Source of the DNA: Bradyrhizobium sp. B124
GTDB taxonomy: Bacteria > Pseudomonadota > Alphaproteobacteria > Rhizobiales > Xanthobacteraceae
Assembly: GCF_038967635.1 (NCBI RefSeq)
Contig: NZ_CP152413.1
Span: 6,762,001-6,826,000, forward strand
DNA: 64,000 bases
Direction of reading: 5' to 3'
Shown: one piece after another, positions 1 through 64,000 of the stretch
Layout of the letters: each line of letters starts with the position of its first letter
Numbering within the stretch: the first letter of the stretch is position 1
The notes under the pieces: generated by a model
Databases searched by the model: none
Told to the model about the DNA's origin: nothing
Seen by the model: only the letters and a program-made list of their open reading frames with translations
Translations under genes and position numbers: made by a program

Positions 1-2
1 AG

Positions 3-536
3 GAGCTTTGCGAGCGCGTCGAACGCGAGATCGGGCCGATCGAGGTTTGCCTGTTCAATGCCGGCTCGAACGTCAAGAAGGAGCTGCATGAGACCAGCGA
101 AAAGCTGTTCTTCAAGGCCTGGGAGCTCGCCTGCTTCGCCGGCTTCCTGGTCGGGCGCGAGGCGACCCGGCACATGCTGCGGCATGGCCGCGGTACCATG
201 CTGTTCACCGGCGCGACCGCGAGCGTGCGCGGCAGCAGCGGCTTTGCGGCATTCGCGTCCGCCAAGTTCGGCCTGCGCGCGGTCGCCCAGGCGATGGCGC
301 GCGAGCTCGGGCCCAAGAATATCCATGTCGCACATCTGTTGATCGATGCCGGTGTCGACAGCCCGGCCATCCACCAGCGGATGAAGGCCGCCACCGGCGT
401 CGACGCATCAGAGATCCCGCCGGACACGCTGACACGCACGTCATCGATCGCGGAGGCCTACTGGTTCGTGCACCAGCAGAGCCGCGACGGATGGAGCCAT
501 GAACTGGATCTGCGTCCCTCCGTCGAGAAATGGTGA
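3..536 (+). CDS. SDR family oxidoreductase, 5'-truncated
   Basis: The reading frame is open from the left edge, so the N-terminus with the nucleotide-binding glycine motif lies outside the window. The visible 177 residues include the SDR structural motif NAG (in LFNAGSN) and the later ARELGPKNIHV segment typical of classical SDRs. At the catalytic position the usual Tyr-x-x-x-Lys reads F-A-S-A-K, so the tyrosine is phenylalanine; I recall close rhizobial relatives with the same substitution, and this may be a non-classical SDR. The stop lies 4 bases before the start of the GST gene, suggesting co-transcription. Substrate unknown. Confidence 0.85.
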   Translation, partial: ELCERVEREIGPIEVCLFNAGSNVKKELHETSEKLFFKAWELACFAGFLVGREATRHMLRHGRGTMLFTGATASVRGSSGFAAFASAKFGLRAVAQAMARELGPKNIHVAHLLIDAGVDSPAIHQRMKAATGVDASEIPPDTLTRTSSIAEAYWFVHQQSRDGWSHELDLRPSVEKW

Positions 537-540
537 CGTC

Positions 541-1185
541 ATGCCGGAGATGCTGACGCTATGGGGGGTGGGAACATCGCGGACGATCCGGGCCCATTGG
601 GCGTTGCACGAACTGGGGCTGGACTATCACTGCAAGCCGATCCTGCCGCGCTCCGGCGAGACCAAGACGCCGGAATACACCCTGCTCAATCCGCGGCAGA
701 AGATTCCCCTGCTGCAGGACGGCGACTTCACGATTGGGGAGAGTGCGGCCATCGTCGCCTATCTGGCGCGCCATTACTCCAACCCGAACATGTCGCTCGT
801 TCCCGTCGAGGAGCGCGACTTTGCGCGATGGCTGGAATGGTGCTTCTTCATCGTGGCCGAGCTCGACTCGACCAGCCTCTATGTGATGCGCCGCCATGAC
901 GTCCAAGGCCTCGCCCACATCTACGGCCATGCTCCGGACGTCGTCGTGAAAGCGGCCGAGTATTTTCGCCAGCAGCTCCGCCATGTCGAAGTCGCCTTGT
1001 CGGACGGCCGCCAATATCTGATGGGCGATCAGTTCACCAGCGCGGATATCCTGCTGACGACCTGCCTGGTATGGGCGATCGATTACGGTGTCGGTGTCTG
1101 CGAGGTCGCAACGCCCTATCTCGATCGCGTCACGGCACGGCCGGCCTACACGGAAAGTGTCGCGATCAATACCGTGAAGAGCTGA
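541..1185 (+). CDS. Glutathione S-transferase family protein
   Basis: This 214-residue protein has the length and two-domain layout of cytosolic GSTs. It has an N-terminal thioredoxin-like half (residues 1-80) with the cis-proline region QKIPLL and the glutathione-contacting GESAAI segment, then an all-helical C-terminal half containing the GDQFTSADILL motif that caps the fold. The ATG at 541 is chosen because it begins directly with the GST fold and follows the upstream stop by 4 bases; an earlier in-frame ATG at 499 would add 14 residues overlapping the SDR gene. Likely role is conjugation or isomerisation of an unknown electrophile with the SDR. Confidence 0.88.
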   Translation: MPEMLTLWGVGTSRTIRAHWALHELGLDYHCKPILPRSGETKTPEYTLLNPRQKIPLLQDGDFTIGESAAIVAYLARHYSNPNMSLVPVEERDFARWLEWCFFIVAELDSTSLYVMRRHDVQGLAHIYGHAPDVVVKAAEYFRQQLRHVEVALSDGRQYLMGDQFTSADILLTTCLVWAIDYGVGVCEVATPYLDRVTARPAYTESVAINTVKS

Positions 1186-1468
1186 CCGGCCTCGCCATTC
1201 AGGGTTGGCGCTGCCGGGGACCGCCGATCTCGCATCCTGGCATCAGACCAAACCGGCCGTGCAGCCCGCGCCAGAGGCCGCCGCACAGTACGCTCAGAAG
1301 CTTGCGCATCGACTTCCCCTTCGACATCCGCCAGTTGCGATCCTGCTGGCGTCGTCGGCGGAATGACAGAGTCAATTCTGGGCAGGCCTGCGTAGTTTTT
1401 AAGCAGGGCGCGCTCGCGGCCGCGCGGCGCGCGCCGAAAAATCTCATGAGATTCAAACGCCGATGGTG

Positions 1469-1484
1469 TGGCACGCCTCGTGCA
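1469..1484 (+). promoter_or_regulatory. Putative sigma-54 (-24/-12) promoter of the guanidine operon
   Basis: TGGCACG-CCTC-GTGCA matches the RpoN consensus TGGCACG-N4-TTGCA at every defined position except one (G for the first T of the -12 element). GG and GC fall at the correct spacing. Twelve bases on, near 1495, is where the riboswitch aptamer begins, so the predicted transcript start fits. An RpoN promoter makes sense for a nitrogen-source operon under NtrC. I saw no clear NtrC site upstream (1186-1468 shows nothing recognisable). Confidence 0.55.
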
Positions 1485-1494
1485 TCAAGGGCAT

Positions 1495-1610
1495 CGAGTT
1501 GGCCGCTAGGGTTCCGATCTTGCGAAGCAAGGTGCTGGTCCGAGAGCAGCCGCTTGCGGGGGAGACATCCCCGCAGGTGCACGGCGGGATAAAAGCCCGG
1601 GAGACCTCGT
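1495..1610 (+). ncRNA. Guanidine-I riboswitch (ykkC-yxkD leader)
   Basis: The segment carries the conserved ykkC blocks in order: CTAGGGTTCCG (from 1506), a short hairpin CTTGC-GAA-GCAAG, GGTCCGAGAG (from 1537), a hairpin TGCGGGG/CCCCGCA, then ACGGCGGGATAAAAGCCCGG followed by GAGA. CGAG at 1495 and CTCG at 1606 can close the outer stem. This is the hallmark of the aptamer that binds free guanidinium and turns expression on. It sits directly before an intrinsic terminator and a guanidine-type ABC/carboxylase operon, its expected regulon. Confidence 0.93.
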
Positions 1611-1615
1611 TAGCC

Positions 1616-1657
1616 AAGGGATTGGCGGAGCGATGGTCTTTTCGCCAGTCCCTTTTT
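1616..1657 (+). terminator. Riboswitch-controlled intrinsic terminator
   Basis: AAGGGATTGGCG (1616-1627) pairs with CGCCAGTCCCTT (1643-1654), twelve base pairs with one G-U, followed by a T run through 1657. The stem starts six bases after the aptamer, so guanidine binding could prevent its formation. The first structural gene begins 26 bases after the T run. Confidence 0.8.
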
Positions 1658-1683
1658 GTGAAGTTTCGCAAGAGGGATCGGCA

Positions 1684-2757
1684 ATGAACAAGTTCTCTTT
1701 CTTCCTCCGCTCTGTTGTCATCGGCTGCGCGATCGTGCTCGCGGCCGCATCCGTCGCTGACGCCGCACCGAAGAAAAGCTTCAAGGTCGCCTGGTCGATC
1801 TATGTCGGGTGGATGCCGTGGGGCTATGCGGCCGACACCGGCATCGTCAAGAAGTGGGCCGACAAATACGGCATCACGATCGAGGTCAAGCAGTTCAACG
1901 ACTACGTCGAATCGATCAACCAGTACACCGCCGGCGGCTATGATGCCGTCACCATCACCAACATGGACGCGCTGTCGATTCCGGCGGCTGGCGGTGTCGA
2001 CACCACCGCGGTCGTGATGGGCGATTTCTCCAACGGCAACGACGCCGTGATCCTCAAGAACAAGTCGGATCTCGCCGCGATCAAGGGCCAGACGGTCAAT
2101 CTGGTCGAGTTCTCGGTGTCGCACTATCTGCTGGCGCGCGCGCTCGAGACCAGCAAGCTGAGCGAGAAGGACGTCAAGGTCGTCAACACCTCCGATGCCG
2201 ATATCGCCGCCGCCTACAAGACATCAGACGTCAATGCGGTCGTGACCTGGAATCCGATCGTGACGGAAATCCTCGGCTCACCCGATGCAAAGAAGGTGTT
2301 CGACTCCTCGCAGATCCCCGGCGAGATCATGGACCTGATGGTGGTGAACACGGAGGTTGCCAAGGACAATCCTGATTTCGCCAAGGCGCTGGTCGGCATC
2401 TGGTATGAGACGCTGTCCAAGATGACGGCGAACGATCCCGCCGCGAAAGCCGCCAAGGAAGCGATGGCCAAGGCCTCCGGCACCGACCTCGCAGGTTTCG
2501 ACAGCCAGCTCTCGACCACAAAACTGTTCGACAAGGCAACCGACGCCGAAGCGTTTACGCGCAGCCAGACCATCGGCGTGACCATGGACCGCGTCCGCAA
2601 GTTCCTGTTCGACAAAGATCTGCTCGGCAAGGGCGCGAAATCCGCCGATGCCGTTGGGATCGAGCTCGCCGACAAGTCGGTGCTGGGCGACAAGTCGAAC
2701 GTCAAGCTGCGCTTCGACCCGACCTACATGGACGAAGTCGCCAAAGGCAAGCTTTGA
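1684..2757 (+). CDS. Guanidine (formerly 'urea') ABC transporter substrate-binding protein
   Basis: A 357-residue periplasmic binding protein of the NitT/TauT/SsuA type, in the subfamily long annotated as urea-carboxylase-associated. Residues 1-27 form a signal peptide (MNKFSFFLRS start, hydrophobic core, cleavage after ADA). The mature N-terminus is aromatic-rich (WSIYVGWMPWGY), which could suit a flat cation such as guanidinium; that is inference. The ATG at 1684 is preferred over an earlier in-frame start at 1633, which lies inside the terminator hairpin; AGAGGGA is the ribosome site. It is the first gene after the riboswitch. Confidence 0.88.
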   Translation: MNKFSFFLRSVVIGCAIVLAAASVADAAPKKSFKVAWSIYVGWMPWGYAADTGIVKKWADKYGITIEVKQFNDYVESINQYTAGGYDAVTITNMDALSIPAAGGVDTTAVVMGDFSNGNDAVILKNKSDLAAIKGQTVNLVEFSVSHYLLARALETSKLSEKDVKVVNTSDADIAAAYKTSDVNAVVTWNPIVTEILGSPDAKKVFDSSQIPGEIMDLMVVNTEVAKDNPDFAKALVGIWYETLSKMTANDPAAKAAKEAMAKASGTDLAGFDSQLSTTKLFDKATDAEAFTRSQTIGVTMDRVRKFLFDKDLLGKGAKSADAVGIELADKSVLGDKSNVKLRFDPTYMDEVAKGKL

Positions 2758-2803
2758 CGTCAAGCTCTGACGCGCATCGCGTCGCCTCAAGCAGGAGCCG
2801 GAC

Positions 2804-3622
2804 ATGCGACTTGTGAACATACGGCCGGGACGGCAGACGCGATTCTATCTGCTCGCGCTGCCGTTCGTATTGGTCGCAATCGCCTACTTCGCCGGCTCCA
2901 GCGCGCGGCTCACGCAAAACCCGAACGACAAGCTGCTGCCGGCGCTGCCCAGCATGGTGCAGGCCGTCAAGCAGATGGCGTTCGAGGTCGATCCGCGCAC
3001 CGGCGGCTATCTGATGGCCTCCGACACCGTCGCCAGCCTGGGGCGACTGGGGTCGGCGCTGGCGATCTCGACGGTGGCGGCGCTCGTCCTCGGCATCGTG
3101 ATCGGGCTGTTGCCGGGCGCCAATGCCCTGCTCGGGCCGTTCGTGTCGGTGACTTCGATGGTGCCGCCACTGGCATTGTTGCCGATCCTGTTCATCGTGA
3201 TGGGGTTGGGTGAGAACTCGAAGATCGCGCTGATCGTGATCGGGACGCTGCCCTGCATGATCCGCGACCTCGCCATGAAGGTGCAGGAGCTGCCGCGCGA
3301 GCAGATCGTCAAGGCGCAGACGCTCGGCGCCTCGACCTGGCAGATCGCGCTGCGCGTCGCGATGCCGCAAACGCTGCCGCGGCTGATCGACGTGCTGCGG
3401 CTGCAACTTGGACCGGCGTGGCTGTTCCTGATCGCAGCAGAGGCGATCGCCTCGGATTCCGGGCTCGGCTACCGGATCTTCCTGGTGCGCCGCTATCTCG
3501 CGATGGACGTCATCATCCCCTACGTCGCCTGGATCACGCTGCTGGCGTTCCTGATCGATGTCGGCCTGCGCGTCACGCAGCGCAGGCTGTTTCCCTGGTT
3601 TGCCTCGGTGAGGGCGGAATGA
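2804..3622 (+). CDS. ABC transporter permease (guanidine uptake)
   Basis: A 272-residue inner-membrane permease of the binding-protein-dependent family. It has an N-terminal hydrophobic anchor (FYLLALPFVLVAIAYF), a core of further membrane segments, and the cytoplasmic EAA-type loop (EQIVKAQTLGASTWQIALRV) that contacts the ATPase. Starts at the ATG at 2804 after CAGGAG. Its stop overlaps the ATPase start (ATGA at 3619). With the binding protein and ATPase it should form the importer feeding guanidine to the carboxylase. Confidence 0.9.
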   Translation: MRLVNIRPGRQTRFYLLALPFVLVAIAYFAGSSARLTQNPNDKLLPALPSMVQAVKQMAFEVDPRTGGYLMASDTVASLGRLGSALAISTVAALVLGIVIGLLPGANALLGPFVSVTSMVPPLALLPILFIVMGLGENSKIALIVIGTLPCMIRDLAMKVQELPREQIVKAQTLGASTWQIALRVAMPQTLPRLIDVLRLQLGPAWLFLIAAEAIASDSGLGYRIFLVRRYLAMDVIIPYVAWITLLAFLIDVGLRVTQRRLFPWFASVRAE

Positions 3623-4452
3623 GCGCGATCCGGTTCGACGACGTCTGGAAGGAATATGGCGATCACATTGTGCTCGAGCGCATCACGATGGAGGTCGAGC
3701 CGCGCGCCTTCATTGCGCTAGTCGGCCCGTCCGGCTGCGGCAAGACCACGCTGCTCCGGATGCTGCTCGGTGAGGAGCAGCCGAGCCGCGGCCAGATCAT
3801 GGTCGACGGCAAGCCGTTGCGCGCCGAGCCGGATGCCGACCGCGGCGTGGTGTTCCAGCGCTACTCGGTGTTTCCGCATCTGACCGTGCTGCAAAACGTC
3901 ATGCTGGGCCGCGAACTGCGCGACGCCAAATTCACCGCCCGGCTGTTCGGCGCCGCGCGCCGCGCCGCCACCGACGAGGCCGTGGTGTTGCTTGCCGAGG
4001 TCGGGCTCGCCGGTCAGGAGAGCAAATATCCATCTGCACTGTCGGGCGGCATGCAGCAGCGCCTCGCCCTCGCGCAGGCGATCATGCGCGGTCCAAAAAT
4101 CCTGCTGCTCGACGAGCCGTTCGGCGCGCTCGATCCGGGGATTCGCGCCGACATCCATGTGTTGATGAAGCGGCTCTGGAACGAGACACATCTGACTATC
4201 GTGATGGTGACGCATGACCTCAGCGAGGCGTTCGGGCTCGCGACGCGCGTGATCGCGCTGGAGCGGCAGCGCAACCGGCCGGAGGAGCGCGAGCGCTACG
4301 GCGCCACGGTGTCACGCGACCTCGAGATCTTCCCACGCCGCAGCGCGGAGCCGCGGTCATCCGTTCAACCAGCTCCGATCGGGACGGCCCGGTCAGACAA
4401 GGAGCATCAGCCGGGACGGCCCGGCGCTCTCGTCTTGAAGGAGCAACCATGA
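3619..4452 (+). CDS. ABC transporter ATP-binding protein (guanidine uptake)
   Basis: A 277-residue ATPase of the NitT/TauT class. Walker A is GPSGCGKTT near residue 33, the Q-loop is VFQRYSVF, the signature is LSGGMQQR, and Walker B is ILLLDEPFGALD, followed by the switch histidine in VTHD. The last 50 residues are rich in Arg and Pro and look poorly conserved. The start at 3619 overlaps the permease stop, and its own stop overlaps the next start (ATGA at 4449), so translation is coupled through the operon. Confidence 0.92.
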   Translation: MSAIRFDDVWKEYGDHIVLERITMEVEPRAFIALVGPSGCGKTTLLRMLLGEEQPSRGQIMVDGKPLRAEPDADRGVVFQRYSVFPHLTVLQNVMLGRELRDAKFTARLFGAARRAATDEAVVLLAEVGLAGQESKYPSALSGGMQQRLALAQAIMRGPKILLLDEPFGALDPGIRADIHVLMKRLWNETHLTIVMVTHDLSEAFGLATRVIALERQRNRPEERERYGATVSRDLEIFPRRSAEPRSSVQPAPIGTARSDKEHQPGRPGALVLKEQP

Positions 4453-5294
4453 TCCTCACAGAGGAACAGAAGGCCGAGATCGCGGCGCATACCCGACGTT
4501 ACAACGAGCTGAAGGCGGCAGGGCAGGAGCATGCGCCGCGGGCGCTGCCGGCGCCAACCGCGCGCGACGCTGCGTCGATCGCCACCGATGCGATCATCCA
4601 TCGCGAGACGATTCCGGCCGGCTGGTACTGGACCACACGGCTGAACCGCGGCGACACGCTGCGTATCGTCAACAGTTCGGGGACATCGACCGTCAGCCTT
4701 CTTGCCTGGAACAGCGCCGACACCACCGAGCGGCTCAACCACGCCGACACCATCAAGGTGCAGTGGGCGGCGCGGCTGCAGAAGGGCCGCGTGCTGCTCT
4801 CGGACATGGGGCGTGCGCTGCTCGGCATCACCGAGGACAGCAGCGCCGCGCATGATGCCGTGGTCGGCGGCTCGACCGCGGCGACCAACCTGGCGAAATA
4901 CGGCGAAGGGAGTTTCCGCAACACGAGCGACAATTTCGTTCTGGCTGCGGCGAAGCTCGGGCTCGATCGCCGCGACGTGCATCCCTGCGTCAGCTTCTTT
5001 GCACCGGTTGCGATCGAGGCGGGCGGCAGGTTCGTGTGGTCCGACGCACGCCGAGAGAAGGGAGACTTCGTCGATCTGCGTGCGGAGGTGGACCTGCTGA
5101 TTGCGCTGTCGAACTGTCCGCATCCGCTCGATCCCGCGGAAAGCTATCCGCAGGCGAGCGTGGAGATCGTGCGCTACCGCTCGGCCAAGCCCGCCGCCGA
5201 CGATTTGTGCCGCACTGCGACGGCGGAGGCGGTCCGCGCCTATCAGAACAACGCGCTGTATCTCGGCGAGACGAGCGAAGGAGACGTGCGATGA
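4449..5294 (+). CDS. DUF1989 protein, urea-amidolyase-associated protein 1; probable carboxyguanidine deiminase subunit
   Basis: A 281-residue member of the DUF1989 family historically called urea carboxylase-associated protein 1. Related pairs have been shown to act as the two subunits (CgdA/CgdB) of carboxyguanidine deiminase, which turns carboxyguanidine into allophanate and ammonia. Family features seen are the RGDTLRIV segment near residue 69, an acidic-rich central region (DSSAAHDAVVGGST) and SFFAPV. It overlaps the ATPase stop and the next gene by 4 bases each. I do not assign the letter A or B. Confidence 0.85.
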   Translation: MILTEEQKAEIAAHTRRYNELKAAGQEHAPRALPAPTARDAASIATDAIIHRETIPAGWYWTTRLNRGDTLRIVNSSGTSTVSLLAWNSADTTERLNHADTIKVQWAARLQKGRVLLSDMGRALLGITEDSSAAHDAVVGGSTAATNLAKYGEGSFRNTSDNFVLAAAKLGLDRRDVHPCVSFFAPVAIEAGGRFVWSDARREKGDFVDLRAEVDLLIALSNCPHPLDPAESYPQASVEIVRYRSAKPAADDLCRTATAEAVRAYQNNALYLGETSEGDVR

Positions 5295-5929
5295 CCACGC
5301 AATCCGCTCAGACCCGTGGCCGCGTCGTTCTCGACGTGGAAATTCCCGCGCGCAAGCCATGGTCGGCCATCATCCGCAAAGGCCAGACGCTGCGGATCAC
5401 GGACACTCATGGCCAGCAGGCGGTCGATACGCTGTTCTATCGCGCCGACGATTTTGGCGAGCGGTACAGCGGCCAGGATACGTTGCGCGCGCAGGGCTCG
5501 GCCTATGTCGGGCTCGGCACCAGGATCATGTCCAATGAAGGCCGGGTGATGCTGCGCGTCACCGCCGACAGTTGCGGCCAGCACGATACCTCCGCCGGCG
5601 CCTGCTCCTGCGAAAGCAACACCGTGCGGTTCGGGCACCAGACCCGCTACCAGCACGCCTGCCGCGAGAATTTTGCGATCGAAGCTGCGAAATACGGCAT
5701 GTCGAAGCGCGACATCGTGCCGAATTTAAACTTCTTCATGAACGTGCCGATAGATCCCGCCGGAAATTTCACCGTGGTCGACGGCGTCTCCAAACCGGGT
5801 GACGCCATCGAGCTGGTCGCCGAGATGGACGTGCTCTGCCTGATCTCGAACTGCCCGCAGATCAACAATCCCTGCAACGGCTTTTTCCCGACGCCGGTGC
5901 AGGTCACGATCTTCGAGCCGGAGGCGTGA
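5291..5929 (+). CDS. DUF1989 protein, urea-amidolyase-associated protein 2; probable carboxyguanidine deiminase subunit
   Basis: A 212-residue paralogue of the preceding protein. Both share the KGQTLRITDTHGQQAVDTLF-type N-terminal block. This one carries a Cys/His-rich stretch (SCGQHDTSAGACSCESN, then CRENF) suited to metal binding. The ATG at 5291 overlaps the previous stop; a longer in-frame reading from 5036 is only read-through over the upstream gene. Its stop is 4 bases before the carboxylase start. Expected to form a heteromeric deiminase with its neighbour, producing allophanate. Confidence 0.85.
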   Translation: MTTQSAQTRGRVVLDVEIPARKPWSAIIRKGQTLRITDTHGQQAVDTLFYRADDFGERYSGQDTLRAQGSAYVGLGTRIMSNEGRVMLRVTADSCGQHDTSAGACSCESNTVRFGHQTRYQHACRENFAIEAAKYGMSKRDIVPNLNFFMNVPIDPAGNFTVVDGVSKPGDAIELVAEMDVLCLISNCPQINNPCNGFFPTPVQVTIFEPEA

Positions 5930-5932
5930 GGC

Positions 5933-8900
5933 ATGTTCAGCAAGGTCCTGATTGCCAACCGCGGCGAGATCGCCGGGCGGATCGGAAAGACATTGCACCG
6001 CATGGGCATCGGCTCGGTCGCGGTCTATTCCGACGCCGACCGCTTCACGCGGCCGGTGCTCGAGGCCGACGAGGCGGTGCGCATTGGTCCGGCACCGGCG
6101 GCCGAGAGCTATCTCAACGTCGATGCGATCATGGCTGCGTGTCTTGCGACCGGCGCGCAGGCGGTGCATCCCGGCTACGGCTTCCTGTCGGAGAACCGCC
6201 GCTTCGCCGAGCGGCTCGCCGAACATGGCATCAAGTTCATCGGGCCGCGGCCTGAGCATCTCGACGCCTTCGGCCTCAAGCATCGGGCGCGCGAGATCGC
6301 CGAGCGCAGCGGCGTGCCGCTGCTGCCGGGCTCCGGCCTGCTGGAGACCATCGAGGAGGCGGTGCGCGAGGCTGACAGAATCGGCTTTCCGGTGATGCTG
6401 AAAAGCACGGCGGGCGGCGGCGGCATCGGCATGCAGCTCTGCCACGACATGGCAACGCTGCGCGAGCGGTTTGAATCGGTGCAGCGCACGGCGCGGGCGA
6501 GCTTCGGTGATGCCCGGGTCTATCTCGAGCGGTTCGTCGCCCAAGCCCGCCACATCGAGGTGCAGATCTTCGGTAACGGCAAGGGCGATGTGGTCGCGCT
6601 CGGCGAACGCGATTGCTCGCTGCAGCGGCGCAACCAGAAGGTCTTTGAGGAGACCCCCGCGCCCGGTCTCTCCGCCGAGATCAGGCAACGGCTGCACGCG
6701 GCCGCGGTGTCGCTCGGCAAGGCGGTCGCTTACGAATCCGCCGGTACGGTGGAGTTCATCTATGACGTCGCGCGCGAGGATTTCTACTTTCTCGAGGTGA
6801 ACACCCGCCTGCAGGTCGAGCATCCCGTCACCGAGCAGGTCACTGGCGTCGACCTCGTGGAATGGATGATCCGGCAGGCGGCCGGCGAGGATGTGCTGGG
6901 CGAGGCCGGCGCGCTCGCACCGAGGGGCGCGGCGATCGAGGTGCGGCTCTACGCCGAGAACCCGGGCGCAGGCTTTCGCCCGAGCGCGGGCAGGCTGACG
7001 CAGGTCGCGTTTTCGCCGGATGCGCGGATCGACGGATGGATCGAGACCGGCACCGAGGTCTCGCCGTTCTACGATCCGATGCTGGCCAAGATCATCGTGT
7101 CGGCCGAGACGCGCGAGGCCGCGATCGCAAAGCTGGCGAAAGCGCTGGATGACACGGTCGTTGCCGGCATCGAGACCAATCTCGATTATCTCCGCGCGAT
7201 CGCGGCGTCTGACGTGTTCCGCGGCGGCAAGGTGGCGACCAGCGTGCTCGGCGCATTCGCCTATCGCCCCCGCACCATCGACGTCGTCGCACCGGGTGCG
7301 CAGAGTGGGGTGCAGGAATTGCCCGGCCGGCTGCATCTCTGGCATGTCGGCGTGCCGCCGAGCGGGCCGATGGATGAGCGGTCGTTTCGTCTTGCCAACC
7401 GCGTGGTCGGCAATCCGGAGACCACGACCGCGCTGGAGCTGACGGTCAACGGGCCGACCCTGCGCTTCAATACCGATGCGATCGTCGCGCTCGCGGGTGC
7501 ACGCATGAAGGCATCGCTCGACGGTACCGAGGTCGCTCATGACGAGCCGGTCGCGGTGTGCGCGGGCCAGACGCTTGTCATCGGCAGCATCAAGGGCCCG
7601 GGCCAGCGCAGCTATCTCGCCGTGCGCGGCGGCATCGCCGTGCCCGAGATTCTCGGCTCGCGGGCGGTGTTTGCGCTCGGCGCCTTCGGCGGCCATGCGA
7701 CCGGCTCGCTGAAGGCCGGCGAGGTGCTGCACATCGGTGCCGAGCGATCTGGCCTTGCCTTGCCGCGGCGCGCTGCGGAGGACGAGCGGCCGGAGCTGAC
7801 TTCGGCGTGGCAGATCGGCGTGGTCTACGGCCCGCATGGTGCGCCGGATTTCTTCCTCGACGAGGACATCGAGACGCTATTCGCGGCGAGCTACGAGGTG
7901 CACTTCAACAGCGCCCGCACCGGCGTGCGGCTGATCGGGCCTAAGCCGCGCTGGGCCCGCGCCGACGGCGGCGAGGCCGGACTGCATCCGTCGAACATTC
8001 ACGACAACGCCTATGCGGTCGGCTCGATCGATTTCACCGGCGACATGCCGATCATTCTGGGACCGGACGGACCGAGTCTCGGCGGCTTCGTCTGTCCGGC
8101 GGTCGTCGCGCGCGACGAGCTCTGGAAGATCGGCCAGCTCAGGCCCGGCGACACCGTCCGCTTCGTTCCGGTGAAACGCGACGATCCCGTCGCCGGCCCC
8201 ACGGTGCTCCAAGCGCCCGAGCTCGGCGCGGCCATCGTTGGCCGCAACGATGATGGTCCGATTCCGGTGGTGTACCGGCGCGCCGGCGACGACAATCTCC
8301 TGGTCGAATATGGCCCGATGGAGCTCGACATCGCGCTGCGGCTGCGCGTGCATGTGCTGGCGCAGGCGCTGGAAGAAGCAAAACTCGGCGGCCTGATCGA
8401 CCTCACGCCCGGCATCCGCTCGCTGCAGATCCATTATGACGGCACGGCGCTGTCGCGAACGAAGCTGCTCGACGTACTGCGAAAGATCGAGCGCGAACTG
8501 CCGCCGGTCGATGCGATGCGGGTGCCGAGCCGCACCGTGCATCTGCCGTTGTCATGGCGGGATCCAGAGGCCGAGCTTGCGATGCGCAAATATCAGGAGC
8601 TGGTGCGCGCGGATGCGCCGTGGTGTCCGTCGAATGTCGAGTTCATCCGGCGCATCAACGGCCTCGGCAGCGAGGATGATGTTCGCCGCGTCGTGTTCGA
8701 CGCCGATTATTTCGTGCTCGGCCTCGGCGACGTCTATCTCGGCGCGCCGGTGGCGACCCCGCTCGACCCGCGGCATCGGCTGGTGACCACCAAGTACAAT
8801 CCGGCGCGCACCTGGACGCCGGAGAACGCGGTCGGCATCGGCGGCGCCTATATGTGCATCTACGGCATGGAAGGGCCGGGCGGCTACCAGCTGTTCGGCC

Positions 8901-9475
8901 GCACCATCCAGGTCTGGAACAGCTGGCGCACCACGCGGGTGTTCGAGCCCGGCCATCCCTGGCTGCTGCGGTTCTTCGACAAGATCCGATTCTTCCCGGT
9001 TGACGCCGACGAACTGCTCGACGCCCGCGCCGCGTTCCCGCACGGGCAATACGACATCCGGATCGAGCAGGGCGAGTTCTCCTACGCCGACTATGCGAAG
9101 TCGCTGGCCGATGCGCGGCCATCGATTGCCGCGTTCAAAGCGACGCAACAAGCGGCGTTCGATGCCGAGCGCCAGCGCTGGCGCGAGATGAAGCTCGACG
9201 AGACGCCGGCGGAATCGATCGACGCGAGTGCCGTCGCGACCGGCATCCCCGATGGCCAGATCGGCGCCTTCTCGGAGGTGCCGGGCAATATCTGGAAGAT
9301 CCTGGTCGAGGAGGGCGCCAAGGTCGCAGCCGGCGACGCGCTGGCCATCATCGAGTCCATGAAGATGGAGATTAGCGTGCACGCGCCTGCGGCGGGCCGC
9401 ATTGCGTCGGTGCCGGTCAAGCCTGGCCAGACTTTGCGCGCCGGCGATGTCGTGGCGTTGATCCGGCCGGAGTAG
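5933..9475 (+). CDS. Biotin-dependent guanidine/urea carboxylase
   Basis: A 1180-residue multidomain enzyme. Residues 1-450 are biotin carboxylase, with N-terminal ANRGEIAGRI, the ATP-grasp loop KSTAGGGGIGMQ near 157 and EVNTRLQVEHPVTEQ near 287. Residues ~455-760 and ~780-1040 are the two KipA/KipI (AHS2/AHS1)-type halves of the carboxyltransferase. The last 75 residues are a biotinyl domain with ESMKMEI; Lys1144 is the predicted biotinylation site. Such enzymes were annotated as urea carboxylase, but those under guanidine-I riboswitches with DUF1989 pairs prefer guanidine. It lacks a fused or adjacent allophanate hydrolase. Last gene of the operon. Confidence 0.93.
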   Translation: MFSKVLIANRGEIAGRIGKTLHRMGIGSVAVYSDADRFTRPVLEADEAVRIGPAPAAESYLNVDAIMAACLATGAQAVHPGYGFLSENRRFAERLAEHGIKFIGPRPEHLDAFGLKHRAREIAERSGVPLLPGSGLLETIEEAVREADRIGFPVMLKSTAGGGGIGMQLCHDMATLRERFESVQRTARASFGDARVYLERFVAQARHIEVQIFGNGKGDVVALGERDCSLQRRNQKVFEETPAPGLSAEIRQRLHAAAVSLGKAVAYESAGTVEFIYDVAREDFYFLEVNTRLQVEHPVTEQVTGVDLVEWMIRQAAGEDVLGEAGALAPRGAAIEVRLYAENPGAGFRPSAGRLTQVAFSPDARIDGWIETGTEVSPFYDPMLAKIIVSAETREAAIAKLAKALDDTVVAGIETNLDYLRAIAASDVFRGGKVATSVLGAFAYRPRTIDVVAPGAQSGVQELPGRLHLWHVGVPPSGPMDERSFRLANRVVGNPETTTALELTVNGPTLRFNTDAIVALAGARMKASLDGTEVAHDEPVAVCAGQTLVIGSIKGPGQRSYLAVRGGIAVPEILGSRAVFALGAFGGHATGSLKAGEVLHIGAERSGLALPRRAAEDERPELTSAWQIGVVYGPHGAPDFFLDEDIETLFAASYEVHFNSARTGVRLIGPKPRWARADGGEAGLHPSNIHDNAYAVGSIDFTGDMPIILGPDGPSLGGFVCPAVVARDELWKIGQLRPGDTVRFVPVKRDDPVAGPTVLQAPELGAAIVGRNDDGPIPVVYRRAGDDNLLVEYGPMELDIALRLRVHVLAQALEEAKLGGLIDLTPGIRSLQIHYDGTALSRTKLLDVLRKIERELPPVDAMRVPSRTVHLPLSWRDPEAELAMRKYQELVRADAPWCPSNVEFIRRINGLGSEDDVRRVVFDADYFVLGLGDVYLGAPVATPLDPRHRLVTTKYNPARTWTPENAVGIGGAYMCIYGMEGPGGYQLFGRTIQVWNSWRTTRVFEPGHPWLLRFFDKIRFFPVDADELLDARAAFPHGQYDIRIEQGEFSYADYAKSLADARPSIAAFKATQQAAFDAERQRWREMKLDETPAESIDASAVATGIPDGQIGAFSEVPGNIWKILVEEGAKVAAGDALAIIESMKMEISVHAPAAGRIASVPVKPGQTLRAGDVVALIRPE

Positions 9476-9519
9476 ATTCGGCCGCGTCGATCTGCTGCGG
9501 TCCCGCCCCCATCATGGCG

Positions 9520-10137
9520 CTATGGGGGACGATCGGACGGGAGCCGACAGCGCCACGCCTCGTTGGCAAGGAGCCGGCGCTGTCGGTCGGCGATGGCAGG
9601 CCATCCGGAGCGTACCACGCTGAGGACCGCAGCGTCGGCGGATGGACCTTCATCGCAAGCAAAATAGGCGCGAAGCCGTCCTTCGCAGCGGAAGCCGAGG
9701 CCGGTGTAGAGCTCGAGCGTACGCCGCAGGCGCCAATCCAGATGCACCTCGGCCCGCTCGACGGCGAGCACCTCGAAAGCATACCGCGTCATGAGATGCG
9801 CGACATGGCTGATGAGCAGGACCTCGTCCAATCGTCCGCTGCTCCAGATCGGTGCAAACCTCACCCGCTTCTCCTCCGGCTCGAGCGCCGCGAAAGCGGT
9901 AAGGCCGATGATGTCGCCTGACCCGGCGTCCTCGATCGCGAAGGTGGCCGTGACGTTCGCGCAGCTCAGCGTGGTTGCCATGCGCGCGGCCGCCGCCTGG
10001 CCGGAGCCGCCGCGATCGAGCTGCCGAAGCATGCCGGCGTCCCCGAGCGGCTTTACCCGCGAGATCTCAGAACCGTAGATCCTGGTCAGCAGGGTGCGGT
10101 CGGTGGCCAAGGCGGCATGGCTGTCTACGAATTGCAT
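9520..10137 (-). CDS. GNAT-like acetyltransferase
   Basis: A 205-residue protein resembling the RimJ/RimL branch of GNAT acetyltransferases. A central beta segment ATFAIEDAGSGDIIGLTAF is followed by a helix after LLISHVAHLMTRYAFEVL and by LDWRLRRTLELYTGLGFRCEGRLR, the usual 'LYxxLGF' ending. The acetyl-CoA pyrophosphate loop (RxxGxG/A) is not clear, so activity is uncertain. It runs tail-to-tail against the guanidine carboxylase with 44 bases between, and is divergent from the LysR gene at 10206. Confidence 0.7.
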   Translation of the reverse strand: MQFVDSHAALATDRTLLTRIYGSEISRVKPLGDAGMLRQLDRGGSGQAAAARMATTLSCANVTATFAIEDAGSGDIIGLTAFAALEPEEKRVRFAPIWSSGRLDEVLLISHVAHLMTRYAFEVLAVERAEVHLDWRLRRTLELYTGLGFRCEGRLRAYFACDEGPSADAAVLSVVRSGWPAIADRQRRLLANEAWRCRLPSDRPP

Positions 10138-10205
10138 GCCCTATTGACGCATCGAACCAACATGCCGTCAAATGACCGGAATGGCAGTTCATATGCGGAT
10201 TGGTC

Positions 10206-11120
10206 ATGTCCCTGAATCCGAGACACGTCGACCTGTTTCGCGAGGTCGTGCGTCACAACGGAATCACCAAGGCGGCCCTGAGCCTGCGGATCGGGCAGCC
10301 TTTCGTCAGTCGCGCTATCGCGCGGCTGGAGCGCGAGATCGGCTTCGCGCTGTTCGAACGCGGGCGCGGCGGCGTCACGTTGACGCCGGAAGGCGAGATA
10401 TTCCTGCATGAGGTGGAGCGCAACCAGGCCGGGCTGGAGTATCTGGCGCGTGCGGCGCGCGGTATTCGCGCGCGGGGCAGCGGGACGCTGAGGATCGCCT
10501 GCCTTCCAGCATTCACCTATTCGTTGATGCCGCGGATCGTCAGCAAGTTCTCCAGGAAGAACCCCGGCATCATGCTGTCGGTCGCCGTGCACAGCCCTGA
10601 ACGGGTCTGGAGCCTGGTTGCTGCAGGCCAGTGCGATGTCGGGCTGGCGCGACCCCAGTCGGGCTTTGCAGCGGTCGACGACGAACTGCTGATGACGACC
10701 GACGCCATCTGCGTGCTGCCGCGTCAGCACCGGCTGCGGTCCAAGCGATTGATCATGCCAAAAGACCTGCACGGCGAGGCGATGATTGCGGCAGCCCCGG
10801 GCGCGCCGCACCGATCGCGCCTCGAACGCGCCTTCGAAGACGCCGGGGCCGAGGTCAGAACGGTGGCGGAGATTCAGTACAGCATGCAGCGCTGCGCTCT
10901 GGTTGCGCAGGGGCTGGGCTTCTCGATCGTCGATCCCGTCGTGGCGCGGGATTTTGCCAGCGCCCGGATCGTGCTCAAGCCGTTCACGCCGCGGCTGGAG
11001 ATCACCACCGTGCTGCTGTTTCCGTCGCAACGGCCGCGCAGCCGTCTTGCGCTCGAATTCTGCGACCTGCTTCGCGCCGAGACCGCGGAATACAGGAAGC
11101 CCGCCCGCACTCCGGCCTGA
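10206..11120 (+). CDS. LysR family transcriptional regulator
   Basis: A 304-residue LTTR with an N-terminal winged helix (residues 4-62; GITKAALSLRIGQPFVSRAI recognition helix, then FERGRGGVTLTPEG) and a periplasmic-binding-like effector domain starting at GTLRIACLPAF. The ATG at 10206 is preferred over a TTG two codons earlier. It is divergent from the GNAT gene, with 68 bases between, but no clear regulator palindrome was seen there. Effector and target unknown; the GNAT gene is the nearest candidate target. Confidence 0.87.
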   Translation: MSLNPRHVDLFREVVRHNGITKAALSLRIGQPFVSRAIARLEREIGFALFERGRGGVTLTPEGEIFLHEVERNQAGLEYLARAARGIRARGSGTLRIACLPAFTYSLMPRIVSKFSRKNPGIMLSVAVHSPERVWSLVAAGQCDVGLARPQSGFAAVDDELLMTTDAICVLPRQHRLRSKRLIMPKDLHGEAMIAAAPGAPHRSRLERAFEDAGAEVRTVAEIQYSMQRCALVAQGLGFSIVDPVVARDFASARIVLKPFTPRLEITTVLLFPSQRPRSRLALEFCDLLRAETAEYRKPARTPA

Positions 11121-11196
11121 ACCGATCCGCGCCGCTTTGCCCGGATGTGGTGTTGTCCCGTGATCCGCCGCCGTCGGTCACGAGCGGGGAACCCCC

Positions 11197-11892
11197 TCAC
11201 ACCTCCAGCCATTCCTCGCGGACGGCGGCATTCGCCTTGAGCTGGTCGGGGGTGCCTTCGAACACGACGCGGCCGTGGCCCATGATGTAGACCCGGTTCG
11301 AGATCTTCATCGCGATCGACAGCTTTTGCTCGACCAGCAGGATGGCGACGCCGGCCTTGGCGATCCGCGCGATCAGCTCGCCGACCTGCTGCACGATTAG
11401 CGGCGCCAAACCTTCGGTCGGCTCGTCGATCATCATCAATTCGGGATCGCCGAGCAGGGTGCGGCAGGTGGTCAGCATCTGCTTCTCGCCGCCCGACAGC
11501 ACGCCGGCCGGCGTGTCGGCGCGGCGGGCGAGGTTGGGAAACATGTCGAGCATCTCCTGCAGCCGCCACTTGCCGGGGCGGCGCGGGTCCTTGATGCCGA
11601 GGATCAGGTTCTGGCGCACCGTCAGGCTCGGGAAGATGTCGCGATGCTCCGGCACATAGCCGAGGCCGAGGCGGGCGATCTTGTGGCTCGGCAGGCCCGC
11701 GATGTCCTTGCCCTTGAAGCGGATGGTGCCTTGCGGCGGCACCTCGCCCATGATCGCCTTGACGGTGGTCGAGCGGCCGACGCCGTTGCGACCGAGCAGG
11801 CTCACCACCTCGCCGGCGGCGATGTCGAGATCGACGCCCTGAAGGATGTGGCTCTTGCCGTAATAGGCGTGGAGATTCCTGACTTCGAGCAT
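11197..11892 (-). CDS. livF: Branched-chain amino-acid-type ABC transporter ATP-binding protein LivF
   Basis: A 231-residue ATPase of the LivF class. Its Walker A reads LLGRNGVGRSTTVK, so the invariant Lys of GKST is Arg (GVGRST), which is unusual for an active ATPase. The signature SGGEKQML and Walker B LMMIDEPTEGLAP are normal, followed by the VEQ switch typical of LivF. It is last in an operon running toward lower coordinates and overlaps the livG stop by one base. Exports nothing; it should energise uptake by the LivH/LivM channel. Confidence 0.9.
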   Translation of the reverse strand: MLEVRNLHAYYGKSHILQGVDLDIAAGEVVSLLGRNGVGRSTTVKAIMGEVPPQGTIRFKGKDIAGLPSHKIARLGLGYVPEHRDIFPSLTVRQNLILGIKDPRRPGKWRLQEMLDMFPNLARRADTPAGVLSGGEKQMLTTCRTLLGDPELMMIDEPTEGLAPLIVQQVGELIARIAKAGVAILLVEQKLSIAMKISNRVYIMGHGRVVFEGTPDQLKANAAVREEWLEV

Positions 11893-12641
11893 CAGTCGAC
11901 CTCCTCGCCGAGATAGGCTTCCTTGACCTTCGGATTGCCGCGGATCTCTTCCGGGGTGCCGGAGGCGATGATGTGGCCGTAGACCAGCACCGAGATGCGG
12001 TCGGCGAGGCCGAACACCACGCTCATGTCGTGCTCAACGATCACGAGCGTGCGTCCTTCGGTGAGGCGGCGGATCAGCGCGACGGCGCGCTCGGTCTCGG
12101 CGTGGCTCATGCCCGCGGTCGGCTCGTCCAGCATGATGACGCTGGCGCCGCCGGCGATCGTGATGCCGATCTCGAGCTCGCGCTGCTCGGCATAGGTGAG
12201 CAAGCCCGCCGGCACGTCGCGGCGATGGCTGAGATGGATGTCGTCGAGGATCTGCGCGGTGCGCTGCTTCACCTCGGGGAGGTTGTCGACATTCTTCCAG
12301 AACGCGTAGCGGTGGCCGGTCGCCCACAGCACGGCGCAGCGGACGTTCTCCCACACCGTCATACGGGCGAACACGTTGGTGACCTGGAACGAGCGCGACA
12401 GCCCGCGCCGGTTGATCTCGAACGGCCGCAGGCCCGAGGTGACCTCGCCGTTGAGACGGATCTCGCCCGAGGTCGGCTTGATGTAGCCACTGATCAGGTT
12501 GAACGTCGTCGACTTGCCGGCGCCGTTCGGGCCGATGATGGCGTGACGCTCGCCCTTGGCGACGTTCAGGCTGAGGTCGCGGATGATCTGGACGTTGCCG
12601 AAGCTCTTCTCGACGGCGTTGACTTCGATGGCTGCGGTCAT
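11892..12641 (-). CDS. livG: Branched-chain amino-acid-type ABC transporter ATP-binding protein LivG
   Basis: A 249-residue ATPase with intact Walker A (GPNGAGKSTT near residue 37), the LivG-type Q-loop region (GLSRSFQVTNVF), a signature region reading LTYAEQRELEIG instead of LSGGQ, as is usual for LivG, Walker B SVIMLDEPTAGM and the switch VEHDM. Overlaps livM by the ATGA at 12638. Works with LivF as the ATPase pair. Confidence 0.93.
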   Translation of the reverse strand: MTAAIEVNAVEKSFGNVQIIRDLSLNVAKGERHAIIGPNGAGKSTTFNLISGYIKPTSGEIRLNGEVTSGLRPFEINRRGLSRSFQVTNVFARMTVWENVRCAVLWATGHRYAFWKNVDNLPEVKQRTAQILDDIHLSHRRDVPAGLLTYAEQRELEIGITIAGGASVIMLDEPTAGMSHAETERAVALIRRLTEGRTLVIVEHDMSVVFGLADRISVLVYGHIIASGTPEEIRGNPKVKEAYLGEEVD

Positions 12642-13930
12642 GCCAGATACCCCCGATCACGGGCCACCGTCGCGGCGCGATCCCAGGCTTCCGCAATGCG
12701 TCGCCAGGTGATGCGCGCGACCAGGAAGCCGCCGACCACCAGAACCGCGGCGGCCGCCCAGGTCGTCGGCGCCGTGGCGGCGAAGGGAATGCCGAGCAGA
12801 TTGATGGCGTCGCCGCCCGAGAAGCGCGCGACCGTCTCGATGCTCAGGATGATGCCGAGCGCCAGCGCCAGCGTCGGGATCGCCGCGACCAGATAGGACG
12901 GGATCACGGCACCAAGCGTGCCGGCGCGGATCAGCGGACGGTGCTTCATCAAGATGCCGGCGATGCCGCCCGGCGCGAACATCACGATGGCGATAAAGAT
13001 GATGCCGAAATAGAGCTGCCAGACCGAGGTGACGTTGGTCAGCCCGAGCTGCAGATAGGTCACCAGGATGGCGCCGAGGATCGGACCGAAGAAATAGGCG
13101 GTGCCGCCGATGAACGCCGAAAACAGCACGAGGCCCGATTGCGTCGCGCCGAGATAGGCGGAGTTGGCGATCTCGAAATTGATCGCGGCGAGGCCGCCGG
13201 CGATGCCGGCGAAGAAGCCGGCGAACATGTAGGCGAGATAGCGCACCACATGCGGATCGTAGCCGATGAACTCGACCCGTTCCGGATTGTCGCGCACCGC
13301 GTTGCAGATGCGCCCGAGCGGCGTGCGGGTCAGCGCGTACATCGCGATCGCGGAGATCAGCACCCAGAACGCGATCAAATAGTAGACCTGGATCTGCGGC
13401 CCGAAGGTCCAGCCGAACAGCGGCATCAGCGAGGTGCGGTCGGTGGTGATACCGGATTCGCCGCCGAACACGCTGCGCAGGATCAGCGACGACGAGGCGA
13501 CCAATTCGCCGATGCCGAGCGAGATCATCGCGAACACCGTGCCGGCGCGCTTGGTCATGACCCAGCCGACCAGCAATGCGAAAGCCATGCCACCGATGCC
13601 GCCCATGAGCGGGATCACTGGCAGCGGGATCGGCCAGTTGTGGCTCGCGACCGCATTCATGGCGTGCACGGCGAGGAAGCCGCCGAGGCCGTACTGCACG
13701 GCGTGGCCGAACGACAATAGCCCGGTCTGGCCGAGCAGGATGTTGTAGGACAGCGCGAAGATGATCGCGATGCCGATCAGGCTGAACGAGGTCAGCGAGC
13801 CGCCGGAGGAGAAGATCAGCGGCAGCACGACGAGTGCTACGGCTGCGATCAGCCAGATGCCATAGAAGCTCAGGGCGCTGGCGGACTCTTCTTTGGCCGC
13901 GGCGGAGGTGGGGATAGCGGCGTTGCTCAT
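12638..13930 (-). CDS. livM: Branched-chain amino-acid-type ABC transporter permease LivM
   Basis: A 430-residue membrane protein with about ten hydrophobic segments and the LivM signatures: YNILLGQTGLLSFGHAVQYG early, and TRTPLGRICNAVRDNPERVEFIGYD in the ATPase-contacting loop. It is longer than a typical LivM (about 320-360) because of a C-terminal extension of roughly 90 residues after the KHRPLIRAGT segment, with two extra hydrophobic helices. ATGA overlaps join it to livG and livH. Confidence 0.93.
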   Translation of the reverse strand: MSNAAIPTSAAAKEESASALSFYGIWLIAAVALVVLPLIFSSGGSLTSFSLIGIAIIFALSYNILLGQTGLLSFGHAVQYGLGGFLAVHAMNAVASHNWPIPLPVIPLMGGIGGMAFALLVGWVMTKRAGTVFAMISLGIGELVASSSLILRSVFGGESGITTDRTSLMPLFGWTFGPQIQVYYLIAFWVLISAIAMYALTRTPLGRICNAVRDNPERVEFIGYDPHVVRYLAYMFAGFFAGIAGGLAAINFEIANSAYLGATQSGLVLFSAFIGGTAYFFGPILGAILVTYLQLGLTNVTSVWQLYFGIIFIAIVMFAPGGIAGILMKHRPLIRAGTLGAVIPSYLVAAIPTLALALGIILSIETVARFSGGDAINLLGIPFAATAPTTWAAAAVLVVGGFLVARITWRRIAEAWDRAATVARDRGYLA

Positions 13931-14874
13931 GACTCGCGCGTCCCCAGCAGGCCCATGGGGCGGAAGATCAGCACCAGCACCAGCAGCAGATAGGGCAGGA
14001 TCGGCGCGATCTGCGCGATCGTGACGTTCCAGATGTCGGTCAGCGGCGAGGCACCGAGGCTCGGATCGAGCGGCCCGAACACGCTGGCGAGCGAACCGTT
14101 GAGCGCGACCGCAAAGGTCTGGATCAGCCCGATCAGGAGCGAGGCGATGAAGGCGCCGGGCAACGAACCGAGGCCACCGAACACGATGACGACGAACAGG
14201 ATCGGCCCGAGCAGCGCGGCCATGTCGGACTGCGTCACCAGCGAGGGACCGGCGATCACGCCGGCAAGACCCGCCAGCGCGCTGCCGACGCCGAACACCA
14301 GCATGAACACGCGGCCGACATTGTGACCGAGATGGCCGACCATGCTCGGATGGGTCAGCGCGGCCTGCACGATGAGGCCGACCCGCGTCCGCTTCAGCGT
14401 GACCAGGAGCGCGATGAAGATCACGACCGAGACCACCAGCATGAAGATCTTGTAGGCGGGGTAGTTGGTGGAGAACACCGTGAAGGCCGGAAAGTCGAGC
14501 GCCGCCGGAACCCGATAGTCGACCGGGCTCTTGCCCCAGATCATCGAGACGATTTCCTCGATGGCGAAGGCCAGACCGAAGGTCAGCAGCAGCTCGGCGA
14601 CGTGGCCGTGCTTGTGGGTGTTGCGCAGGCCGTAGCGCTCGACGCCCATGCCGACCACGCCGACCAGGAGCGGTGCGATCACCAGCGCCGGCCAGAAGCC
14701 GATCCAGCGGGTGAGCTGAAAGCCGAAGAACGCGCCCAGCATGTAGAAGCTCGCATGCGCGAAGTTGAGCACGCCCATCATGCTGAAGATGACGGTGAGT
14801 CCGCTGGACAGCAGAAACAACAGCATGCCGAACAGCACGCCGTTGAGTGTCGAGATGACGATGAGCTCAGCCAC
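13927..14874 (-). CDS. livH: Branched-chain amino-acid-type ABC transporter permease LivH
   Basis: A 315-residue membrane protein with the LivH pattern: N-terminal LNGVLFGMLLFLLSSGLTVIF followed by GVLNFAHASFYMLGA, and late VVIVFGGLGSLPGAFIASLLIG. Eight or so membrane helices. The start codon is GTG at 14874, with GCGGGTG upstream. It is first of the translationally coupled H-M-G-F block, separated by 135 bases with a strong hairpin from the upstream binding-protein gene. Confidence 0.92.
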   Translation of the reverse strand: MAELIVISTLNGVLFGMLLFLLSSGLTVIFSMMGVLNFAHASFYMLGAFFGFQLTRWIGFWPALVIAPLLVGVVGMGVERYGLRNTHKHGHVAELLLTFGLAFAIEEIVSMIWGKSPVDYRVPAALDFPAFTVFSTNYPAYKIFMLVVSVVIFIALLVTLKRTRVGLIVQAALTHPSMVGHLGHNVGRVFMLVFGVGSALAGLAGVIAGPSLVTQSDMAALLGPILFVVIVFGGLGSLPGAFIASLLIGLIQTFAVALNGSLASVFGPLDPSLGASPLTDIWNVTIAQIAPILPYLLLVLVLIFRPMGLLGTRES

Positions 14875-14964
14875 GGCGCACCCGCTTGAGACTGGAACGG
14901 TTCACGTGATCAATAACCTGTCGATGAAATGAGCTACGGCACCACGACGCTGCCGGAAGGCGAA

Positions 14965-14994
14965 CGCCTCCGCAACCCTGTGGTCGCGGAGGCG
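14965..14994 (-). terminator. Intercistronic hairpin between binding-protein gene and livH
   Basis: CGCCTCCGC (14965-14973) and GCGGAGGCG (14986-14994) form a perfect nine-base-pair stem with a 12-base loop and no T run. Between a periplasmic binding-protein gene and its permease genes such hairpins usually stabilise the upstream mRNA or attenuate reading into the membrane genes. Confidence 0.5.
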
Positions 14995-15009
14995 CCTTGC
15001 AGCGGCCGA

Positions 15010-16248
15010 TCAGGGCCGCTTCATGTTGCAGGTGGTCGGAAGCACCGTCTGATCGGTGTCGATCCTGGAGACGATGTGCCAGCCCCAGCCGGTGTTCTCT
15101 TCGTCGAACGGCTCCTTGGCCTTGTCGGCCAGCGAGCCGAACGAGGAGATGATGATCGGCTGGAAGAACTGGTGGTCGTCCTTGCGCATGAAGCCGTCGC
15201 CGCCGTCGAACACTTCGAACTTCATGCCCTCGAGCGCGGCCGCGACTTTCACCGGATCGATCGAATTGGCTTTCTCGGCGGCGGCCTTGAACATCCGCAT
15301 CTCATTGACGGCGCGCGGATACCACACGGAAATGCCGGTCTTGGCGCGGAAGTCCTTCTCGAAATCCATCGCCGCCTTGTTGCCGGAGTTCGGGACGCCT
15401 TCGCTGATCTGGAACACCTGGTTCTCGAGACCGGTCTGCTTGATCGCAGTCGGTCCACCGGCGCCGCCGGCATAATATGTGTACCAGTTGACCTTGAGGC
15501 CGGCATCGGCCGCGGCCTTCAACAGCAGCGCGAAGTCCTGTCCCCAGTTGCCGGTCACGACGGTGTCGGCGCCGGACGCCTTGATCTTGGCGATGTAGGG
15601 CGAGAAGTCGGTGACCTTGAGCATCGGGTGCAGCTCGTCGCCGACGATCTGGATGTCCGGACGCTTTTCGCCCAGCATCTTGCGCGCTTCCGATCGCACC
15701 GACTGGCCGAACGAGTAGTCCATGTTGATCAGATAGACCTTCTTGATCGACGGCTGGCCCTTCATGTAGTTGGTCAGCGCGGCCATCTTGATGTCCGAGT
15801 TCGCATCCCAGCGGAAATGCCAGTAGCTGCACTTCTCGTTGGTCATGCTCGGATCGACCGCGGCGTAGTTGAAGTACAGCACTTCCTTGCCGGGGTTGCG
15901 CGAGTTGTTCTTGGTGACGAAGTCTTCCAGCGCCGCACCGACCGACGAGCCGTTGCCCTGGGTGATGTAGTGGATGCCGGCGTCGACCGCCTTCTGCGCC
16001 TGCACCAGGCTTTCCTGCGGATTGGTCTTGTTGTCGAGCGGGACGATCTCGACCTTGTGGCCGAGGATGCCGCCTTTGGCGTTCAGCTCGTCGGCGAGAT
16101 ACTGAAACGTCTTCAGGCCGCCTTCGCCAACGCTGGCGCCGCCGCCGGAGAGCGGATCGATATAGCCGATCTTGATGGATTCCTGCGCGGACGCCGCGCC
16201 TCCCAACACCGTCAGCGCTGCCGCGGCGGCAACGATCAGCCTATGCAT
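15010..16248 (-). CDS. ABC transporter substrate-binding protein, Liv/amide type
   Basis: A 412-residue periplasmic binding protein. Residues 1-21 are a signal peptide ending ASA-Q. The mature protein begins ESIKIGYIDPLSGGGASVG, the classic LivJ/LivK-like opening, and continues with YLADELNAKGGILGHKVEIV. Two lobes and about 390 mature residues fit the type-I binding fold for hydrophobic amino acids, amides or aromatic acids. It is the first gene of the transport operon and has a long leader toward the TetR-type gene. Substrate cannot be told from sequence. Confidence 0.92.
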   Translation of the reverse strand: MHRLIVAAAAALTVLGGAASAQESIKIGYIDPLSGGGASVGEGGLKTFQYLADELNAKGGILGHKVEIVPLDNKTNPQESLVQAQKAVDAGIHYITQGNGSSVGAALEDFVTKNNSRNPGKEVLYFNYAAVDPSMTNEKCSYWHFRWDANSDIKMAALTNYMKGQPSIKKVYLINMDYSFGQSVRSEARKMLGEKRPDIQIVGDELHPMLKVTDFSPYIAKIKASGADTVVTGNWGQDFALLLKAAADAGLKVNWYTYYAGGAGGPTAIKQTGLENQVFQISEGVPNSGNKAAMDFEKDFRAKTGISVWYPRAVNEMRMFKAAAEKANSIDPVKVAAALEGMKFEVFDGGDGFMRKDDHQFFQPIIISSFGSLADKAKEPFDEENTGWGWHIVSRIDTDQTVLPTTCNMKRP

Positions 16249-16479
16249 CCTGCGTTCCTCCCTTGCTCATGTTCTGATTGATCTTAAGCGATCGAGGCCG
16301 TCTCATAACCCCAATTGCCGCGCCTTCGCAACTTTCGCCTTGAATATGGCGTCAAGTTTTAGCGGAAGGTAGTATGATGTTATAGGCTATATGTCCTCAG
16401 AATTGGTCGCTGTTTTGAATTAGCAGTAAACTTTCGGATGAGACCTGCGCCCGCCCGCCCAGCATTTTGGAACCGATGC

Positions 16480-17820
16480 TCAAGCCGGATGTCGCCGCGG
16501 CTTGAGTCCCGAGAGAAACAACCGCGCGAAATGATCGGCGATCTCGGCTGGAGACCAGTCACGCCTGGTCCTGAACCAGATCGGATACCAGTGGCCCATT
16601 CCGGTCAGAATACGCTCGGCGAAGTAGGTATCGATGCGGCGGAAGCGGCCCTCGTCGATCCAGCGCTGATAGCTGTCCTGGTCCCGCCGGATCGTCGCCA
16701 GCACCTCGCCGACATAGGCTTTCCGGTCAATTTCGTTGAGATAGTTGATGTTGTGGTAGGTCGCCTTCGGGCCGCAGGGCGTGTCGTGCAGCATCAACAG
16801 CAAGCGGATTCTCTGCACGATGTGATCGAATGCGCCGAGGCTGTGTTCTTGCAGGTGCTCGCGGATGCTGATCTCGCCGGCGAGCCCGCGCCGCAGGCAA
16901 GCCAACAACAGGCTCTCCTTTTCGCTGAAGTGATAGTAGATGCCGGCGCGGGTCATGCCCGCATCCGCGGCGATGCTCTCGAGCGACGTGCCTGACGCGC
17001 CCCTGCGGTTGAAGCTGTCGGAGGCAATCGAAAGCATCCTGTCGAACTTCGCGGCCCGCTTGTTCAACGCCGCGCGCGACTCCAGGAATGGGGCAAGGCT
17101 GAGCGGTTCGGGCATCTCGGGAACCGCGATCTCGCGCCGGTAAACCCCGTGCGTGATGATGTCATCGATGGCATCGATCGCCTGCTGGCGCGTGTAGTAG
17201 TCGCGTTCGGACAGCCAGAACGGAACCCAGTCCAGGATGGAGATGAGCGCCACCGCCGTGAGCAGCGGTTCGTCGCAGGCGATCGAGCCGTCCGCTACGC
17301 CCCGATCCAGAATCTCCGCAAGCCAGGCGGCATTCTGCCAGCGCTTGGCATGGACTTCGCTGCTGTAGGGCGCCGCCAGCGCATCGATATCGGTGAACAG
17401 GATCATGCGCTGGGCTTCGGACCGCAGCCGGCCGCGCACAAAGCGCCTGACGATCTCGAGCCCGTCGATACCGGGCTCGGCCGCCGCCTCCATCTCGCGC
17501 CTGTAGATCGCGAGGCCGCGCAGGTAGCAATGAAAGATCAGGTCTTCCTTGTCGCGGAAGTGATGATACAGCGCGCCCGGCACGGCCTGTACCGCCGCCG
17601 CAACCTGCTCCATCGTGACATTGGCATAGGAATGGCGGGCAAACAGCCGGGATGCAGCGACCAGAATCTCTTCAGCTCGACCTGTCAGCGCAGCGACTTG
17701 CAAGCTCCGATGCCCTTTCCGGTTGCCGGATGCCAATCCTGACGGGAGATAATCCTCTCGGCATGGGACTTTCAATCGCCGATTTGGTCCGACGAACCTC
17801 CTATCGCGTGATCCGAGCAC
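16480..17820 (-). CDS. Tandem (two-unit) TetR family regulator
   Basis: A 446-residue reading frame with two complete TetR DNA-binding domains. The first is at about residues 47-95 (EEILVAASRLFARHSYANVT, then VPGALYHHFRDKEDLI). The second is at about 256-305 (SIASDSFNRRGASGTSLESI, then RAGIYYHFSEKESLL). Each is followed by a helical ligand-domain-like segment, so the chain looks like two ordinary ~200-residue repressors joined. The extreme start is a GTG at 17820 and the first 39 residues look non-family; a TTG at 17703 behind AAGGG is a credible alternative. It lies upstream of, and in the same direction as, the Liv-type transporter. Confidence 0.85.
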   Translation of the reverse strand: MLGSRDRRFVGPNRRLKVPCREDYLPSGLASGNRKGHRSLQVAALTGRAEEILVAASRLFARHSYANVTMEQVAAAVQAVPGALYHHFRDKEDLIFHCYLRGLAIYRREMEAAAEPGIDGLEIVRRFVRGRLRSEAQRMILFTDIDALAAPYSSEVHAKRWQNAAWLAEILDRGVADGSIACDEPLLTAVALISILDWVPFWLSERDYYTRQQAIDAIDDIITHGVYRREIAVPEMPEPLSLAPFLESRAALNKRAAKFDRMLSIASDSFNRRGASGTSLESIAADAGMTRAGIYYHFSEKESLLLACLRRGLAGEISIREHLQEHSLGAFDHIVQRIRLLLMLHDTPCGPKATYHNINYLNEIDRKAYVGEVLATIRRDQDSYQRWIDEGRFRRIDTYFAERILTGMGHWYPIWFRTRRDWSPAEIADHFARLFLSGLKPRRHPA

Positions 17821-17901
17821 GAGATCATGACGCGGCGGCGCGCATCATGATCCCGTCTCGTTGCGTGAGTCCGATCCCGGCACGGTCAGCTGCGTCGCCA
17901 T

Positions 17902-18978
17902 CTACTCCTGCGCAAATGCCTTGTCGAAGAAGGCGGGCAGATCGTTGCGCAACTGCGTGAGCAGCACCTCGCGATCGAAGCCGGGCGGATCTGCCGCGGC
18001 GTCGCCATCCAGGGTCTGGATCGGTGTGCCTGGGCGATCCATGAAGGCGAAGTGCCACGCGTTGGGGATCATGTGAAATTCGGCGTGCGGCACATTCTGT
18101 GCGACCCATTCGGCATGGAAGAGCGGCACCAGCCAGCGGTCGCGCTCGGCTGCGTAGACCGCGGTCGGTATCTTGATCGCGGCGAGCGATGCGGCGGTGA
18201 AGAACACGCCGGCCGGTGCCATCGCCACCACCGCGCGCACCCGCGGATCGGTCGCCGTCGGCAGCAATGTCACGGCGGGCGGTGACTTGGAACTGCCCCC
18301 CATGCTGCAGAACAAGGGATCATCCTTGCTGTCGGTTCTGCAATGCTCGCCGATGCGGGACAGGTCGACCTGGCCGCCCGCCAGCGCGATCACGGTGTAG
18401 CCGCCGGCGGAGTGTCCGACCGCCCCGATGCGCGGACCCTGCGCATCGGTCGCGATCTTGTCCTTCCATTCGGGGTCGGCCAGCAGCGCATCGATCACCC
18501 GCGACGCCTGGCGTGGCCGCTCGGTGAAGAATGTCCCCGGCGGCTGCTGCCAGATCGAATGATCCTCCCAATTGTCGCCGGGATGCCGCAAGGCCGCGAC
18601 CAAATAGCCGTGCCGGGCCAGGGCTTCCGCCAGGCTGGTATGCCCGAGCTCGGAGCCGCCCGTCCCATGGCTGATGATGATCAGGCCCTTGAATTTTGCA
18701 TCGGGCGGCGCCCCGATCGCGACCCGGACCGTGAACGCGCCCATCGGGATGGCACGGGCCGGCGTTTGGGTCGGGTAATAAAGTGCGACGGGGATAGCCG
18801 CCGGATTGGTGGCGGAGACCGGGATCGTGATCTGGCGCCAGCCCGCCTCGGTCGCCTCGGCCGCGGTGGGCGGCACCAGGACCGGGAGGGCCAGCAAGCC
18901 AAGACAGGACCAGAGACAGGACCAGAGGCAGGAGCAGAGCAGCGGAAGGCGAGCCGCCGGAACCAACGAAAATTTCAT
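17902..18978 (-). CDS. Exported alpha/beta hydrolase (dienelactone hydrolase/PAF-acetylhydrolase-like)
   Basis: A 358-residue protein with an N-terminal signal sequence (hydrophobic core LLCSCLWSCLWSCLGLLALP, imperfect 5-base-level repeats in DNA give the LWSC repeats). The hydrolase core has the oxyanion region ISHGTGGSELGH and the nucleophile elbow GHSAGG, with a C-terminal His in PNAWHFAFMD and an acidic residue before it in the expected order. Probably a periplasmic esterase or lipase-like enzyme; substrate unknown. Divergent from the LytTR gene. Confidence 0.85.
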   Translation of the reverse strand: MKFSLVPAARLPLLCSCLWSCLWSCLGLLALPVLVPPTAAEATEAGWRQITIPVSATNPAAIPVALYYPTQTPARAIPMGAFTVRVAIGAPPDAKFKGLIIISHGTGGSELGHTSLAEALARHGYLVAALRHPGDNWEDHSIWQQPPGTFFTERPRQASRVIDALLADPEWKDKIATDAQGPRIGAVGHSAGGYTVIALAGGQVDLSRIGEHCRTDSKDDPLFCSMGGSSKSPPAVTLLPTATDPRVRAVVAMAPAGVFFTAASLAAIKIPTAVYAAERDRWLVPLFHAEWVAQNVPHAEFHMIPNAWHFAFMDRPGTPIQTLDGDAAADPPGFDREVLLTQLRNDLPAFFDKAFAQE

Positions 18979-19072
18979 ATGCGAGTCCTCGAATGATCGA
19001 CCGTCCGGCTGCTATAGGAAAGGGCGGTCTCGGGTCCACGTCCACTTCGCGAACGGCAATTCTTATTCGCCA

Positions 19073-19882
19073 ATGACCATCACCGAACTTTTCCGCCAGG
19101 ATTCGATGGCCTTGCCGCGGCGCCACGCCGCGCTGGTGCTGCCGGTGGTGACCGGTGTCGGGCTCGCGATCGTGGGCGCGTTCGGCACCTATGTCGGTAT
19201 GGGGTTGCTGACGCGGCTGGTCCATTTCGTTGTGGGCGCGTTGTTGATCACCACCCTGGTCATTGGCGTGACGGCGCTGGTGCGGCGCTATCTGTTCTCC
19301 GGCGCCGAGCCGTTCTGGGCCGCGGTCGGCGTCGCGGTGGCGGTTGCGCCGGTCGGCGGCTGGATCGTTCAACAATTGTTGTGGCTGCTGGCGCCCCAGG
19401 TGCTGCCCTATGTGACTTACCGCGACCTCGCCCTGCAGGTGCTGTCCATCAACCTGTTCCTCGGCCCGCTGATCTGGGCCCTCCGGCGGGTACCCGCTGA
19501 AGCTGCCGATCTCGCCATCGACCCGGCACAGCCGACGTCCCCGCCGGATGCATGCTGCTCGTTTCGTTCGAAATTGCCGTTTGCGCTCCGCAGCGCGGCC
19601 ATCCTGTCCCTGAGCGCGGAGGACCATTATGTCCGCGTGCGCACCGATCGTGGCGAGGCCCTGATCCTGATCAAGCTGGCCGACGCCGTCGCAGCCCTGG
19701 GACCGGAGACCGGGGTGCGGATCCATCGGTCACACTGGGTCGCCCACACCGCCGTCCGGGGGTTGACGCGTCAGTCCGGCCGGCTCGGCGTCCGGCTCGA
19801 GGACGATCTGGTGCTGCCGGTGAGCCGCGCTGGACAAAAACTGCTGCGTCATCAGCAGGATAGGACGCCGATCGGCGCCTGA
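19073..19882 (+). CDS. Membrane-anchored LytTR-type DNA-binding regulator
   Basis: A 269-residue protein. Residues ~20-150 hold four hydrophobic helices (for instance LVLPVVTGVGLAIVGAF and LLITTLVIGVTALV). A linker leads to a LytTR domain in the last ~100 residues, recognised by LSAEDHYVRVRTDRG, the RIHRSHWV motif and the VLPVSR ending. The ATG at 19073 is chosen because the sequence upstream reads as the divergent hydrolase gene. Such one-component proteins bind DNA from the membrane and often control their own neighbours; the adjacent hydrolase is the likeliest target. Confidence 0.85.
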   Translation: MTITELFRQDSMALPRRHAALVLPVVTGVGLAIVGAFGTYVGMGLLTRLVHFVVGALLITTLVIGVTALVRRYLFSGAEPFWAAVGVAVAVAPVGGWIVQQLLWLLAPQVLPYVTYRDLALQVLSINLFLGPLIWALRRVPAEAADLAIDPAQPTSPPDACCSFRSKLPFALRSAAILSLSAEDHYVRVRTDRGEALILIKLADAVAALGPETGVRIHRSHWVAHTAVRGLTRQSGRLGVRLEDDLVLPVSRAGQKLLRHQQDRTPIGA

Positions 19883-20006
19883 TTCGACCAGGCCGCAGCA
19901 GCGCGCCAAGGCGCTTGGCCGGATCGCCGGAACATCGTAAGACAAGTATCTGGTATACCACGGACCGTCGGCAAGAGGTCCGGGATTGGTCTTTGAGAGA
20001 GGAAAC

Positions 20007-21071
20007 ATGGCGCGCAACATTCTGATTCTTGGGGCTTCCTACGGCTCCCTGCTGGGGACCAAGCTTCTGATGGCGGGGCACAACGTGTCCCTGGTGTGCC
20101 GGAAGAACACTGCGGACCTGATCAACCGCGACGGCACCGAGGTGCGCGTCAAGCTGCGTGACGAGAAGGAGCACCGCTCGATCTTCTCGCGCGACCTGCC
20201 GGGCAAGCTCGACGCCGTCACGCCCGCCGATGTCGACGTGTCGCGCTACGACATGGTCGGCCTTGCGATGCAGGAGCCGCAATACACCAACCACACGGTT
20301 CGCGTCCTGATGATCAAGATCGCGGCGGCGAAGCTGCCCTGCCTGTCGATCATGAACATGCCGCCCCTGCCGTATCTGAAGCGGATCCCCGCGCTCGCCG
20401 GCATGGACCTCGAGGAGGCCTACACCAACGCCCAGGTCTGGGAGCGCTTCGAGCCGGGCCTCGTCACGCTGTGCTCGCCGGATCCGCAGGCCTTCCGCCC
20501 GCCGGAGGAGAAGGCCAATGTGCTGCATGTCGGCCTGCCGACCAACTTCAAGGCCTCCGTTTTCGCCGACGACAAGCACAACAAGGTGCTGCGCGAGCTC
20601 GAAGCCGACATCGACGCGGTGACGCTCGACGGCCAGGACGTTCCGGTGAAGCTGAAGGTGTTCGATTCGTTGTTCGTGCCGCTGGCGAAGTGGTCGATGC
20701 TATTGACCGGCAATTATCGCTGCATCACGCCGACCGAACCGCAATCGATCCGCGACGCCGTCCACGGCGACCTCACGCGCTCACAGGCGATCTATGACCA
20801 TGTCGACGGCATCGCGCGCAAGCTCGGCGCCGATCCTGCCGATCAGGTGCCGTTCGCGAAATACGCCAAGGCGGCGGAGAGCCTGCTCAAGCCGTCCTCG
20901 GCGGCCCGCGCGGTCGCCGCCGGCGCGCCGTTCATCGAGCGCGTTGATCTGCTGGTGAAGCTGATCTCGCATCAGCTCGGCACGCCGAGCGCCGAGATCG
21001 ACCGCACCGTCGAGACCGTCGATCAGAAGCTGAACGAAAAGATCGTGCAGGGCGGCTCGGGCGCCGAGTAA
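20007..21071 (+). CDS. Ketopantoate reductase-like NAD(P)-dependent oxidoreductase
   Basis: A 354-residue protein opening with the Rossmann motif ILILGASYGSLLGTKLLMAG, as in ApbA/PanE-type enzymes, and containing a C-terminal helical part with the VFDSLFVPLAKWSML segment. The normal length for PanE is about 300, so this is a longer, diverged member and pantothenate synthesis should not be assumed. GAGAGGA before the ATG at 20007 is a strong ribosome site. It stands alone between the LytTR gene and a small hypothetical. Confidence 0.8.
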   Translation: MARNILILGASYGSLLGTKLLMAGHNVSLVCRKNTADLINRDGTEVRVKLRDEKEHRSIFSRDLPGKLDAVTPADVDVSRYDMVGLAMQEPQYTNHTVRVLMIKIAAAKLPCLSIMNMPPLPYLKRIPALAGMDLEEAYTNAQVWERFEPGLVTLCSPDPQAFRPPEEKANVLHVGLPTNFKASVFADDKHNKVLRELEADIDAVTLDGQDVPVKLKVFDSLFVPLAKWSMLLTGNYRCITPTEPQSIRDAVHGDLTRSQAIYDHVDGIARKLGADPADQVPFAKYAKAAESLLKPSSAARAVAAGAPFIERVDLLVKLISHQLGTPSAEIDRTVETVDQKLNEKIVQGGSGAE

Positions 21072-21085
21072 CCCAACGACGTGTT

Positions 21086-21110
21086 GGCGGGGGCGGCAAG
21101 CGCCCTCGCC
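21086..21110 (+). terminator. GC-rich hairpin after the reductase gene
   Basis: GGCGGGGGCG (21086-21095) pairs with CGCCCTCGCC (21101-21110), ten base pairs with one G-U, 15 bases after the stop. No T run follows, so it may be a weak terminator or an mRNA 3'-end stabiliser. Confidence 0.4.
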
Positions 21111-21216
21111 ATGCATCGGCGCTCGGCAAAGCGTGCAATCGCGGCTGCCGAACGCATGGCTCGACCTGTTCAGCTGAGGTAGGCTCGCACGAGATTTGCG
21201 GTTGGGAGCCACCGAC

Positions 21217-21411
21217 ATGCCGATCAAATCGCTTCCTCTTCTTGCCATCTACGGCGACCTCGATCGCGCGCGCGACATCATGCGCGCCTGGCAGCCGCTC
21301 GACCATCTTTCCCCCGACGATGCCGAGATCGTCGTGAAGGCGATCGCCGAGGGCATCGCGCGCGGGCGCCGGCACGGGCTGGAGATGGGGCAGTGCCATC
21401 TGGCGGCGTAG
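21217..21411 (+). CDS. Small hypothetical protein (64 aa)
   Basis: A short frame, MPIKSLPLL start, mostly helical, ending RRHGLEMGQCHLAA. The amphipathic middle (HLSPDDAEIVVKAIAEGIAR) and natural codon bias favour a real gene. The ATG at 21217 is chosen; a TTG-type start at 21196 adds seven residues. No family recognised. It ends 5 bases before the convergent rnk-like gene. Confidence 0.5.
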   Translation: MPIKSLPLLAIYGDLDRARDIMRAWQPLDHLSPDDAEIVVKAIAEGIARGRRHGLEMGQCHLAA

Positions 21412-21415
21412 GCCG

Positions 21416-21835
21416 CTAGCTCTGCTGCTTCACGGCCAGAATCGTCACCGAGCGTGTCTGGTGGCTCGGCGTCTGGAAATCGATGGTCTGGCCGACCGAC
21501 AATCCGATCAGCGCGGCGCCGATCGGCGTCAGCACCGAGATGCGCCGGAGCGCGATGTCGGCTTCGTGCGGGTACACCAGCACGACTTCCCTGACGTCGC
21601 CGGTTTCGTCGTCGCGGTAGCGCACGCGCGCGCCCATGCGGACCACGTCAGGCAGTTCGGAATCGTCGGCGACGACTTGGGCGCGGTCGGTCTCGCGGGC
21701 GAGGAACTGGGCCACGCGGGGAAACACCGCCATGCTGGAATCGGCCAGCGCGCTGAGGCGATGCGCCTCGCTCGCGGTGATCACGATCGGCGGCAATGCA
21801 GAAGCGGTAAAGTCGTTTTGAATGGTTCGGGTCAT
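21416..21835 (-). CDS. rnk: Rnk-like nucleoside diphosphate kinase regulator (GreA/B C-terminal fold)
   Basis: A 139-residue protein of the Rnk family: an N-terminal helical part (PIVITASEAHRLSAL, ELPDVVRMGARVRY) and a GreA/GreB-type C-terminal domain with DIALRRISVLTPIGAALIGL and the SVGQTIDF turn. Rnk binds RNA polymerase but lacks the Gre coiled-coil catalytic acids; the short N-terminal hairpin here fits that. Ends 5 bases from a convergent small gene. Confidence 0.88.
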   Translation of the reverse strand: MTRTIQNDFTASALPPIVITASEAHRLSALADSSMAVFPRVAQFLARETDRAQVVADDSELPDVVRMGARVRYRDDETGDVREVVLVYPHEADIALRRISVLTPIGAALIGLSVGQTIDFQTPSHQTRSVTILAVKQQS

Positions 21836-22131
21836 GTCGGATGATCTTTGCGGTTGATCGCAGGCGCGGCGCTGCCGGCGCGCAGATGTCTCGCGCGACG
21901 CGACAGGCCGAATGATTTGATGGTGTTATGAATTGACGACGACGAGAATCCGGACGGCGCGCGATCGCCGGCCGGCTAAGTGCCTGCGTGCAGACGTCCG
22001 GCGCGCAAACCAAGGCGCGCAATGCGGGTGTCGATGCTCAACATGTCGATCATGGCACCATCAACATAGCCGCTCATGACGTTGCATCCATTGCGGCGAA
22101 AGCGCGCACGCGCCGCGGGCCGTAACAGCCG

Positions 22132-22662
22132 TCAGGGCTGGCCGATGCCGGTGAGGCCGAGCACCGCGCCGGCGGCGAGCGCGAGCAGCGGATGGATCCG
22201 GGTCGTGGTGGTCGCAATCGCGACCATTGCCGCGATCAGGATGGTGCCCCAGCTCGAGGTCGACGAATGGGTGATGACGATGGCGCTGGCGGTGACGAGG
22301 CCGGCGGTGACCGGAACCAGCCCGGCCTGCACCGTGCGGCGCCACGGCCGGTCCTTGAAGCGTTCCCAGAGCCGCAGCGCGAAGCCGGTGACGAGCGACG
22401 ACGGCCCGAACTTGGCGAGCGAGGTCACCAATACGCCCGGGAAGCCGGCCACATGCCAGCCGACCAGCGGCACCACCATCATGTTCGGTCCCGGTGCGGC
22501 CTGGGCCAGCGCGAACAGCGCGCCGAATTCCTGCGCGGTCATCCAGTGATGGATGTCGACCACCTGCCGCTGCATCTCCGGCAGAATGGTGTTGCCGCCG
22601 CCGAAGGCGAGCAGCGACAGCTCGGCGAAGATCAGGGCGAGCGTGACCAGGGTTGCGGTCAT
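22132..22662 (-). CDS. Chromate transporter, short-chain CHR subunit B
   Basis: A 176-residue membrane protein with the CHR family signatures FGGGNTILPEMQRQVVD near residue 20 and QAAPGPNMM near 53, and about six hydrophobic segments. It is one half of a CHR transporter; its start overlaps the stop of the upstream half (ATGA at 22659). Short-chain CHR pairs form heterodimers that export chromate, though many are of unproven substrate. The 296 bases downstream to the rnk gene show no recognised feature. Confidence 0.9.
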   Translation of the reverse strand: MTATLVTLALIFAELSLLAFGGGNTILPEMQRQVVDIHHWMTAQEFGALFALAQAAPGPNMMVVPLVGWHVAGFPGVLVTSLAKFGPSSLVTGFALRLWERFKDRPWRRTVQAGLVPVTAGLVTASAIVITHSSTSSWGTILIAAMVAIATTTTRIHPLLALAAGAVLGLTGIGQP

Positions 22663-23225
22663 GACGCCTGCCTCGATCGGAGGAATATGCTGAGCGGCGC
22701 GAGCGTCAACAGCGTCGGCAGCAGCGGCAATCTGAACACCGCGATCGCGAGCACGCAGAGCGCGCCGATGACAAGCCCGAGCACATCGCGCCGCAACGGC
22801 CAGGCGATCTTGATCGCGGTCGAGATCAGCAGCCCGGCCGCCGCTGCGGCGAGACCGCCGAACAGATGACGCACCACTGGGTGGTCGGCGAAGCGGCCAT
22901 AGATCACGCCGAGGCCGATCACGACCGCGGTCGGCACCGCGATCAGGCCGAGGATCGAAGCAAGGGCGCCGGGAATGCCGCGGAACTTCAGCCCGACCGC
23001 CACCGACATGTTGATGATGTTGCCGCCGGGCAGGAACTGGCAGAGCCCGAGTAGATCGGTGAACTCGGCGCCGGTCAGCCAGCCGCGTTTCTCCACCATC
23101 ATGTGCCGTGCCAGCGGCAGCACGCCGCCGAAACCGGTCAGCCCGAGAATGAAGAAGCCCGTGAACAACTCGCCGACATCAGGTGCGTCATGCTTGGCGG
23201 TCTGTGCGGCGGGAATGGCGTCCAT
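22659..23225 (-). CDS. Chromate transporter, short-chain CHR subunit A
   Basis: A 188-residue CHR-domain protein with GLTGFGGVLPLARHMMVEKR and the FLPGGNIINM variant of the PGP motif. It is the first gene of the two-gene transporter operon, divergent from the LysR gene at 23339 with 113 bases of shared promoter region that holds two AT-rich inverted repeats. Confidence 0.9.
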   Translation of the reverse strand: MDAIPAAQTAKHDAPDVGELFTGFFILGLTGFGGVLPLARHMMVEKRGWLTGAEFTDLLGLCQFLPGGNIINMSVAVGLKFRGIPGALASILGLIAVPTAVVIGLGVIYGRFADHPVVRHLFGGLAAAAAGLLISTAIKIAWPLRRDVLGLVIGALCVLAIAVFRLPLLPTLLTLAPLSIFLRSRQAS

Positions 23226-23284
23226 CGGCGGGGCGGCTCCGGTTTGTTCGTTGTTGAGCTCACTTTAGTTGGCCGCGTGCCAAA

Positions 23285-23327
23285 TATCCAATATATGGAT
23301 ACGGGAATTTGCATATCTATTGCATAT
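23285..23327. promoter_or_regulatory. Two AT-rich inverted repeats between chromate transporter and LysR genes
   Basis: TATCCA-ATATA-TGGATA (23285-23301) is a perfect six-base inverted repeat, and CATAT-CTATTGC-ATATG follows around 23312-23328. Dyads of this size and position in a divergent LysR/target region are typical LTTR recognition and activation sites. They stand out against very GC-rich flanks. Confidence 0.6.
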
Positions 23328-23338
23328 GGATCGCTCTG

Positions 23339-24256
23339 ATGATCGAACTGCGCCATCTCCGCTATGCCGTCGCGGTCGCCGAGGAAGGCCATATCACCCG
23401 TGCCGCCGCGCGCCTCGGCATCCAGCAGCCGCCGCTGAGCCAGCAGATCCGCGCGCTGGAAACCGCGATCGGCGCGCCGCTGTTTCGCCGGCAGCCGCGC
23501 GGCGTCGAGCTGACCGCCGCCGGCCGTGCCTTCGTCGGCAAGGCGCGCGCGATCCTGCGCGACACCGAACTCGCCGTGGAAGCCGCGCGCCGCGCGAGCC
23601 GCGGCCAGGAAGGGCAGCTCGCGATCGGCTTCACTTCGTCGGCCGCCTTCCATCCTTTCGTCACCGGCGTGATGCGCGAAATGCGCGAGCGCGCGCCGGC
23701 GATCACGCTGTCGCTCGAGGAGGCCTCGACCGGCGATCTGATCGAAGCCGTCGAGGCCGACCGGCTCGATGCCGCATTCGTGCGCTCGCCGAGCGAGCGG
23801 CTCGAGAACCTGACGATCACGCATCTGCTCGACGAGGAGATGCTGGTGGCGTTGCCCGATCATCATCCGCGCGCCCGCAAGGACACGCGCCGGCGGATCT
23901 TGCTGGCCTCGCTCGCCGACGAGCCGCTGATCCTCTACCGCCGTCCGACCGGACCGGGCCTCTACGACAGCATCATCGCCGCCTGCCGCGCGGCGGGCTT
24001 CAGCCCGAAGGTGGCGCAGGAGGCGACGCGAATGGTATCGACGCTGAGCCTGGTCGCGGCCGGGCTCGGGATTTCGATCGTGCCGGAATCGATGGCGCGG
24101 CTGGAGACCGCAGGCGTGTCCTATCTCCGCCTCGACCGCGCCACCGGCCTGGTCGCGCCGCTCGCACTGGCGCGCAAGAAGGGCCCCGCCGCCGGCACGC
24201 TCGGCCGCCTGCTCGGCATCGTGACGCGACGGGTGAAGGATCGGGCCGCCGTTTGA
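23339..24256 (+). CDS. LysR family regulator divergent from chromate transporter
   Basis: A 305-residue LTTR. Winged helix in residues 1-60 (IELRHLRYAVAVAEEGHITR, QQPPLSQQIRALE, FRRQPRGVELTAAG), effector domain from LAIGFTSSAAFHPF. The ATG at 23339 begins exactly at the conserved MIELRHLRY start. It resembles regulators of the BenM/CatR-like type with the 'IxGFxxSAA' opening. Probably regulates the divergent CHR operon and itself through the dyads at 23285-23327. Confidence 0.9.
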   Translation: MIELRHLRYAVAVAEEGHITRAAARLGIQQPPLSQQIRALETAIGAPLFRRQPRGVELTAAGRAFVGKARAILRDTELAVEAARRASRGQEGQLAIGFTSSAAFHPFVTGVMREMRERAPAITLSLEEASTGDLIEAVEADRLDAAFVRSPSERLENLTITHLLDEEMLVALPDHHPRARKDTRRRILLASLADEPLILYRRPTGPGLYDSIIAACRAAGFSPKVAQEATRMVSTLSLVAAGLGISIVPESMARLETAGVSYLRLDRATGLVAPLALARKKGPAAGTLGRLLGIVTRRVKDRAAV

Positions 24257-24450
24257 CGGAGTGTCGCGCGACGTGGCTTCACGTCGACGCAGGCCCCGCG
24301 GATGGCGTGGAATGTGGGGAGTTTGGCGAACGCGCGCGTCGTGGCGCAGCTAGATAGCCTGCATCGAACCCGGTTGTTCGCGCGTCGATCGCAACAGCTC
24401 GGTTGCGTCCGGCGGCCTCGGGTTCAATCACCACGGTGAAAGGCAGTTCA

Positions 24451-24999
24451 ATGGCACGTTTTCCTGTCCATACGCTCGACTCCGCCCCGGAAGCCTCGAG
24501 GCCCGCCCTGCGTGACGTCGAGGCGCGGTTTGGCATGATCCCTAACCTTGCGGCGGCGATGGCGACGTCGCCGGTGCTGATCCAGAGCTTCATCGGCATC
24601 TTCGACAAGGTTCACAGCGGCAGCTTCACCGAGCAGCAGATCCAGACCGTGCTGCTCACCGATGCGGTGACCAATGGCTGCACCTGGGCGGTCGCGCTGC
24701 ATTCCGCGCTCGGCCTGCAGGCCGGTCTCGATCCCCAAGATGTCGACGCGATGCGTGCCGGCCGCTCGCCTGCCGACAAGACCCTCGGCGCGCTCTCGAC
24801 GCTGGCGCGGTCGCTGATCGAAAAGCGCGGTCGGCTCGACGACGAGGAGATCGAACGATTCCTGGCGGCCGGGTTCTACAAGGACCTCGTGCTCGAAGTG
24901 ATCACCATCGTGGCGGCATCGACCATCACCAACTACACCGGCAGTGTGACCAATCCACCGCTGGAGGCGGGATTGCAGGACCATGCCTGGAAGGGCTGA
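24451..24999 (+). CDS. Carboxymuconolactone decarboxylase family protein with a single cysteine
   Basis: A 182-residue AhpD/CMD-fold protein. The helix that normally carries C-x-x-C-x-x-x-H reads C-T-W-A-V-A-L-H, so the second (resolving) Cys is Ala and only the first Cys and the His remain. A thiol peroxidase cycle of the AhpD type is therefore unlikely without a partner. The start at 24451 follows AAAGGCAG; an upstream in-frame ATG at 24403 gives an unlike extension. Stands alone; function unknown. Confidence 0.82.
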   Translation: MARFPVHTLDSAPEASRPALRDVEARFGMIPNLAAAMATSPVLIQSFIGIFDKVHSGSFTEQQIQTVLLTDAVTNGCTWAVALHSALGLQAGLDPQDVDAMRAGRSPADKTLGALSTLARSLIEKRGRLDDEEIERFLAAGFYKDLVLEVITIVAASTITNYTGSVTNPPLEAGLQDHAWKG

Positions 25000-25056
25000 C
25001 CCGATTCACTCCGGACCGTCAGTCATTGCACGTCGGCCATGCGGCCGGCGTGCGCT

Positions 25057-26088
25057 TCAGCCCGCAAACCTGGCGCGGTAGTCCTGCGGTGTGGTCGACA
25101 GCACGCGCAGGAAGCTGCGGCGCATCGTCTCCTCTGACCCGAAGCCGCAGCGCTGCGAGATTCGCTTGACCGGCAGGCGCGTCTCCGAGAGCAAATGCCG
25201 GGCGCCCTCGACCCGCAATCGCTCGATCGCGCGCGCCGGCGTCAACCCGGTTGCATCGGCGTAGTGCCGGCTGAAGCTGCGCTCGCTCATGCCGGCCTGT
25301 TTCGCCAGCGTCGAAAGCGAGAGGTCGTCGGCCAGATGGCCGCTGATCCAGTCATGCAGCGCGCCGAACCTGTCGTCCGTCGTTTGCAGCGACAGGATTT
25401 CGCTGAACTGCGCCTGTCCGCCGGGCCGCTTGAAGAACACCACGAGATAGCGGGCGACGGCAAGCGCCGCCGCGCGGCCGAGGTCCTCCTCCAACAGGGC
25501 CAGCGCGAGATCAATGCCGGACGTGACGCCGGCCGACGTCCAGAACGATCCGTCGCGCACGAAGATCGGATCGGACTCGACACGAACATCGGGAAAGCGC
25601 TCGGCGAGTTCCGAACAGAATTGCCAGTGCGTCGCGGCACGGCGGCCATCGAGAACACCCGATGCGGCGAGCAGGAACGCGCCGGTGCAGACCGATGCGG
25701 TGCGGCGTGCCTGCCCGGCGCGTCCGCGTACCCAGTCCACCAGGGCGCGATCGGCCGCCGCTGCGTTGACGCCGTCGCCGCCCGGAATCACCAGCGTGTC
25801 GACTGCCGTGCTGACGGCGGGCAGCGGGTGCACCGCGAGCCCGACACCGGCCGATGCTTCGATCGTGGGCCCATCCTTGGCGACGACGCGGACCTCATAA
25901 GGCTCGGCGTTGCCTGCCCTGGCCGCCAGCGCGTTGGCGGATGCGAACACCTGCAATGGTCCGGTGACATCGAGCAATTGCACCGCCGGGTAAGCCAGCA
26001 CTTCGATCAGGCGGCGGCCTTTTGGCGGGAAACGTGGGCTGGTTGGCGTCATCGCCGAAACGTGCCGCGCTAGATTCGCTTTGTCCAT
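25057..26088 (-). CDS. GlxA-type transcriptional regulator (DJ-1/PfpI domain plus AraC helix-turn-helix)
   Basis: Residues ~15-190 form a class-I-glutamine-amidotransferase-like DJ-1/PfpI domain with TASVCTGAFLLAASG around the nucleophile Cys. The last ~110 residues are an AraC-type double helix-turn-helix (LSLSTLAKQAGMSERSFSRHYADATG, RISQRCGFGSEETMRRSF). The start at 26088 (MDKANL) leaves 39 bases to the divergent gene; a frame start at 26148 would overlap that gene, and 26052 is another option. Probably controls the divergent DJ-1 gene. Confidence 0.85.
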   Translation of the reverse strand: MDKANLARHVSAMTPTSPRFPPKGRRLIEVLAYPAVQLLDVTGPLQVFASANALAARAGNAEPYEVRVVAKDGPTIEASAGVGLAVHPLPAVSTAVDTLVIPGGDGVNAAAADRALVDWVRGRAGQARRTASVCTGAFLLAASGVLDGRRAATHWQFCSELAERFPDVRVESDPIFVRDGSFWTSAGVTSGIDLALALLEEDLGRAAALAVARYLVVFFKRPGGQAQFSEILSLQTTDDRFGALHDWISGHLADDLSLSTLAKQAGMSERSFSRHYADATGLTPARAIERLRVEGARHLLSETRLPVKRISQRCGFGSEETMRRSFLRVLSTTPQDYRARFAG

Positions 26089-26127
26089 AGTGCAGGGAAA
26101 GTTCACGCGAAGTTTGAGGGAAGTTCG

Positions 26128-26838
26128 ATGATTGCTCATGATGTCCACTTGCGGATCGGATCACTGCTGTTCGAAGGCGTCGATCAAATCGATTTGACCG
26201 GGCCGTTCGAGGTGTTGTCGCGGATTCCGAATTCGACCTACCGCATCTACGGCAAGACCGCCGAGCCGGTCCGCGACATCAAGGGATTGCGGCTGACACC
26301 GGATGCGACGCTGACCGAGGCGCCGCCGCTCGATGTGCTGCATGTTCCGGGCGGCTTCGGTCAGCAGGCCCTGATGGAGGACGCGGAAGTGCTCGGCTGG
26401 ATCAGCCGGCAGGCAGCGGGGGCATGCCGCATCTTCTCGGTCTGCACGGGCGCGCTGATCTGCGGAGCGGCGGGCCTTCTGAAGGGGCGCAGGGCGACGA
26501 CGCATTGGGCGTCGTTTCATCTGCTGCCGTTCTTCGGCGCGACGCCGGTGAACGAACGCGTGGTGGTGGACGGAAGCTTTGTCTTTACCGCCGGAGTCAC
26601 GGCAGGCATCGATGGCGCATTGCGGCTCGCGGCTGAGTTGCGCGGCGACGATGCGGCACGAGCGATCCAGCTCTATATGGTGTATGCGCCGGAGCCGCCG
26701 TTCGACAGCGGCACGCCGGAGACCGCGCCACCCGAGATCCTGCAGCAGTCGCGCCAGGCCGTACGCGCGATCACGGCGCAGCGGGAAGAAACCGCACGCC
26801 GCGTGGCCGCGAGGCTGGGCGTCGTGGTGGGAGATTGA
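26128..26838 (+). CDS. DJ-1/PfpI family protein, isonitrile hydratase-like
   Basis: A 236-residue protein whose fold and motifs match the DJ-1 domain of its divergent neighbour: LLFEGVDQIDLTGPFEVLS, LHVPGGFGQQALM, FSVCTGALICGAAGLL with the nucleophilic Cys near residue 106, and TTHWASF. The Asp in FEGVDQIDLTGP and Cys pattern fits Pseudomonas isonitrile hydratase (InhA); assignment of substrate is by resemblance only. Head-to-head with a glxA-like regulator. Confidence 0.82.
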   Translation: MIAHDVHLRIGSLLFEGVDQIDLTGPFEVLSRIPNSTYRIYGKTAEPVRDIKGLRLTPDATLTEAPPLDVLHVPGGFGQQALMEDAEVLGWISRQAAGACRIFSVCTGALICGAAGLLKGRRATTHWASFHLLPFFGATPVNERVVVDGSFVFTAGVTAGIDGALRLAAELRGDDAARAIQLYMVYAPEPPFDSGTPETAPPEILQQSRQAVRAITAQREETARRVAARLGVVVGD

Positions 26839-26847
26839 ACGCGGCGG

Positions 26848-27339
26848 CTAATTCCCCGGCTCGAAGCTGCAGTCGGCGCCGCCGCCGGCCTTGTCCTTGA
26901 TCACGCCGGGATCGAGCGTGCAGGACAGTTTCGACAGCGCCTCGTAGATCGTGCCTGCGGCGCCGTCGGGCGGCACGCCGGCGAGCGCCACGGTCGCGTA
27001 GATCGCGTTGGCCTCGCGGCCCTTTACGGTGCGGGTCCTGCTGCCGAAGGTCAGCGCGCAGGAGCGCGAGGTGATGTCGACATTGCTGGCGCGGCAGACG
27101 ACCTTGTCGGCCGTGACGGTGATCTTCCCGGTGACGTGAACATTGCTGTTGCCGCCAAAGAATGCGGCGACCGCTTTCTTCTTCTTGGCCGGTAGCGACG
27201 AGTACGGCGCCACCACGCTTGCGAGCGCCAGCGCAACCGAGCCGGACGTGGTCGCAGGCGCGGCCGATGCGGCGGACGAGGCCAGCGACAATGAACATGC
27301 GAGGATCGTCAATCGGCCAAGCCTCATTCCAAGTCTCAT
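26848..27339 (-). CDS. Exported hypothetical protein
   Basis: A 163-residue protein with a signal peptide (TILACSLSLASSAASAAPA, cleavage after ASA). The mature part contains a lysine run (AKKKKAVAAFFGG) and four cysteines (VVCRAS, SCALTF, SCTLDP, DCSFEP) that could form two disulfides in the periplasm. No family recognised. An ATG four codons in (27327) is an alternative start. It ends 9 bases after the DJ-1 gene, convergent with it. Confidence 0.7.
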   Translation of the reverse strand: MRLGMRLGRLTILACSLSLASSAASAAPATTSGSVALALASVVAPYSSLPAKKKKAVAAFFGGNSNVHVTGKITVTADKVVCRASNVDITSRSCALTFGSRTRTVKGREANAIYATVALAGVPPDGAAGTIYEALSKLSCTLDPGVIKDKAGGGADCSFEPGN

Positions 27340-27590
27340 TCTCGTCTCCTGTATCTGCGCTTTCCGTGGCGCGGAATCGCTAGCACGCCTAGTGACCTGA
27401 ATGGGTGATGCCGTTCACATGCCATCCCGCAACTTCGCGTGAGGGCGGTGCGCGCACAGGGCAGGGCGGCCCCGCGTGGACCCGCTTGCACGATCGCGCC
27501 ATCGGCGTCACAGTCCGCTCTGCGGCAGCGATGTCGCCAACAACCAAGACAAGAAGTTCAGTCCGAGGAACGGAACATCTAGGGAGCATC

Positions 27591-28655
27591 ATGGCGGCCA
27601 CGCGCATCGACTGCGACATCCATCCCGCGGTGGGGGGAACGCGCACTACGCTGCTGCCTTATCTGAGCGATCACTGGAAGGAACAGGTGGTCAGCCGCGC
27701 CATCGACGGGCTGGATCTCAACTCCTATCCGCCGTCGATGCCGCTGTCGGGCCGCGCCGACTGGCGGCCGGCCGACGGCCGCAAGCCCGGTAGCGATCTT
27801 GCCATGGTGCAGCGCGGCGCGTTCGACCAGCTCGGCGCCAGCCACGCCATCTGCAACGTCGTCTATGGCGCGCAGGCGGTGTTCGATCCCTACATGGCGG
27901 CGGACTTCTGCAAGGCGATCAACGACTGGATCGCGGCGGAGTGGCTTGCCAGGGACACGCGGCTGCGCGCCTCGATCGTGGTGCCGATCCAGGCACCGGA
28001 TCTTGCAGTCGAGGAGATCGAGCGCCGCGCCGGCGATCATCGCTTTGTCTCCGTGCTGGTGCCCTCGCAGGGCGAGATGCTGCTCGGGCGGCGGCACTAC
28101 TGGCCGATCTATCAGGCCGCGGAGAAACACAGACTGCCGATCGCGATCCACGCCGGCAGCGCCTACCGCGGCGCGCCGAGCTCGATCGGCTGGCCGTCCT
28201 ATCGTTACGAATATTATCTGGCCGAAGCGCAGGCGTTCCAGGCGCAGACATTGAGCCTGATCTATGAGGGCGTGTTCGGGAAGTATCCGGGATTGACTGT
28301 CGTGTTGATGGAGTCGGGCGTCAGCTGGCTGCCGGCCTTCATGTGGCGCGCCAACAAGACCTGGCGCGGCGTCCGCGTCGAGGTGCCGTGGGTGCAGCGC
28401 GAACCGGGTGCGATCATCCGCGATCATTTCCGCGTGACGATGCAGCCGTTCGACGCGCCGATGGATGCAACCGGCGTCGCCGACATCATCGACCAGATCG
28501 GCTCCGACAAGATGTTCCTGTTCGCATCCGACTATCCGCACTGGCAGTTCGACGGCGACGATCCGATCCCGCCGCATCTGCCTGATAGCCTCGTCAAGCG
28601 GATGTGCGAAGACAACCCGATTGAAACGTTCCCGCGCCTGAAGCTCGACTCGTAA
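27591..28655 (+). CDS. Metal-dependent amidohydrolase (ACMSD-like TIM barrel) 1
   Basis: A 354-residue TIM-barrel hydrolase/decarboxylase of the amidohydrolase-2 family. Metal-site markers: IDCDIHPAV at the N-terminus (Asp/His in place of HxH), IAIHAGS in the centre and FASDYPHWQFD near the end. The ATG at 27591, after GGGAG, starts right at the family start; 62 residues of upstream in-frame reading are ignored. First of three genes with a second paralogue and a Rieske ferredoxin, suggesting breakdown of an aromatic or cyclic compound. Confidence 0.88.
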   Translation: MAATRIDCDIHPAVGGTRTTLLPYLSDHWKEQVVSRAIDGLDLNSYPPSMPLSGRADWRPADGRKPGSDLAMVQRGAFDQLGASHAICNVVYGAQAVFDPYMAADFCKAINDWIAAEWLARDTRLRASIVVPIQAPDLAVEEIERRAGDHRFVSVLVPSQGEMLLGRRHYWPIYQAAEKHRLPIAIHAGSAYRGAPSSIGWPSYRYEYYLAEAQAFQAQTLSLIYEGVFGKYPGLTVVLMESGVSWLPAFMWRANKTWRGVRVEVPWVQREPGAIIRDHFRVTMQPFDAPMDATGVADIIDQIGSDKMFLFASDYPHWQFDGDDPIPPHLPDSLVKRMCEDNPIETFPRLKLDS

Positions 28656-28660
28656 TTCGC

Positions 28661-28709
28661 GCGCATGATCCGGAAAAGTGGGAACCGGTTTTCCGAACAG
28701 ATCATGCGC
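28661..28709. repeat. Palindromic intergenic repeat, family A copy 1
   Basis: GCGCATGATC (28661-28670) and GATCATGCGC (28700-28709) form a perfect ten-base outer stem; inside, CGGAAAA and TTTTCCG form a second stem. A near copy lies at 61904-61953. It sits between the two amidohydrolase genes. Confidence 0.85.
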
Positions 28710-28729
28710 CAAGCCAAATGGAGGATCGC

Positions 28730-29842
28730 ATGAGTGACGTCATCGACCGCCCGATGCTCGACCAGGAGATCACCGCCGCGACGCGGCTCAAGATCATCGA
28801 TTGTGACATCCATCCGAGCATTCATGCACACAGCGACCTCAACGAGTTCCTGCCAAAACGCTGGCAGCAGCATCTGAAGGAATATGGCAGCCATCTGCGC
28901 ACGCCCTATATCGGCACCACGCCGTATCCGCGCTCCTCGCCGCTGATCGCGCGGCGCGACGCATGGCCTCCGACCGGCGGCGTGCCCGGCTCCGACCTCG
29001 ATTTCATGCGCAAGCAGCATCTCGATCCGTTCGATGTCGAGTTCGGTATCCTGCAGGTGCTCGACCTCTTCATCTTCTCGCAGCAGAATCTGGAATTCGG
29101 CGCCGCGATCCAGCGCGCCATCAACGACTGGCAGCTCGCCTTCTGGGCGCACCGCGATCCCCGGCTGAAGGCCTCGATCCTGGTCGGGCAGGACGGCTCC
29201 GACCTCGGCCTCGCCGAGATCGACCGTTGCGCCAAAACCGGTGAGTACATCCAGATCAACGTCTCGCCGCGCGCCAACGAGCCGCTCGGCCGCCGCCGCT
29301 ACTGGCCGATCTACGAGCGCGCGCAAGAGCTCGATCTTCCGCTCGGCATCCATGTCGGCGGCTATGGCGGGCATGCGCCGACCGGCGGCGGCTGGCCGTC
29401 CTATTATTGCGAGGAGCATCAGTCGAATGCGCATACGGTGGCCTCGAACCTCACCAGCCTCGTGCTGGAAGGCGTTCCCGAGCGCTTCCCGAAACTGAAG
29501 ATCGTGTTCATCGAGGGCGGCTTCGGCTGGATCCCCGCCACGATGTGGCGGATGGACCAGCATTTCGAGCGCTTCCGCAGCGAGGTGCCGCATCTGAAGC
29601 GCAAGCCCAGCGAATATGTGAAGCAGCATTTCTGGTTCACGACCCAGCCGATCGACGAGCCGGATGAAGCGAAGCACCTGCGCCAGCTGATCGAATGGGT
29701 CGGGATCGACCGGCTGCTGTTCTCGTCGGACTATCCGCACTGGGACTATGACGACGCGCGCTTCGCCTTCAAGACGCCGCTGACGGACGCCGAGCGGCGC
29801 AAGATCTTCAACAGCAATGCCCGCGCGGTTTACAAGTTTTAG
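28730..29842 (+). CDS. Metal-dependent amidohydrolase (ACMSD-like TIM barrel) 2
   Basis: A 370-residue paralogue of the preceding gene. Metal-site markers are IDCDIHPSIH near residue 20, GIHVGGYGG in the middle and FSSDYPHWDYD close to the end. The ATG at 28730 is behind GGAGG; an ATG at 28718 has no ribosome site. Eight bases separate it from the Rieske gene. The two proteins may be non-redundant steps or a heteromer. Confidence 0.9.
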   Translation: MSDVIDRPMLDQEITAATRLKIIDCDIHPSIHAHSDLNEFLPKRWQQHLKEYGSHLRTPYIGTTPYPRSSPLIARRDAWPPTGGVPGSDLDFMRKQHLDPFDVEFGILQVLDLFIFSQQNLEFGAAIQRAINDWQLAFWAHRDPRLKASILVGQDGSDLGLAEIDRCAKTGEYIQINVSPRANEPLGRRRYWPIYERAQELDLPLGIHVGGYGGHAPTGGGWPSYYCEEHQSNAHTVASNLTSLVLEGVPERFPKLKIVFIEGGFGWIPATMWRMDQHFERFRSEVPHLKRKPSEYVKQHFWFTTQPIDEPDEAKHLRQLIEWVGIDRLLFSSDYPHWDYDDARFAFKTPLTDAERRKIFNSNARAVYKF

Positions 29843-29849
29843 GACACCG

Positions 29850-30263
29850 ATGGCCCGTCACATCGTCGCGCGCATCAGCGAGATTCCTGCAGGCTGCAAC
29901 AAGGTGTTCGGCCTCGAGGGCCGCGACATCGTCGTGTTCCACGTCAATGGCGAGTTCTTCGCGCTGCTCAATCGCTGTCCGCATGAGGGCGCGCCGTTGG
30001 AGAAGGCGGCCTGCGTGGCGCGCCTGACTTCGCCGGAGCCCGGCATCTATCAGCGCGACCGTGTCGGCGAGATGCTGCGTTGTCCGTGGCACGGCTGGGA
30101 ATTCGACATGCGCAACGGCCAGTCCTGGTTCGATCCCAAGCGGTTCAGGATTCGCTCCTATCCGGTCGCGGTCGAGAGCGGCGCCGAATTACAGAAGGGG
30201 CCGTATGTCGCCGAGACGTTTCCGGTGCACATCGAGGACAATTACGTGATCGTCGAGGTGTAA
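29850..30263 (+). CDS. Rieske [2Fe-2S] ferredoxin-type protein
   Basis: A 137-residue single-domain Rieske protein. The cluster ligands are C-P-H in NRCPHEGAPLE and C-P-W-H in LRCPWHGWEFD, spaced by about 43 residues, with an insertion (ARLTSPEPGIYQRDRVGE) typical of this small group. Soluble, no signal peptide. It is last of the amidohydrolase operon and probably donates electrons to an oxygenase encoded elsewhere, since no oxygenase is nearby. Confidence 0.9.
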   Translation: MARHIVARISEIPAGCNKVFGLEGRDIVVFHVNGEFFALLNRCPHEGAPLEKAACVARLTSPEPGIYQRDRVGEMLRCPWHGWEFDMRNGQSWFDPKRFRIRSYPVAVESGAELQKGPYVAETFPVHIEDNYVIVEV

Positions 30264-30284
30264 CGGGCTGCCCCGGATTTCGCC

Positions 30285-30368
30285 GTCATGCCCGGGCTTG
30301 TCCCGGGCATCCACGTCTTGCTTTGCTGCAGAAAAGACGTGGATGGCCGGGACAAGCCCGGCCATGAC
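30285..30368. repeat. Long palindromic intergenic repeat, family B
   Basis: An 84-base element: GTCATGCCCGGGCTTGTCCC reads inward to ATCCACGTCTT, a 13-base loop, then AAGACGTGGAT and GGGACAAGCCCGGCCATGAC. It lies directly after the Rieske stop and could act as a bidirectional terminator or mRNA end. Confidence 0.85.
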
Positions 30369-30378
30369 CGGAGAGTAT

Positions 30379-30399
30379 TTATTGCGTAATATGCAATAA
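30379..30399 (+). promoter_or_regulatory. Inverted repeat upstream of GST gene
   Basis: TTATTGC-N7-GCAATAA (N7 = GTAATAT) is a perfect seven-base dyad in an AT-rich island 97 bases before the GST start. It could be an operator for an unlinked regulator of the GST/flavoprotein pair. No linked regulator was found. Confidence 0.5.
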
Positions 30400-30495
30400 T
30401 GAAGTGCTGCTGTCAGTGATTATAATGTGAGGTGCAATGGGCCACCTTGAGGTCGCGGCCGGGATGAACCCGTCCAGGACATCAGGAACGGCACC

Positions 30496-31113
30496 ATGAA
30501 GCTCTATCACTTTGCTCTCTCCGGTCACGCGCATCGCGCGCGCCTGTTCATTTCCCTGCTCGGAATTCCGCACGAACTGGTCGACGTCGACCTCAAATCC
30601 GCGGCGCAGAAGACGCCGGAATTCCTCGCGCTCAATCCGTTCGGTCAGGTGCCGGTGCTCGACGATGACGGCACCATCATTGCCGATTCCAACGCGATCC
30701 TGGTCTATCTCGCGACCAAGCTCGGCCGCACCGACTGGCTGCCACAGGATGCGAAGGGCGCCGCCATGGTGCAGCGCTGGCTGTCGGTTGCCGCCGGCGA
30801 TCTCGCGTTCGGGCCTGCCGCGGCGCGGCTCATCACGGTCTTCGGCGCGAAGCACAATCCGGACGACGTGATCGCGCGCGCCCGTGTGCTGCTGAAGCGG
30901 CTCGAAGCCCATCTCGCCGATCGTGACTGGCTGGTCGGCGCGCAGCCGACGATCGCTGATGTGGCGCTCTACAGCTATCTGTCGAGCGCGCCCGAAGGCA
31001 ATGTCGATCTCTCCGCCTATCCGCGCGTCAACGCGTTCCTGCGCCGGATCGAGGCGCTGCCGGGCTTCGTGCCCTTTGCCAAGACGCGCGCCGGTCTGGT
31101 GGCAGCTGCGTGA
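30496..31113 (+). CDS. Glutathione S-transferase
   Basis: A 205-residue GST. N-terminal thioredoxin-like domain starts [18 protein letters not shown], then [13 protein letters not shown] (cis-Pro) and [11 protein letters not shown]; the C-terminal helical domain has [13 protein letters not shown]. Start ATG at 30496 after AGGAACG. The gene precedes a large flavoprotein by 60 bases in the same direction and may supply or consume glutathione adducts in the same process. Confidence 0.92.
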
Positions 31114-31173
31114 CGTGCTGACCGGGCGTGCCCGCGGGCGCGCCCGTCCAACCCCGAAGGGGAGGGCGATGCG

Positions 31174-33249
31174 ATGAGCGACAGGCGAACCAAGAGCAAG
31201 CTCGCGACCTGGCATGCCGGCGAGATGGCGATCCAGCAGAAGGTTGGCGTCGCCGAGAAGATGGCGGGTGTCGGCCAGCGCGCGGTGCGGGACTTCATGC
31301 CCGACCAGCATCGCGATTTCTTCGCGCAGATTCCCTTCATCGTGGTCGGCAGCGTGGACCGGAGCGGCGACGCGTGGGCCTCGTTGTTGGCCGGCCGGCC
31401 CGGCTTTATCTCGTCGCCGACGCCGCGCAGCCTCGAGATCGATGCGCGGCCTGAGCCCAGCGATCCCGCAAGCGAGGGCATGCTTGACGGCGATGCGATC
31501 GGACTGTTGGGGATCGAATTGCACACGCGGCGCCGCAACCGTGCCAACGGGCTGCTCCGTGCATCGTCGGGCAAGGTGCTCAGCTTCGAACTCGACCAGA
31601 GTTTTGGCAATTGTCCGCAATACATGCAGCTCCGCGATTTTGCCTTCGTGCGCGAGCCGGACGCAGCTTTCACCGGAGACGTCGAGCAAGGCACGACGCT
31701 CGATCAGGCGGCGCGCGACACGATCGCGGCGGCGGATACGTTCTTCGTGGCGTCCTATGCCGAGCGCGAGGACCGTCGCCAGGTCGATGTCTCGCATCGC
31801 GGCGGCAGAGCGGGTTTCGTTCGTGTTGGCGATGACGGCACGCTGACTGTCCCCGATTTCGCCGGCAATTTGTTCTTCAACACGCTCGGCAACATCCTCG
31901 TCAACGGCAAGGCCGGGCTGGTGTTCGTCGATTTCGAAACCGGCGACATGCTGCAACTGACGGGCGATGCCGAGGTGATCCTGGACTCGCCGGAGATCGC
32001 GGCGTTCCAGGGCGCCGAACGGCTCTGGCGCTTCCGCGCCCGCCGCGTGGTGCGCAGGCGCGGCGCGCTGCCGCTGCGCTGGGCGTTCCAGAACGCGGGC
32101 TGGTCGCCGAATGCACTGATGACCGGCGACTGGGCGCAGGCCGCCGACCGGCTCCGCGCGGCCGAGCGCGCCACGCAGTGGCGCCCGTTCAAGGTCACCG
32201 GGATCGTCGACGAGAGCCGTTCGATCCGCTCGTTTCATCTGCAGCCGGACGATGGCGCCGGGCTGCTGCCGCACCAGGCCGGACAGCATCTGCCGATCCG
32301 CCTCACATTGCCCGGCTCCGGCAAGCCGGTCATTCGCACCTACACACTGTCGGTCGCACCGTCGGACGGCATGTACCGCATCAGCGTGAAGCGCGACGGC
32401 CTGGTGTCGCGACATCTCCACGACACGATCCATGTCGGCGACATCATCGAGGCGCGGGCGCCGAGCGGCGGCTTCACGATCGATGCGCGCGAGAAGCGGC
32501 CCGCCGTGCTGCTTGCCGGCGGCGTCGGCATCACGCCGATGCTCGCGATGTTGCATCACGTGGTCTATGAAGGGCTGCGCACCCGCGGCATCCGGCCGAC
32601 CTTCCTGTTCCAGGCCGCGCATGCCAAGGCGGAGCGCGCGTTCGGCGGCGAGTTGCAGCAATTGGCCGATGCCGCCGGTGGCGCAGTCCGGATCGTCCGC
32701 GTCCTCGGTGACGTCGATGGCGCCGAGCAGGGCACGGACTACGACGCCGCGGGACGGATCGACATGGCACTGCTGTCGCGCATCCTGCCGTTCAACGATT
32801 ACGATTTCTATCTGTGCGGGCCGCCGCAGTTCACCCAATCGCTCTATGACGCCCTGCGCGGCTACAACATTGCCGACGGCAGGATTCACGCCGAGGCATT
32901 TGGTCCGTCGTCGCTGGTGCGGAAGCCGGACGTGGTCACAACAGTGCCGCCGCGCCGGCCGGCTGCGACCACGCCGGTTCCGGTTGCCTTCATCGCATCG
33001 ATGAAGGAAGCACGCTGGACGCCGGAATCCGGAACGCTGCTCGAACTGGCGGAGCAGCGCGGTCTCAGCCCGGCGTTCAGTTGCCGGGAAGGCAATTGCG
33101 GAAGCTGTCGAACCAGGTTGCTGGCAGGCGCCGTAACCTATCTGAAGGAGCCGACTGCCGAGGTCGCTGACGACGAGGTGCTGATCTGCTGCGCTGTCCC
33201 GGCGGAGCCGGATGGCGACGGCGAGGATCGAATCCAGCTGGATCTTTGA
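31174..33249 (+). CDS. Fused PNPOx-like / FAD reductase / 2Fe-2S ferredoxin protein
   Basis: A 691-residue three-part protein. Residues 1-~310 resemble the pyridoxamine-5'-phosphate-oxidase-like FMN fold (DFMPDQHRDFFAQIPFIVVG, then FAGNLFFNTLGNILVN). Residues ~335-600 are a ferredoxin-NADP reductase module (RTYTLS for FAD, LAGGVGITPMLAML for NAD). The final ~85 are a plant-type ferredoxin with CREGNCGSC and a fourth Cys in ICCAVP. An electron chain from NAD(P)H to a flavin site within one chain is expected. Starts at the ATG at 31174 behind GGAGGG. Confidence 0.88.
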   Translation: MSDRRTKSKLATWHAGEMAIQQKVGVAEKMAGVGQRAVRDFMPDQHRDFFAQIPFIVVGSVDRSGDAWASLLAGRPGFISSPTPRSLEIDARPEPSDPASEGMLDGDAIGLLGIELHTRRRNRANGLLRASSGKVLSFELDQSFGNCPQYMQLRDFAFVREPDAAFTGDVEQGTTLDQAARDTIAAADTFFVASYAEREDRRQVDVSHRGGRAGFVRVGDDGTLTVPDFAGNLFFNTLGNILVNGKAGLVFVDFETGDMLQLTGDAEVILDSPEIAAFQGAERLWRFRARRVVRRRGALPLRWAFQNAGWSPNALMTGDWAQAADRLRAAERATQWRPFKVTGIVDESRSIRSFHLQPDDGAGLLPHQAGQHLPIRLTLPGSGKPVIRTYTLSVAPSDGMYRISVKRDGLVSRHLHDTIHVGDIIEARAPSGGFTIDAREKRPAVLLAGGVGITPMLAMLHHVVYEGLRTRGIRPTFLFQAAHAKAERAFGGELQQLADAAGGAVRIVRVLGDVDGAEQGTDYDAAGRIDMALLSRILPFNDYDFYLCGPPQFTQSLYDALRGYNIADGRIHAEAFGPSSLVRKPDVVTTVPPRRPAATTPVPVAFIASMKEARWTPESGTLLELAEQRGLSPAFSCREGNCGSCRTRLLAGAVTYLKEPTAEVADDEVLICCAVPAEPDGDGEDRIQLDL

Positions 33250-33290
33250 TCAACCGAGTTCGTCGACCCGCGCGGCGTCTTCGCTGACGT

Positions 33291-33647
33291 TCAGCCCATG
33301 CTGCCCGGCATGAAGCAGCGCGGCCGCGGGTGGCCATCGAGGTAATACGGCCAGACCATGGTGCGGCCGGCGCGGTTTGGTCCGGCGACGACGGCGTCCT
33401 CGGGAACGTCGACCCACTCACCCTCGAGGCGGACGCGATAGTGGCCGTCCTTGGTGTCCCAATCGGCATCATCCACGCGCTGCGCGTCGCTGCCGTCGCA
33501 GCAGGGTCCCTTGCCGCTGTGCAGGCTCTCATACCAGCCGTTCAATTCGGGATGCTGGTGATCATGGGCTTGCACCGGGCCGATCGCCGGCAGCGCCAAC
33601 AGGCCGGTGATGGCAAAAAGCGTCGCACGCCAAAACGGTTTGTTCAT
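33291..33647 (-). CDS. Exported hypothetical protein
   Basis: A 118-residue protein. Signal peptide MNKPFWRATLFAITGLLALP ending VQA, then a mature domain with HDHQHPELNGWYESL and a CCDGSD motif, basic/aromatic ending PRPRCFMPG. The ATG at 33647 is preferred over an upstream start at 33704 because it places the signal peptide at the start. Looks like a small periplasmic family conserved in rhizobia; function unknown. Convergent with the flavoprotein gene, 41 bases away. Confidence 0.72.
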   Translation of the reverse strand: MNKPFWRATLFAITGLLALPAIGPVQAHDHQHPELNGWYESLHSGKGPCCDGSDAQRVDDADWDTKDGHYRVRLEGEWVDVPEDAVVAGPNRAGRTMVWPYYLDGHPRPRCFMPGSMG

Positions 33648-33791
33648 CTGATCCCCAGATCCGGAAAGGCCCAGCAGCCAAATCCGGACATGGTCATCAC
33701 GCACGCGACATCAATAACATGACGATCGTAATATATTCACATTCTTGCGAGGCACTGTGTGCCGTCGGGCCAGGGCCGGGTGCCGGCAAAA

Positions 33792-34367
33792 TCAGGCGAG
33801 CAGGCCCATCACCTGGTCGATCACGGCTTTCACCCGCTTCGAATCCGGCCTTTGGTGCGCGAGCGCCAGCAGTCCGGCATGCACCACCATGATGGTGTGC
33901 GCGGTGACGTCGGGATCAAAACCCTTCCTGAACTCGGCGCGGTCGGCGCGCAGCCGCGCGCGCAACAGCTCTTCGAGCCGCCGGTTGTAGCGTTCGATGC
34001 TCTTGCGAAGCTCGGCCTGATCGAGCGAGCCGTCGGTCGCGGAATTGATCGACAGGCAGCCGCGCTGTCCCTTCTCGCCCGAGCAGTAGGGGATGAAGCC
34101 GGTGAGCCACTGCCTGATCGCCTCACGGGCCGGCCCCGGCTGCGTCAGCACGCGCTCGGCCCAGCCCAGGATGCCGTCGTGATAGCGGTCCAGCACCTTG
34201 AGGAACAACGCGTTCTTGTCGCCGAACGCCGCATAGAGGCTGGGCTTCGCGACGCCGCTCGCCGCCGTGATCTCGTCGAGCGAGGTCGCCTGAAAACCCT
34301 TCTGCCAGAACACCTGACGGGCGATTTCCAGGACGTCGTCCGGATCGAAGCTGCGCGGCCTTGCCAT
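33792..34367 (-). CDS. TetR/AcrR family repressor
   Basis: A 191-residue TetR-type regulator. DNA-binding residues 9-55 read VLEIARQVFWQKGFQATSLD then VAKPSLYAAFGDKNALF; the remainder is the helical ligand domain with the GQRGCLSINSA segment seen in the YxaF/LmrA-like subgroup that senses reactive organic compounds. Divergent from an MDR oxidoreductase gene, with a clear palindrome between, so it most likely represses that gene and itself. Confidence 0.9.
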   Translation of the reverse strand: MARPRSFDPDDVLEIARQVFWQKGFQATSLDEITAASGVAKPSLYAAFGDKNALFLKVLDRYHDGILGWAERVLTQPGPAREAIRQWLTGFIPYCSGEKGQRGCLSINSATDGSLDQAELRKSIERYNRRLEELLRARLRADRAEFRKGFDPDVTAHTIMVVHAGLLALAHQRPDSKRVKAVIDQVMGLLA

Positions 34368-34453
34368 ACCGCCCTTTTATGTACTCCCGCGTCGGATGTG
34401 AAGCCTTCACCTTGCTGTGAAGGCGATCGGGGCCATTGACGTCATCCACATTC

Positions 34454-34469
34454 TGTACTTACTGGTACA
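34454..34469. promoter_or_regulatory. Probable TetR operator TGTAC-N6-GTACA
   Basis: A perfect five-base dyad, TGTAC TTACTG GTACA, lies 24 bases before the oxidoreductase start, where a bound repressor would cover the promoter. A further TGTAC-like half-site (TATGTACT) lies at 34379-34386 nearer the repressor gene. Confidence 0.65.
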
Positions 34470-34492
34470 TAACGAAACCGGGAGATCGTGCC

Positions 34493-35470
34493 ATGAAGGC
34501 TGTTCAGGTCGTTGCGTTCGGACGTGCTCAGGATGTGGTCAAGCTCAATGAGGTGCCCGACGTGGGCAGCCCCGGCCCCGACGAGGTCGTGGTCGCCGTC
34601 GAGGCTGCGCCGATCAACAACTCGGATTTCATGATCATCGCCGGGCGTTACGGCTATCTGCCGACGCCGCCGGCGACGCTCGGGATCGAGGGTGTCGGGC
34701 GGGTGGTCGCCGCGGGATCGCAGGTCAAGAACCTGAAGGTCGACGATCGCACGCTGATTCCGTTCACGGTCCCGACCTGGACCGAACGCGTCAAGTTCAC
34801 GGCGTCGTGGCAGCGGCCGTTGCCTGAGAAAGCGGACGTCCAGCAACTCTCGATGATCGGGGTCAACCCGGCGACCGCCTATCTGCTGCTGACCGATTTC
34901 GTGAAGATCCCGCACGGCGGCTGGGTGATCCAGAACGGCGCCAATTCAGCGACGGCGCGGGCGGTGATCGCCGTCGCCAAATCGCTCGGACTCAAGACGG
35001 TCAACGTCGTCCGGCGCGAGGAGGTCGTCGACGAGGTCAAGTCGGTCGGCGGCGATGTCGTGCTGGTCGACGGACCGGATCTCGCCAAGCGTGTCGCCAA
35101 GGAGACCGGCGGGGCGCCGATCCTGCTGGCGCTCGACGTCGTCGGCGGCGCGTCCACGTTGAACCTGATGAACTGCCTGGCGCCGAAGGCGGTGCTCGTC
35201 ATCTACAGCGCGATGAGCGGACAGCCGTTCTCCGGCTCGGCCTTGAGCGTGATTTTCAATGAGGTGTCCGTGCGCGGCTTCTGGCTCGGCCATTGGGGCA
35301 AGACTGCAACCGACGAAGCCCTGGCCAGGATGTACGATCATCTCGTGCCGATGGTCGCATCCGGCGCGATCAGCGCACCGGTGGTCGGGAGCTATGGCCT
35401 GGCGGATTTCTCGCAGGCGATCGCGCAGGCGTCGGCGTTCAAGGGCAAGGTCATCTTCACGCCAAGCTAG
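34493..35470 (+). CDS. Zinc-independent MDR oxidoreductase (quinone reductase/enoyl reductase type)
   Basis: A 325-residue medium-chain dehydrogenase/reductase. GroES-like N-terminal half (PGPDEVVVAVEAAPINNSDF; TLGIEGVGRVVAAGSQVKNL) and a Rossmann half with WVIQNGANSATARAVIAVA. The cysteine zinc ligands of alcohol dehydrogenases are absent, as in quinone oxidoreductases and trans-2-enoyl reductases (the NGANSxxG motif fits MECR/ETR1-type). The ATG at 34493 begins the family start. Repression by the divergent TetR is likely. Confidence 0.88.
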   Translation: MKAVQVVAFGRAQDVVKLNEVPDVGSPGPDEVVVAVEAAPINNSDFMIIAGRYGYLPTPPATLGIEGVGRVVAAGSQVKNLKVDDRTLIPFTVPTWTERVKFTASWQRPLPEKADVQQLSMIGVNPATAYLLLTDFVKIPHGGWVIQNGANSATARAVIAVAKSLGLKTVNVVRREEVVDEVKSVGGDVVLVDGPDLAKRVAKETGGAPILLALDVVGGASTLNLMNCLAPKAVLVIYSAMSGQPFSGSALSVIFNEVSVRGFWLGHWGKTATDEALARMYDHLVPMVASGAISAPVVGSYGLADFSQAIAQASAFKGKVIFTPS

Positions 35471-35539
35471 GCCGTGTGCCTGGGCAGCTCGTGGCGTGAC
35501 ACGGCAATGCCATGTCCGCCGCCGGATCGCGACAGGCAG

Positions 35540-37540
35540 CTAGACGATGGTCGTGAGCACGAATGCGTGCCACGCGCCCCAGTCGATGCCGTCGAACGCG
35601 CGCACATACATCGGCTCGGCGCCGGTGGCGGCGCCACCGCGGACCCAGACGTCATCGACGGCCGCGGCGCTGACGTCGATGACGGTGCTGGCCGCCCAAT
35701 GGGAATTCGCGGAGGTCCAGAAGTAGCCGCTGTCGGCGGTGTTGCCGCCGTCGAAGAACTGATACTCGGTCGCGGGATTTCCGTCGACATCAGAGTAGGA
35801 CAACAGGTTGCTGACCTGGCTCCACTCATTGACGTGCAAGGTCTGATCGTTGATCGAGGCGACGGGCGCGTGGTTGGGGAGCGAGGTCAGGGTAAAGCTG
35901 TCCCAATTGCTCCAGGCGGTACCGTCGAAGGCCCGCACATACATGGTCTCGGAACCGCCGGCGGTGCCGCCTTGCACCCAGACACTGGCCAGATCGGACG
36001 CGGCAACGTCGATCACCGTGTTGGCTGCCCAATGTGAATTGGCGGGCGTCCAGAAATAGGCGCTGTTGGCGGCCGAGCCGCCGTCCCAGAACTGGTATTT
36101 GGTGATCGCATCGCCGTCGGCGTCGGATGCCGTCGTCCAGTTGACGAGCTGTGCCCACTGCGCGGCGTTCAGCGAATGATCGCCGATCGCAACCGTCGGG
36201 GCCGTGTTCGTCGACGTCAGGTTAAAGCTGTCCCAATTGCCCCAGGCGGTACCGTCGAACGCCCTGACCCACATGGTCTCGGAGCTGGTCGCCGAGCCGC
36301 CCTGAATCCAGAGATTGTCCAGATCGGACGCCGAAACGTCGATCACGGTGTTGGCATCCCAGTGCGAATTGGTCGGAGTCCAGAAGTAGGCGCTGGTCGC
36401 GGCCGTGCCGCTGTCCCAGAACTGATACTTCGTGATCGTATCGCCCTCGGCATCGCTGGTGCTGAGCCAGCCCTCGGGCTTGACCCATTGATTGACGTGA
36501 ACCGACTGGTCGTTGATGGTCGCGACCGGCGGCGTGTTGACCGTCGACGTCAGCGTGAAAGTATCCCAATTGCTCCACGTGGTGCCGTCGAAGCCCCTGA
36601 CCCACATCGTCTCCGAACCGGTCGCCGAGCCGCCCTGGATCCAGACATTGGCGAGATCAGCGGCCGAAACGTCGATCACGGTGTTGGCGTCCCAGTGGGA
36701 ATTGGTCGGCGTCCAGAAATAGGCGCTGGTCGCGGCCGTGCCGCTGTCCCAGAACTGGTACTTCGTGATCGCATCGTTGTCGGCATCCGACGCCGTCAAC
36801 CAGTTGCCGACGGTCACCCACTGGCCCACGTGGATGGAATGATCACCGATCGTCACGACGGGGGCCGAATTCGTCGACGTCAACGTGAAGGTATCCCAGT
36901 TGCTCCAGTCCGTTCCGTCGAACGCCCTGACCCACATGGTCTCGGAGCCGGTCGTGGAGCCGCCCTGGACCCAGACATTGGCGAGATCAGCGGCCGAAAC
37001 GTCGATCACGGTGTTGGCAGCCCAGTGGGAATTGGTGGGAGTCCAGAAATACGCGCTGGTGGCGGCTGTTCCGCTGTCCCAGAACTGGTACTTGGTCGCG
37101 GCATCGCCGTTGGCGTCGGAGTAGTTCAGCCAGTTCGTGACCTGCGCCCATGTGTTGGTGTGCAGCTGCTGGTCGTTGATCGTCGCGACGGGCGGCGTGT
37201 TTGGAATCGTCGTGAAGGTGAACGAGGTCCAGGTGCTCCAGTCCGTCCCGTCGAAGGCACGTGCCCAGAGCGTCTCGGAGCCGCCGACCGAACCGGCACG
37301 CAGCCAAACATCGGAGAGATCAGACGCTGCAACATCGATGGCGGTGCCGGCATCCCAATGGCTATTGCTGGGAGTCCAGAAATAGCCGCTGGTCGCGGCG
37401 GTGCCACCGTCAAAGAACTGAAAGCTCTGCGCGGGATTGCCGTCGGCGTCGAAATAAGTCAGCCATGGCTGCATCTTCTGCCACTGATTGTACAACAGGC
37501 TGTGGTTGCCAATCGTGACGACCGGTGCGGTATTGGCCAT
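35540..37540 (-). CDS. Six-repeat beta-rich, likely secreted protein
   Basis: A 666-residue protein made almost entirely of six tandem units of 110-111 residues. Each begins N-x-x-P-V-x-x-I, contains DADG-like acidic turns, FWDSGTAATSAYFWTP, SHW, VIDVSAADL, and ends VRAFDGTDWSNW plus a beta strand. Units alternate in type: 1, 3 and 5 open TIG(N/D)HS, units 2, 4 and 6 open IND-Q. No signal peptide, no transmembrane helix, no RTX nonapeptide; the acidic, Lys-poor composition and start MANTAPV suggest type I secretion or an adhesin-like role, but nothing here proves it. The ATG at 37540 is chosen over 37642. Confidence 0.85.
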   Translation of the reverse strand: MANTAPVVTIGNHSLLYNQWQKMQPWLTYFDADGNPAQSFQFFDGGTAATSGYFWTPSNSHWDAGTAIDVAASDLSDVWLRAGSVGGSETLWARAFDGTDWSTWTSFTFTTIPNTPPVATINDQQLHTNTWAQVTNWLNYSDANGDAATKYQFWDSGTAATSAYFWTPTNSHWAANTVIDVSAADLANVWVQGGSTTGSETMWVRAFDGTDWSNWDTFTLTSTNSAPVVTIGDHSIHVGQWVTVGNWLTASDADNDAITKYQFWDSGTAATSAYFWTPTNSHWDANTVIDVSAADLANVWIQGGSATGSETMWVRGFDGTTWSNWDTFTLTSTVNTPPVATINDQSVHVNQWVKPEGWLSTSDAEGDTITKYQFWDSGTAATSAYFWTPTNSHWDANTVIDVSASDLDNLWIQGGSATSSETMWVRAFDGTAWGNWDSFNLTSTNTAPTVAIGDHSLNAAQWAQLVNWTTASDADGDAITKYQFWDGGSAANSAYFWTPANSHWAANTVIDVAASDLASVWVQGGTAGGSETMYVRAFDGTAWSNWDSFTLTSLPNHAPVASINDQTLHVNEWSQVSNLLSYSDVDGNPATEYQFFDGGNTADSGYFWTSANSHWAASTVIDVSAAAVDDVWVRGGAATGAEPMYVRAFDGIDWGAWHAFVLTTIV
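35549..37534. repeat. Six direct repeats of ~331 bp within the repeat-protein gene
   Basis: The units are about 330-333 bp and highly similar at the DNA level in places, for instance the repeated CCCAGTGGGAATTGGTCGG and ACGTCGATCACGGTGTTGGC blocks around 36680 and 37005. Such arrays can expand or contract by recombination and are easily mis-assembled. Confidence 0.8.
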
Positions 37541-37920
37541 GGTTTGCGTCCTCGTGGTGCGCCGGTCGAAGCCGGCTAATGTCCAAGGTGCAAGGCAATC
37601 AATTTGTGCTCGCGAAACGGGCTGGTGCTGAACCAGCGTCATTGGGCCGAGAGCAGCGCGTCAAAAAAGCAGACAGTATCAAGATCAGGTTCGCAGAATA
37701 TGCGCGCGGCATCTATGACGGGCGTCACACCCGCTGGCCAAACGAACTGCGGCAAAACGTCCTAGACCTCGCTTTGAACCACCTCACATCGAGGGGCTCC
37801 GTTCATGCAGTTCGCGACGGACCATCGACCGCGAACGGATCAATCGCGAGACGATGATCGCGACGCGCCAACCTGCCCGCACTCAGAGAACGATGTCCGG
37901 TGCGGCCAGAGGCTTGACGT

Positions 37921-38691
37921 TCACGCGTGCTCCCCCGCGCGCTGCGGCAGGATGAAGACCAGGGCGGCGATCGCAACGGCGAGAGCGATCGATGCCGTGT
38001 AGCGGCTGAGCGCAAGGCCGCCGTGATCCAGCGGCTTGTCAAGGAAATCGCCGACAGTCGCGCCGAGCGGCCTGGTCAGGACGAAGGCGATCCAGAACAG
38101 CACCGTGCGCGACACCCTGGTCCAGAGATAGGCGGCGGCAACGATGGCGATGCCGGCGGCGAACACGATGGCGCCGCCGCGATAGCCGAGGCCGGTGGAG
38201 TCGGCCATCCAGTCGCCGAGCGCGGTGCCCAGCGTCTGCGAGAACAGGATCGTGATCCAGTAGAAGGTTTCGGCCGCCTTGTTGTCGATCGACGCGATCG
38301 AGACCGTTCCCATGGTACGATGCCACGCGGCAAGGGACACAACGAGCAGTCCGGCGAGCAGCGATGAGCCGCCGAGATATCCGATTCCGAGCGAGCGGTC
38401 GACGAAGTCGGCAAAGGTCGTGCCGACGGTCGTGGTCGCGATGATCACCGTCCAGTAGAGCAGCGGATGAAAGCGCTTCGCCGCCATCTGCGCCGCGACG
38501 GCAACAGCGAAGATGACCGCGAAGATCGCGGTGCCGACGAGATAGCCGAGATTCATCGACATCGTGACGGCGTCGCCGCCGGTCTCGCCGAGCGTCGTGG
38601 CGAGAATCTTGATGACCCAGAAGCCGAGCGTGACGGCGGGGACCTTTCCCGCGCGCTCGTCCGCGGCGGTGTCGTGCAACAATAATTCCAT
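37921..38691 (-). CDS. COG4705-type multipass membrane protein A
   Basis: A 256-residue inner-membrane protein with four similar modules, each holding two helices and a G/T-x-x-G-D/T motif: TTLGETGGDAVTM, TTVGTTFADFVD, QTLGTALGDWMA, RPLGATVGDFLD. This fits the family of 'uncharacterised membrane-anchored' COG4705 proteins; no function is established to my knowledge. The ATG at 38691 is chosen; a frame from 38820 has a non-family extension. Its paralogue is at 39222-40007. The 278 bases upstream of it, up to the repeat-protein gene (37541-37920), show nothing recognisable. Confidence 0.85.
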   Translation of the reverse strand: MELLLHDTAADERAGKVPAVTLGFWVIKILATTLGETGGDAVTMSMNLGYLVGTAIFAVIFAVAVAAQMAAKRFHPLLYWTVIIATTTVGTTFADFVDRSLGIGYLGGSSLLAGLLVVSLAAWHRTMGTVSIASIDNKAAETFYWITILFSQTLGTALGDWMADSTGLGYRGGAIVFAAGIAIVAAAYLWTRVSRTVLFWIAFVLTRPLGATVGDFLDKPLDHGGLALSRYTASIALAVAIAALVFILPQRAGEHA

Positions 38692-38765
38692 GGGTTCTTC
38701 GCTCCGGGAGGCCGGTCGCCGGCGGACGATGCCGCCGGCGGTGGTCGAAATGATGGATGGAGAGA

Positions 38766-39164
38766 TCAGGCCTTCATCGAGTCCATGATCGACAGCAGTT
38801 CGGCGAGCGCCTTCTTGCATTTGGCGGCATCCGGATTGGTCTCACGCACCGCCTCGAGCGCGCGATCGATCGCCTTGTCGACCGTGTGCCAGTCCGCGGC
38901 CGCGCGTGGCTTCAATCCGGCTTCCGCTTCGTCCCATTTGGTCTCGAGATCCTTGATCCGCGTCTTGGCGCCGGCCAGGTCGCCCTTGTCGACCAGTGCC
39001 GCGACATCGGCGGCGATGCTGCGAAATGGCATCAGGTCGCCGAGCCTGGCGGCGGCCGTCTGCGTGTGCGGCAGCAGCTTGAGGCCTGCGTTGGCATCGG
39101 GGAGCGGCTGGATGACTGCGAGCGCAACGATCGCCGTCGCAAGGCCGAGTGTCGTCTTGTTCAT
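38766..39164 (-). CDS. Small exported helical protein
   Basis: A 132-residue protein between the two COG4705 paralogues. Signal peptide ([19 protein letters not shown], cleavage near DANA), then helical charged sequence ([42 protein letters not shown]). It has no recognised family but resembles small periplasmic helical-hairpin proteins that accompany membrane stress genes. Start at the ATG 39164, preceded by GGAGAACC. Likely co-transcribed with both neighbours. Confidence 0.75.
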
Positions 39165-39221
39165 GGGTGGTTCTCCTGTGTGAGGGGCTTCGATGGGTGT
39201 CCGTTGGGGCGCGTGTCGCAT

Positions 39222-40007
39222 TCACGCGCCGGGCGACGCCTCGGGCTTTCCGCCGGCGTCGCCTTCGAACGACAGCCAGGCGACCAGCGCGACGATCACC
39301 GTCAGGAAGGCGAGGCTGGTGTAGATCGTGCCGAAGCCGAGGCCGCCATACTCGCGGGCCTGGGACAGCAGGTCGCCGAACGATGCTCCGAGCGGACGCG
39401 TCAGGATGTAGGCGAGCCAGAAGGTCAGCACCGCATTGGCGCCGAGTGCGTAAGCTGCGGCGATGACCGCGATCAGTGCCGTGAACGCGACCACCCCGAC
39501 GTTGAAGCCAAGGCCCAGCGCTTCGGTCGCAAGATCGCCCGCAGCCGTGCCGAGCGCGAATGTGAAGAGGATCGCGGCCCAGTAGAACAATTCGCGCCGT
39601 TGGGTCACGATGCTGTGGATCGACAGCGTCCGCTCGACCGAAAACCAGATCGCAAAGGTCGCGGCCAGGGCGATCGCGAAGGCGGCCGTGCTGACGTAGA
39701 GGCTGATCTCGAGCTTGTCGGTCAGTGCATCGGTGATCTGCGTCCCGACGATGCTGACGAGTACGACCGTCAGCCAGTAGACCCATGGCACGTAACGGTC
39801 CATCCGCAGCTGGATGGCCAGCACTGCGGCAAGCAGCGTGATCATCAGCAGCCCGGTCACGCTGGTGCCAAGGCCGACATGGACGGCAAGGTAATCGGCG
39901 CCGGTCTCGCCGACCGTGGTCGACATGATCTTGATCAGCCAGAAGACGAGGGTGACTTCGGGGACCTTGTTCAGCATGCTGCGGCCGATGGGTCTGATAT
40001 CCAGCAC
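39222..40007 (-). CDS. COG4705-type multipass membrane protein B
   Basis: A 261-residue paralogue of the protein at 37921-38691, with the same four modules: TTVGETGADYLA, SIVGTQITDALTD, FALGTAAGDLATE, RPLGASFGDLLS. Each protein thus carries a four-fold internal repeat with a buried acidic residue, compatible with a cation route, but this is inference. The GTG at 40007 follows GGAG by nine bases; an ATG at 39977 has no ribosome site. It is the first gene of the block, next to the divergent two-component genes. Confidence 0.85.
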   Translation of the reverse strand: MLDIRPIGRSMLNKVPEVTLVFWLIKIMSTTVGETGADYLAVHVGLGTSVTGLLMITLLAAVLAIQLRMDRYVPWVYWLTVVLVSIVGTQITDALTDKLEISLYVSTAAFAIALAATFAIWFSVERTLSIHSIVTQRRELFYWAAILFTFALGTAAGDLATEALGLGFNVGVVAFTALIAVIAAAYALGANAVLTFWLAYILTRPLGASFGDLLSQAREYGGLGFGTIYTSLAFLTVIVALVAWLSFEGDAGGKPEASPGA

Positions 40008-40075
40008 GGTGTGAAGCTCCGCTTTGACAGGGTCGGCGGTTCCGCCGAGTTCGAAACGGAGCGTGCCCTGCGAGA

Positions 40076-40144
40076 CTTAGCCCCGGCTTAGGTGGGCGGA
40101 GCGGCCGCCATCTGGGCGCCGAAAGCCCCTAAGCCGCGGCTAAG
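40076..40144. promoter_or_regulatory. Mirror-image tandem CTTAG boxes (predicted response-regulator sites)
   Basis: CTTAG at 40076-40080 and 40087-40091 are 11 bases apart start-to-start; CTAAG at 40129-40133 and 40140-40144 are the same arrangement on the other strand. Eleven-base-spaced direct half-sites are the classic binding mode of OmpR/PhoB-type dimers. One pair faces each promoter of the divergent region (membrane protein B to the left, response regulator to the right). Confidence 0.75.
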
Positions 40145-40242
40145 TCGAAACTGATATGATCGCGCAGGCGTCGCGGGTTGTTCGGTGCGACGGAGTTTCG
40201 CCGGGCCTACTCCCGGCGCGGATCGGGATGGATTGCCAGGCG

Positions 40243-40905
40243 ATGCGGGTGCTCGTGGTGGAGGACGACAGGATGATCGGCGCCGCCGTCGTCGAGGCGC
40301 TGAGGGATGCCGCCTATGCGGTCGACTGGGTGCGCAACGGTGATCTCGCCATCGAAGCCAGCCGCAGCGAGACCTACGACATTGCGCTGCTCGATCTCGG
40401 CCTGCCGTTGACTGACGGTCTCGACGTTCTCAAGGCGATCCGGGAGCGCGCCTCGCGGCTTCCCGTGATCATTCTCACCGCACGCGATGCGCTGAATGAT
40501 CGCATCCGGGGGCTCGATCTCGGCGCCGACGATTACCTGGTCAAGCCGTTCGAGATCGCCGAGTTGCTGGCGCGCATGCGCGCGGTGCTGCGGCGCGAGG
40601 GCAGCGGAGCGCCGCCGGTGCTGACGAACGGTGAGCTTCATCTCGACCCGGCCACGCGGGAAGCCACCTTCTGCGGAGAAAAAGCCGTGCTCAGCGCACG
40701 CGAGTTCGCCCTGCTGCAGGCGCTGCTGGCGCGGCCGGGGACGATCCTGTCCCGTGCCGAGCTCGAACGCCAGATCTATGGCTGGCGCGAGGAGGTCGAG
40801 AGCAACGCGGTCGAGTTCCTGATCCACGCCGTGCGCAGAAAACTCGGCGCCGCGGCGATCAGGAACGTGCGCGGCGTCGGGTGGATGGTGGATCGTTCGA
40901 GATGA
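40243..40905 (+). CDS. OmpR-family response regulator
   Basis: A 220-residue response regulator of the QseB/PmrA type. Receiver domain: acidic VVEDD near residue 8, phosphoacceptor Asp51 in LLDLGLP, TARDA and the KPF lysine. Winged-helix output domain from LTNGELHLDPATRE to RGVGWMVDRS, with recognition helix SNAVEFLIHAVRRKLG. The ATG at 40243 is chosen; 40228 is an alternative. Its stop overlaps the kinase start. Predicted to bind the CTTAG boxes at 40076-40144. Confidence 0.93.
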   Translation: MRVLVVEDDRMIGAAVVEALRDAAYAVDWVRNGDLAIEASRSETYDIALLDLGLPLTDGLDVLKAIRERASRLPVIILTARDALNDRIRGLDLGADDYLVKPFEIAELLARMRAVLRREGSGAPPVLTNGELHLDPATREATFCGEKAVLSAREFALLQALLARPGTILSRAELERQIYGWREEVESNAVEFLIHAVRRKLGAAAIRNVRGVGWMVDRSR

Positions 40906-42206
40906 TGAGATCGCTGCGCGGACGCCTGTTCGTCGGACTCACTGCGATCATCCTGTTGACGGGCGCCGTCGGCGGACTCCTGGCCTACCGATGGGCCTAC
41001 AGCGAAGCGATCGAGATGCAGGACTCGGTCCTGATCCAGATCGGCAGCTTCGCGCTCAGCGCTCCGATCCGGCAAAGCCGTCCGGTCACCGGCGTCGACG
41101 CGGAAGCCGAGGTCGCCGTCGTCGAGCTCGGTGAGGCGCCGCGCGGCGCTGCCGACGATCGCCGGCTCTGGGGACTGACGGATGGGCTGCACAATGATGT
41201 CTATCACAGCCAGCCGATCCGCGTGCTGCTTCGGACCCGGCCGGACGGCAGCCGCTTTGCGGTGACGCAGCAGACCGAGATTCGCACCGAGATCGCGGGC
41301 GATATGGCGGTGCGCACGCTGTTACCCATTGCCGCGCTGGTGCCGTGTCTGCTGCTGATGACAGCATTCGTGATCGCCCGATCGTTCCGGCCGATGTTGC
41401 GCCTCGCCGGCGATCTCGATGCGAGCAGGGTGGATGACGTCGGTGCCTTGCCGGCGACGGGCGCGCCGAGCGAGCTGCAGCCGTTCCTTGGCTCGATCAA
41501 CGGGTTGCTGCGACGGGTGCGCGTCATGATGGACCAGCAGCGGCGTTTCATCGCCGACGCGGCCCATGAACTTCGAACGCCAGTCACCGCGCTCAGCCTG
41601 CAGGCGGAAAATCTCGCCTCCCTCGACATGCCGGCGGAGACGCGCGACCGGCTCGATGCGCTGAAGAGCGGCATGCGGCGCACCAAGCATCTGCTCGAGC
41701 AACTCCTCGCGCTGGCGCGTCAGGACGCTGCGCCGGCCATCGCGCGTGGACCAGTGGAGCTGGACAAGATCGCAAAAGGCGTCGTCGCCGATCTGCTGCC
41801 TGAGGCGGCAGCGCGCAACATCGATCTCGGTTTCACGACGGTCGAGGAGGTCGCGGTGAACGCCGACGAGCTGTCCCTGATCTCGGCGGTCCGGAACCTG
41901 GTCGAGAACGCAATCAAGTTCACGCCCAACGGAGGGGCTGTCGATCTTGCCGTCGGTCGGGAGGACGGAATGGCCGTCATCCAGATCGAGGACACCGGGC
42001 CGGGGATTCCGCCGCAGGATTTGGCGCGGATCGGCGAGCCGTTCTTTCGCGGCGGTCAGCCGAGCGGCGAGGGCGCCGGGCTCGGGCTCTCGATCGTGAA
42101 GCGCATCGTCGATCATGCCGCCGGTTCGGTTCTGTTCGAAAATGTGACCGGTGCCGGACGTTCAGGCCTGCGCGTGACCGTCAAGCTGCCGGCGACCGAT
42201 CGGTGA
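40902..42206 (+). CDS. Sensor histidine kinase
   Basis: A 434-residue membrane kinase. Two transmembrane helices (LFVGLTAIILLTGAVGGLLA near residue 12; VRTLLPIAALVPCLLLMTAF near 140) frame a ~100-residue periplasmic sensor. The DHp domain has His222 in ADAAHELRTPV, and the ATPase domain has NAIKFTPNGG (N box), EDTGPGIPP (G1) and GAGLGLSIVKRIV (G2). QseC/PmrB-like layout. Translationally coupled to the regulator (ATGA at 40902). Signal unknown. Confidence 0.93.
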   Translation: MMRSLRGRLFVGLTAIILLTGAVGGLLAYRWAYSEAIEMQDSVLIQIGSFALSAPIRQSRPVTGVDAEAEVAVVELGEAPRGAADDRRLWGLTDGLHNDVYHSQPIRVLLRTRPDGSRFAVTQQTEIRTEIAGDMAVRTLLPIAALVPCLLLMTAFVIARSFRPMLRLAGDLDASRVDDVGALPATGAPSELQPFLGSINGLLRRVRVMMDQQRRFIADAAHELRTPVTALSLQAENLASLDMPAETRDRLDALKSGMRRTKHLLEQLLALARQDAAPAIARGPVELDKIAKGVVADLLPEAAARNIDLGFTTVEEVAVNADELSLISAVRNLVENAIKFTPNGGAVDLAVGREDGMAVIQIEDTGPGIPPQDLARIGEPFFRGGQPSGEGAGLGLSIVKRIVDHAAGSVLFENVTGAGRSGLRVTVKLPATDR

Positions 42207-42392
42207 GGTCAGGTGGCCAGAAAAATGGCTGCCAGCCGCGCGGCATCATCGCCGTTGCATCTTGAGACCCGCCCGGACTATCGCTACCAGTGCGGTTCGG
42301 ATGCGGGCTTTGCGAGCCGCCGGTGGCGACCGGTTCGGATGTCGCGGGCCGACGAAAGCAATGCCAGGCGCATTGGAGAAAGGACGTTTCTC

Positions 42393-43205
42393 ATGACAAG
42401 CACGACGGCGGAGCTCGAGGCGCTCCTGATGCAGCGGTCGCTGACCGATCCGCAGCTCCTGGCGACGGCGGAGGCGGCATCGAGCTTCCGGATCCTGCCG
42501 GATGCCGCGGTGATCAAGATCGGCGGCCAGAGCGTCATCGACCGTGGCCGCGCCGCCGTCTATCCGCTGGTCGACGAGATCGTCGCCGCCCGCAAGGCGC
42601 ACAAGCTGCTGATCGGGACCGGCGCGGGCACCCGCGCCCGCCATCTCTATTCGATCGCGGCCGGGCTTCGGCTGCCGGCCGGCGTGCTCTCGCAGCTCGG
42701 CGCCTCCGTCGCCGATCAGAACGCCGTGATGCTGGGCCAGCTTTTGGCCAAGCACGGCATCTCCGCGGTCAGCGGCGCCGGGCTTTCGGCGGTGCCGCTC
42801 TATCTCGCCGAGGTGAACGCGGTGATCTTCAGCGGCATGCCGCCTTACGGGCTGTGGATGCGGCCCGCAGCCGAGGGCATGATCCCGCCCTACCGCACCG
42901 ACGCCGGATGCTTCCTGGTCGCCGAGCAGTTCGGCTGCAAGTCGATGATCTATGTGAAGGACGAAAACGGCCTCTACACCGCGAACCCGAAGACGTCGAA
43001 GGGCGCCACCTTCATTCCGAAGATCTCGGTCGCCGAGATGAAGGCGAAGGGATTGCAGGATTCGATCCTCGAATTTCCGGTGCTCGATCTGCTCGCCACC
43101 GCGCGCCATGTCCGCCAGGTGCAGGTCGTCAATGGCCTCGTCCCCGGCAATCTCACCCGCGCGCTCGCGGGCGAGCATGTCGGCACCATCATCACCGCGA
43201 ACTGA
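42393..43205 (+). CDS. mosB: Molybdenum storage protein, beta subunit
   Basis: A 270-residue amino-acid-kinase-fold protein that I recognise as very close to Azotobacter vinelandii MosB over its whole length: [78 protein letters not shown] and the ending GEHVGTIIT. MosA and MosB form an alpha3beta3 cage that stores over a hundred Mo atoms as polyoxomolybdate using ATP. Start ATG at 42393 after AAAGGAC. Followed 14 bases later by mosA. Confidence 0.93.
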
Positions 43206-43219
43206 GCAGGGACACGACC

Positions 43220-44044
43220 ATGGATGACACCATCAAGCACGTCGCTTCGCCGCTCGCTCGCCAGACCCTGCTCGACAGCGATCTCACCCGTCCCGTTGCC
43301 GGCGGACGCCCGATCCCGCTGCTGCCCTGGGTGCAGGTGGTGAAGATCGGCGGCCGCTCCATCATGGATCGCGGCCATCAAGCGATCCTGCCGATCGTCG
43401 ACGAGCTGCGCGCGCTGCTGCCAGAGCACCGCATGCTGATCCTGACCGGCGCCGGCATCCGCGCCCGCCATCTCTACAGCGTCGGCCTCGACCTCGGACT
43501 GCCGGTCGGCTCGCTCGCGCCGCTCGCCGCAAGCGAGGCCGGCCAGAATGGCCACATTCTGGGTTGCCTGCTCGCGCCGGAGGGCGTGTCCTATATCGAG
43601 CATCCGACCATCGCGAGCCAGCTCGCGATCCATCTCTCCGCGGCCCGCGCGGTGGTGGGCAGCGCCTTCCCGCCGTATCACCATCATGAATTCCCGGTCT
43701 CGCGCATCCCGTTGCACCGCGCCGACACTGGTGCGTTCCTGATCGCCGATGCGCTCGGCGCCGCCGGCCTCACCATCGTCGAGGACGTCGACGGCTTGTA
43801 CAGCGACGATCCGAATGGTCCCGACGGCAAGAAGGCCCAGCTGCTGCGCGAGACCAGCTTCGCCGATCTTGCCAAGCTGAAGGGGACGCTGCCGTTCGAT
43901 CCCGCGCTGCTCGAGGTGATGGCGAACGCACGGCACATCGAACGCGTGCAGGTCGTGAACGGCCTGGTTCCCGGCCGGCTCACCGCGGCGCTGCGCGGCC
44001 AGCACGTCGGATCGATCATCCGCACCGGCGCACGGCCGGCGTAG
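43220..44044 (+). CDS. mosA: Molybdenum storage protein, alpha subunit
   Basis: A 274-residue partner of mosB with whole-length resemblance to Azotobacter Mos[53 protein letters not shown], the histidine-rich pocket [27 protein letters not shown] and the ending [12 protein letters not shown]. The HHH residues match the polyoxomolybdate-binding loop. Starts at 43220; a much longer frame from 42290 is read-through over mosB. No nif or mod gene is adjacent. Confidence 0.93.
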
Positions 44045-44060
44045 ATCGCGCCGCGGACTC

Positions 44061-44263
44061 CACTTCACCTCGCCCCGCTTGCGGGGAGAGGCATAGGCCG
44101 CCCTTGGCGGCCGTCCCCAAGAACGCCGGAGCGGAGCTTCGGCTATGACGCATCGCTAGATGCGTTCCGGGTGAGGGGGAGTCTCTACGGACCCAGCTAT
44201 CACCATATGTGCGGAGGCAGCCCCTCACCCCAACCCTCTCCCCGTAAGAACGGGGCGAGGGAG
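44061..44263. repeat. Palindromic intergenic repeat, family C (CTC-ACC type)
   Basis: About 200 bases after mosA: CACCTCGCCCCGCTTGCGGGGAGAGG, a GGCCGCCCTTGGCGGCC hairpin, CGCATCGCTAGATGCG, GGGTGAGGGGG, then CCCCTCACCCCAACCCTCTCCCCG and CGGGGCGAGGGAG. A shorter relative is at 61183-61248. It separates mosA from a convergent gene. Confidence 0.8.
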
Positions 44264-44279
44264 CACATCGCCGTTGCGA

Positions 44280-44678
44280 TTACTTGATCGTGGCGCGCAC
44301 GGTGATGACCGAGGTGCCGGAGGCCTTCGGTCCCTGACCTGTGGCCTTGATGGCAAACGTATCGCTGCCCTTGTACTTGGCCTTCGCCCTGTATTCGAAG
44401 GTCGATGCGTTGATCTTCTTCAATTTGCCATAGGCCGGCTTTTGCGAGATCGACGAGTCCGTCACCGTGCCGCGGATCCCGATCGGGATCTGGCAGCTTT
44501 CGCCTGCTGCGACGTCGATATCGCCGGTCGAATTCTCGCCCCAATCCGCCAACGTCACCGACATCGAGCATTCCGGCACGGCCGGCGCCGACGACGCCGG
44601 CGTGACACTTGATGCCGCAAGGATGAGCGCCAGGAAGGCTGCTCCCGACAATCGCGTCGTAACGATGCTCGTTCTCAT
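44280..44678 (-). CDS. Exported hypothetical protein with Ig/cadherin-like beta domain
   Basis: A 132-residue protein. Signal peptide RTSIVTTRLSGAAFLALILA to SSA, then a ~100-residue beta-rich domain (IRGTVTDSSISQKPAYGKLK, FEYRAKAKYKGSDTFAIKAT) ending in alternating strands VITVRATIK, like the Ig/cadherin fold of bacterial surface proteins. Start ATG at 44678; the long upstream extension to 44741 is unlike a signal peptide. Convergent with the mosA end through the repeat. Confidence 0.72.
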   Translation of the reverse strand: MRTSIVTTRLSGAAFLALILAASSVTPASSAPAVPECSMSVTLADWGENSTGDIDVAAGESCQIPIGIRGTVTDSSISQKPAYGKLKKINASTFEYRAKAKYKGSDTFAIKATGQGPKASGTSVITVRATIK

Positions 44679-44873
44679 GCAAGGCCCACTGCTGAAGGTT
44701 TTCGGCAACGGAATCCTGCAACGCCGGAGCAGGGGTGGCAAGGACTTCGGCTCGGATGTGTTGCACGGATTGAAATGGCCCGGGCACCTTGTTGCGCCGT
44801 TGCAGCGCGCCCATAGTTATCGCTTTGCGATGCGATCCGAACACAAGCGTTCGCGAGACGAGAAAGGGTTCCA

Positions 44874-45245
44874 ATGGCTGAAGGCAACGAGGGGCAGTCG
44901 AACGCCCGGCAAGCCGGGTTTGCCGGCGTCACGCGCAAGACCCTCGAGCGACTGCAACTGCCCGGCGATCAGCGCGAGCTTGTCGTTGCCGAGGTGACCT
45001 ATCCGCCCGGCGGGGTTGCTCCGCTGCACCGGCATCCTGTCGGCGGCGTGATCTTCATCGTCGAAGGTGTTGCCGAGTCCGCCTATGGCGACGAGGCGCC
45101 ACGGCAATATCGGGCAGGCGAGACCTTGCAGGATCGGGCCGATGTTCCGCACACGCTATTTCGCAATTGCGACCCGGAACGGCCGCTGCGCTTTCTGACG
45201 ATCTACGCGCTCGAACCCGGGCGCGCCTACACGATGGAGCCGTAA
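44874..45245 (+). CDS. Cupin domain protein
   Basis: A 123-residue single cupin. Motif 1 is PLHRHPVGGVIFIVEG (G-x5-H-x-H analogue, with the H in HRHP), motif 2 is DVPHTLFRN with a third His, so a metal site is plausible. It has a charged N-terminal 20-residue tail. ATG at 44874 after AAAGGG. Stands alone; could be a small dioxygenase-like or sugar-sensing protein. Confidence 0.82.
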   Translation: MAEGNEGQSNARQAGFAGVTRKTLERLQLPGDQRELVVAEVTYPPGGVAPLHRHPVGGVIFIVEGVAESAYGDEAPRQYRAGETLQDRADVPHTLFRNCDPERPLRFLTIYALEPGRAYTMEP

Positions 45246-45269
45246 AGACTAGGCGCTTCCGTCGGCTGT

Positions 45270-45506
45270 TCAGATCATCGCGAGCTTGATCCGGCCGCCT
45301 TCAATGGTTCCCGCCGCAAGGGCATCGCGAGCCATCTTTTCGAAGGTCGGCCAATTCGCGAGAAGATATTTGTGCGCCTGCATCTTCGTCGGGAATGTGG
45401 TTTGCAGGATGCAGTCCTGCCGCGCGTTTCCGTTCGCAATCTGAAAGGACACCGCTTGCGGTCCCTCATTGATCTCTTGTTCGGTGGGCTTGGGAAGCTT
45501 GCGCAT
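45270..45506 (-). CDS. Hypothetical protein (78 aa)
   Basis: A small protein (MRKLPKPTEQEINEGPQA start) with one Cys and a helical centre (MQAHKYLLANWPTFEKMARD). Natural codon bias and a GGAGC ribosome site before the ATG at 45506 support it. No family recognised. It is convergent with the cupin gene (24 bases apart). Confidence 0.65.
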   Translation of the reverse strand: MRKLPKPTEQEINEGPQAVSFQIANGNARQDCILQTTFPTKMQAHKYLLANWPTFEKMARDALAAGTIEGGRIKLAMI

Positions 45507-45593
45507 GCTGCTCCTTCACGAAGATTCTCGCGTTCGTCGCGAATGGAATTCGGTCGCATCCCGGGCGGGCGATCCGGTCGCGTGGCGCGCGAC

Positions 45594-45761
45594 TTAATCG
45601 ACGTCGGCGGCCCCGGCCTCAGCCTTTTTGGCTTTTGCCGGGCGCGGCTTCGACGCCTGGTCCGGGCTCGGCGTGTTACGCACGGCCTCGGTCAGCATCT
45701 CGCGCAATTCGGCCTTGGTCTTGGGTGCTTCGCGCTTGCTCGGTTTTTGCCAGTTGGTCAT
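45594..45761 (-). CDS. Small basic hypothetical protein (55 aa)
   Basis: An ATG at 45761 opens a 55-codon frame to TAA at 45594: MTNWQKPSKREAP start, a charged helix TKAELREMLTEAV, then a Lys/Ala tail (PRPAKAKKAEAG). I recall similar short proteins (MTNWQKPSKR...) in Bradyrhizobium genomes. It is too short for a common ORF length cut. Downstream of the desaturase gene, 43 bases away; may be co-transcribed with it. Confidence 0.6.
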   Translation of the reverse strand: MTNWQKPSKREAPKTKAELREMLTEAVRNTPSPDQASKPRPAKAKKAEAGAADVD

Positions 45762-45804
45762 TGACTCTATATGGGGATGCCCGAGGCAAAATGCTACCGC
45801 TCTC

Positions 45805-46965
45805 TCAAGCTTTCGGGTTTACCCCGGCCACCGGCGGCGGAACGGCCAGAAGGAAGCAGACCGATTCCACCAGCAGCTCATGTGCACGGTCGACGATGTC
45901 GTCCAGCGACGGCGTCTTCGCGAACATGGCCTGGGCTTCAGCCAACAACTGCTCGCGCGTTGGCATGCTGGGCAGATGCAAATCGGCACGATGCTGCAAC
46001 AGAAAAAGCGCGTCCCGCACCGACAATCCGGTTTCGTGGATTGAGGATTTGATCGCCTGCGCAATGTGTTCGGGGTTGAAACGGCCGGCAAGCTGCTCAG
46101 CCGTCCGCTTGATCACACGCGATCCCAGGCGCTGCTCGTTGCGGAGAACCTGCGCGGGCGGCGCCTTGAGATCCCAGACGACACCGAACCAGGACAAGGC
46201 CACCAGGACATAATAGGTCGCGTCGATCTCCCACCGGCGGAAGCCTTGCCGCGCGCTGCTTTGATAGGCGTGGTGATTGTTGTGCCAACCCTCACCCATC
46301 GTAACCAGCGCCAGCAGCCAATTGTTGCGGGAGTCATCGCCCGTCACGTATCGCTTGCGTCCGTGAACATGTGCGAGGGAGTTGATGCAAAACGTTGCGT
46401 GATACACCAGCACGGTGCTCCAGAAGAAACCGGCCAGGAGCCCCGGCCACCCGGCAATGAGGAAGCACAGGACTGCGACCACGACCGCCGGCAAAACCTC
46501 GAATTTGTGCAGCCACATCAACTCCGGATACGCGGCAAAATCCGCAACTTTCGTCAGATCAGTCGCATCGTGCTGTCGATAGAAGATCCAGCCGAGATGA
46601 CTGTACACGAAGCCTTTGTGCCGGGGTGAATGCACATCCTGCTCGGTATCCGAATGAAGGTGGTGATGTCGATGTTTCGCAGCCCACCAAAGGATACTTT
46701 TCTGGGCGCTGCTTTGGGCAAGGAATGCAAGGATGAATTGAAACGCCCGGCTGGTCGAATAAGCCCGGTGCGAGAAGTAGCGATGATACCCGGCCGTGAT
46801 CGCAAACATGCGCAGCCAATACAGCGCGACGCAAATTGCAATCGCCGGCCATGAGACGCCCGACCAGATCGCCGCCAGACACCCCAAATGGACCAGCACG
46901 AACGGCAGGACCTGCGGGTACATGATGTCGTCGTGCTGCGGCGCCGGATCGATACTGGTGGACAC
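45805..46965 (-). CDS. Delta-9-type acyl-lipid/acyl-CoA fatty acid desaturase
   Basis: A 386-residue membrane di-iron desaturase with the three histidine boxes HRYFSH (near residue 61), HRHHH (near 99) and HNNHH (near 233). Four transmembrane helices as in stearoyl-type desaturases, followed by a ~125-residue C-terminal helical tail (SVRDALFLLQHRADLHL...) beyond the usual end. The start is a GTG at 46965 with GAGG upstream; an ATG at 46923 would remove 14 residues. It should introduce the cis-9 double bond and adjust membrane fluidity, fitting the cold-shock gene just upstream. Confidence 0.92.
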   Translation of the reverse strand: MSTSIDPAPQHDDIMYPQVLPFVLVHLGCLAAIWSGVSWPAIAICVALYWLRMFAITAGYHRYFSHRAYSTSRAFQFILAFLAQSSAQKSILWWAAKHRHHHLHSDTEQDVHSPRHKGFVYSHLGWIFYRQHDATDLTKVADFAAYPELMWLHKFEVLPAVVVAVLCFLIAGWPGLLAGFFWSTVLVYHATFCINSLAHVHGRKRYVTGDDSRNNWLLALVTMGEGWHNNHHAYQSSARQGFRRWEIDATYYVLVALSWFGVVWDLKAPPAQVLRNEQRLGSRVIKRTAEQLAGRFNPEHIAQAIKSSIHETGLSVRDALFLLQHRADLHLPSMPTREQLLAEAQAMFAKTPSLDDIVDRAHELLVESVCFLLAVPPPVAGVNPKA

Positions 46966-47052
46966 GCTCGCGACCTCAGCTGCTTCGATGCGCAGGCCGG
47001 TTCGCCGGCAGACGGTTCAAGTCCTGATCCTGGCGGGCATTGCGCGCGGTGT

Positions 47053-47094
47053 TGATAAAAGAGAACCCCGCGGCCGGGTGACCAGTCGCGGGGT
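47053..47094 (-). terminator. Intrinsic terminator of the cold-shock gene
   Basis: Read on the minus strand, ACCCCGCG (complement of 47087-47094) pairs with CGCGGGGT (complement of 47065-47072) with a 14-base loop, followed by TTCTCTTTTATC. It lies about 60 bases after the cspA stop, between it and the desaturase start. Confidence 0.7.
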
Positions 47095-47156
47095 CGCGTA
47101 ACCAGAGGCTCTGCCAGTTCATCCGTGGTCAAAGCAGCATGGCTAATTGCCGCAGC

Positions 47157-47366
47157 TTACACCGCGCGCAGATTGTCCGCAGCAGATTTGCCGGTCCGGC
47201 GGTCTGCAACGATTTCAAAAGACACCTTCTGACCCTCGTTGAGGGAGCTCATGCCGGCGCGTTCGACGGCGCTGATATGAACGAAAACGTCTTGGCCGCC
47301 GTCGTCCGGCTGAATGAAGCCGAAACCCTTCTGGCCGTTAAACCACTTCACAGTTCCCAAGCTCAT
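47157..47366 (-). CDS. cspA: Cold-shock protein CspA family
   Basis: A 69-residue single cold-shock domain. RNP1 reads KGFGFIQPD and RNP2 is DVFVHISAV, with the start [12 protein letters not shown]. It binds single-stranded RNA/DNA as a chaperone. The ATG at 47366 is chosen; an upstream in-frame reading from 47408 would put part of the leader into protein. The 5' region up to 47599 (about 230 bases) has TATACT around 47380-47390 as a possible -10 on the minus strand and fits a long cspA-style leader. Confidence 0.95.
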
Positions 47367-47599
47367 GGAACATCGTCCTTTAGTATAGATGCGTGTTTGG
47401 AGCGGCACCCGAGAGCGCAGCAGGCTAATTCGAAGTTCAGGGGGTGAGGGTCGTCAGTCAGGCACGCTATCAGCGGCGAGGCCAAGTCGTTCGGCCGAAA
47501 CTCGATCTGAAGTAGATAGCTACGGTTCGGCCATTCCGCAAGTGGCTTGCCCCTTTTCTGACCTCGACCGCTGCGCCCCGCTGGGGCCAGGCGGCCTAC

Positions 47600-48208
47600 C
47601 TAATCCTTCTTCGCCGTCAGGCCGTCGACCATCGCCCGCGTCAAAGTGGAGATCTCGCTGCGCAGCGCCCCGATCGGCACCGCGATCAGCTTGTGCTCCA
47701 GCCCGAGCGCGACCATGCCGTGGACAGCTGAGAACAGGCTGCGCGCGGTGACGCCGAGCTGCGCCGGCGAGCGCTGCGGAAACAGTGCCGCGAGCGGCTT
47801 GTAGATGTGGCGGAACAGTTCCATCTGCTCGGTGATCGCCCATTCCGGCACCGGCTTGCCGGGCTGCATCCGGTGCTCGAACAGCGCGCGCCACAGTTCG
47901 AGATTGTCGGCCGCGAAGTCGCAATAGGCGACCGCGATCCGGACCAGCATCTCGCGCGGCGCGGCCGCGCCGCGGATCTCGGCCAGCGACAGCGAAGCAT
48001 CGAGCCGGGCCAGCGTACGCGAGCCGACGCGCAGGATCAGCTCATCGACATCCTCGACCAGATTGTAGACGCCGCCATTGGCGACGCCGATTTCCTGGGC
48101 CAGTTCGCGGGTTTTCAGGCCACCGAGACCCTTTGCCGCAATTGCCCGTTCCGCCGCCTCGATCAGCGCTTCGCGCAGTTTTGCACGTCGTTCCAATGCT
48201 TTGGACAT
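47600..48208 (-). CDS. TetR/AcrR family repressor
   Basis: A 202-residue TetR regulator with the DNA-binding unit LREALIEAAERAIAAKGLGG, ELAQEIGVANGGVYNLVEDV in its first 65 residues, and a C-terminal TetR ligand domain (WRALFEHRMQPGKPVPEW) similar to the TetR_C_33-like group. Divergent from a pspA-like gene; the shared region carries three 13-bp palindromes, the nearest 20 bases before its own start, so it probably controls itself and the stress genes. Confidence 0.9.
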   Translation of the reverse strand: MSKALERRAKLREALIEAAERAIAAKGLGGLKTRELAQEIGVANGGVYNLVEDVDELILRVGSRTLARLDASLSLAEIRGAAAPREMLVRIAVAYCDFAADNLELWRALFEHRMQPGKPVPEWAITEQMELFRHIYKPLAALFPQRSPAQLGVTARSLFSAVHGMVALGLEHKLIAVPIGALRSEISTLTRAMVDGLTAKKD

Positions 48209-48227
48209 GTTTCACCCATCACAGTTG

Positions 48228-48296
48228 TGAGCGTCGCTCAAATAAATCTTGAGCAGCGCTCATTATATGGTACAAGAGATTCATGAGCGATGCTCA
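48228..48296. promoter_or_regulatory. Three copies of a TGAGC-N3-GCTCA palindrome
   Basis: TGAGCGTCGCTCA (48228-48240), TGAGCAGCGCTCA (48250-48262) and TGAGCGATGCTCA (48284-48296) are near-identical 13-bp dyads, centres 22 and 34 bases apart. They fill the 105-bp region between the divergent TetR and pspA-like genes; the third lies 18 bases before the pspA-like start. Very likely TetR operators for both promoters. Confidence 0.9.
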
Positions 48297-48313
48297 TAAC
48301 AGGGAGTGGCCAA

Positions 48314-49009
48314 ATGTTCAAAACTGTTTTGACGATTTTCCGCGGCAGCGTGGCGGCAGCCGAGGAGGAACTGCAAGATCGGACCGCGCTGGTCGTCCTC
48401 GACCAGCAGATGCGCGATGCCGCCGCCGCGGTCGACCGCTCGAAACGGACCCTGGCGCTCGCCATTGCCGGCGACCAGCAGGAGGGCCGGCGGCTCGAGG
48501 CGACCAATGCCCGGATCACCGATCTCGAGGTGCGCGCCTCGGCGGCGCTCGAAGGCGGCCGGGACGATCTCGCCCGCGAAGCCGCGCAGGCGATCGCCAA
48601 CCTGGAAGCCGAACGCGACGCCGCGATGACCGCGCGCACGCTGTTCGCCACCGAGATCACCCGGCTGAAGCGCCACGTCGCCAATGCCGAGGCGCGCATT
48701 GCCGAGCTCGATCGCGGCCGGCGCCTTGCCCGTGCCTCGGAAGCGGTGCGTTCGCTGCGCCGAAGCGGCATCGAGGCGGCGCGGCCCTACGAGTCGACGC
48801 TGCCGGAAGCGGAAGCCACGCTGAAGCGGTTGCGCGAGCGGCAGATGGAGACCCAGGCGGCCGACGACGCGCTGTTCGAGATCGACACCGCCTCGGGCCC
48901 ATCAGCCACCGCCGAGAAGCTCGCCGAGCAGGGCTTTGGCCCGCGGATGAAATCGACCGCCGACGACGTGCTGGCGCGCTTGAGAGCCAAGCGCCCGCCT
49001 GCCGCCTGA
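48314..49009 (+). CDS. PspA/IM30 family protein
   Basis: A 231-residue, almost entirely helical protein starting MFKTVLTIFRGSV, as PspA/Vipp1 proteins do, with long coiled-coil stretches (LDQQMRDAAAAVDRSKRTLA; ARIAELDRGRRLARASEAV). The family binds the inner membrane during stress and represses PspF in enterobacteria; no PspF is here. The ATG at 48314 follows AGGGAG. Forms a two-gene unit with the YiaAB-like protein, 70 bases on. Confidence 0.88.
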   Translation: MFKTVLTIFRGSVAAAEEELQDRTALVVLDQQMRDAAAAVDRSKRTLALAIAGDQQEGRRLEATNARITDLEVRASAALEGGRDDLAREAAQAIANLEAERDAAMTARTLFATEITRLKRHVANAEARIAELDRGRRLARASEAVRSLRRSGIEAARPYESTLPEAEATLKRLRERQMETQAADDALFEIDTASGPSATAEKLAEQGFGPRMKSTADDVLARLRAKRPPAA

Positions 49010-49079
49010 GAACGCAAGCCTGAAACCTCGAGCCTGAAACCGAGCCAACTTCAAATCACCCATTATCAAGGAGACGACC

Positions 49080-49355
49080 ATGAACCAGACCATCCAACCC
49101 CACAGCGGCAGCTGGGTTACCTTCACCTACGCGTCCTTCGCAGCCTCTGCCTTCCTCGTCGCCGTCGGCGTGTTCTTTCTGCCGATCGACCTTTGGATGA
49201 AGGGCTATCTCACGATGGGCATCGTGATGCTGGTCCAGACCTGCGTCACGCTGACCAAGACGGTGCGCGACAATTACGAGAGCAGCAAGTTCGTGAACCG
49301 GATCGAGGACGCCAAGGCCGAGCGCCTGCTGATGGAAGTCTCCAAGGCGGCGTGA
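49080..49355 (+). CDS. YiaA/YiaB-type two-helix membrane protein
   Basis: A 91-residue protein with two hydrophobic helices (FTYASFAASAFLVAVGVFFL; KGYLTMGIVMLVQTCVTLTK) joined by a short turn PIDLWM, as in the YiaAB domain, and a charged C-terminal tail (ESSKFVNRIEDAKAER). Start ATG at 49080 behind AAGGAGACG. Likely an inner-membrane partner of the PspA-like protein, under the same TetR. Confidence 0.88.
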   Translation: MNQTIQPHSGSWVTFTYASFAASAFLVAVGVFFLPIDLWMKGYLTMGIVMLVQTCVTLTKTVRDNYESSKFVNRIEDAKAERLLMEVSKAA

Positions 49356-49425
49356 GCCGGAGTCAACGGGACGCGGCGGGTGCTTGCACCCGCCGCTTTT
49401 AGGACGCTTTGCGCCGATCGGGTCC

Positions 49426-49606
49426 CGTCATCCCCGCGCAAAGGCTTCGCCTTTGTCGCTGGAGGTGCGAGCCTCTTCGACGAGCCTCGAAGGATGCACG
49501 GCCCGGCTGGTGGCCGTCGACCCTTCGAGGCTCGCTCCGCTCGCACCTCAGGGTGACGGAGAAGGAGCACGCACTCTGCCGCTACGAGCTGCGCTCGCAA
49601 TGACGG
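49426..49606. repeat. Nested palindromic intergenic repeat cluster
   Basis: CGTCATCCCCGCGCAAAGG leads to GGAGGTGCGAGCCTC...GAGCCTCGAAGG, a 35-base gap and CCTTCGAGGCTCGCTCCGCTC with GCACCTCAGGGTGACGG, then a second element ending GCTCGCAATGACGG. Related pieces occur at 55580-55620 and 63228-63311. Confidence 0.8.
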
Positions 49607-49744
49607 TGGATAGGTCGCAGGCCTCTTACGACCAACTTGTTCCGTTTCCGGAAGGCCTTGTTTACCCTGCGGCAAACCGCGCCAGGTTGCGCTCATGGCT
49701 CCTTAACAGGCCAAAGTGCAGAGATCGCCCCGAGGGACAGAGAA

Positions 49745-50800
49745 ATGGCGTCCACGGACAATCGCACCCCCGCTTCGCGTGGCAGCAGGAGCCTTGCCAA
49801 AGCGCGCGCGGCCTTTGACGGCCTGCGCAGCCATGGCGGCTTCTGGCTGAAGGCGCTGTCGCAACCGACCATCGATCTCACCTTGCGCACCCAGGCCGGC
49901 CAGCGCACCCGCATCGTCGAGGCGCCCGGCCTGTCGCTGCCGAAGGACGAGCTCGACGCGCTGGTCGGGCAGCTCCGCGTCGTCGCCGCCAAGACGCTGC
50001 CCGAGGAGAGCCTGACTTATGGCATCTTCTCCGGTGAGCCCGAGCGGCTGTCGCGCGCCATCATCACTCTGATCTCCGAGGAAGACACCGGACGGCCGAT
50101 CGCGTTCAACGCCCTGTCGGTGATGGACGTGCCGCTCGACGGCGAGCCCGCTGAAGTGACCCATCTCGGCCTCGTCATGGTCGATCCTGATGTGCGCGGG
50201 CAGGGGCTGTCCTGGGTGCTCTACGGCCTGACCGCGCTGGTGCTGTTCGCCCGCGATGGCTTGCGGCCGAAATGGATCTCCAATGTCACCCAGGTGCCGG
50301 CGGTGGTCGGCATGGTCAGCGACACCTTCTCGGACGTGTTTCCGTCGCCGCAGCCGGGGGCGCGGCAGAGCTTTGCGCATCTGCAGCTCGCGCGCGGCAT
50401 CATGGCGCGGCATCGCGCGGTGTTCGGCGTCGGCGAGGAGGCCGGCTTCGACGAAGCGCGCTCGGTGATCACCAATGCCTATACCGGCGGCTCGGATGCG
50501 CTGAAGAAGACTTTCGAGATCGCGCCGAAGCATCGCGATGCCGTCTACAACGAATTTTGCGAGCGCGAGCTGGATTACGGCCGCGGCGACGATGTGCTGC
50601 AGATCGGCCGCGTCGATCTTGCCGGCGCGCGCCGCTATCTGATGAGCGAGGTGCCCTCGGGCTCGCTGCCGGCGCTGCTCGCGGCGTCCGCAATGCTGGC
50701 ATTGCAGCGGCTGGTGCTGCCGGTGGTCTACTGGATGGACGACACCCGCGCCTTCGGCACCTTGCGGCCGCGCAAGCAGGAGAGCGGGACCGCGCGATGA
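49745..50800 (+). CDS. GNAT-like acyltransferase, gene 1 of five-gene operon
   Basis: A 351-residue protein with a GNAT motif-A region (VTHLGLVMVDPDVRGQGLSW; V-x5-R-G-Q-G) at about 145-165 and a long C-terminal portion of unknown type (RSVITNAYTGGSDALKKTFE, AVYNEFCERELDYGRGDD). Longer than plain GNATs (~170), so it may have two GNAT-like halves or a membrane-touching end (LPALLAASAMLALQRLVLPV). ATG at 49745, no ribosome site change. Its stop overlaps the ThiF start (ATGA at 50797). Confidence 0.8.
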   Translation: MASTDNRTPASRGSRSLAKARAAFDGLRSHGGFWLKALSQPTIDLTLRTQAGQRTRIVEAPGLSLPKDELDALVGQLRVVAAKTLPEESLTYGIFSGEPERLSRAIITLISEEDTGRPIAFNALSVMDVPLDGEPAEVTHLGLVMVDPDVRGQGLSWVLYGLTALVLFARDGLRPKWISNVTQVPAVVGMVSDTFSDVFPSPQPGARQSFAHLQLARGIMARHRAVFGVGEEAGFDEARSVITNAYTGGSDALKKTFEIAPKHRDAVYNEFCERELDYGRGDDVLQIGRVDLAGARRYLMSEVPSGSLPALLAASAMLALQRLVLPVVYWMDDTRAFGTLRPRKQESGTAR

Positions 50801-51672
50801 ATTTCGATTACTACTCCTTCACCGGCCGCAACATCGGCTTCATCGACGAGCACGAGCAGCAGCTCTTGCGCCAGGCGCGGGTGTTCGTGTGCGGCGTCGG
50901 CGGCATGGGCGGCGCGGCCTTCATGGCGCTGGCGCGCGCCGGCGTCGGCAAGTTCGTGATCGCCGACATCGATCGCTTCGAGGTCTCCAACCTCAATCGC
51001 CAGGTATTCGCCTTCGCCGACGAGGTCGGCCGCGAGAAGGCCGCCGTCGCCGCCGAAGCCGCCAAACGCATCAACCCGACCATCGAGGTCGAGGTGCTCG
51101 GCGAGAACTGGACCAGTGAGCTCGCCGGCATTGCCGAACGCTGCCCGGTGATCGTCAACGGCATGGACGATATCGCCGCCGGCGTGCATCTGTACCGGAC
51201 CGCCAAGCGCGCCGGTTCAACCGTGATCGACGCCTATATGTCGCCGTTGCCGTCGGTGATCGTGGTGCGCCCGCACGATCCGCGGCCCGAGGAGCGCCTC
51301 GGCTTTCCCACGCTGGCCAAGGACTGGACTGATATCACCGAGGACGACCGTCGCGCCGCGATGCGTGCCGAGATCGAGCACGTCATGCTGCATTCCTCGT
51401 CGCGCAACTATGTCGACCTCGCGATCGCCGGTGAAGTCGCGGCCGGCCGCCGCAGCCGGATGTCGTTCGCGCCGATGGTGATCTCGACCGGCATGCTGAT
51501 GGCCTATGAGGCGGTCGCGCTGATCCTCGGCCGCACCTCCGGCACCGACTGCCGCGGCTGGTTCCTCAATCCGCACCGGCCCGCGATCGAGAAGCCGCGC
51601 AATGCGCTGATCGCGGCCCTGATGCGCCCGCTGGTGCGGCGGGCGATCGATCAATTGACGGGCGTCGCATGA
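50797..51672 (+). CDS. ThiF/E1-like adenylyltransferase, gene 2 of five-gene operon
   Basis: A 291-residue E1-type Rossmann protein: ATP loop VCGVGGMGGAAFMALARAGV near residue 30, then DIDRFEVSNLNRQVF, the classic ThiF/MoeB/UBA metal-and-ATP motif, and GREKAAVAAEAAKRINP. The CxxC zinc pairs of MoeB are absent and no obvious E1 thioester Cys is seen (a lone ERCPVI and a DCRG). It could adenylate a small protein tail or a carboxylate, or act like tRNA-modifying TcdA. ATGA joins on both sides. Confidence 0.88.
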   Translation: MNFDYYSFTGRNIGFIDEHEQQLLRQARVFVCGVGGMGGAAFMALARAGVGKFVIADIDRFEVSNLNRQVFAFADEVGREKAAVAAEAAKRINPTIEVEVLGENWTSELAGIAERCPVIVNGMDDIAAGVHLYRTAKRAGSTVIDAYMSPLPSVIVVRPHDPRPEERLGFPTLAKDWTDITEDDRRAAMRAEIEHVMLHSSSRNYVDLAIAGEVAAGRRSRMSFAPMVISTGMLMAYEAVALILGRTSGTDCRGWFLNPHRPAIEKPRNALIAALMRPLVRRAIDQLTGVA

Positions 51673-52868
51673 CCTCGGGGGTGATCGCCGATTCCATCGT
51701 CAATCTCTGCGGCGCCATCGGCGTCGCGGTGGCGATGATGACGTTCTACCGGCGCGATCCCCGAAGCCCGCTGACGCGCCGCCTGCTGCTCGCGCTCGGC
51801 GTGATCGCGACCCTGTTCCTCGATCGTGGCCTCGCGTGGTGGAGCGGAAGCTGGCTGCTCGATCGTCTCTCGGTGATCCCGGCCGCGCTGATTCCGCTCG
51901 GCGCGCTGATCGTCACCGAAGGCATCCTGCGCCGCCACGCGCCGCGCGCGGTCAAGATCGCGGCGCTCGCAGGCGGCATCGTGCTCGGCCTCGGCGGCAC
52001 GTTCGGGCTGCAACGCCTGGTGATGCCCTATGCAATCACGCTGGCGCTGTTCCAGCTGGTTGGCTTTGCGACCTGCGCGCTGCTGCTGGCGACGCGCGAC
52101 CGCGCCTCGCTGATGGCGTCGGAGAACCGCAGCATCGGCCGCATGGCGGTCGGCGCGCTGGTGGTGATCCCGTTCATCCTGACCGATTTCCGCACGCTGT
52201 TTCCCGATATTCCGGTCCGGCTCGGTGCGCTGGGGGCGCTGCTCACGGTCACCGTGATGCTGATCGCCGGTGGCGGCGCCGAGACACGGCGGCATGGGCT
52301 TGCGATGATGGCGCTGCGGCTGATTTCTTCGGGTCTGCTCGGCCTCGCCGCCGCCTTCATGGCGCCCGATGTCGATGCCGCGCAGATGATCCGGTTCGTC
52401 GCGGTCGCGATTGCCGGCGTGCTGACCATCGGGCTGATGACGGATGCTCTGCGCGCGCTGTTCGAATCGCAGGAGCCCGGCGTGCTCAACTCGGTCGCGG
52501 CGTCGCCGGCGCAGACGCGGGAGCAGCTGATCGCCGAGCTCGCACGGCATCCGATCTTTGAGAGCGCGCGGCGCTTCCGCGAAGACGAGCTTGCACCCTA
52601 CGATCCGCCGCTGCTCCGCGACTTCCTGTCGACGAGGCGCGTGCTGCGCCGCTCCGAGGCGCCGTGGGGACTGGCGCCGACCGACCCCGCCGCCGAGCGC
52701 ATGGCCTCGCTGATGACTGCGAACAGCGCCTCCCATGTCATCGTGCTCGCGCATGATCCGCTCGACCTGATCGTGCTCGCGGTGCCGGTCACCGCGGCCG
52801 ATCCCGCCACCGAAACCGCGTTGGCGCTGGTGCGGCGGCTGCTGGCGCTGACCCCGGAGGCCAAATGA
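51669..52868 (+). CDS. Multipass membrane protein, gene 3 of five-gene operon
   Basis: A 399-residue protein with about eight hydrophobic helices in residues 1-275 (for example LLLALGVIATLFL, ITLALFQLVGFATCALLLA, LGALLTVTVMLIAGGG) and a ~120-residue soluble C-terminal tail (SPAQTREQLIAELARHPIFE...). No family recognised. Starts ATGA-overlapping with the ThiF gene and stops overlapping the next gene by the same rule. Confidence 0.82.
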   Translation: MTSGVIADSIVNLCGAIGVAVAMMTFYRRDPRSPLTRRLLLALGVIATLFLDRGLAWWSGSWLLDRLSVIPAALIPLGALIVTEGILRRHAPRAVKIAALAGGIVLGLGGTFGLQRLVMPYAITLALFQLVGFATCALLLATRDRASLMASENRSIGRMAVGALVVIPFILTDFRTLFPDIPVRLGALGALLTVTVMLIAGGGAETRRHGLAMMALRLISSGLLGLAAAFMAPDVDAAQMIRFVAVAIAGVLTIGLMTDALRALFESQEPGVLNSVAASPAQTREQLIAELARHPIFESARRFREDELAPYDPPLLRDFLSTRRVLRRSEAPWGLAPTDPAAERMASLMTANSASHVIVLAHDPLDLIVLAVPVTAADPATETALALVRRLLALTPEAK

Positions 52869-53986
52869 CGCTGGAGATCCGGGAAGGCGACCGCAAGGCG
52901 GCCTTCGACGCCGCGCTCAATGCCTATGGGCCCGACAGCCTCTACGTGCCGCCGCTGTGGAGCGATTTCGACCGGATGTTCGATGCTGCGGAGAACCCGT
53001 TCATCACCGAAGGCCATGGCCGCTATGCGCTGTTCTCGGCGCATCGCGACGGCCGCCCGGTCGGCCGCATCGCCGCCTCGATCCACGACGCCTCCAACCG
53101 CAAGCACGGCACACGTCACGGCGCGTTCGGTTTCTTCGACTGTATCGACGAGCCTGATGTTGCCGATCTGTTGTTGCGCACTGCCGAGCAGTGGCTGTCC
53201 GCGCGCGGCATGACCCGTATCGCCGGCAATTTCAATCTGACGGCGATGCAGCAGATCGGCGTGATGACCGACGGCTTCGACCATGCGCCGTTCACCGACA
53301 TGATGTGGTCGCCGCCGCATATCGCGCGTCACCTCGAACGCGCCGGTTATGCCGCGACCTTCCCGATGACGACGTTCGAGATCGCGCTCGACGGCGGCAA
53401 GCCGGAGCAGCTGCTCGGCGACAAGCAGCGCGCGGTGCTGGCCGACAAGGACTTCGTCTGGCAGCCGATCAAGCGCTCCGCCTTCAAGGTCCGGCTGGAA
53501 GATGCGCGCCTGATCCTGAACGACGGCTTTGCCGACAACCCGATGTTCGTGCCGCCGACCGCGGCCGAATATCTGTTCCAGGCCGGCGACATGATGTGGA
53601 TCATCGACAAGCGGATTTCGACCGTGGTCTATCACCGCGGCCGGCCCGCCGGCGCGATCATCGCGATCCCCGATCTCAACCCGCTGATCAAGGCGATCGG
53701 CGGCCGGGTCGGGCTGACCGCGCCGTTCAAATTCGTGCAGCACCGCATGATGAACACCCGCGCCGTGCTGATCTATCAGTCGGTCTGCCGCGACCTGCAC
53801 AATCGCGGCCTCAACGGCGCGATGCTCTACCGCACCGCGCTGGCGTTGCAGGAGGCCGGCTACCGCACGCTCGGCGGCACCTGGATCGCCGACATCAACG
53901 CGCCGTCGCTGCGCCAGGTCGAGAAGGCGGGCGCCACGCCGCTGCACCGGCTGCATCTGTTCACCAAGAGGCTGGCCGCGGCATGA
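52865..53986 (+). CDS. GNAT-like (YghO-type) acyltransferase-like protein, gene 4 of five-gene operon
   Basis: A 373-residue protein of two related alpha/beta halves resembling the YghO-like GNAT group: first half with GRYALFSAHRDGRPVGRIAA and ARGMTRIAGNFNLT, second with VYHRGRPAGAIIAIPDLN and the LQEAGYRTLGGTWI, NAPSLRQVEKAGATPLHRLH ending typical of GNAT C-termini (xNxxxxxxxxKxGxxxxxxxxx). Ends ATGA-overlapping the nitroreductase. Probably acyl transfer, donor unknown. Confidence 0.8.
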   Translation: MTLEIREGDRKAAFDAALNAYGPDSLYVPPLWSDFDRMFDAAENPFITEGHGRYALFSAHRDGRPVGRIAASIHDASNRKHGTRHGAFGFFDCIDEPDVADLLLRTAEQWLSARGMTRIAGNFNLTAMQQIGVMTDGFDHAPFTDMMWSPPHIARHLERAGYAATFPMTTFEIALDGGKPEQLLGDKQRAVLADKDFVWQPIKRSAFKVRLEDARLILNDGFADNPMFVPPTAAEYLFQAGDMMWIIDKRISTVVYHRGRPAGAIIAIPDLNPLIKAIGGRVGLTAPFKFVQHRMMNTRAVLIYQSVCRDLHNRGLNGAMLYRTALALQEAGYRTLGGTWIADINAPSLRQVEKAGATPLHRLHLFTKRLAAA

Positions 53987-54978
53987 GCGAGCTGACGCCG
54001 GACTTGCTGCGCGAGCTGGTCGCCGAGGCGCGGCTGGCGCCGAGCGTCCACAACATCCAGCCGACCCGCTGGCGTTTGCTCGGCGACGGGCGGTTGGCGC
54101 TGGTCGACGCGACCTGGGTCCGCGCGCCGGTCGCCGATCCCGCCGGACACGACGTGCTTGTCTCGCACGGCGCGGCGCTGGAGGGCATGAGCCTTGCCCT
54201 CAACCGCCGCGGCCTCGCCATCACGGCGATGACCACGATCGAGCAGCCGCTGTCGCCGCAATTTACTGCGCTCTGCAGCTTTGCGATCAGGCAAGGTGTC
54301 GCGCCCGATCCGTTGGCCGGCCATGTGGCGCACCGGATGTCGTGGCGCGGCAAGTTCGCGGCGTCGCCGGATGAGCCCGCGCCGCTGGTGCAGCTCGCCG
54401 TCGCGTGTGACGATCTGGTCTGCATCGGGGGTCGCCAGGCAATTGCCGATATCGCCGGCTGGGCCGACCAGGCTGAATTCTCCATCGTGCACGGCGACGA
54501 CTATCGGGCCGAACTGCTCGAATGGATGCGGCTGTCGCCCGACCATCCGCACTATCTGCTCGACGGCCTCAATCGCGAAGCGCTTGCCATGAGCGCGGTC
54601 GAGGCCACCGCCGCCCGCTTCGTGCTCGGCAGCCTGTTCAAGCCGCTCGATCGTCTCGGCCTCGCCGCATCGCTGCTCTCAGACAGCGCCAAGACCGCCT
54701 CGGCCGCGGCGATCGTGCTGTTCTGTCGTCCGGTCGGTGAGGATCCACTCACGACGGGGCGGCATTTCTACCGGTGCTGGCTGGAGATCGATCGCGCCGG
54801 GCTCGTGGCATGCCCGATCTCGGCGCTGGCCGATCACCCTGATTTCAACGACCGGCTGCGCAAGCTCGGCGGGATCGGCACCGATCTGCGCCTCGTCAAC
54901 GTGTTCCGCATAGGTCGGCCGGCAAAACCACTGGAACCGCGGCATTTCCGGCTGCCGGTCGATCGGCTCATCGTCTAG
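53983..54978 (+). CDS. Acg-type nitroreductase-like flavoprotein, gene 5 of five-gene operon
   Basis: A 331-residue protein with the nitroreductase-fold opening LLRELVAEARLAPSVHNIQPTRW and the interior of the Acg-like branch (mycobacterial Acg/Rv3131-type, fused halves, ~330 residues), ending PVGEDPLTTGRHFYRCWLEI and VNVFRIGRPAKPLEPRHFRL. FMN-binding residues are only partly recognisable; some Acg proteins are flavin-sequestering and not catalytic. ATGA start at 53983; stop at 54978 abuts a palindromic repeat. Confidence 0.85.
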   Translation: MSELTPDLLRELVAEARLAPSVHNIQPTRWRLLGDGRLALVDATWVRAPVADPAGHDVLVSHGAALEGMSLALNRRGLAITAMTTIEQPLSPQFTALCSFAIRQGVAPDPLAGHVAHRMSWRGKFAASPDEPAPLVQLAVACDDLVCIGGRQAIADIAGWADQAEFSIVHGDDYRAELLEWMRLSPDHPHYLLDGLNREALAMSAVEATAARFVLGSLFKPLDRLGLAASLLSDSAKTASAAAIVLFCRPVGEDPLTTGRHFYRCWLEIDRAGLVACPISALADHPDFNDRLRKLGGIGTDLRLVNVFRIGRPAKPLEPRHFRLPVDRLIV

Positions 54979-55081
54979 AGCGTTTTCGAGCGAAGTGGAC
55001 ACCGGTTCGCGTGAAGAAAACGCGTCAAAACAAGAATCTAGAGCTTCGGTTCTGATTCAATCAGAACCGAAAATGCTCTAG
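54977..55081. repeat. Two palindromic repeats (families D and E) at end of five-gene operon
   Basis: Family D: AGCGTTTTCGAGCGAAGTGG, then CCGGTTCGCGTGAAGAAAACGCGTC; second copy at 59446-59502. Family E: AGAGCTTCGGTTCTGATT, then CAATCAGAACCGAAAATGCTCT, a near-perfect dyad; a diverged copy is at 63851-63890. They follow the operon stop directly and may mark its transcript end. Confidence 0.8.
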
Positions 55082-55170
55082 GCGCTGACAGATCAGGTGC
55101 GATATCCGCTGTCAAAGCTTCATGCGGTCGTGCTATGACGCCGCCCGCTAACCAAAGACCGGTGGAGATG

Positions 55171-55377
55171 ATGTCGAAGCAATCGCTGCGCGAGGAGGCC
55201 GAGCGCCTGATCCGCGAGACCATGGAAAAGCGGAACCTGGTCATCAAGCAGGGCACGACCCGGATCGAGGCCGTTTGCGGCAAATGCGGCGCGCCGAACC
55301 GGGTGCAGGCGGAAAAGGGCCAGTCCCGCGTCAAGTTCACCTGCAAGAACTGCGACCACAAGCAGGAAACGCTCTGA
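55171..55377 (+). CDS. Small zinc-ribbon protein
   Basis: A 68-residue protein with an N-terminal charged helix (QSLREEAERLIRETMEKRNL) and a CGKCGAPNR...CKNCDHKQ pair of C-x-x-C knuckles spaced by about 20 residues, i.e. one zinc ribbon. Start ATG at 55171 (or 55168/55135). Likely a nucleic-acid- or protein-binding accessory factor; unknown. Confidence 0.68.
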   Translation: MSKQSLREEAERLIRETMEKRNLVIKQGTTRIEAVCGKCGAPNRVQAEKGQSRVKFTCKNCDHKQETL

Positions 55378-55423
55378 GCGAGCCTCGCTTCCGTCATCCT
55401 GAGAGAATGCGAATGTATTCGGC

Positions 55424-55620
55424 GTCGTCCTGGCGAAAGCCAGGACCCATTACCCCAACTGCTTATTGTTGTGCGACGCTGGGGCCACTATCGCACTCTC
55501 AATCGAATTCGGTGGTTATGGGTCCTGGCTTTCGCCAGGACGACGGCGTGGGAAGGCCGCTCGCTACAATTCTCACACCGTGATCCCCGCGCAAAGGTGA
55601 AGCCTTTGCGCGGGGATGAC
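55424..55620. repeat. Palindromic intergenic repeats (families F and G)
   Basis: GTCGTCCTGGCGAAAGCCAG and ACCCATTACCCC at the left, GGTTATGGGTCCTGGC and TTTCGCCAGGACGAC at 55513-55543 on the right, a ~60-base loop; then a short hairpin CCCCGCGCAAAGG...CCTTTGCGCGGGG (55586-55616). The DUF2478 frame reads into this region. Confidence 0.8.
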
Positions 55621-56246
55621 GGTGATGGTCCGCAGGTGGGGTGGCAGAGCGTTACCCCACAAAGCGCCTCTACTTGAACGCTTCGCAGACCGTGGTTGTG
55701 ATCCGGCGCGATCCGGGCCGCGGTCCGCAGCGAGACGTTGCGCCACCTGGCGTCCAGCGCGTGGCGGTCGCAGGCGAGCTTCACGCTCATGCCGCCGGCG
55801 AACTTGATCCAGTCGACAAAGCTTTGGCGTGAGACCGCGATCACGACGGGAATGTCGGCGTCGAGCGCGCGTTCGATCACGAAGCCAAGGCCCTTGCCGT
55901 CGCGTTCCCGCTTGCCGAAGCGGTTGACGATGACGAGATCGGCGCCTTCAGCGAGCGCATCGGCGACGCGGACGCCGGCGTCCTGCAGCCGTGACAGATC
56001 GAGCTTGCAGCCGGTCGCACCAGAACTTGTCGTACCCGGAGCCGGCGGCTGCGCCAGCAGCAGCGTCTCGCCGCTGTGGACCAGCACTGCCGACAGGCTG
56101 GAATCCGCGCATTGGCCTGATTGCACCATGCCGACGACGCGCGCGCCGAGCGCCTTCAGGTCGCCGGCGAAGTCGCGCAGGATGGCGTCGGGATCGTCCT
56201 TGTCGTCATAGACCAGGGCGGCAAGGTCGCATTGGGCATCGAACAT
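55488..56246 (-). CDS. DUF2478 family protein with read-through C-terminus
   Basis: The first ~185 residues match what I recall of DUF2478 (P-loop-like, often beside molybdenum genes): LAALVYDDKDDPDAILRDFA start, GVRVADALAEGADLVIVNRFGKRERDGKGL, IPVVIAVSRQSFVDWIKFAGG. The frame then runs on into intergenic repeat DNA for ~45-65 residues before a stop at 55488. A one-base shift near 55690 would give a natural ending CEAFK and TAG at 55670-55672, so a frameshift or sequence error is likely. ATG at 56246. Divergence from neighbours is only in the tail. Confidence 0.72.
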   Translation of the reverse strand: MFDAQCDLAALVYDDKDDPDAILRDFAGDLKALGARVVGMVQSGQCADSSLSAVLVHSGETLLLAQPPAPGTTSSGATGCKLDLSRLQDAGVRVADALAEGADLVIVNRFGKRERDGKGLGFVIERALDADIPVVIAVSRQSFVDWIKFAGGMSVKLACDRHALDARWRNVSLRTAARIAPDHNHGLRSVQVEALCGVTLCHPTCGPSPSSPRKGFTFARGSRCENCSERPSHAVVLAKARTHNHRIRLRVR

Positions 56247-56328
56247 GATGGGCTCTGTTCGTTGTGGAGGAGAGCGGCGGCCGCGGCGCCAAGGGGAGCC
56301 AAGGCGTCGCGGCCGCATGTCTTTCGGA

Positions 56329-57738
56329 TCAGGCGGCCGGCGGGCCGTTGATGATCTGCAGCTGGGTGAATTCAGCGAGACCTTCCTCGGCGAATTCGGT
56401 GCCGATGCCCGACTGCTTGGCGCCGCCGAACGGGATGTTCGGGGCCATGTCGAGGTGCTTGTTGATCCACACCGTGCCGGCCTCGATCTGGGTCGCGATC
56501 TCATGCGCCCGCTTGATGTCGGACGACCACACCGACGCGCCGAGGCCGTAGGTGGTGGCGTTGGCGCGGCGGATCGCGTCATCCTTGTCGGAGTATTTGA
56601 TCACGGGCAGCACCGGGCCGAACTGCTCCTCGTCGACCAGCTTGGAGCCTTCCTTGATGTCGCGCACGATGGTCGGCTCGATGAAGTAGCCGGGACGGTC
56701 CATCGCGGCGCCGCCGGCGATCACATTGCCGTTCTTGCGGGCGTCGTCGAGGAACGCCTTCACCTTCTCGTACTGCATCTTGTTCTGCAGCGGGCCGAGC
56801 TTGGTGCCCTGCTTGGAGCCGTCGTCGACGACGGTGTTCTTCGCAATCGCGACCAGCTCGTTGCAGATCTCGTCATAGACGGATTCGTGCACATAGAGCC
56901 GCTTGATGGCGAGGCAGACCTGGCCGGAGTTCTGGAACGCGCCCTCGAAGATGCCGGGCGCCACCTTCTTCGGATCGACGTCGTCGAGCACGATGCCGGC
57001 GTCGTTGCCGCCGAGCTCGAGCGTGATCCGCTTTAACGTCTGCGATGCGCTCGCCATCACCTTCTGGCCGGTCGCCGTCGAGCCGGTGAAGGAGATCTTG
57101 CGGATGTCAGGGTGCTTGGTCATGTGATCGCCGAGATCGTTGGCGTCGGCGATGAAGTTGAGCACGCCCTTCGGCAGGATGTCCTTGACCAGTTCGGCAA
57201 AGCGCAGCGAAGCCAGCGGCGTGGTGGGCGCAGGCTTCACCACCAGGGTGTTGCCGGCGAGCAGCGCCGACGGCAGCTTGAACGCCAGGATCAAGAGTGG
57301 ATAGTTCCAGGGAATGATCGCGCCGACCACGCCGAGCGGGCGGCGATAGGCCTCGACCTTGCGGTCGCCGGAATTCTCGACCACGCGCATCGGCAGATCG
57401 AGCGAGCCGAGGTAGCGGAAGAAGCCCGCCATGCCCATGACTTCGCCGGTGGCATCCGCGAGCGGCTTGCCCTGTTCGCTGGTCAGGATGTGCGCGAGCT
57501 CGTTGGTGTTGGCCTCGATCGCCTCGGCCATCTTGATGATGAGCTTGCGGCGCTCTTCCATCGGCGTGGCGGCCCATGCCGGGTAGGCGGCCTTCGCGGC
57601 GGCGACGGCCTTGTCGAGCTGGTCCTTGGAGGCGCGGGGGCATTGCGCCACCACCTCTTCGGTCGCCGGATTGAGCACCGGCATGGTCTGGTCGCCGGGT
57701 ACCATCTTGCCGTCGATGAGAAGCTTGTAATCACTCAT
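56329..57738 (-). CDS. NAD(P)-dependent aldehyde dehydrogenase family protein 1
   Basis: A 469-residue ALDH. Catalytic Glu in LELGGNDAG, the catalytic Cys in NSGQVCLAIKR (near residue 275), the NAD-binding FTGSTATGQKVM and PWNYPLLI segments. Similar to the medium-chain/NAD-dependent ALDHs of the 'YneI/SSADH-like' shape; substrate unknown. ATG at 57738. It shares a ~180-base intergenic stretch with the divergent 57916 gene that has AT-rich TATATC segments. Confidence 0.9.
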   Translation of the reverse strand: MSDYKLLIDGKMVPGDQTMPVLNPATEEVVAQCPRASKDQLDKAVAAAKAAYPAWAATPMEERRKLIIKMAEAIEANTNELAHILTSEQGKPLADATGEVMGMAGFFRYLGSLDLPMRVVENSGDRKVEAYRRPLGVVGAIIPWNYPLLILAFKLPSALLAGNTLVVKPAPTTPLASLRFAELVKDILPKGVLNFIADANDLGDHMTKHPDIRKISFTGSTATGQKVMASASQTLKRITLELGGNDAGIVLDDVDPKKVAPGIFEGAFQNSGQVCLAIKRLYVHESVYDEICNELVAIAKNTVVDDGSKQGTKLGPLQNKMQYEKVKAFLDDARKNGNVIAGGAAMDRPGYFIEPTIVRDIKEGSKLVDEEQFGPVLPVIKYSDKDDAIRRANATTYGLGASVWSSDIKRAHEIATQIEAGTVWINKHLDMAPNIPFGGAKQSGIGTEFAEEGLAEFTQLQIINGPPAA

Positions 57739-57915
57739 AGGCTTTGCTCTCCCTGGTCAAACGGGCCCTTCGCGGGCCTCGCTATATCCTGTCATATATC
57801 ACGATTGCAGCGGGCGGGCCACGGCCAAAGATGGTCCGCGAATAACGGCTGGACGGCGGCAGGCCGAGAGATATATCTTTACGAATATAACGAAGAAATG
57901 ATCCGGAGTGCCGAT

Positions 57916-58296
57916 ATGCAGATCGAAACCCAGGAGCTCACCACCTGCGAAGTCGCGCCCGACGGCCGCGCGATTTCGCTGGGATTCGTCGACGGCAAGG
58001 GTGAGCCCGCAACCATCCGCCTGTCGATCAATCAGGTCGGCGCGCTGGTCATGACGCTGCCCGGGTTGATCAGCAAGGCGCTGCAGACGCGTTTCGGCGA
58101 CCAGAGCTTGCGCTACGCCTATCCGCTGGATTCATGGGTGCTCGAGCAGTCGACCGATCCGAGCCATGGCATGATGACGCTCAAAACATCGGACGGCTTC
58201 AGCGTCTGCTTCTCGATCCCGCGCGCCCAGCAGAGCGAGCTCGGTGAGGCGCTGGTGGCGCAGCCGGCGACGCCGGTGCGGGTGCGGGCGAATTGA
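57916..58296 (+). CDS. Hypothetical protein (126 aa)
   Basis: A 126-residue soluble protein (QIETQELTTCEVAPDGRAIS start, RLSINQVGALVMTLPGLI, LDSWVLEQSTDPSHGMMTLK). Looks like a beta-rich single domain; no family recognised. The ATG at 57916 follows GGAG by eight bases; an in-frame ATG at 57898 is less well placed. Divergent from aldehyde dehydrogenase 1. Confidence 0.7.
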   Translation: MQIETQELTTCEVAPDGRAISLGFVDGKGEPATIRLSINQVGALVMTLPGLISKALQTRFGDQSLRYAYPLDSWVLEQSTDPSHGMMTLKTSDGFSVCFSIPRAQQSELGEALVAQPATPVRVRAN

Positions 58297-58301
58297 GAGT
58301 T

Positions 58302-58388
58302 CGTAGGATGGGTGGAGCGAAGCGATACCCATCAAACAGCGGGCCGCAGGAGAGATGATGGGTTTCGCTTCGCTCTACCCATCCTACG
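58302..58388. repeat. Palindromic intergenic repeat, family H
   Basis: CGTAGGATGGGT, then GGAGCGAAGCG, an interior loop, CGCTTCGCTC and ACCCATCCTACG: an 87-base dyad with a perfect 12-base outer stem. Confidence 0.85.
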
Positions 58389-58413
58389 ATTCTATTGGCC
58401 GCATATACTCCGC

Positions 58414-58518
58414 TGTCATGCCCCGCTTCATGCGGGGCATCCAGTACGCCGCGGCCCCTCGACTCAAGCACTGCGGCCTCTGGAATACTGGATCGCCCGG
58501 TCAAGCCGGGCGATGACA
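58414..58518. repeat. Palindromic intergenic repeat, family B-like
   Basis: TGTCATGCCCCGCTTCATGC and GGGGCATCCAGTA face TACTGGATCGCCCGG and CCGGGCGATGACA; the plan (hairpin, ATCCA, loop, TGGAT, hairpin) mirrors the element at 30285-30368. Confidence 0.8.
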
Positions 58519-58555
58519 GCACGAATGGGGAAAGGGGTAGCCTATCCTACGTAGC

Positions 58556-59407
58556 CTACTTCCCCTTCACGAACGCCGCGAATGCGTCGCCGAAATCCGG
58601 GTGCCAGCGCGACAACGGCGGGCGGTTCTCGACGATGTCGCCGGCGGCCCACAGGATGCGGCGCTCGTCGAGCGCGCGCGGCACGTCATTGTCGGGGCAG
58701 AGGATGTAGAAATCGCCGGCCGTGAGGTGCTCGATCATGAAGTCGACGGTCTGCTCCGATGTCCAGGCGCCGGCCGGCTTCTCGGTGCGGCCGCGCGCGG
58801 TCAGCCCGGTGAAGACAAAACCCGGGATCAGGAGATGCGCCGTGATCTTGCAGCCGTCGGTGTTGCGCAGCTCGTGCTGCAGCGCCTCGGTGAACGCCTT
58901 CACGCCGGCCTTGGAGACGTTGTAGGCGGGATCGCCGGGTGGCGTGGTGATGCCCTGCTTGGAGCCGGTGTTGATGATCAGCCCGGGCCGGCCGCGCTTG
59001 ATCATGTTCGGCGCAAACGCCTGCGTGCCGTTGATCACGCCCCACAGATTGACGCCAAGGATGCGCTGCCAATTGTCCGCGGGCCCGAACATCGCGCTGC
59101 CGGGCTGGATGCCGGCATTGTTCATCAGGATGTCGGTGCCGCCGAACTTTTTCGCCACGGCGGCCTCAAGGCTTGCGACCTCATCGGCGCGGCTGACGTC
59201 GACCGCAGCCGTCATGATGTCGGCGGCGCCGCCGGGTGCGGCAGATGACAGTTTTGCCGCCGCCGCCTTCAGCCTGTCATCGCCGAGATCGGCGATGCAG
59301 AGCTTCATGCCGGCTTCGGCAAACCGCGTCGCTGCGGCAAGCCCGATGCCGGATGCGCCTCCGGTGATCACGGCAACATGATTGGCTGATATCACGGGGT
59401 GGGGCAT
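58556..59407 (-). CDS. SDR family oxidoreductase
   Basis: A 283-residue classical SDR. Rossmann motif TGGASGIGLAAATRFAEAG near residue 15, NNAG in MNNAGIQPGS, the SDR Ser region NTGSKQG, and catalytic Y-x-x-x-K in DPAYNVSKAGV. All four catalytic residues look intact. ATG at 59407. It runs opposite to the ALDH gene at 59673; family D repeat lies in the gap. Confidence 0.9.
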   Translation of the reverse strand: MPHPVISANHVAVITGGASGIGLAAATRFAEAGMKLCIADLGDDRLKAAAAKLSSAAPGGAADIMTAAVDVSRADEVASLEAAVAKKFGGTDILMNNAGIQPGSAMFGPADNWQRILGVNLWGVINGTQAFAPNMIKRGRPGLIINTGSKQGITTPPGDPAYNVSKAGVKAFTEALQHELRNTDGCKITAHLLIPGFVFTGLTARGRTEKPAGAWTSEQTVDFMIEHLTAGDFYILCPDNDVPRALDERRILWAAGDIVENRPPLSRWHPDFGDAFAAFVKGK

Positions 59408-59445
59408 CGTCGCTCTCCGGACACATCTGTGGCTGAGGTTAGCAT

Positions 59446-59502
59446 AGCGTTTTCAAGCGAAGTGGTTCCCGGTTCGCGTGAAGAAAACGCGTCAAACAAC
59501 AA
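59446..59502. repeat. Palindromic repeat, family D copy 2
   Basis: AGCGTTTTCAAGCGAAGTGG then GGTTCGCGTGAAGAAAACGCG, near-identical to the copy at 54977-55035 for over 40 bases. Confidence 0.8.
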
Positions 59503-59672
59503 ACTCCATTCTAGCATATCGCACCCGGCATGCACGCAGGTGCATGGGAGGTTTTCATGCGCGCCACCCTCGACAACGCTTGCATCGCTTTACGGTTTCG
59601 CGGCCGCGCTGTAGAATCACCGATATAACGCTTCCAAAACACCTCAGCCGACATTTTACAGGGAGTGCAACC

Positions 59673-61169
59673 ATGGCTGTTTCGCAGGCTATTCCGATCA
59701 CGCGCCATCCTTATGCCGATGGCTCCTACAAGAAGATGCTGATCGACGGCAAATGGGTCGACGCCGCCTCCGGCAAGAAATTCGAAACCCACAACCCCGC
59801 TACCGGCGAATTGCTCGCATCCGTCGCCGAGGGCGATGCCGAGGACATTAACCGTGCGGTTGCAGCAGCGCGCCGCGCCTTCGAAGGGCCGTGGAGCAAG
59901 GTGAAGCCGTTCGAGCGGCAGAACATGCTGCTCAAGCTCGCCGAGCTCGTCGAAGCCAATTTCGAGGAACTGTCCCAGCTCGACACGCTCGACATGGGCG
60001 CGCCGATCAGCCGCACCCGCGGCAACCGGCTGCGCGCGCTCGGCATGCTGCGCTACTATGCCGGTCAGGCGACCGCGATCCATGGTGAGACCATCGAGAA
60101 TTCGCTGCCCGGCGAGATCTTCTCCTACACGCTGAAGGAGCCGATCGGCGTGGTCGGCGCCATCATCCCCTGGAACGGCCCGCTGACCGCATCGATCTGG
60201 AAGATCGGCCCGGCGATCGCGACCGGCTGCACCGTGGTGCTGAAGCCGGCCGAGGAATCGCCGCTGACCTCGCTGCGCATCGGCGAGCTCTGCATGGAGG
60301 CCGGCATTCCGCCCGGCGTCGTCAACGTCGTGCCGGGCTATGGCGAGACCGCGGGCGCGGCGCTCGCCTCGCATCCCGATGTCGACAAGGTCGCCTTCAC
60401 CGGCTCGCACGTCACGGGCCAGTCGATCATCCGTGCGTCGGCCGGCAACCTCAAGCGCGTCTCGCTCGAGCTCGGCGGCAAGTCGCCGGACATCGTGTTC
60501 GCCGACGCCGACCTCGACGCCGCGGTCCCGGGCGCTGCGATGGCGGTGTTCGCCAATTCCGGCCAGATCTGCAGCGCCGGCACGCGGCTGTTCGTCGAGC
60601 AGCAGCTCTATGACGAATTCGTCGGCCGCGTCGCCGAGTTCGGCAAGAAGCTGCAGGTCGGCAACGGCCTCGACCCCAACACCCAGATCGGGCCGTTGGT
60701 ATCACAGCAGCAGATGGACCGCGTCTCCGGCTATCTCGACATCGGCCAGAAGGAAGGCGCCAAGGCGCTGGCCGGCGGCGGCCGCCTCACCGAGGGCGCG
60801 CTGTCGAAGGGCTATTTCGTGCAGCCGACCGTATTCGCGAATGTGCAGGACAATATGCGCATCGCGCAGGAGGAGATCTTCGGCCCGGTGATCTCGGCGA
60901 TCTCCTTCAAGGATCCGGACGAGCTGATCAAGCGCGCCAATGCCACGACCTTCGGTCTCGGCTCGGGCGTGTGGACCACCAATGTCAGCAAGGCGCACCA
61001 GGTCGCCAAGGCGCTGCGCGCCGGCTCGGTCTGGGTCAATTGCTACCAGGCGATGGATCCGGCGGTGCCGTTCGGCGGCTACAAGATGAGCGGCTACGGC
61101 CGCGAGTCCGGCAAGCAGCACGTCGAGGAGTATCTCAACGTCAAGGCGGTCTGGATCAAGACGGGCTAG
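59673..61169 (+). CDS. NAD(P)-dependent aldehyde dehydrogenase family protein 2
   Basis: A 498-residue ALDH of the betaine-aldehyde/phenylacetaldehyde-like class. Motifs: PWNGPLTASIWK, the NAD site FTGSHVTGQSII, LELGGKSPDIVF with the catalytic Glu, and catalytic Cys in NSGQICSAGTRLF (near residue 298). The ATG at 59673 follows GGGAG; 65 residues of upstream in-frame reading are rejected. Divergent from the SDR; the two may convert an alcohol to an acid in sequence, but this is only neighbourhood. Confidence 0.92.
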   Translation: MAVSQAIPITRHPYADGSYKKMLIDGKWVDAASGKKFETHNPATGELLASVAEGDAEDINRAVAAARRAFEGPWSKVKPFERQNMLLKLAELVEANFEELSQLDTLDMGAPISRTRGNRLRALGMLRYYAGQATAIHGETIENSLPGEIFSYTLKEPIGVVGAIIPWNGPLTASIWKIGPAIATGCTVVLKPAEESPLTSLRIGELCMEAGIPPGVVNVVPGYGETAGAALASHPDVDKVAFTGSHVTGQSIIRASAGNLKRVSLELGGKSPDIVFADADLDAAVPGAAMAVFANSGQICSAGTRLFVEQQLYDEFVGRVAEFGKKLQVGNGLDPNTQIGPLVSQQQMDRVSGYLDIGQKEGAKALAGGGRLTEGALSKGYFVQPTVFANVQDNMRIAQEEIFGPVISAISFKDPDELIKRANATTFGLGSGVWTTNVSKAHQVAKALRAGSVWVNCYQAMDPAVPFGGYKMSGYGRESGKQHVEEYLNVKAVWIKTG

Positions 61170-61182
61170 CGCTTGCTTCTTC

Positions 61183-61248
61183 TCACCTCTCCCCGCCTGC
61201 GGGGAGAGGTCGGATTGCATCGACAGATGCAATCCGGGTGAGGGGGGC
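61183..61248. repeat. Palindromic repeat, family C short copy
   Basis: CTCACCTCTCCCCGCCTGCG, GGGGAGAGG, GATTGCATCGACAGATGC and GGGTGAGGGG form nested short dyads just after the aldehyde dehydrogenase stop; related to 44061-44263. The rest of 61249-61447 shows nothing recognised. Confidence 0.75.
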
Positions 61249-61447
61249 AGGTCTCAATGTTCGGCGTGCCCGCGGTGGGAAGTCCTCACCCCAATGCTTG
61301 CATGATTTCGGAATATTAGAAGAATATCCCTGATTTGCCCGACGCGTCAAGTTGCCTTGTCGAAGGCCGGCCGCCCCCGGCTACTTTGCATGGGGTTGTT
61401 TTCGATATTTTCGTAAGCGCCCCTGCGACGGCCGCCGGTTCTTGCTT

Positions 61448-61831
61448 CTACCGCCCCGCGGCCTTCTTCGGCTTGCCGATGTCGCTGCGCAGGGCCTCGA
61501 GGTCCTTGCGCACGGCGGTCGCCGCATCGCGCTCGATCTTGCGGTAGCGCGCCACCAGGGAGAGACCGAACGGGGTCAGCACCGCGCCGCCGCCGTTCTT
61601 GCCGCCGGTCTGCCGTTCCACCGCCGCCTGGCGGCAGATGCGGTTGATCTCGTCGACCAGGTCCCAGGCGCGCTTGTAGCTCATGTCCATGGCGCGGCCG
61701 GCGGCCGAGATCGAGCCGCATTCCTTGATCTGCTCGAGCAGCAGGATCTTGCCCGGTCCGATGCGGTCTTCGGCATCGAGATCGATGCGGACGCTCAACG
61801 AGGGGAGCGATGTGGCGCTCGTTTTCGACAT
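61448..61831 (-). CDS. ModE-type winged-helix regulator (no molybdate-binding domain)
   Basis: A 127-residue protein with the ModE N-terminal pattern: RIDLDAEDRIGPGKILLLEQ, the helix-turn-helix GSISAAGRAMDMSYKRAWDLVDEIN, and a wing ending GGAVLTPFGLSLVARYRKIE. Only the DNA-binding half of ModE is present; the C-terminal MOP (molybdate-binding) repeats are missing, as in ModE-like/MopR-type short proteins. It probably senses nothing itself or uses a partner. Standing alone, ATG at 61831. Confidence 0.88.
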   Translation of the reverse strand: MSKTSATSLPSLSVRIDLDAEDRIGPGKILLLEQIKECGSISAAGRAMDMSYKRAWDLVDEINRICRQAAVERQTGGKNGGGAVLTPFGLSLVARYRKIERDAATAVRKDLEALRSDIGKPKKAAGR

Positions 61832-61903
61832 GGCAAGCCTGCTTGTCTGTTCGCTAGATTGCCACTACCTGCTTTTGCGAACAAGATGAACCCGTGACAT
61901 AAC

Positions 61904-61953
61904 GGGCATGGTCCGGAAAAGTGGTAACCGGCTTTCCGGGGCGGATCATGCCC
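61904..61953. repeat. Palindromic repeat, family A copy 2
   Basis: GGGCATGGTCCGGAAAA, GTGGTAACCGGCTTTCCG, GGATCATGCCC: the same plan and many of the same bases as 28661-28709, with one bulged base in the outer stem. It lies 40 bases before the OYE start. Confidence 0.8.
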
Positions 61954-61993
61954 ACTCTATGACGGAAACCACACAAGAATATTTGGGGTAGGC

Positions 61994-63121
61994 ATGAGTT
62001 CTCCATCGCTGTTTTCGCCGCTCAAGGTCGGTCCCTATGAGCTGAAGCATCGTGTCGTGATGGCGCCGCTGACGCGGATGCGGGCGGCGCGGCCGAGCCT
62101 CGCGCCGCGGCCGATGAACGCGGAATATTACGCGCAGCGCGCCACGCCCGGCGGCCTGCTGATCGCGGAGGCCTCGCCGGTGGTCGCCACCGGCTTCGGC
62201 AATCCCGGCGTCCCCGGCATCTATAGCGATACCCAGATCGCGGGCTGGCGCGAGGTGGTGGATGCCGTGCACGCCAAGGGCGGCTTGATCTTCCTGCAGC
62301 TCTGGCACGTCGGCCGCGTCTCGCATTCCTCGTTCCAGCCGGATGGCGCGCTTCCGGTGGCGCCGTCGGCAGTCGCGATCCCGCCCGAGTTCAAGTGCAT
62401 GACGGCGGACGGCAAGGTGGTCGACTACGAGACGCCGCGTGCGCTCGAGACCGGTGAAGTCGCCCTGATGGTCGAGGCGTATCGGCAGGGGGCGAAGAAC
62501 GCGCTCGCCGCCGGCTTCGACGGCGTCGAGATCCACGGCGCCAATGGCTATTTGATCGAGCAGTTCCTGCAATCGCGCAGCAATCTACGGACCGACCAAT
62601 ATGGCGGCTCGATCGAGAACCGCGTCCGCTTCCTGCTGGAAGTGACGCAGGCGGTGACCGAGGTCTGGGGCGCCAACCGCGTCGGCGTGCGGCTCTCGCC
62701 TTACGGCATTGCCAATGGCAGCGGCGAGGCCGACCCGATGCCGCTCTACAGCCACGCCATCAAGGCGCTGGACAAGTTCGGGCTCGCCTATCTGCATTTC
62801 ATCGAGCCGCGTGCCTCGGGCACCGGTCGCGCCGAGGTCGACTGGCAGAACGTGCCGTCCGCGATGGTGCTGTACCGCCCGATGTGGAGCGGCGTGCTGA
62901 TCACCGCCGGCAATTTCGTCGGTGACAGCGCGCAGAGCGCGGTCGCGGAAGGTCATGCCGATGCGATCGCGTTCGGCCGCTATTTCATCTCCAACCCGGA
63001 CCTGCCGCGCCGCCTGCAGCGCGGCTATCCGCTGACCAAGTACAACCGTGCCACCTTCTATGCCGGCGAGGAGAAGGGCTACACGGATTATCCCGCCCAC
63101 GATGAGATGGCGCAGGCGTGA
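61994..63121 (+). CDS. Old Yellow Enzyme family alkene reductase (NemA-like)
   Basis: A 375-residue FMN TIM-barrel. The start FSPLKVGPYELKHRVVMAPL, active HxAN-type pair in EIHGANGYLIEQFLQS, YGGSIENRVRF, and DAIAFGRYFISNPDLPRRL at the phosphate site are all intact. It reduces activated C=C or nitro compounds with NAD(P)H. ATG at 61994 behind GGGGTAGG. Followed by repeats and a small GFA-fold protein. Confidence 0.95.
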   Translation: MSSPSLFSPLKVGPYELKHRVVMAPLTRMRAARPSLAPRPMNAEYYAQRATPGGLLIAEASPVVATGFGNPGVPGIYSDTQIAGWREVVDAVHAKGGLIFLQLWHVGRVSHSSFQPDGALPVAPSAVAIPPEFKCMTADGKVVDYETPRALETGEVALMVEAYRQGAKNALAAGFDGVEIHGANGYLIEQFLQSRSNLRTDQYGGSIENRVRFLLEVTQAVTEVWGANRVGVRLSPYGIANGSGEADPMPLYSHAIKALDKFGLAYLHFIEPRASGTGRAEVDWQNVPSAMVLYRPMWSGVLITAGNFVGDSAQSAVAEGHADAIAFGRYFISNPDLPRRLQRGYPLTKYNRATFYAGEEKGYTDYPAHDEMAQA

Positions 63122-63125
63122 CTTC

Positions 63126-63311
63126 GTAGCCCGGATGGAGCGCAGCGCAATCCGGGGCCTCTTGTCGGCGGATCAACCGTCCCCGGATTTCGCTTCGCTG
63201 CATCCGGGCTACAATGCTTCCTTCCTCGTCATTGCGAGGAGCGGAGCGACGAAGCAATCCATCGCTCCTCACGCGTTGATAGATGGATTGCTTCGCTTCG
63301 CTCGCAATGAC
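63126..63311. repeat. Two palindromic repeats (families I and G)
   Basis: GTAGCCCGGATG...CATCCGGGCTAC (63126-63212) has a perfect 12-base outer stem; GTCATTGCGAG...CTCGCAATGAC (63228-63311) has an 11-base perfect outer stem. They lie between the OYE gene and the GFA gene. Confidence 0.85.
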
Positions 63312-63336
63312 GGCGGGCAAAGCCGGAGAGCTCCCG

Positions 63337-63852
63337 ATGTTTCCGGACGACGAATTCGAGCCGACGAAGAAGCCGAAGCCGGTGGCGCTGGCGAAGCCCG
63401 CGGCCGGCCAATGCCTGTGCGGCAAGGTCCGGTTCGAGATCGATGTGCCGGCGCGCTGGGCCTGGCACGATCACACCGCCGCGAGCCGCCGCGCCCATGG
63501 CGCGGTTTATGCGACCTATGTCGGCAGCTGGAAGAAGCGCTTCCGCATCACGCAAGGCGAAAGCGAGCTCTCGCGTTACGAGGACGCGAAAAGCAAGACC
63601 GCGCGCAGCTTCTGCGCCAATTGCGGCACGCCTATCATCTACGAGCGCGCACGGTCGCCGCACATGGTGAACATTCCACGCGCACTGTTCTCGGGGCGCA
63701 CCGGCCGGCAGCCGCTCTACCATATCGCGATCGAGGAATTGCAGGAGTGGGCCTACACCGGCGAGCCGCTGGTGCCGCTGAAGGGCTATCCCGGCGTGGT
63801 CTGGCAACGTTCGAAAAAGAAGAAGCGCAGCGAGCGCGAGGGGATGTTCTAG
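63337..63852 (+). CDS. GFA/CENP-V-fold protein with missing zinc ligands
   Basis: A 171-residue protein of the glutathione-dependent formaldehyde-activating (GFA) fold. CLCGKVRFEID near residue 30 and FCANCGTPI near 95 supply two Cys pairs, but the central CHCSxC-type ligand motif reads H-D-H-T-A-A-S-R-R, so three of its Cys are lost. Normal GFA catalysis is doubtful. Basic C-terminus (SKKKKRSEREG). ATG at 63337; the frame from 63283 starts inside a repeat. Confidence 0.82.
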   Translation: MFPDDEFEPTKKPKPVALAKPAAGQCLCGKVRFEIDVPARWAWHDHTAASRRAHGAVYATYVGSWKKRFRITQGESELSRYEDAKSKTARSFCANCGTPIIYERARSPHMVNIPRALFSGRTGRQPLYHIAIEELQEWAYTGEPLVPLKGYPGVVWQRSKKKKRSEREGMF

Positions 63853-63890
63853 GGCATTTTCGGTGCTGATTGAATCAGGACCGATGCTCT
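63851..63890. repeat. Palindromic repeat, family E copy 2 (diverged)
   Basis: AGGGCATTTTCGGTGCTGATT and GAATCAGGACCGATGCTCT; resembles the dyad at 55041-55081 with several changes. Lies immediately after the GFA stop. Confidence 0.65.
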
Positions 63891-63897
63891 GGCTGCG

Positions 63898-64000
63898 TCA
63901 GCGCTTTGCGTAGATGACCTCTTCCGACCCTACGTATTCCTCGGTCCACCCTCTCTTGTCCACGAGGAACCGCTTCAGAGGTTCGTGCGCCTTCACCCAG
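63898..64000 (-). CDS. Gene cut by the right edge (C-terminal 33+ residues visible)
   Basis: On the minus strand an open frame enters from the edge and ends at TGA (63898-63900). The visible part reads W-V-K-A-H-E-P-L-K-R-F then GWTEEYVGSEEVIYAKR. Strong, natural codon bias and the acidic/basic ending support coding. Family not recognised. Confidence 0.6.
   Translation of the reverse strand, partial: WVKAHEPLKRFLVDKRGWTEEYVGSEEVIYAKR

Follow-up and report, generated by a model that had tools for sequence, protein, structure and literature searches.

The 64,000-nucleotide window analyzed here, the whole stretch of Bradyrhizobium sp. B124 DNA under study, contains five co-directional open reading frames on the plus strand (49745–54978) that raise a simple question: what pathway would need two acyltransferases, an E1-like adenylating enzyme, a membrane protein and a flavoprotein together? 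All four junctions read ATGA, bearing out the series of four-base overlaps described in the first-pass annotation, and its five assignments (GNAT, ThiF, membrane protein, acyltransferase-like protein and Acg-type nitroreductase) hold. The genes and the flanking features discussed below are as follows.

45805–46965: fatty acid desaturase-like gene.
47600–48208, minus strand: TetR-type regulator, a candidate regulator.
49080–49355, plus strand: YiaAB two-helix membrane protein.
49745–50800, plus strand: gene 1 (GNAT1), 351 aa, acyltransferase of predicted GNAT fold bearing the acyl-CoA-type loop DPDVRGQGLS.
50797–51672, plus strand: gene 2 (ThiF), 291 aa, ThiF/E1-like adenylyltransferase with R68, K81 and D124 and without CxxC.
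51669–52868, plus strand: gene 3, membrane protein of 399 aa with about nine transmembrane helices and a soluble C-terminal region of about 130 residues.
52865–53986, plus strand: gene 4 (GNAT2), 373 aa, N-acyltransferase-like, kin to proteins of bacterial ceramide synthase (CerS) surroundings.
53983–54978, plus strand: gene 5 (NTR), 331 aa, Acg-like flavoprotein of the nitroreductase superfamily with the motif APSVHNIQPTR.

The mycobacterial proteins MoeW and MoeY, the latter presumably a name of Rv1355c, had been offered as support for a functional link between the ThiF and nitroreductase folds. That link is supported: Rv2338c (annotated MoeW) is TyzB and Rv1355c is TrzS, both published as oxazolone enzymes (PMC10404671, PMC12856293). 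More broadly, an acyltransferase, a ThiF and a nitroreductase-fold flavoprotein constitute the published acyl-oxazolone toolkit represented by TyzABC, TrzAS and OxzAB (PMC10404671, PMC12856293, PMC12479983). The initial impression that the operon matches no known pathway thus holds in part: the three-class toolkit is published, and the exact five-gene set was not found in the open-licence PMC papers searched.

The five genes constitute one real, conserved functional module. A scan of GTDB genomes with gene 4, in which records of the window's own or very near genomes may be absent, found 176 relatives; among the best 80 loci, which we examined, 62 carry all five genes in the same order, a count that includes six (L040, L046, L048, L073, L082 and L108) with one or two genes split or shortened. 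Four of the remaining 18 are ended by a contig edge and 14 carry gene 4 alone. Genes 1, 2, 3 and 5 are clustered elsewhere in 13 of these 14 genomes, each with an operon-type ThiF (E ≤ 6.1e-117) inside a GNAT1-ThiF-membrane protein-NTR cluster; the sole miss is a 2.2 Mb genome. NTR is present in 65 of 66 operon loci (the exception, L051, lies at a contig end) and in all 13 genomes that pair the four-gene cluster with an unlinked GNAT2. Overlaps of four bases, counted with ATG, GTG or TTG starts, are kept at the first to fourth junctions in 55, 52, 50 and 41 of the 62 loci and at all four in 28, comprising 18 Bradyrhizobium near-copies and 10 of the 41 non-Bradyrhizobium loci. Hosts include Bosea, Ruegeria, Halomonas and a non-proteobacterial metagenome bin. 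The distribution is patchy, with GNAT1 in 3/385 genomes of the class and 56/146 of the genus; the class survey of GNAT1, like that of gene 4 kin, scored the best five candidates per genome. Two near-complete genomes (G370 and G427) carry the GNAT1 and membrane protein pair without an operon-type ThiF or NTR. The first-pass annotation had proposed comparing neighborhoods for co-occurrence of the five families, with scattering in relatives as grounds for abandoning its idea; the module instead recurs, even where GNAT2 is unlinked.

Gene 2 matches ThiF (PF00899, E 7e-37), and equivalents of MoeB R73, K86 and D130 are all present (R68, K81 and D124), such that its ATP/adenylation site is intact at these residues. 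The MoeB zinc pairs are indeed lacking, as first noted, with CxxC in 0/61 operon ThiFs; however, CxxC is also missing from 29 of the 31 other ThiF/MoeB-like sequences that related genomes supplied for comparison, and its absence therefore does not discriminate. The best NCBIfam match is PRK08223 (NF006077; 118 bits, below the 266-bit cut-off), and scores against the MoeB model NF004281 (88 of 266 bits) and the ThiF model TIGR02356 (85 of 275 bits) are lower. For the Rv1355c (TrzS) family NF005901, ThiF and NTR score 42.8 and 40 bits against a cut-off of 476. In a midpoint-rooted tree built without TyzB, OxzB and TrzS, the operon clade adjoins five PRK08223-side sequences, with support of 99/97 versus 30 other ThiF/MoeB-like sequences unnamed by family scan. 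One of the five, L169, lies in a row of FeeM-type acyltransferase, ThiF and flavoprotein genes, and another, L167, is accompanied by a FeeM-type acyltransferase. Among 20 gammaproteobacterial PRK08223-type ThiF loci, viewed with flanks of about 1.5 kb, a recognizable flavoprotein lies beside ThiF in two and a tested FeeM-type acyltransferase in seven, and thus this clade is not uniformly oxazolone-associated.

Gene 5 matches the nitroreductase family (PF00881, E 2e-7), and its closest solved sequence is Acg (2YMV, E 2.7e-19). Against the Acg/Rv3131 family NF047509 it scores 138.5 bits (E 3.4e-40), below the 199-bit cut-off; in 61 genomes of the order, that model gave 18 other matches at 212–322 bits and one partial match at 158. 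In a tree built without TyzC, OxzB and TrzS, NTR groups with Acg-type sequences through a weak joining branch (90/68) and stands well apart from a pair of flavoproteins, taken as FDO-A, that come from ThiF-adjacent loci. It is also Acg that the TrzS flavoprotein domain resembled most closely in structure (PMC12856293). No proof of desaturase activity in Acg-type FDOs was found in the literature searched.

The remaining genes are less readily named. Gene 4 has no Pfam or NCBIfam match, and many of the 120 relatives listed for it carry PF00583. By hhalign, GNAT2 aligns over its full length with a CerS-context family (E 2.7e-49, 365 columns, 27% identity), making it a relative of the proteins encoded around bacterial ceramide synthase genes. 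The CerS label of this LptF/LptG-linked family derives from gene context: of 27 loci chosen, LptF/LptG genes occur in 20 and a gene for an Spt-like aminotransferase in 11, with one representative per family named by Pfam, and these surroundings resemble those published for cerS (PMC11324152), the bacterial ceramide synthase gene CC_1154 (PMC11324152, PMC11087976). Gene 1 gives only a sub-threshold GNAT match in Pfam/NCBIfam (E 0.0085) and is a GNAT by predicted fold; its N-terminal 40 or so residues are variable, and translation may in fact begin further downstream. For gene 3 the sole profile hit, to a holin model, falls below threshold, and there is no accepted Pfam family and no Foldseek match at E ≤ 0.001; its conserved residues are R53, E84, R88, H90, K96, E152 and D173.

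Around the operon, we compared 43 loci (41 non-Bradyrhizobium and 2 Bradyrhizobium), considering open reading frames of 80 aa or more and families present in at least six loci. Four conserved neighbor families could be named: TetR (a relative in 24/43 loci), YiaAB (24/43, with 23 above 60 bits), an Aas-type acyl-ACP synthetase/acyltransferase (18/43) and a cytochrome.

We put at just short of even the chance that the module specifies a pathway at the membrane for a lipid or an N-acyl small molecule, working in the manner of the acyl-oxazolone pathways without being orthologous to them. Its substrates, reaction order and product, along with what GNAT1 and the membrane protein do, are set out here as we infer them. 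The CerS-like N-acyltransferase GNAT2 would N-acylate an amino-acid-like or amino-lipid substrate with a fatty chain; ThiF, with ATP, would adenylate the free carboxylate, allowing the amide oxygen or another nucleophile to close a ring, as with TyzB and TrzS; and the Acg-like flavoprotein, with O2, would yield a desaturated product. GNAT1, paired with the nine-helix membrane protein, may add a second acyl or acetyl group or prime the substrate, while the membrane protein would serve as an anchor for the complex and may pass the lipid on or export it. Observed gene content, order and co-occurrence speak for this pathway, as do the position of ThiF beside PRK08223-side sequences, its ATP site, the CerS-context kinship, the Aas neighbor and the Acg link. 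Against it stand the lack of a FeeM-type synthase in the operon, the sub-cut-off PRK08223 score in a clade of mixed associations, the grouping of NTR with Acg-type proteins, the gene-context basis of the CerS label and the GNAT1 and membrane protein pair found without operon-type ThiF or NTR in G370 and G427.

More tentatively, and with more doubt than belief, we suggest an undescribed, largely alphaproteobacterial lipid pathway in which the product of a ceramide-synthase-type N-acyltransferase would pass to an E1-type cyclase and an Acg-type flavoprotein, all built on an older core of GNAT1 and the nine-helix protein, to give a cyclic acyl lipid unlike tyrazolones. If true, this would give Acg-type FDOs their first enzymatic context. 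Oxazolone lipids are a recent discovery. Their chemistry would be broadened by a conserved sister system that soil and marine bacteria run with another acyltransferase and a membrane protein of its own. Such a system could be studied outside pathogens, would connect ceramide-synthase-like enzymes with E1 chemistry and would open the function of Acg-type flavoproteins to testing.

Remodeling of membrane aminolipids seems an unlikely alternative. Here GNAT2 and GNAT1 would acylate a headgroup, ThiF would activate a carboxylate so that an amide or ester forms but no ring closes, and NTR would be a redox sensor or flavin store. The CerS-like GNAT2, the Aas-type, YiaAB and membrane protein genes and the fatty acid desaturase-like gene are in keeping with such a role, but some of the nearest ThiFs adjoin N-acyl amino acid synthase-type genes, and the persistence of NTR in operon loci and unlinked-GNAT2 genomes alike suggests that it has a constant role in the module.

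Somewhat less likely again is a true Tyz/Oxz/Trz member with two extra genes, in which an aromatic amino acid, once N-acylated by GNAT1 or GNAT2, would be cyclized to the oxazolone by ThiF and then desaturated by NTR. The same three functional classes share one transcription unit, ThiF falls in a sister clade, the genes overlap as in published NAS-ThiF-nitroreductase clusters (PMC12479983) and the tyz genes likewise have a gene for a membrane protein, mmpL9, in their vicinity (PMC10404671). However, the FeeM/LuxI-type N-acyl amino acid synthase that marks the Tyz/Oxz/Trz/NasY pathways is, by sequence, missing from the operon: at E ≤ 0.01, FeeM, Acetyltransf_5 and Autoind_synth are all three matched by 8/8 control acyltransferases from ThiF loci, and none of them by any of 34 GNAT1 members; and hhalign against ThiF-locus acyltransferases gives probabilities of 0.3% for GNAT1 and 0.2% for GNAT2. 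As for fold, the 50 matches listed for GNAT1 do not include FeeM. NTR, moreover, is distant from both flavoproteins that came from ThiF-adjacent loci. Neither acyltransferase matches a FeeM-type synthase, and the operon is, judged by sequence, not an orthologous member of the known acyl-oxazolone pathways.

Activation of a sulfur carrier or ubiquitin-like protein in the MoeB/ThiF/UBA manner, which the ThiF fold and intact ATP site would favor, is very improbable. The small GG-tailed partner suggested in the first-pass annotation did not materialize, as the only GG-ending frame of 40–140 aa between 40 and 60 kb of the window has 63 residues and runs antisense to two plus-strand open reading frames; published oxazolone ThiFs, moreover, act on N-acyl amino acids. 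The four named neighbor families are not JAB, E2 or ubiquitin-like, and the ThiF clade stands apart from other ThiF/MoeB-like sequences, far under the MoeB and ThiF cut-offs. That unrelated genes are kept together by chance or hitch-hiking, as patchy GNAT1 might hint, is scarcely credible against an order kept as far afield as Halomonas and a non-proteobacterial bin and a co-occurrence that survives the unlinking of GNAT2.

Among known systems, TyzA-TyzB-TyzC likewise encodes an acyltransferase, a ThiF-type cyclase and a nitroreductase-superfamily flavoprotein together, the latter two as single-domain proteins, as in the operon. In the published account, however, TyzA is FeeM/LuxI-like by fold, tyzA is on the opposite strand of a three-gene set, no ceramide-synthase-like protein is named, the nearby transporter gene mmpL9 encodes a named MmpL, unlike the operon's membrane protein, and TyzC is FDO-A where NTR is Acg-like (PMC10404671). 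The tryptazolone pair TrzA-TrzS (Rv1356c-Rv1355c) offers an ATP-dependent ThiF cyclase whose cyclization requires an Asp near ATP and an FMN desaturase related to Acg (PMC12856293), but TrzS is a ThiF-FDO fusion, and the operon proteins fall far under the Rv1355c cut-off. Oxazolones are hydrolyzed by acid and also react with methanol or ethanol (PMC12856293). The stieleriacine, thalassotalic acid and kyonggic acid clusters combine NAS, ThiF and nitroreductase genes in an operon-like manner with short gaps or overlaps (PMC12479983); L169 has this make-up with a FeeM-type acyltransferase, unlike the two of the operon. NTR shares the conserved APSxHNxQPxR motif with Acg (2YMV)/Rv3131 but lies in a ThiF operon and lacks a visible twin-arginine-like signal, which many Acg-type proteins of related genomes have. 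Finally, GNAT2 resembles the CerS-context family from end to end, yet forms its own clade (100/99) together with unlinked GNAT2s and sits in a ThiF operon rather than by spt/lptFG genes, with no lptF/lptG, spt or kinase genes among the conserved neighbor families named at operon loci.

The first-pass annotation described five translationally coupled genes at 49745..54978, and this description holds: genes 1-5, named here GNAT1, ThiF, membrane protein, GNAT2 and NTR, all lie on the + strand, and each of the four junctions is an ATGA. Gene 2 is a ThiF protein (PF00899, E 7e-37), and gene 5 has a nitroreductase fold and scores best against the Acg/Rv3131 family (E 3e-40), at a level under the curated cut-off. 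Gene 1 gave a weak GNAT match only, and no accepted Pfam family was found for genes 3 and 4. The host genome is a single contig of 9.17 Mb, and the closest relatives among the matches listed are mostly Bradyrhizobium.

The genome-neighbourhood check proposed for these genes bears out the set. Scanning GTDB with an alignment of gene 4 gave 176 relatives, and the best 80 were kept for locus analysis; 62 of these 80 loci carry genes 1-5 on a single strand in unchanged order, and in 4 more the set is cut by contig ends. The -4 overlap at junctions 1-4 is kept in 55, 52, 50 and 41 of the 62 full loci, respectively, with all four retained in 28, 18 of them Bradyrhizobium. Gene 4 stands on its own in the other 14 of the best 80, mainly in Rhodobacterales. 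An operon-type ThiF (E <= 6.1e-117) is nevertheless present in 13 of these 14 genomes, each time within the order GNAT1-ThiF-membrane protein-NTR; the sole exception, a genome of 2.2 Mb, yielded no match to the NTR profile either. The seven unlinked copies used in the gene-4 tree are nested among operon copies. Gene 4 thus appears to have moved off but to be kept with the rest of the set, and such co-occurrence without linkage is stronger evidence for shared function than synteny by itself. Sequence inspection also placed a putative HAD-type phosphatase near the unlinked gene 4 in 13 of the 14 loci (within L075-L103) and a putative trimethylamine-methyltransferase-like gene in 11.

Distribution of the operon is patchy. 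All five genes are present in members of Bradyrhizobium, Bosea, Hyphomicrobium, Ensifer, Shinella, Brevundimonas, Ruegeria, Sphingomonas and Halomonas, among others, and in one non-proteobacterial metagenome bin. At genus level 56 of 146 genomes carry gene 1; at class level it is seen in 3 of 385. In two of those three (G370 and G427; completeness 100 and 96) it adjoins gene 3 only: the top ThiF-like proteins are distant (68.6 and 73.8 bits), and NTR is distant in one genome (73.9 bits) and went undetected in the second. Among the matches listed from a class draw of equal size, neither genome has a gene-4 relative. Because they pair without operon-type ThiF, NTR or a listed gene 4, GNAT1 and the membrane protein look like a separable core.

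Adjacent GNAT1 and nine-helix membrane protein genes, in genomes without operon-type ThiF or NTR and with GNAT2 not among the matches listed
L231:7144-9323
L232:6828-9007

Nine hydrophobic stretches fall in the first 270 residues of the membrane protein, and the rest, towards the C terminus, is mostly soluble; R53, E84, R88, H90, K96, E152 and D173 are invariant across 34 aligned rows. A fold search found no significant match, and the likeness to GPCR-like VIA rows is at the helical-bundle level.

Among 43 operon loci surveyed for neighbours, a TetR regulator and a YiaAB protein each occur in 24 (YiaAB above 60 bits in 23), in varying orientation; Aas-type acyl-ACP synthetase/acyltransferase genes were seen at 18 loci. 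Just downstream of the operon at 15 loci lies a gene for a RoxA-like or di-haem-peroxidase-like cytochrome, on the opposite strand and convergent with the operon, and never together with TetR, YiaAB or Aas (> 60 bits) in the 43 loci; these are two alternative neighbourhoods of one operon. Taken together, the conserved neighbours suggest locally controlled acyl-lipid metabolism. In the window, TetR and YiaAB genes lie upstream of the operon, and neither an Aas nor a cytochrome match was found beside it. For the ORF flanked by these TetR and YiaAB genes, Pfam and NCBIfam gave nothing at E <= 0.001.

Cytochrome-bearing loci and further genes near the operon
Cytochrome loci: L065, L066, L067, L069, L072, L074, L080, L081, L082, L084, L090, L093, L094, L104, L110
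Window 48283-49023, + strand: 246 aa ORF flanked by TetR and YiaAB
Window 45805-46965, - strand: gene resembling a fatty acid desaturase (PF00487); operon a few kb away

R68, K81 and D124 of the operon ThiF align with the MoeB ATP-site residues R73, K86 and D130. A midpoint-rooted tree of 57 rows joins its 22 operon ThiFs to five PRK08223-side rows (L167-L170 and L006) and sets this group off from 30 other ThiF/MoeB-like proteins (99/97). Within this group, L169 carries a FeeM-type acyltransferase, ThiF and flavoprotein consecutively and L167 a FeeM-type acyltransferase with ThiF; no acyltransferase or flavoprotein neighbour was recognised beside ThiF in L168 or L170. Across 20 gammaproteobacterial PRK08223-type loci (~1.5 kb flanks), a tested FeeM-type acyltransferase occurs in 7 and a recognisable flavoprotein in 2, which argues against a uniform reading of this clade. 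Among L200-L218, several gammaproteobacterial PRK08223 ThiF genes adjoin FeeM-type acyltransferases with no adjacent flavoprotein, and some neighbours are putative secreted proteins of PEP-CTERM type.

Acg (2YMV) is the closest solved sequence to NTR (E 2.7e-19). The operon NTRs cluster as one clade (100/100). Two ThiF-locus flavoproteins lie farther from this clade than Acg-type proteins do, the deciding branch being weak (90/68). By eye, many Acg-type proteins in the tree have a twin-arginine-like N-terminal signal, and none was seen in the operon NTRs used.

Acyl-oxazolones are made by an acyltransferase, a ThiF protein and a nitroreductase-superfamily flavin oxidase. As described in PMC10404671, TyzA N-acylates Tyr or Phe, TyzB (ThiF) cyclises with ATP and TyzC desaturates with O2; PMC12856293 describes the same chemistry on Trp for TrzA/TrzS, with TrzS cyclisation abolished by substitution of an Asp in the ThiF domain. 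Pseudomonadota and Planctomycetota both have NAS-ThiF-nitroreductase clusters (PMC12479983). This published toolkit combines three functional classes that are also encoded here, so the earlier view that they match no familiar pathway falls as to kind; the exact five-gene set was not found in the open-licence PMC papers searched. The operon is probably not a Tyz/Oxz/Trz member, since the defining synthase was tested for by sequence and not found. Whether it nonetheless works like those systems is nearly an even call, tipping slightly against; if so, an N-acylated substrate would undergo carboxylate activation, cyclisation and flavin oxidation. For Acg-like members of the FDO class, to which TyzC belongs, PMC10404671 does no more than suggest lipid desaturation, and a catalytic NTR would give an Acg-like FDO an operon context.
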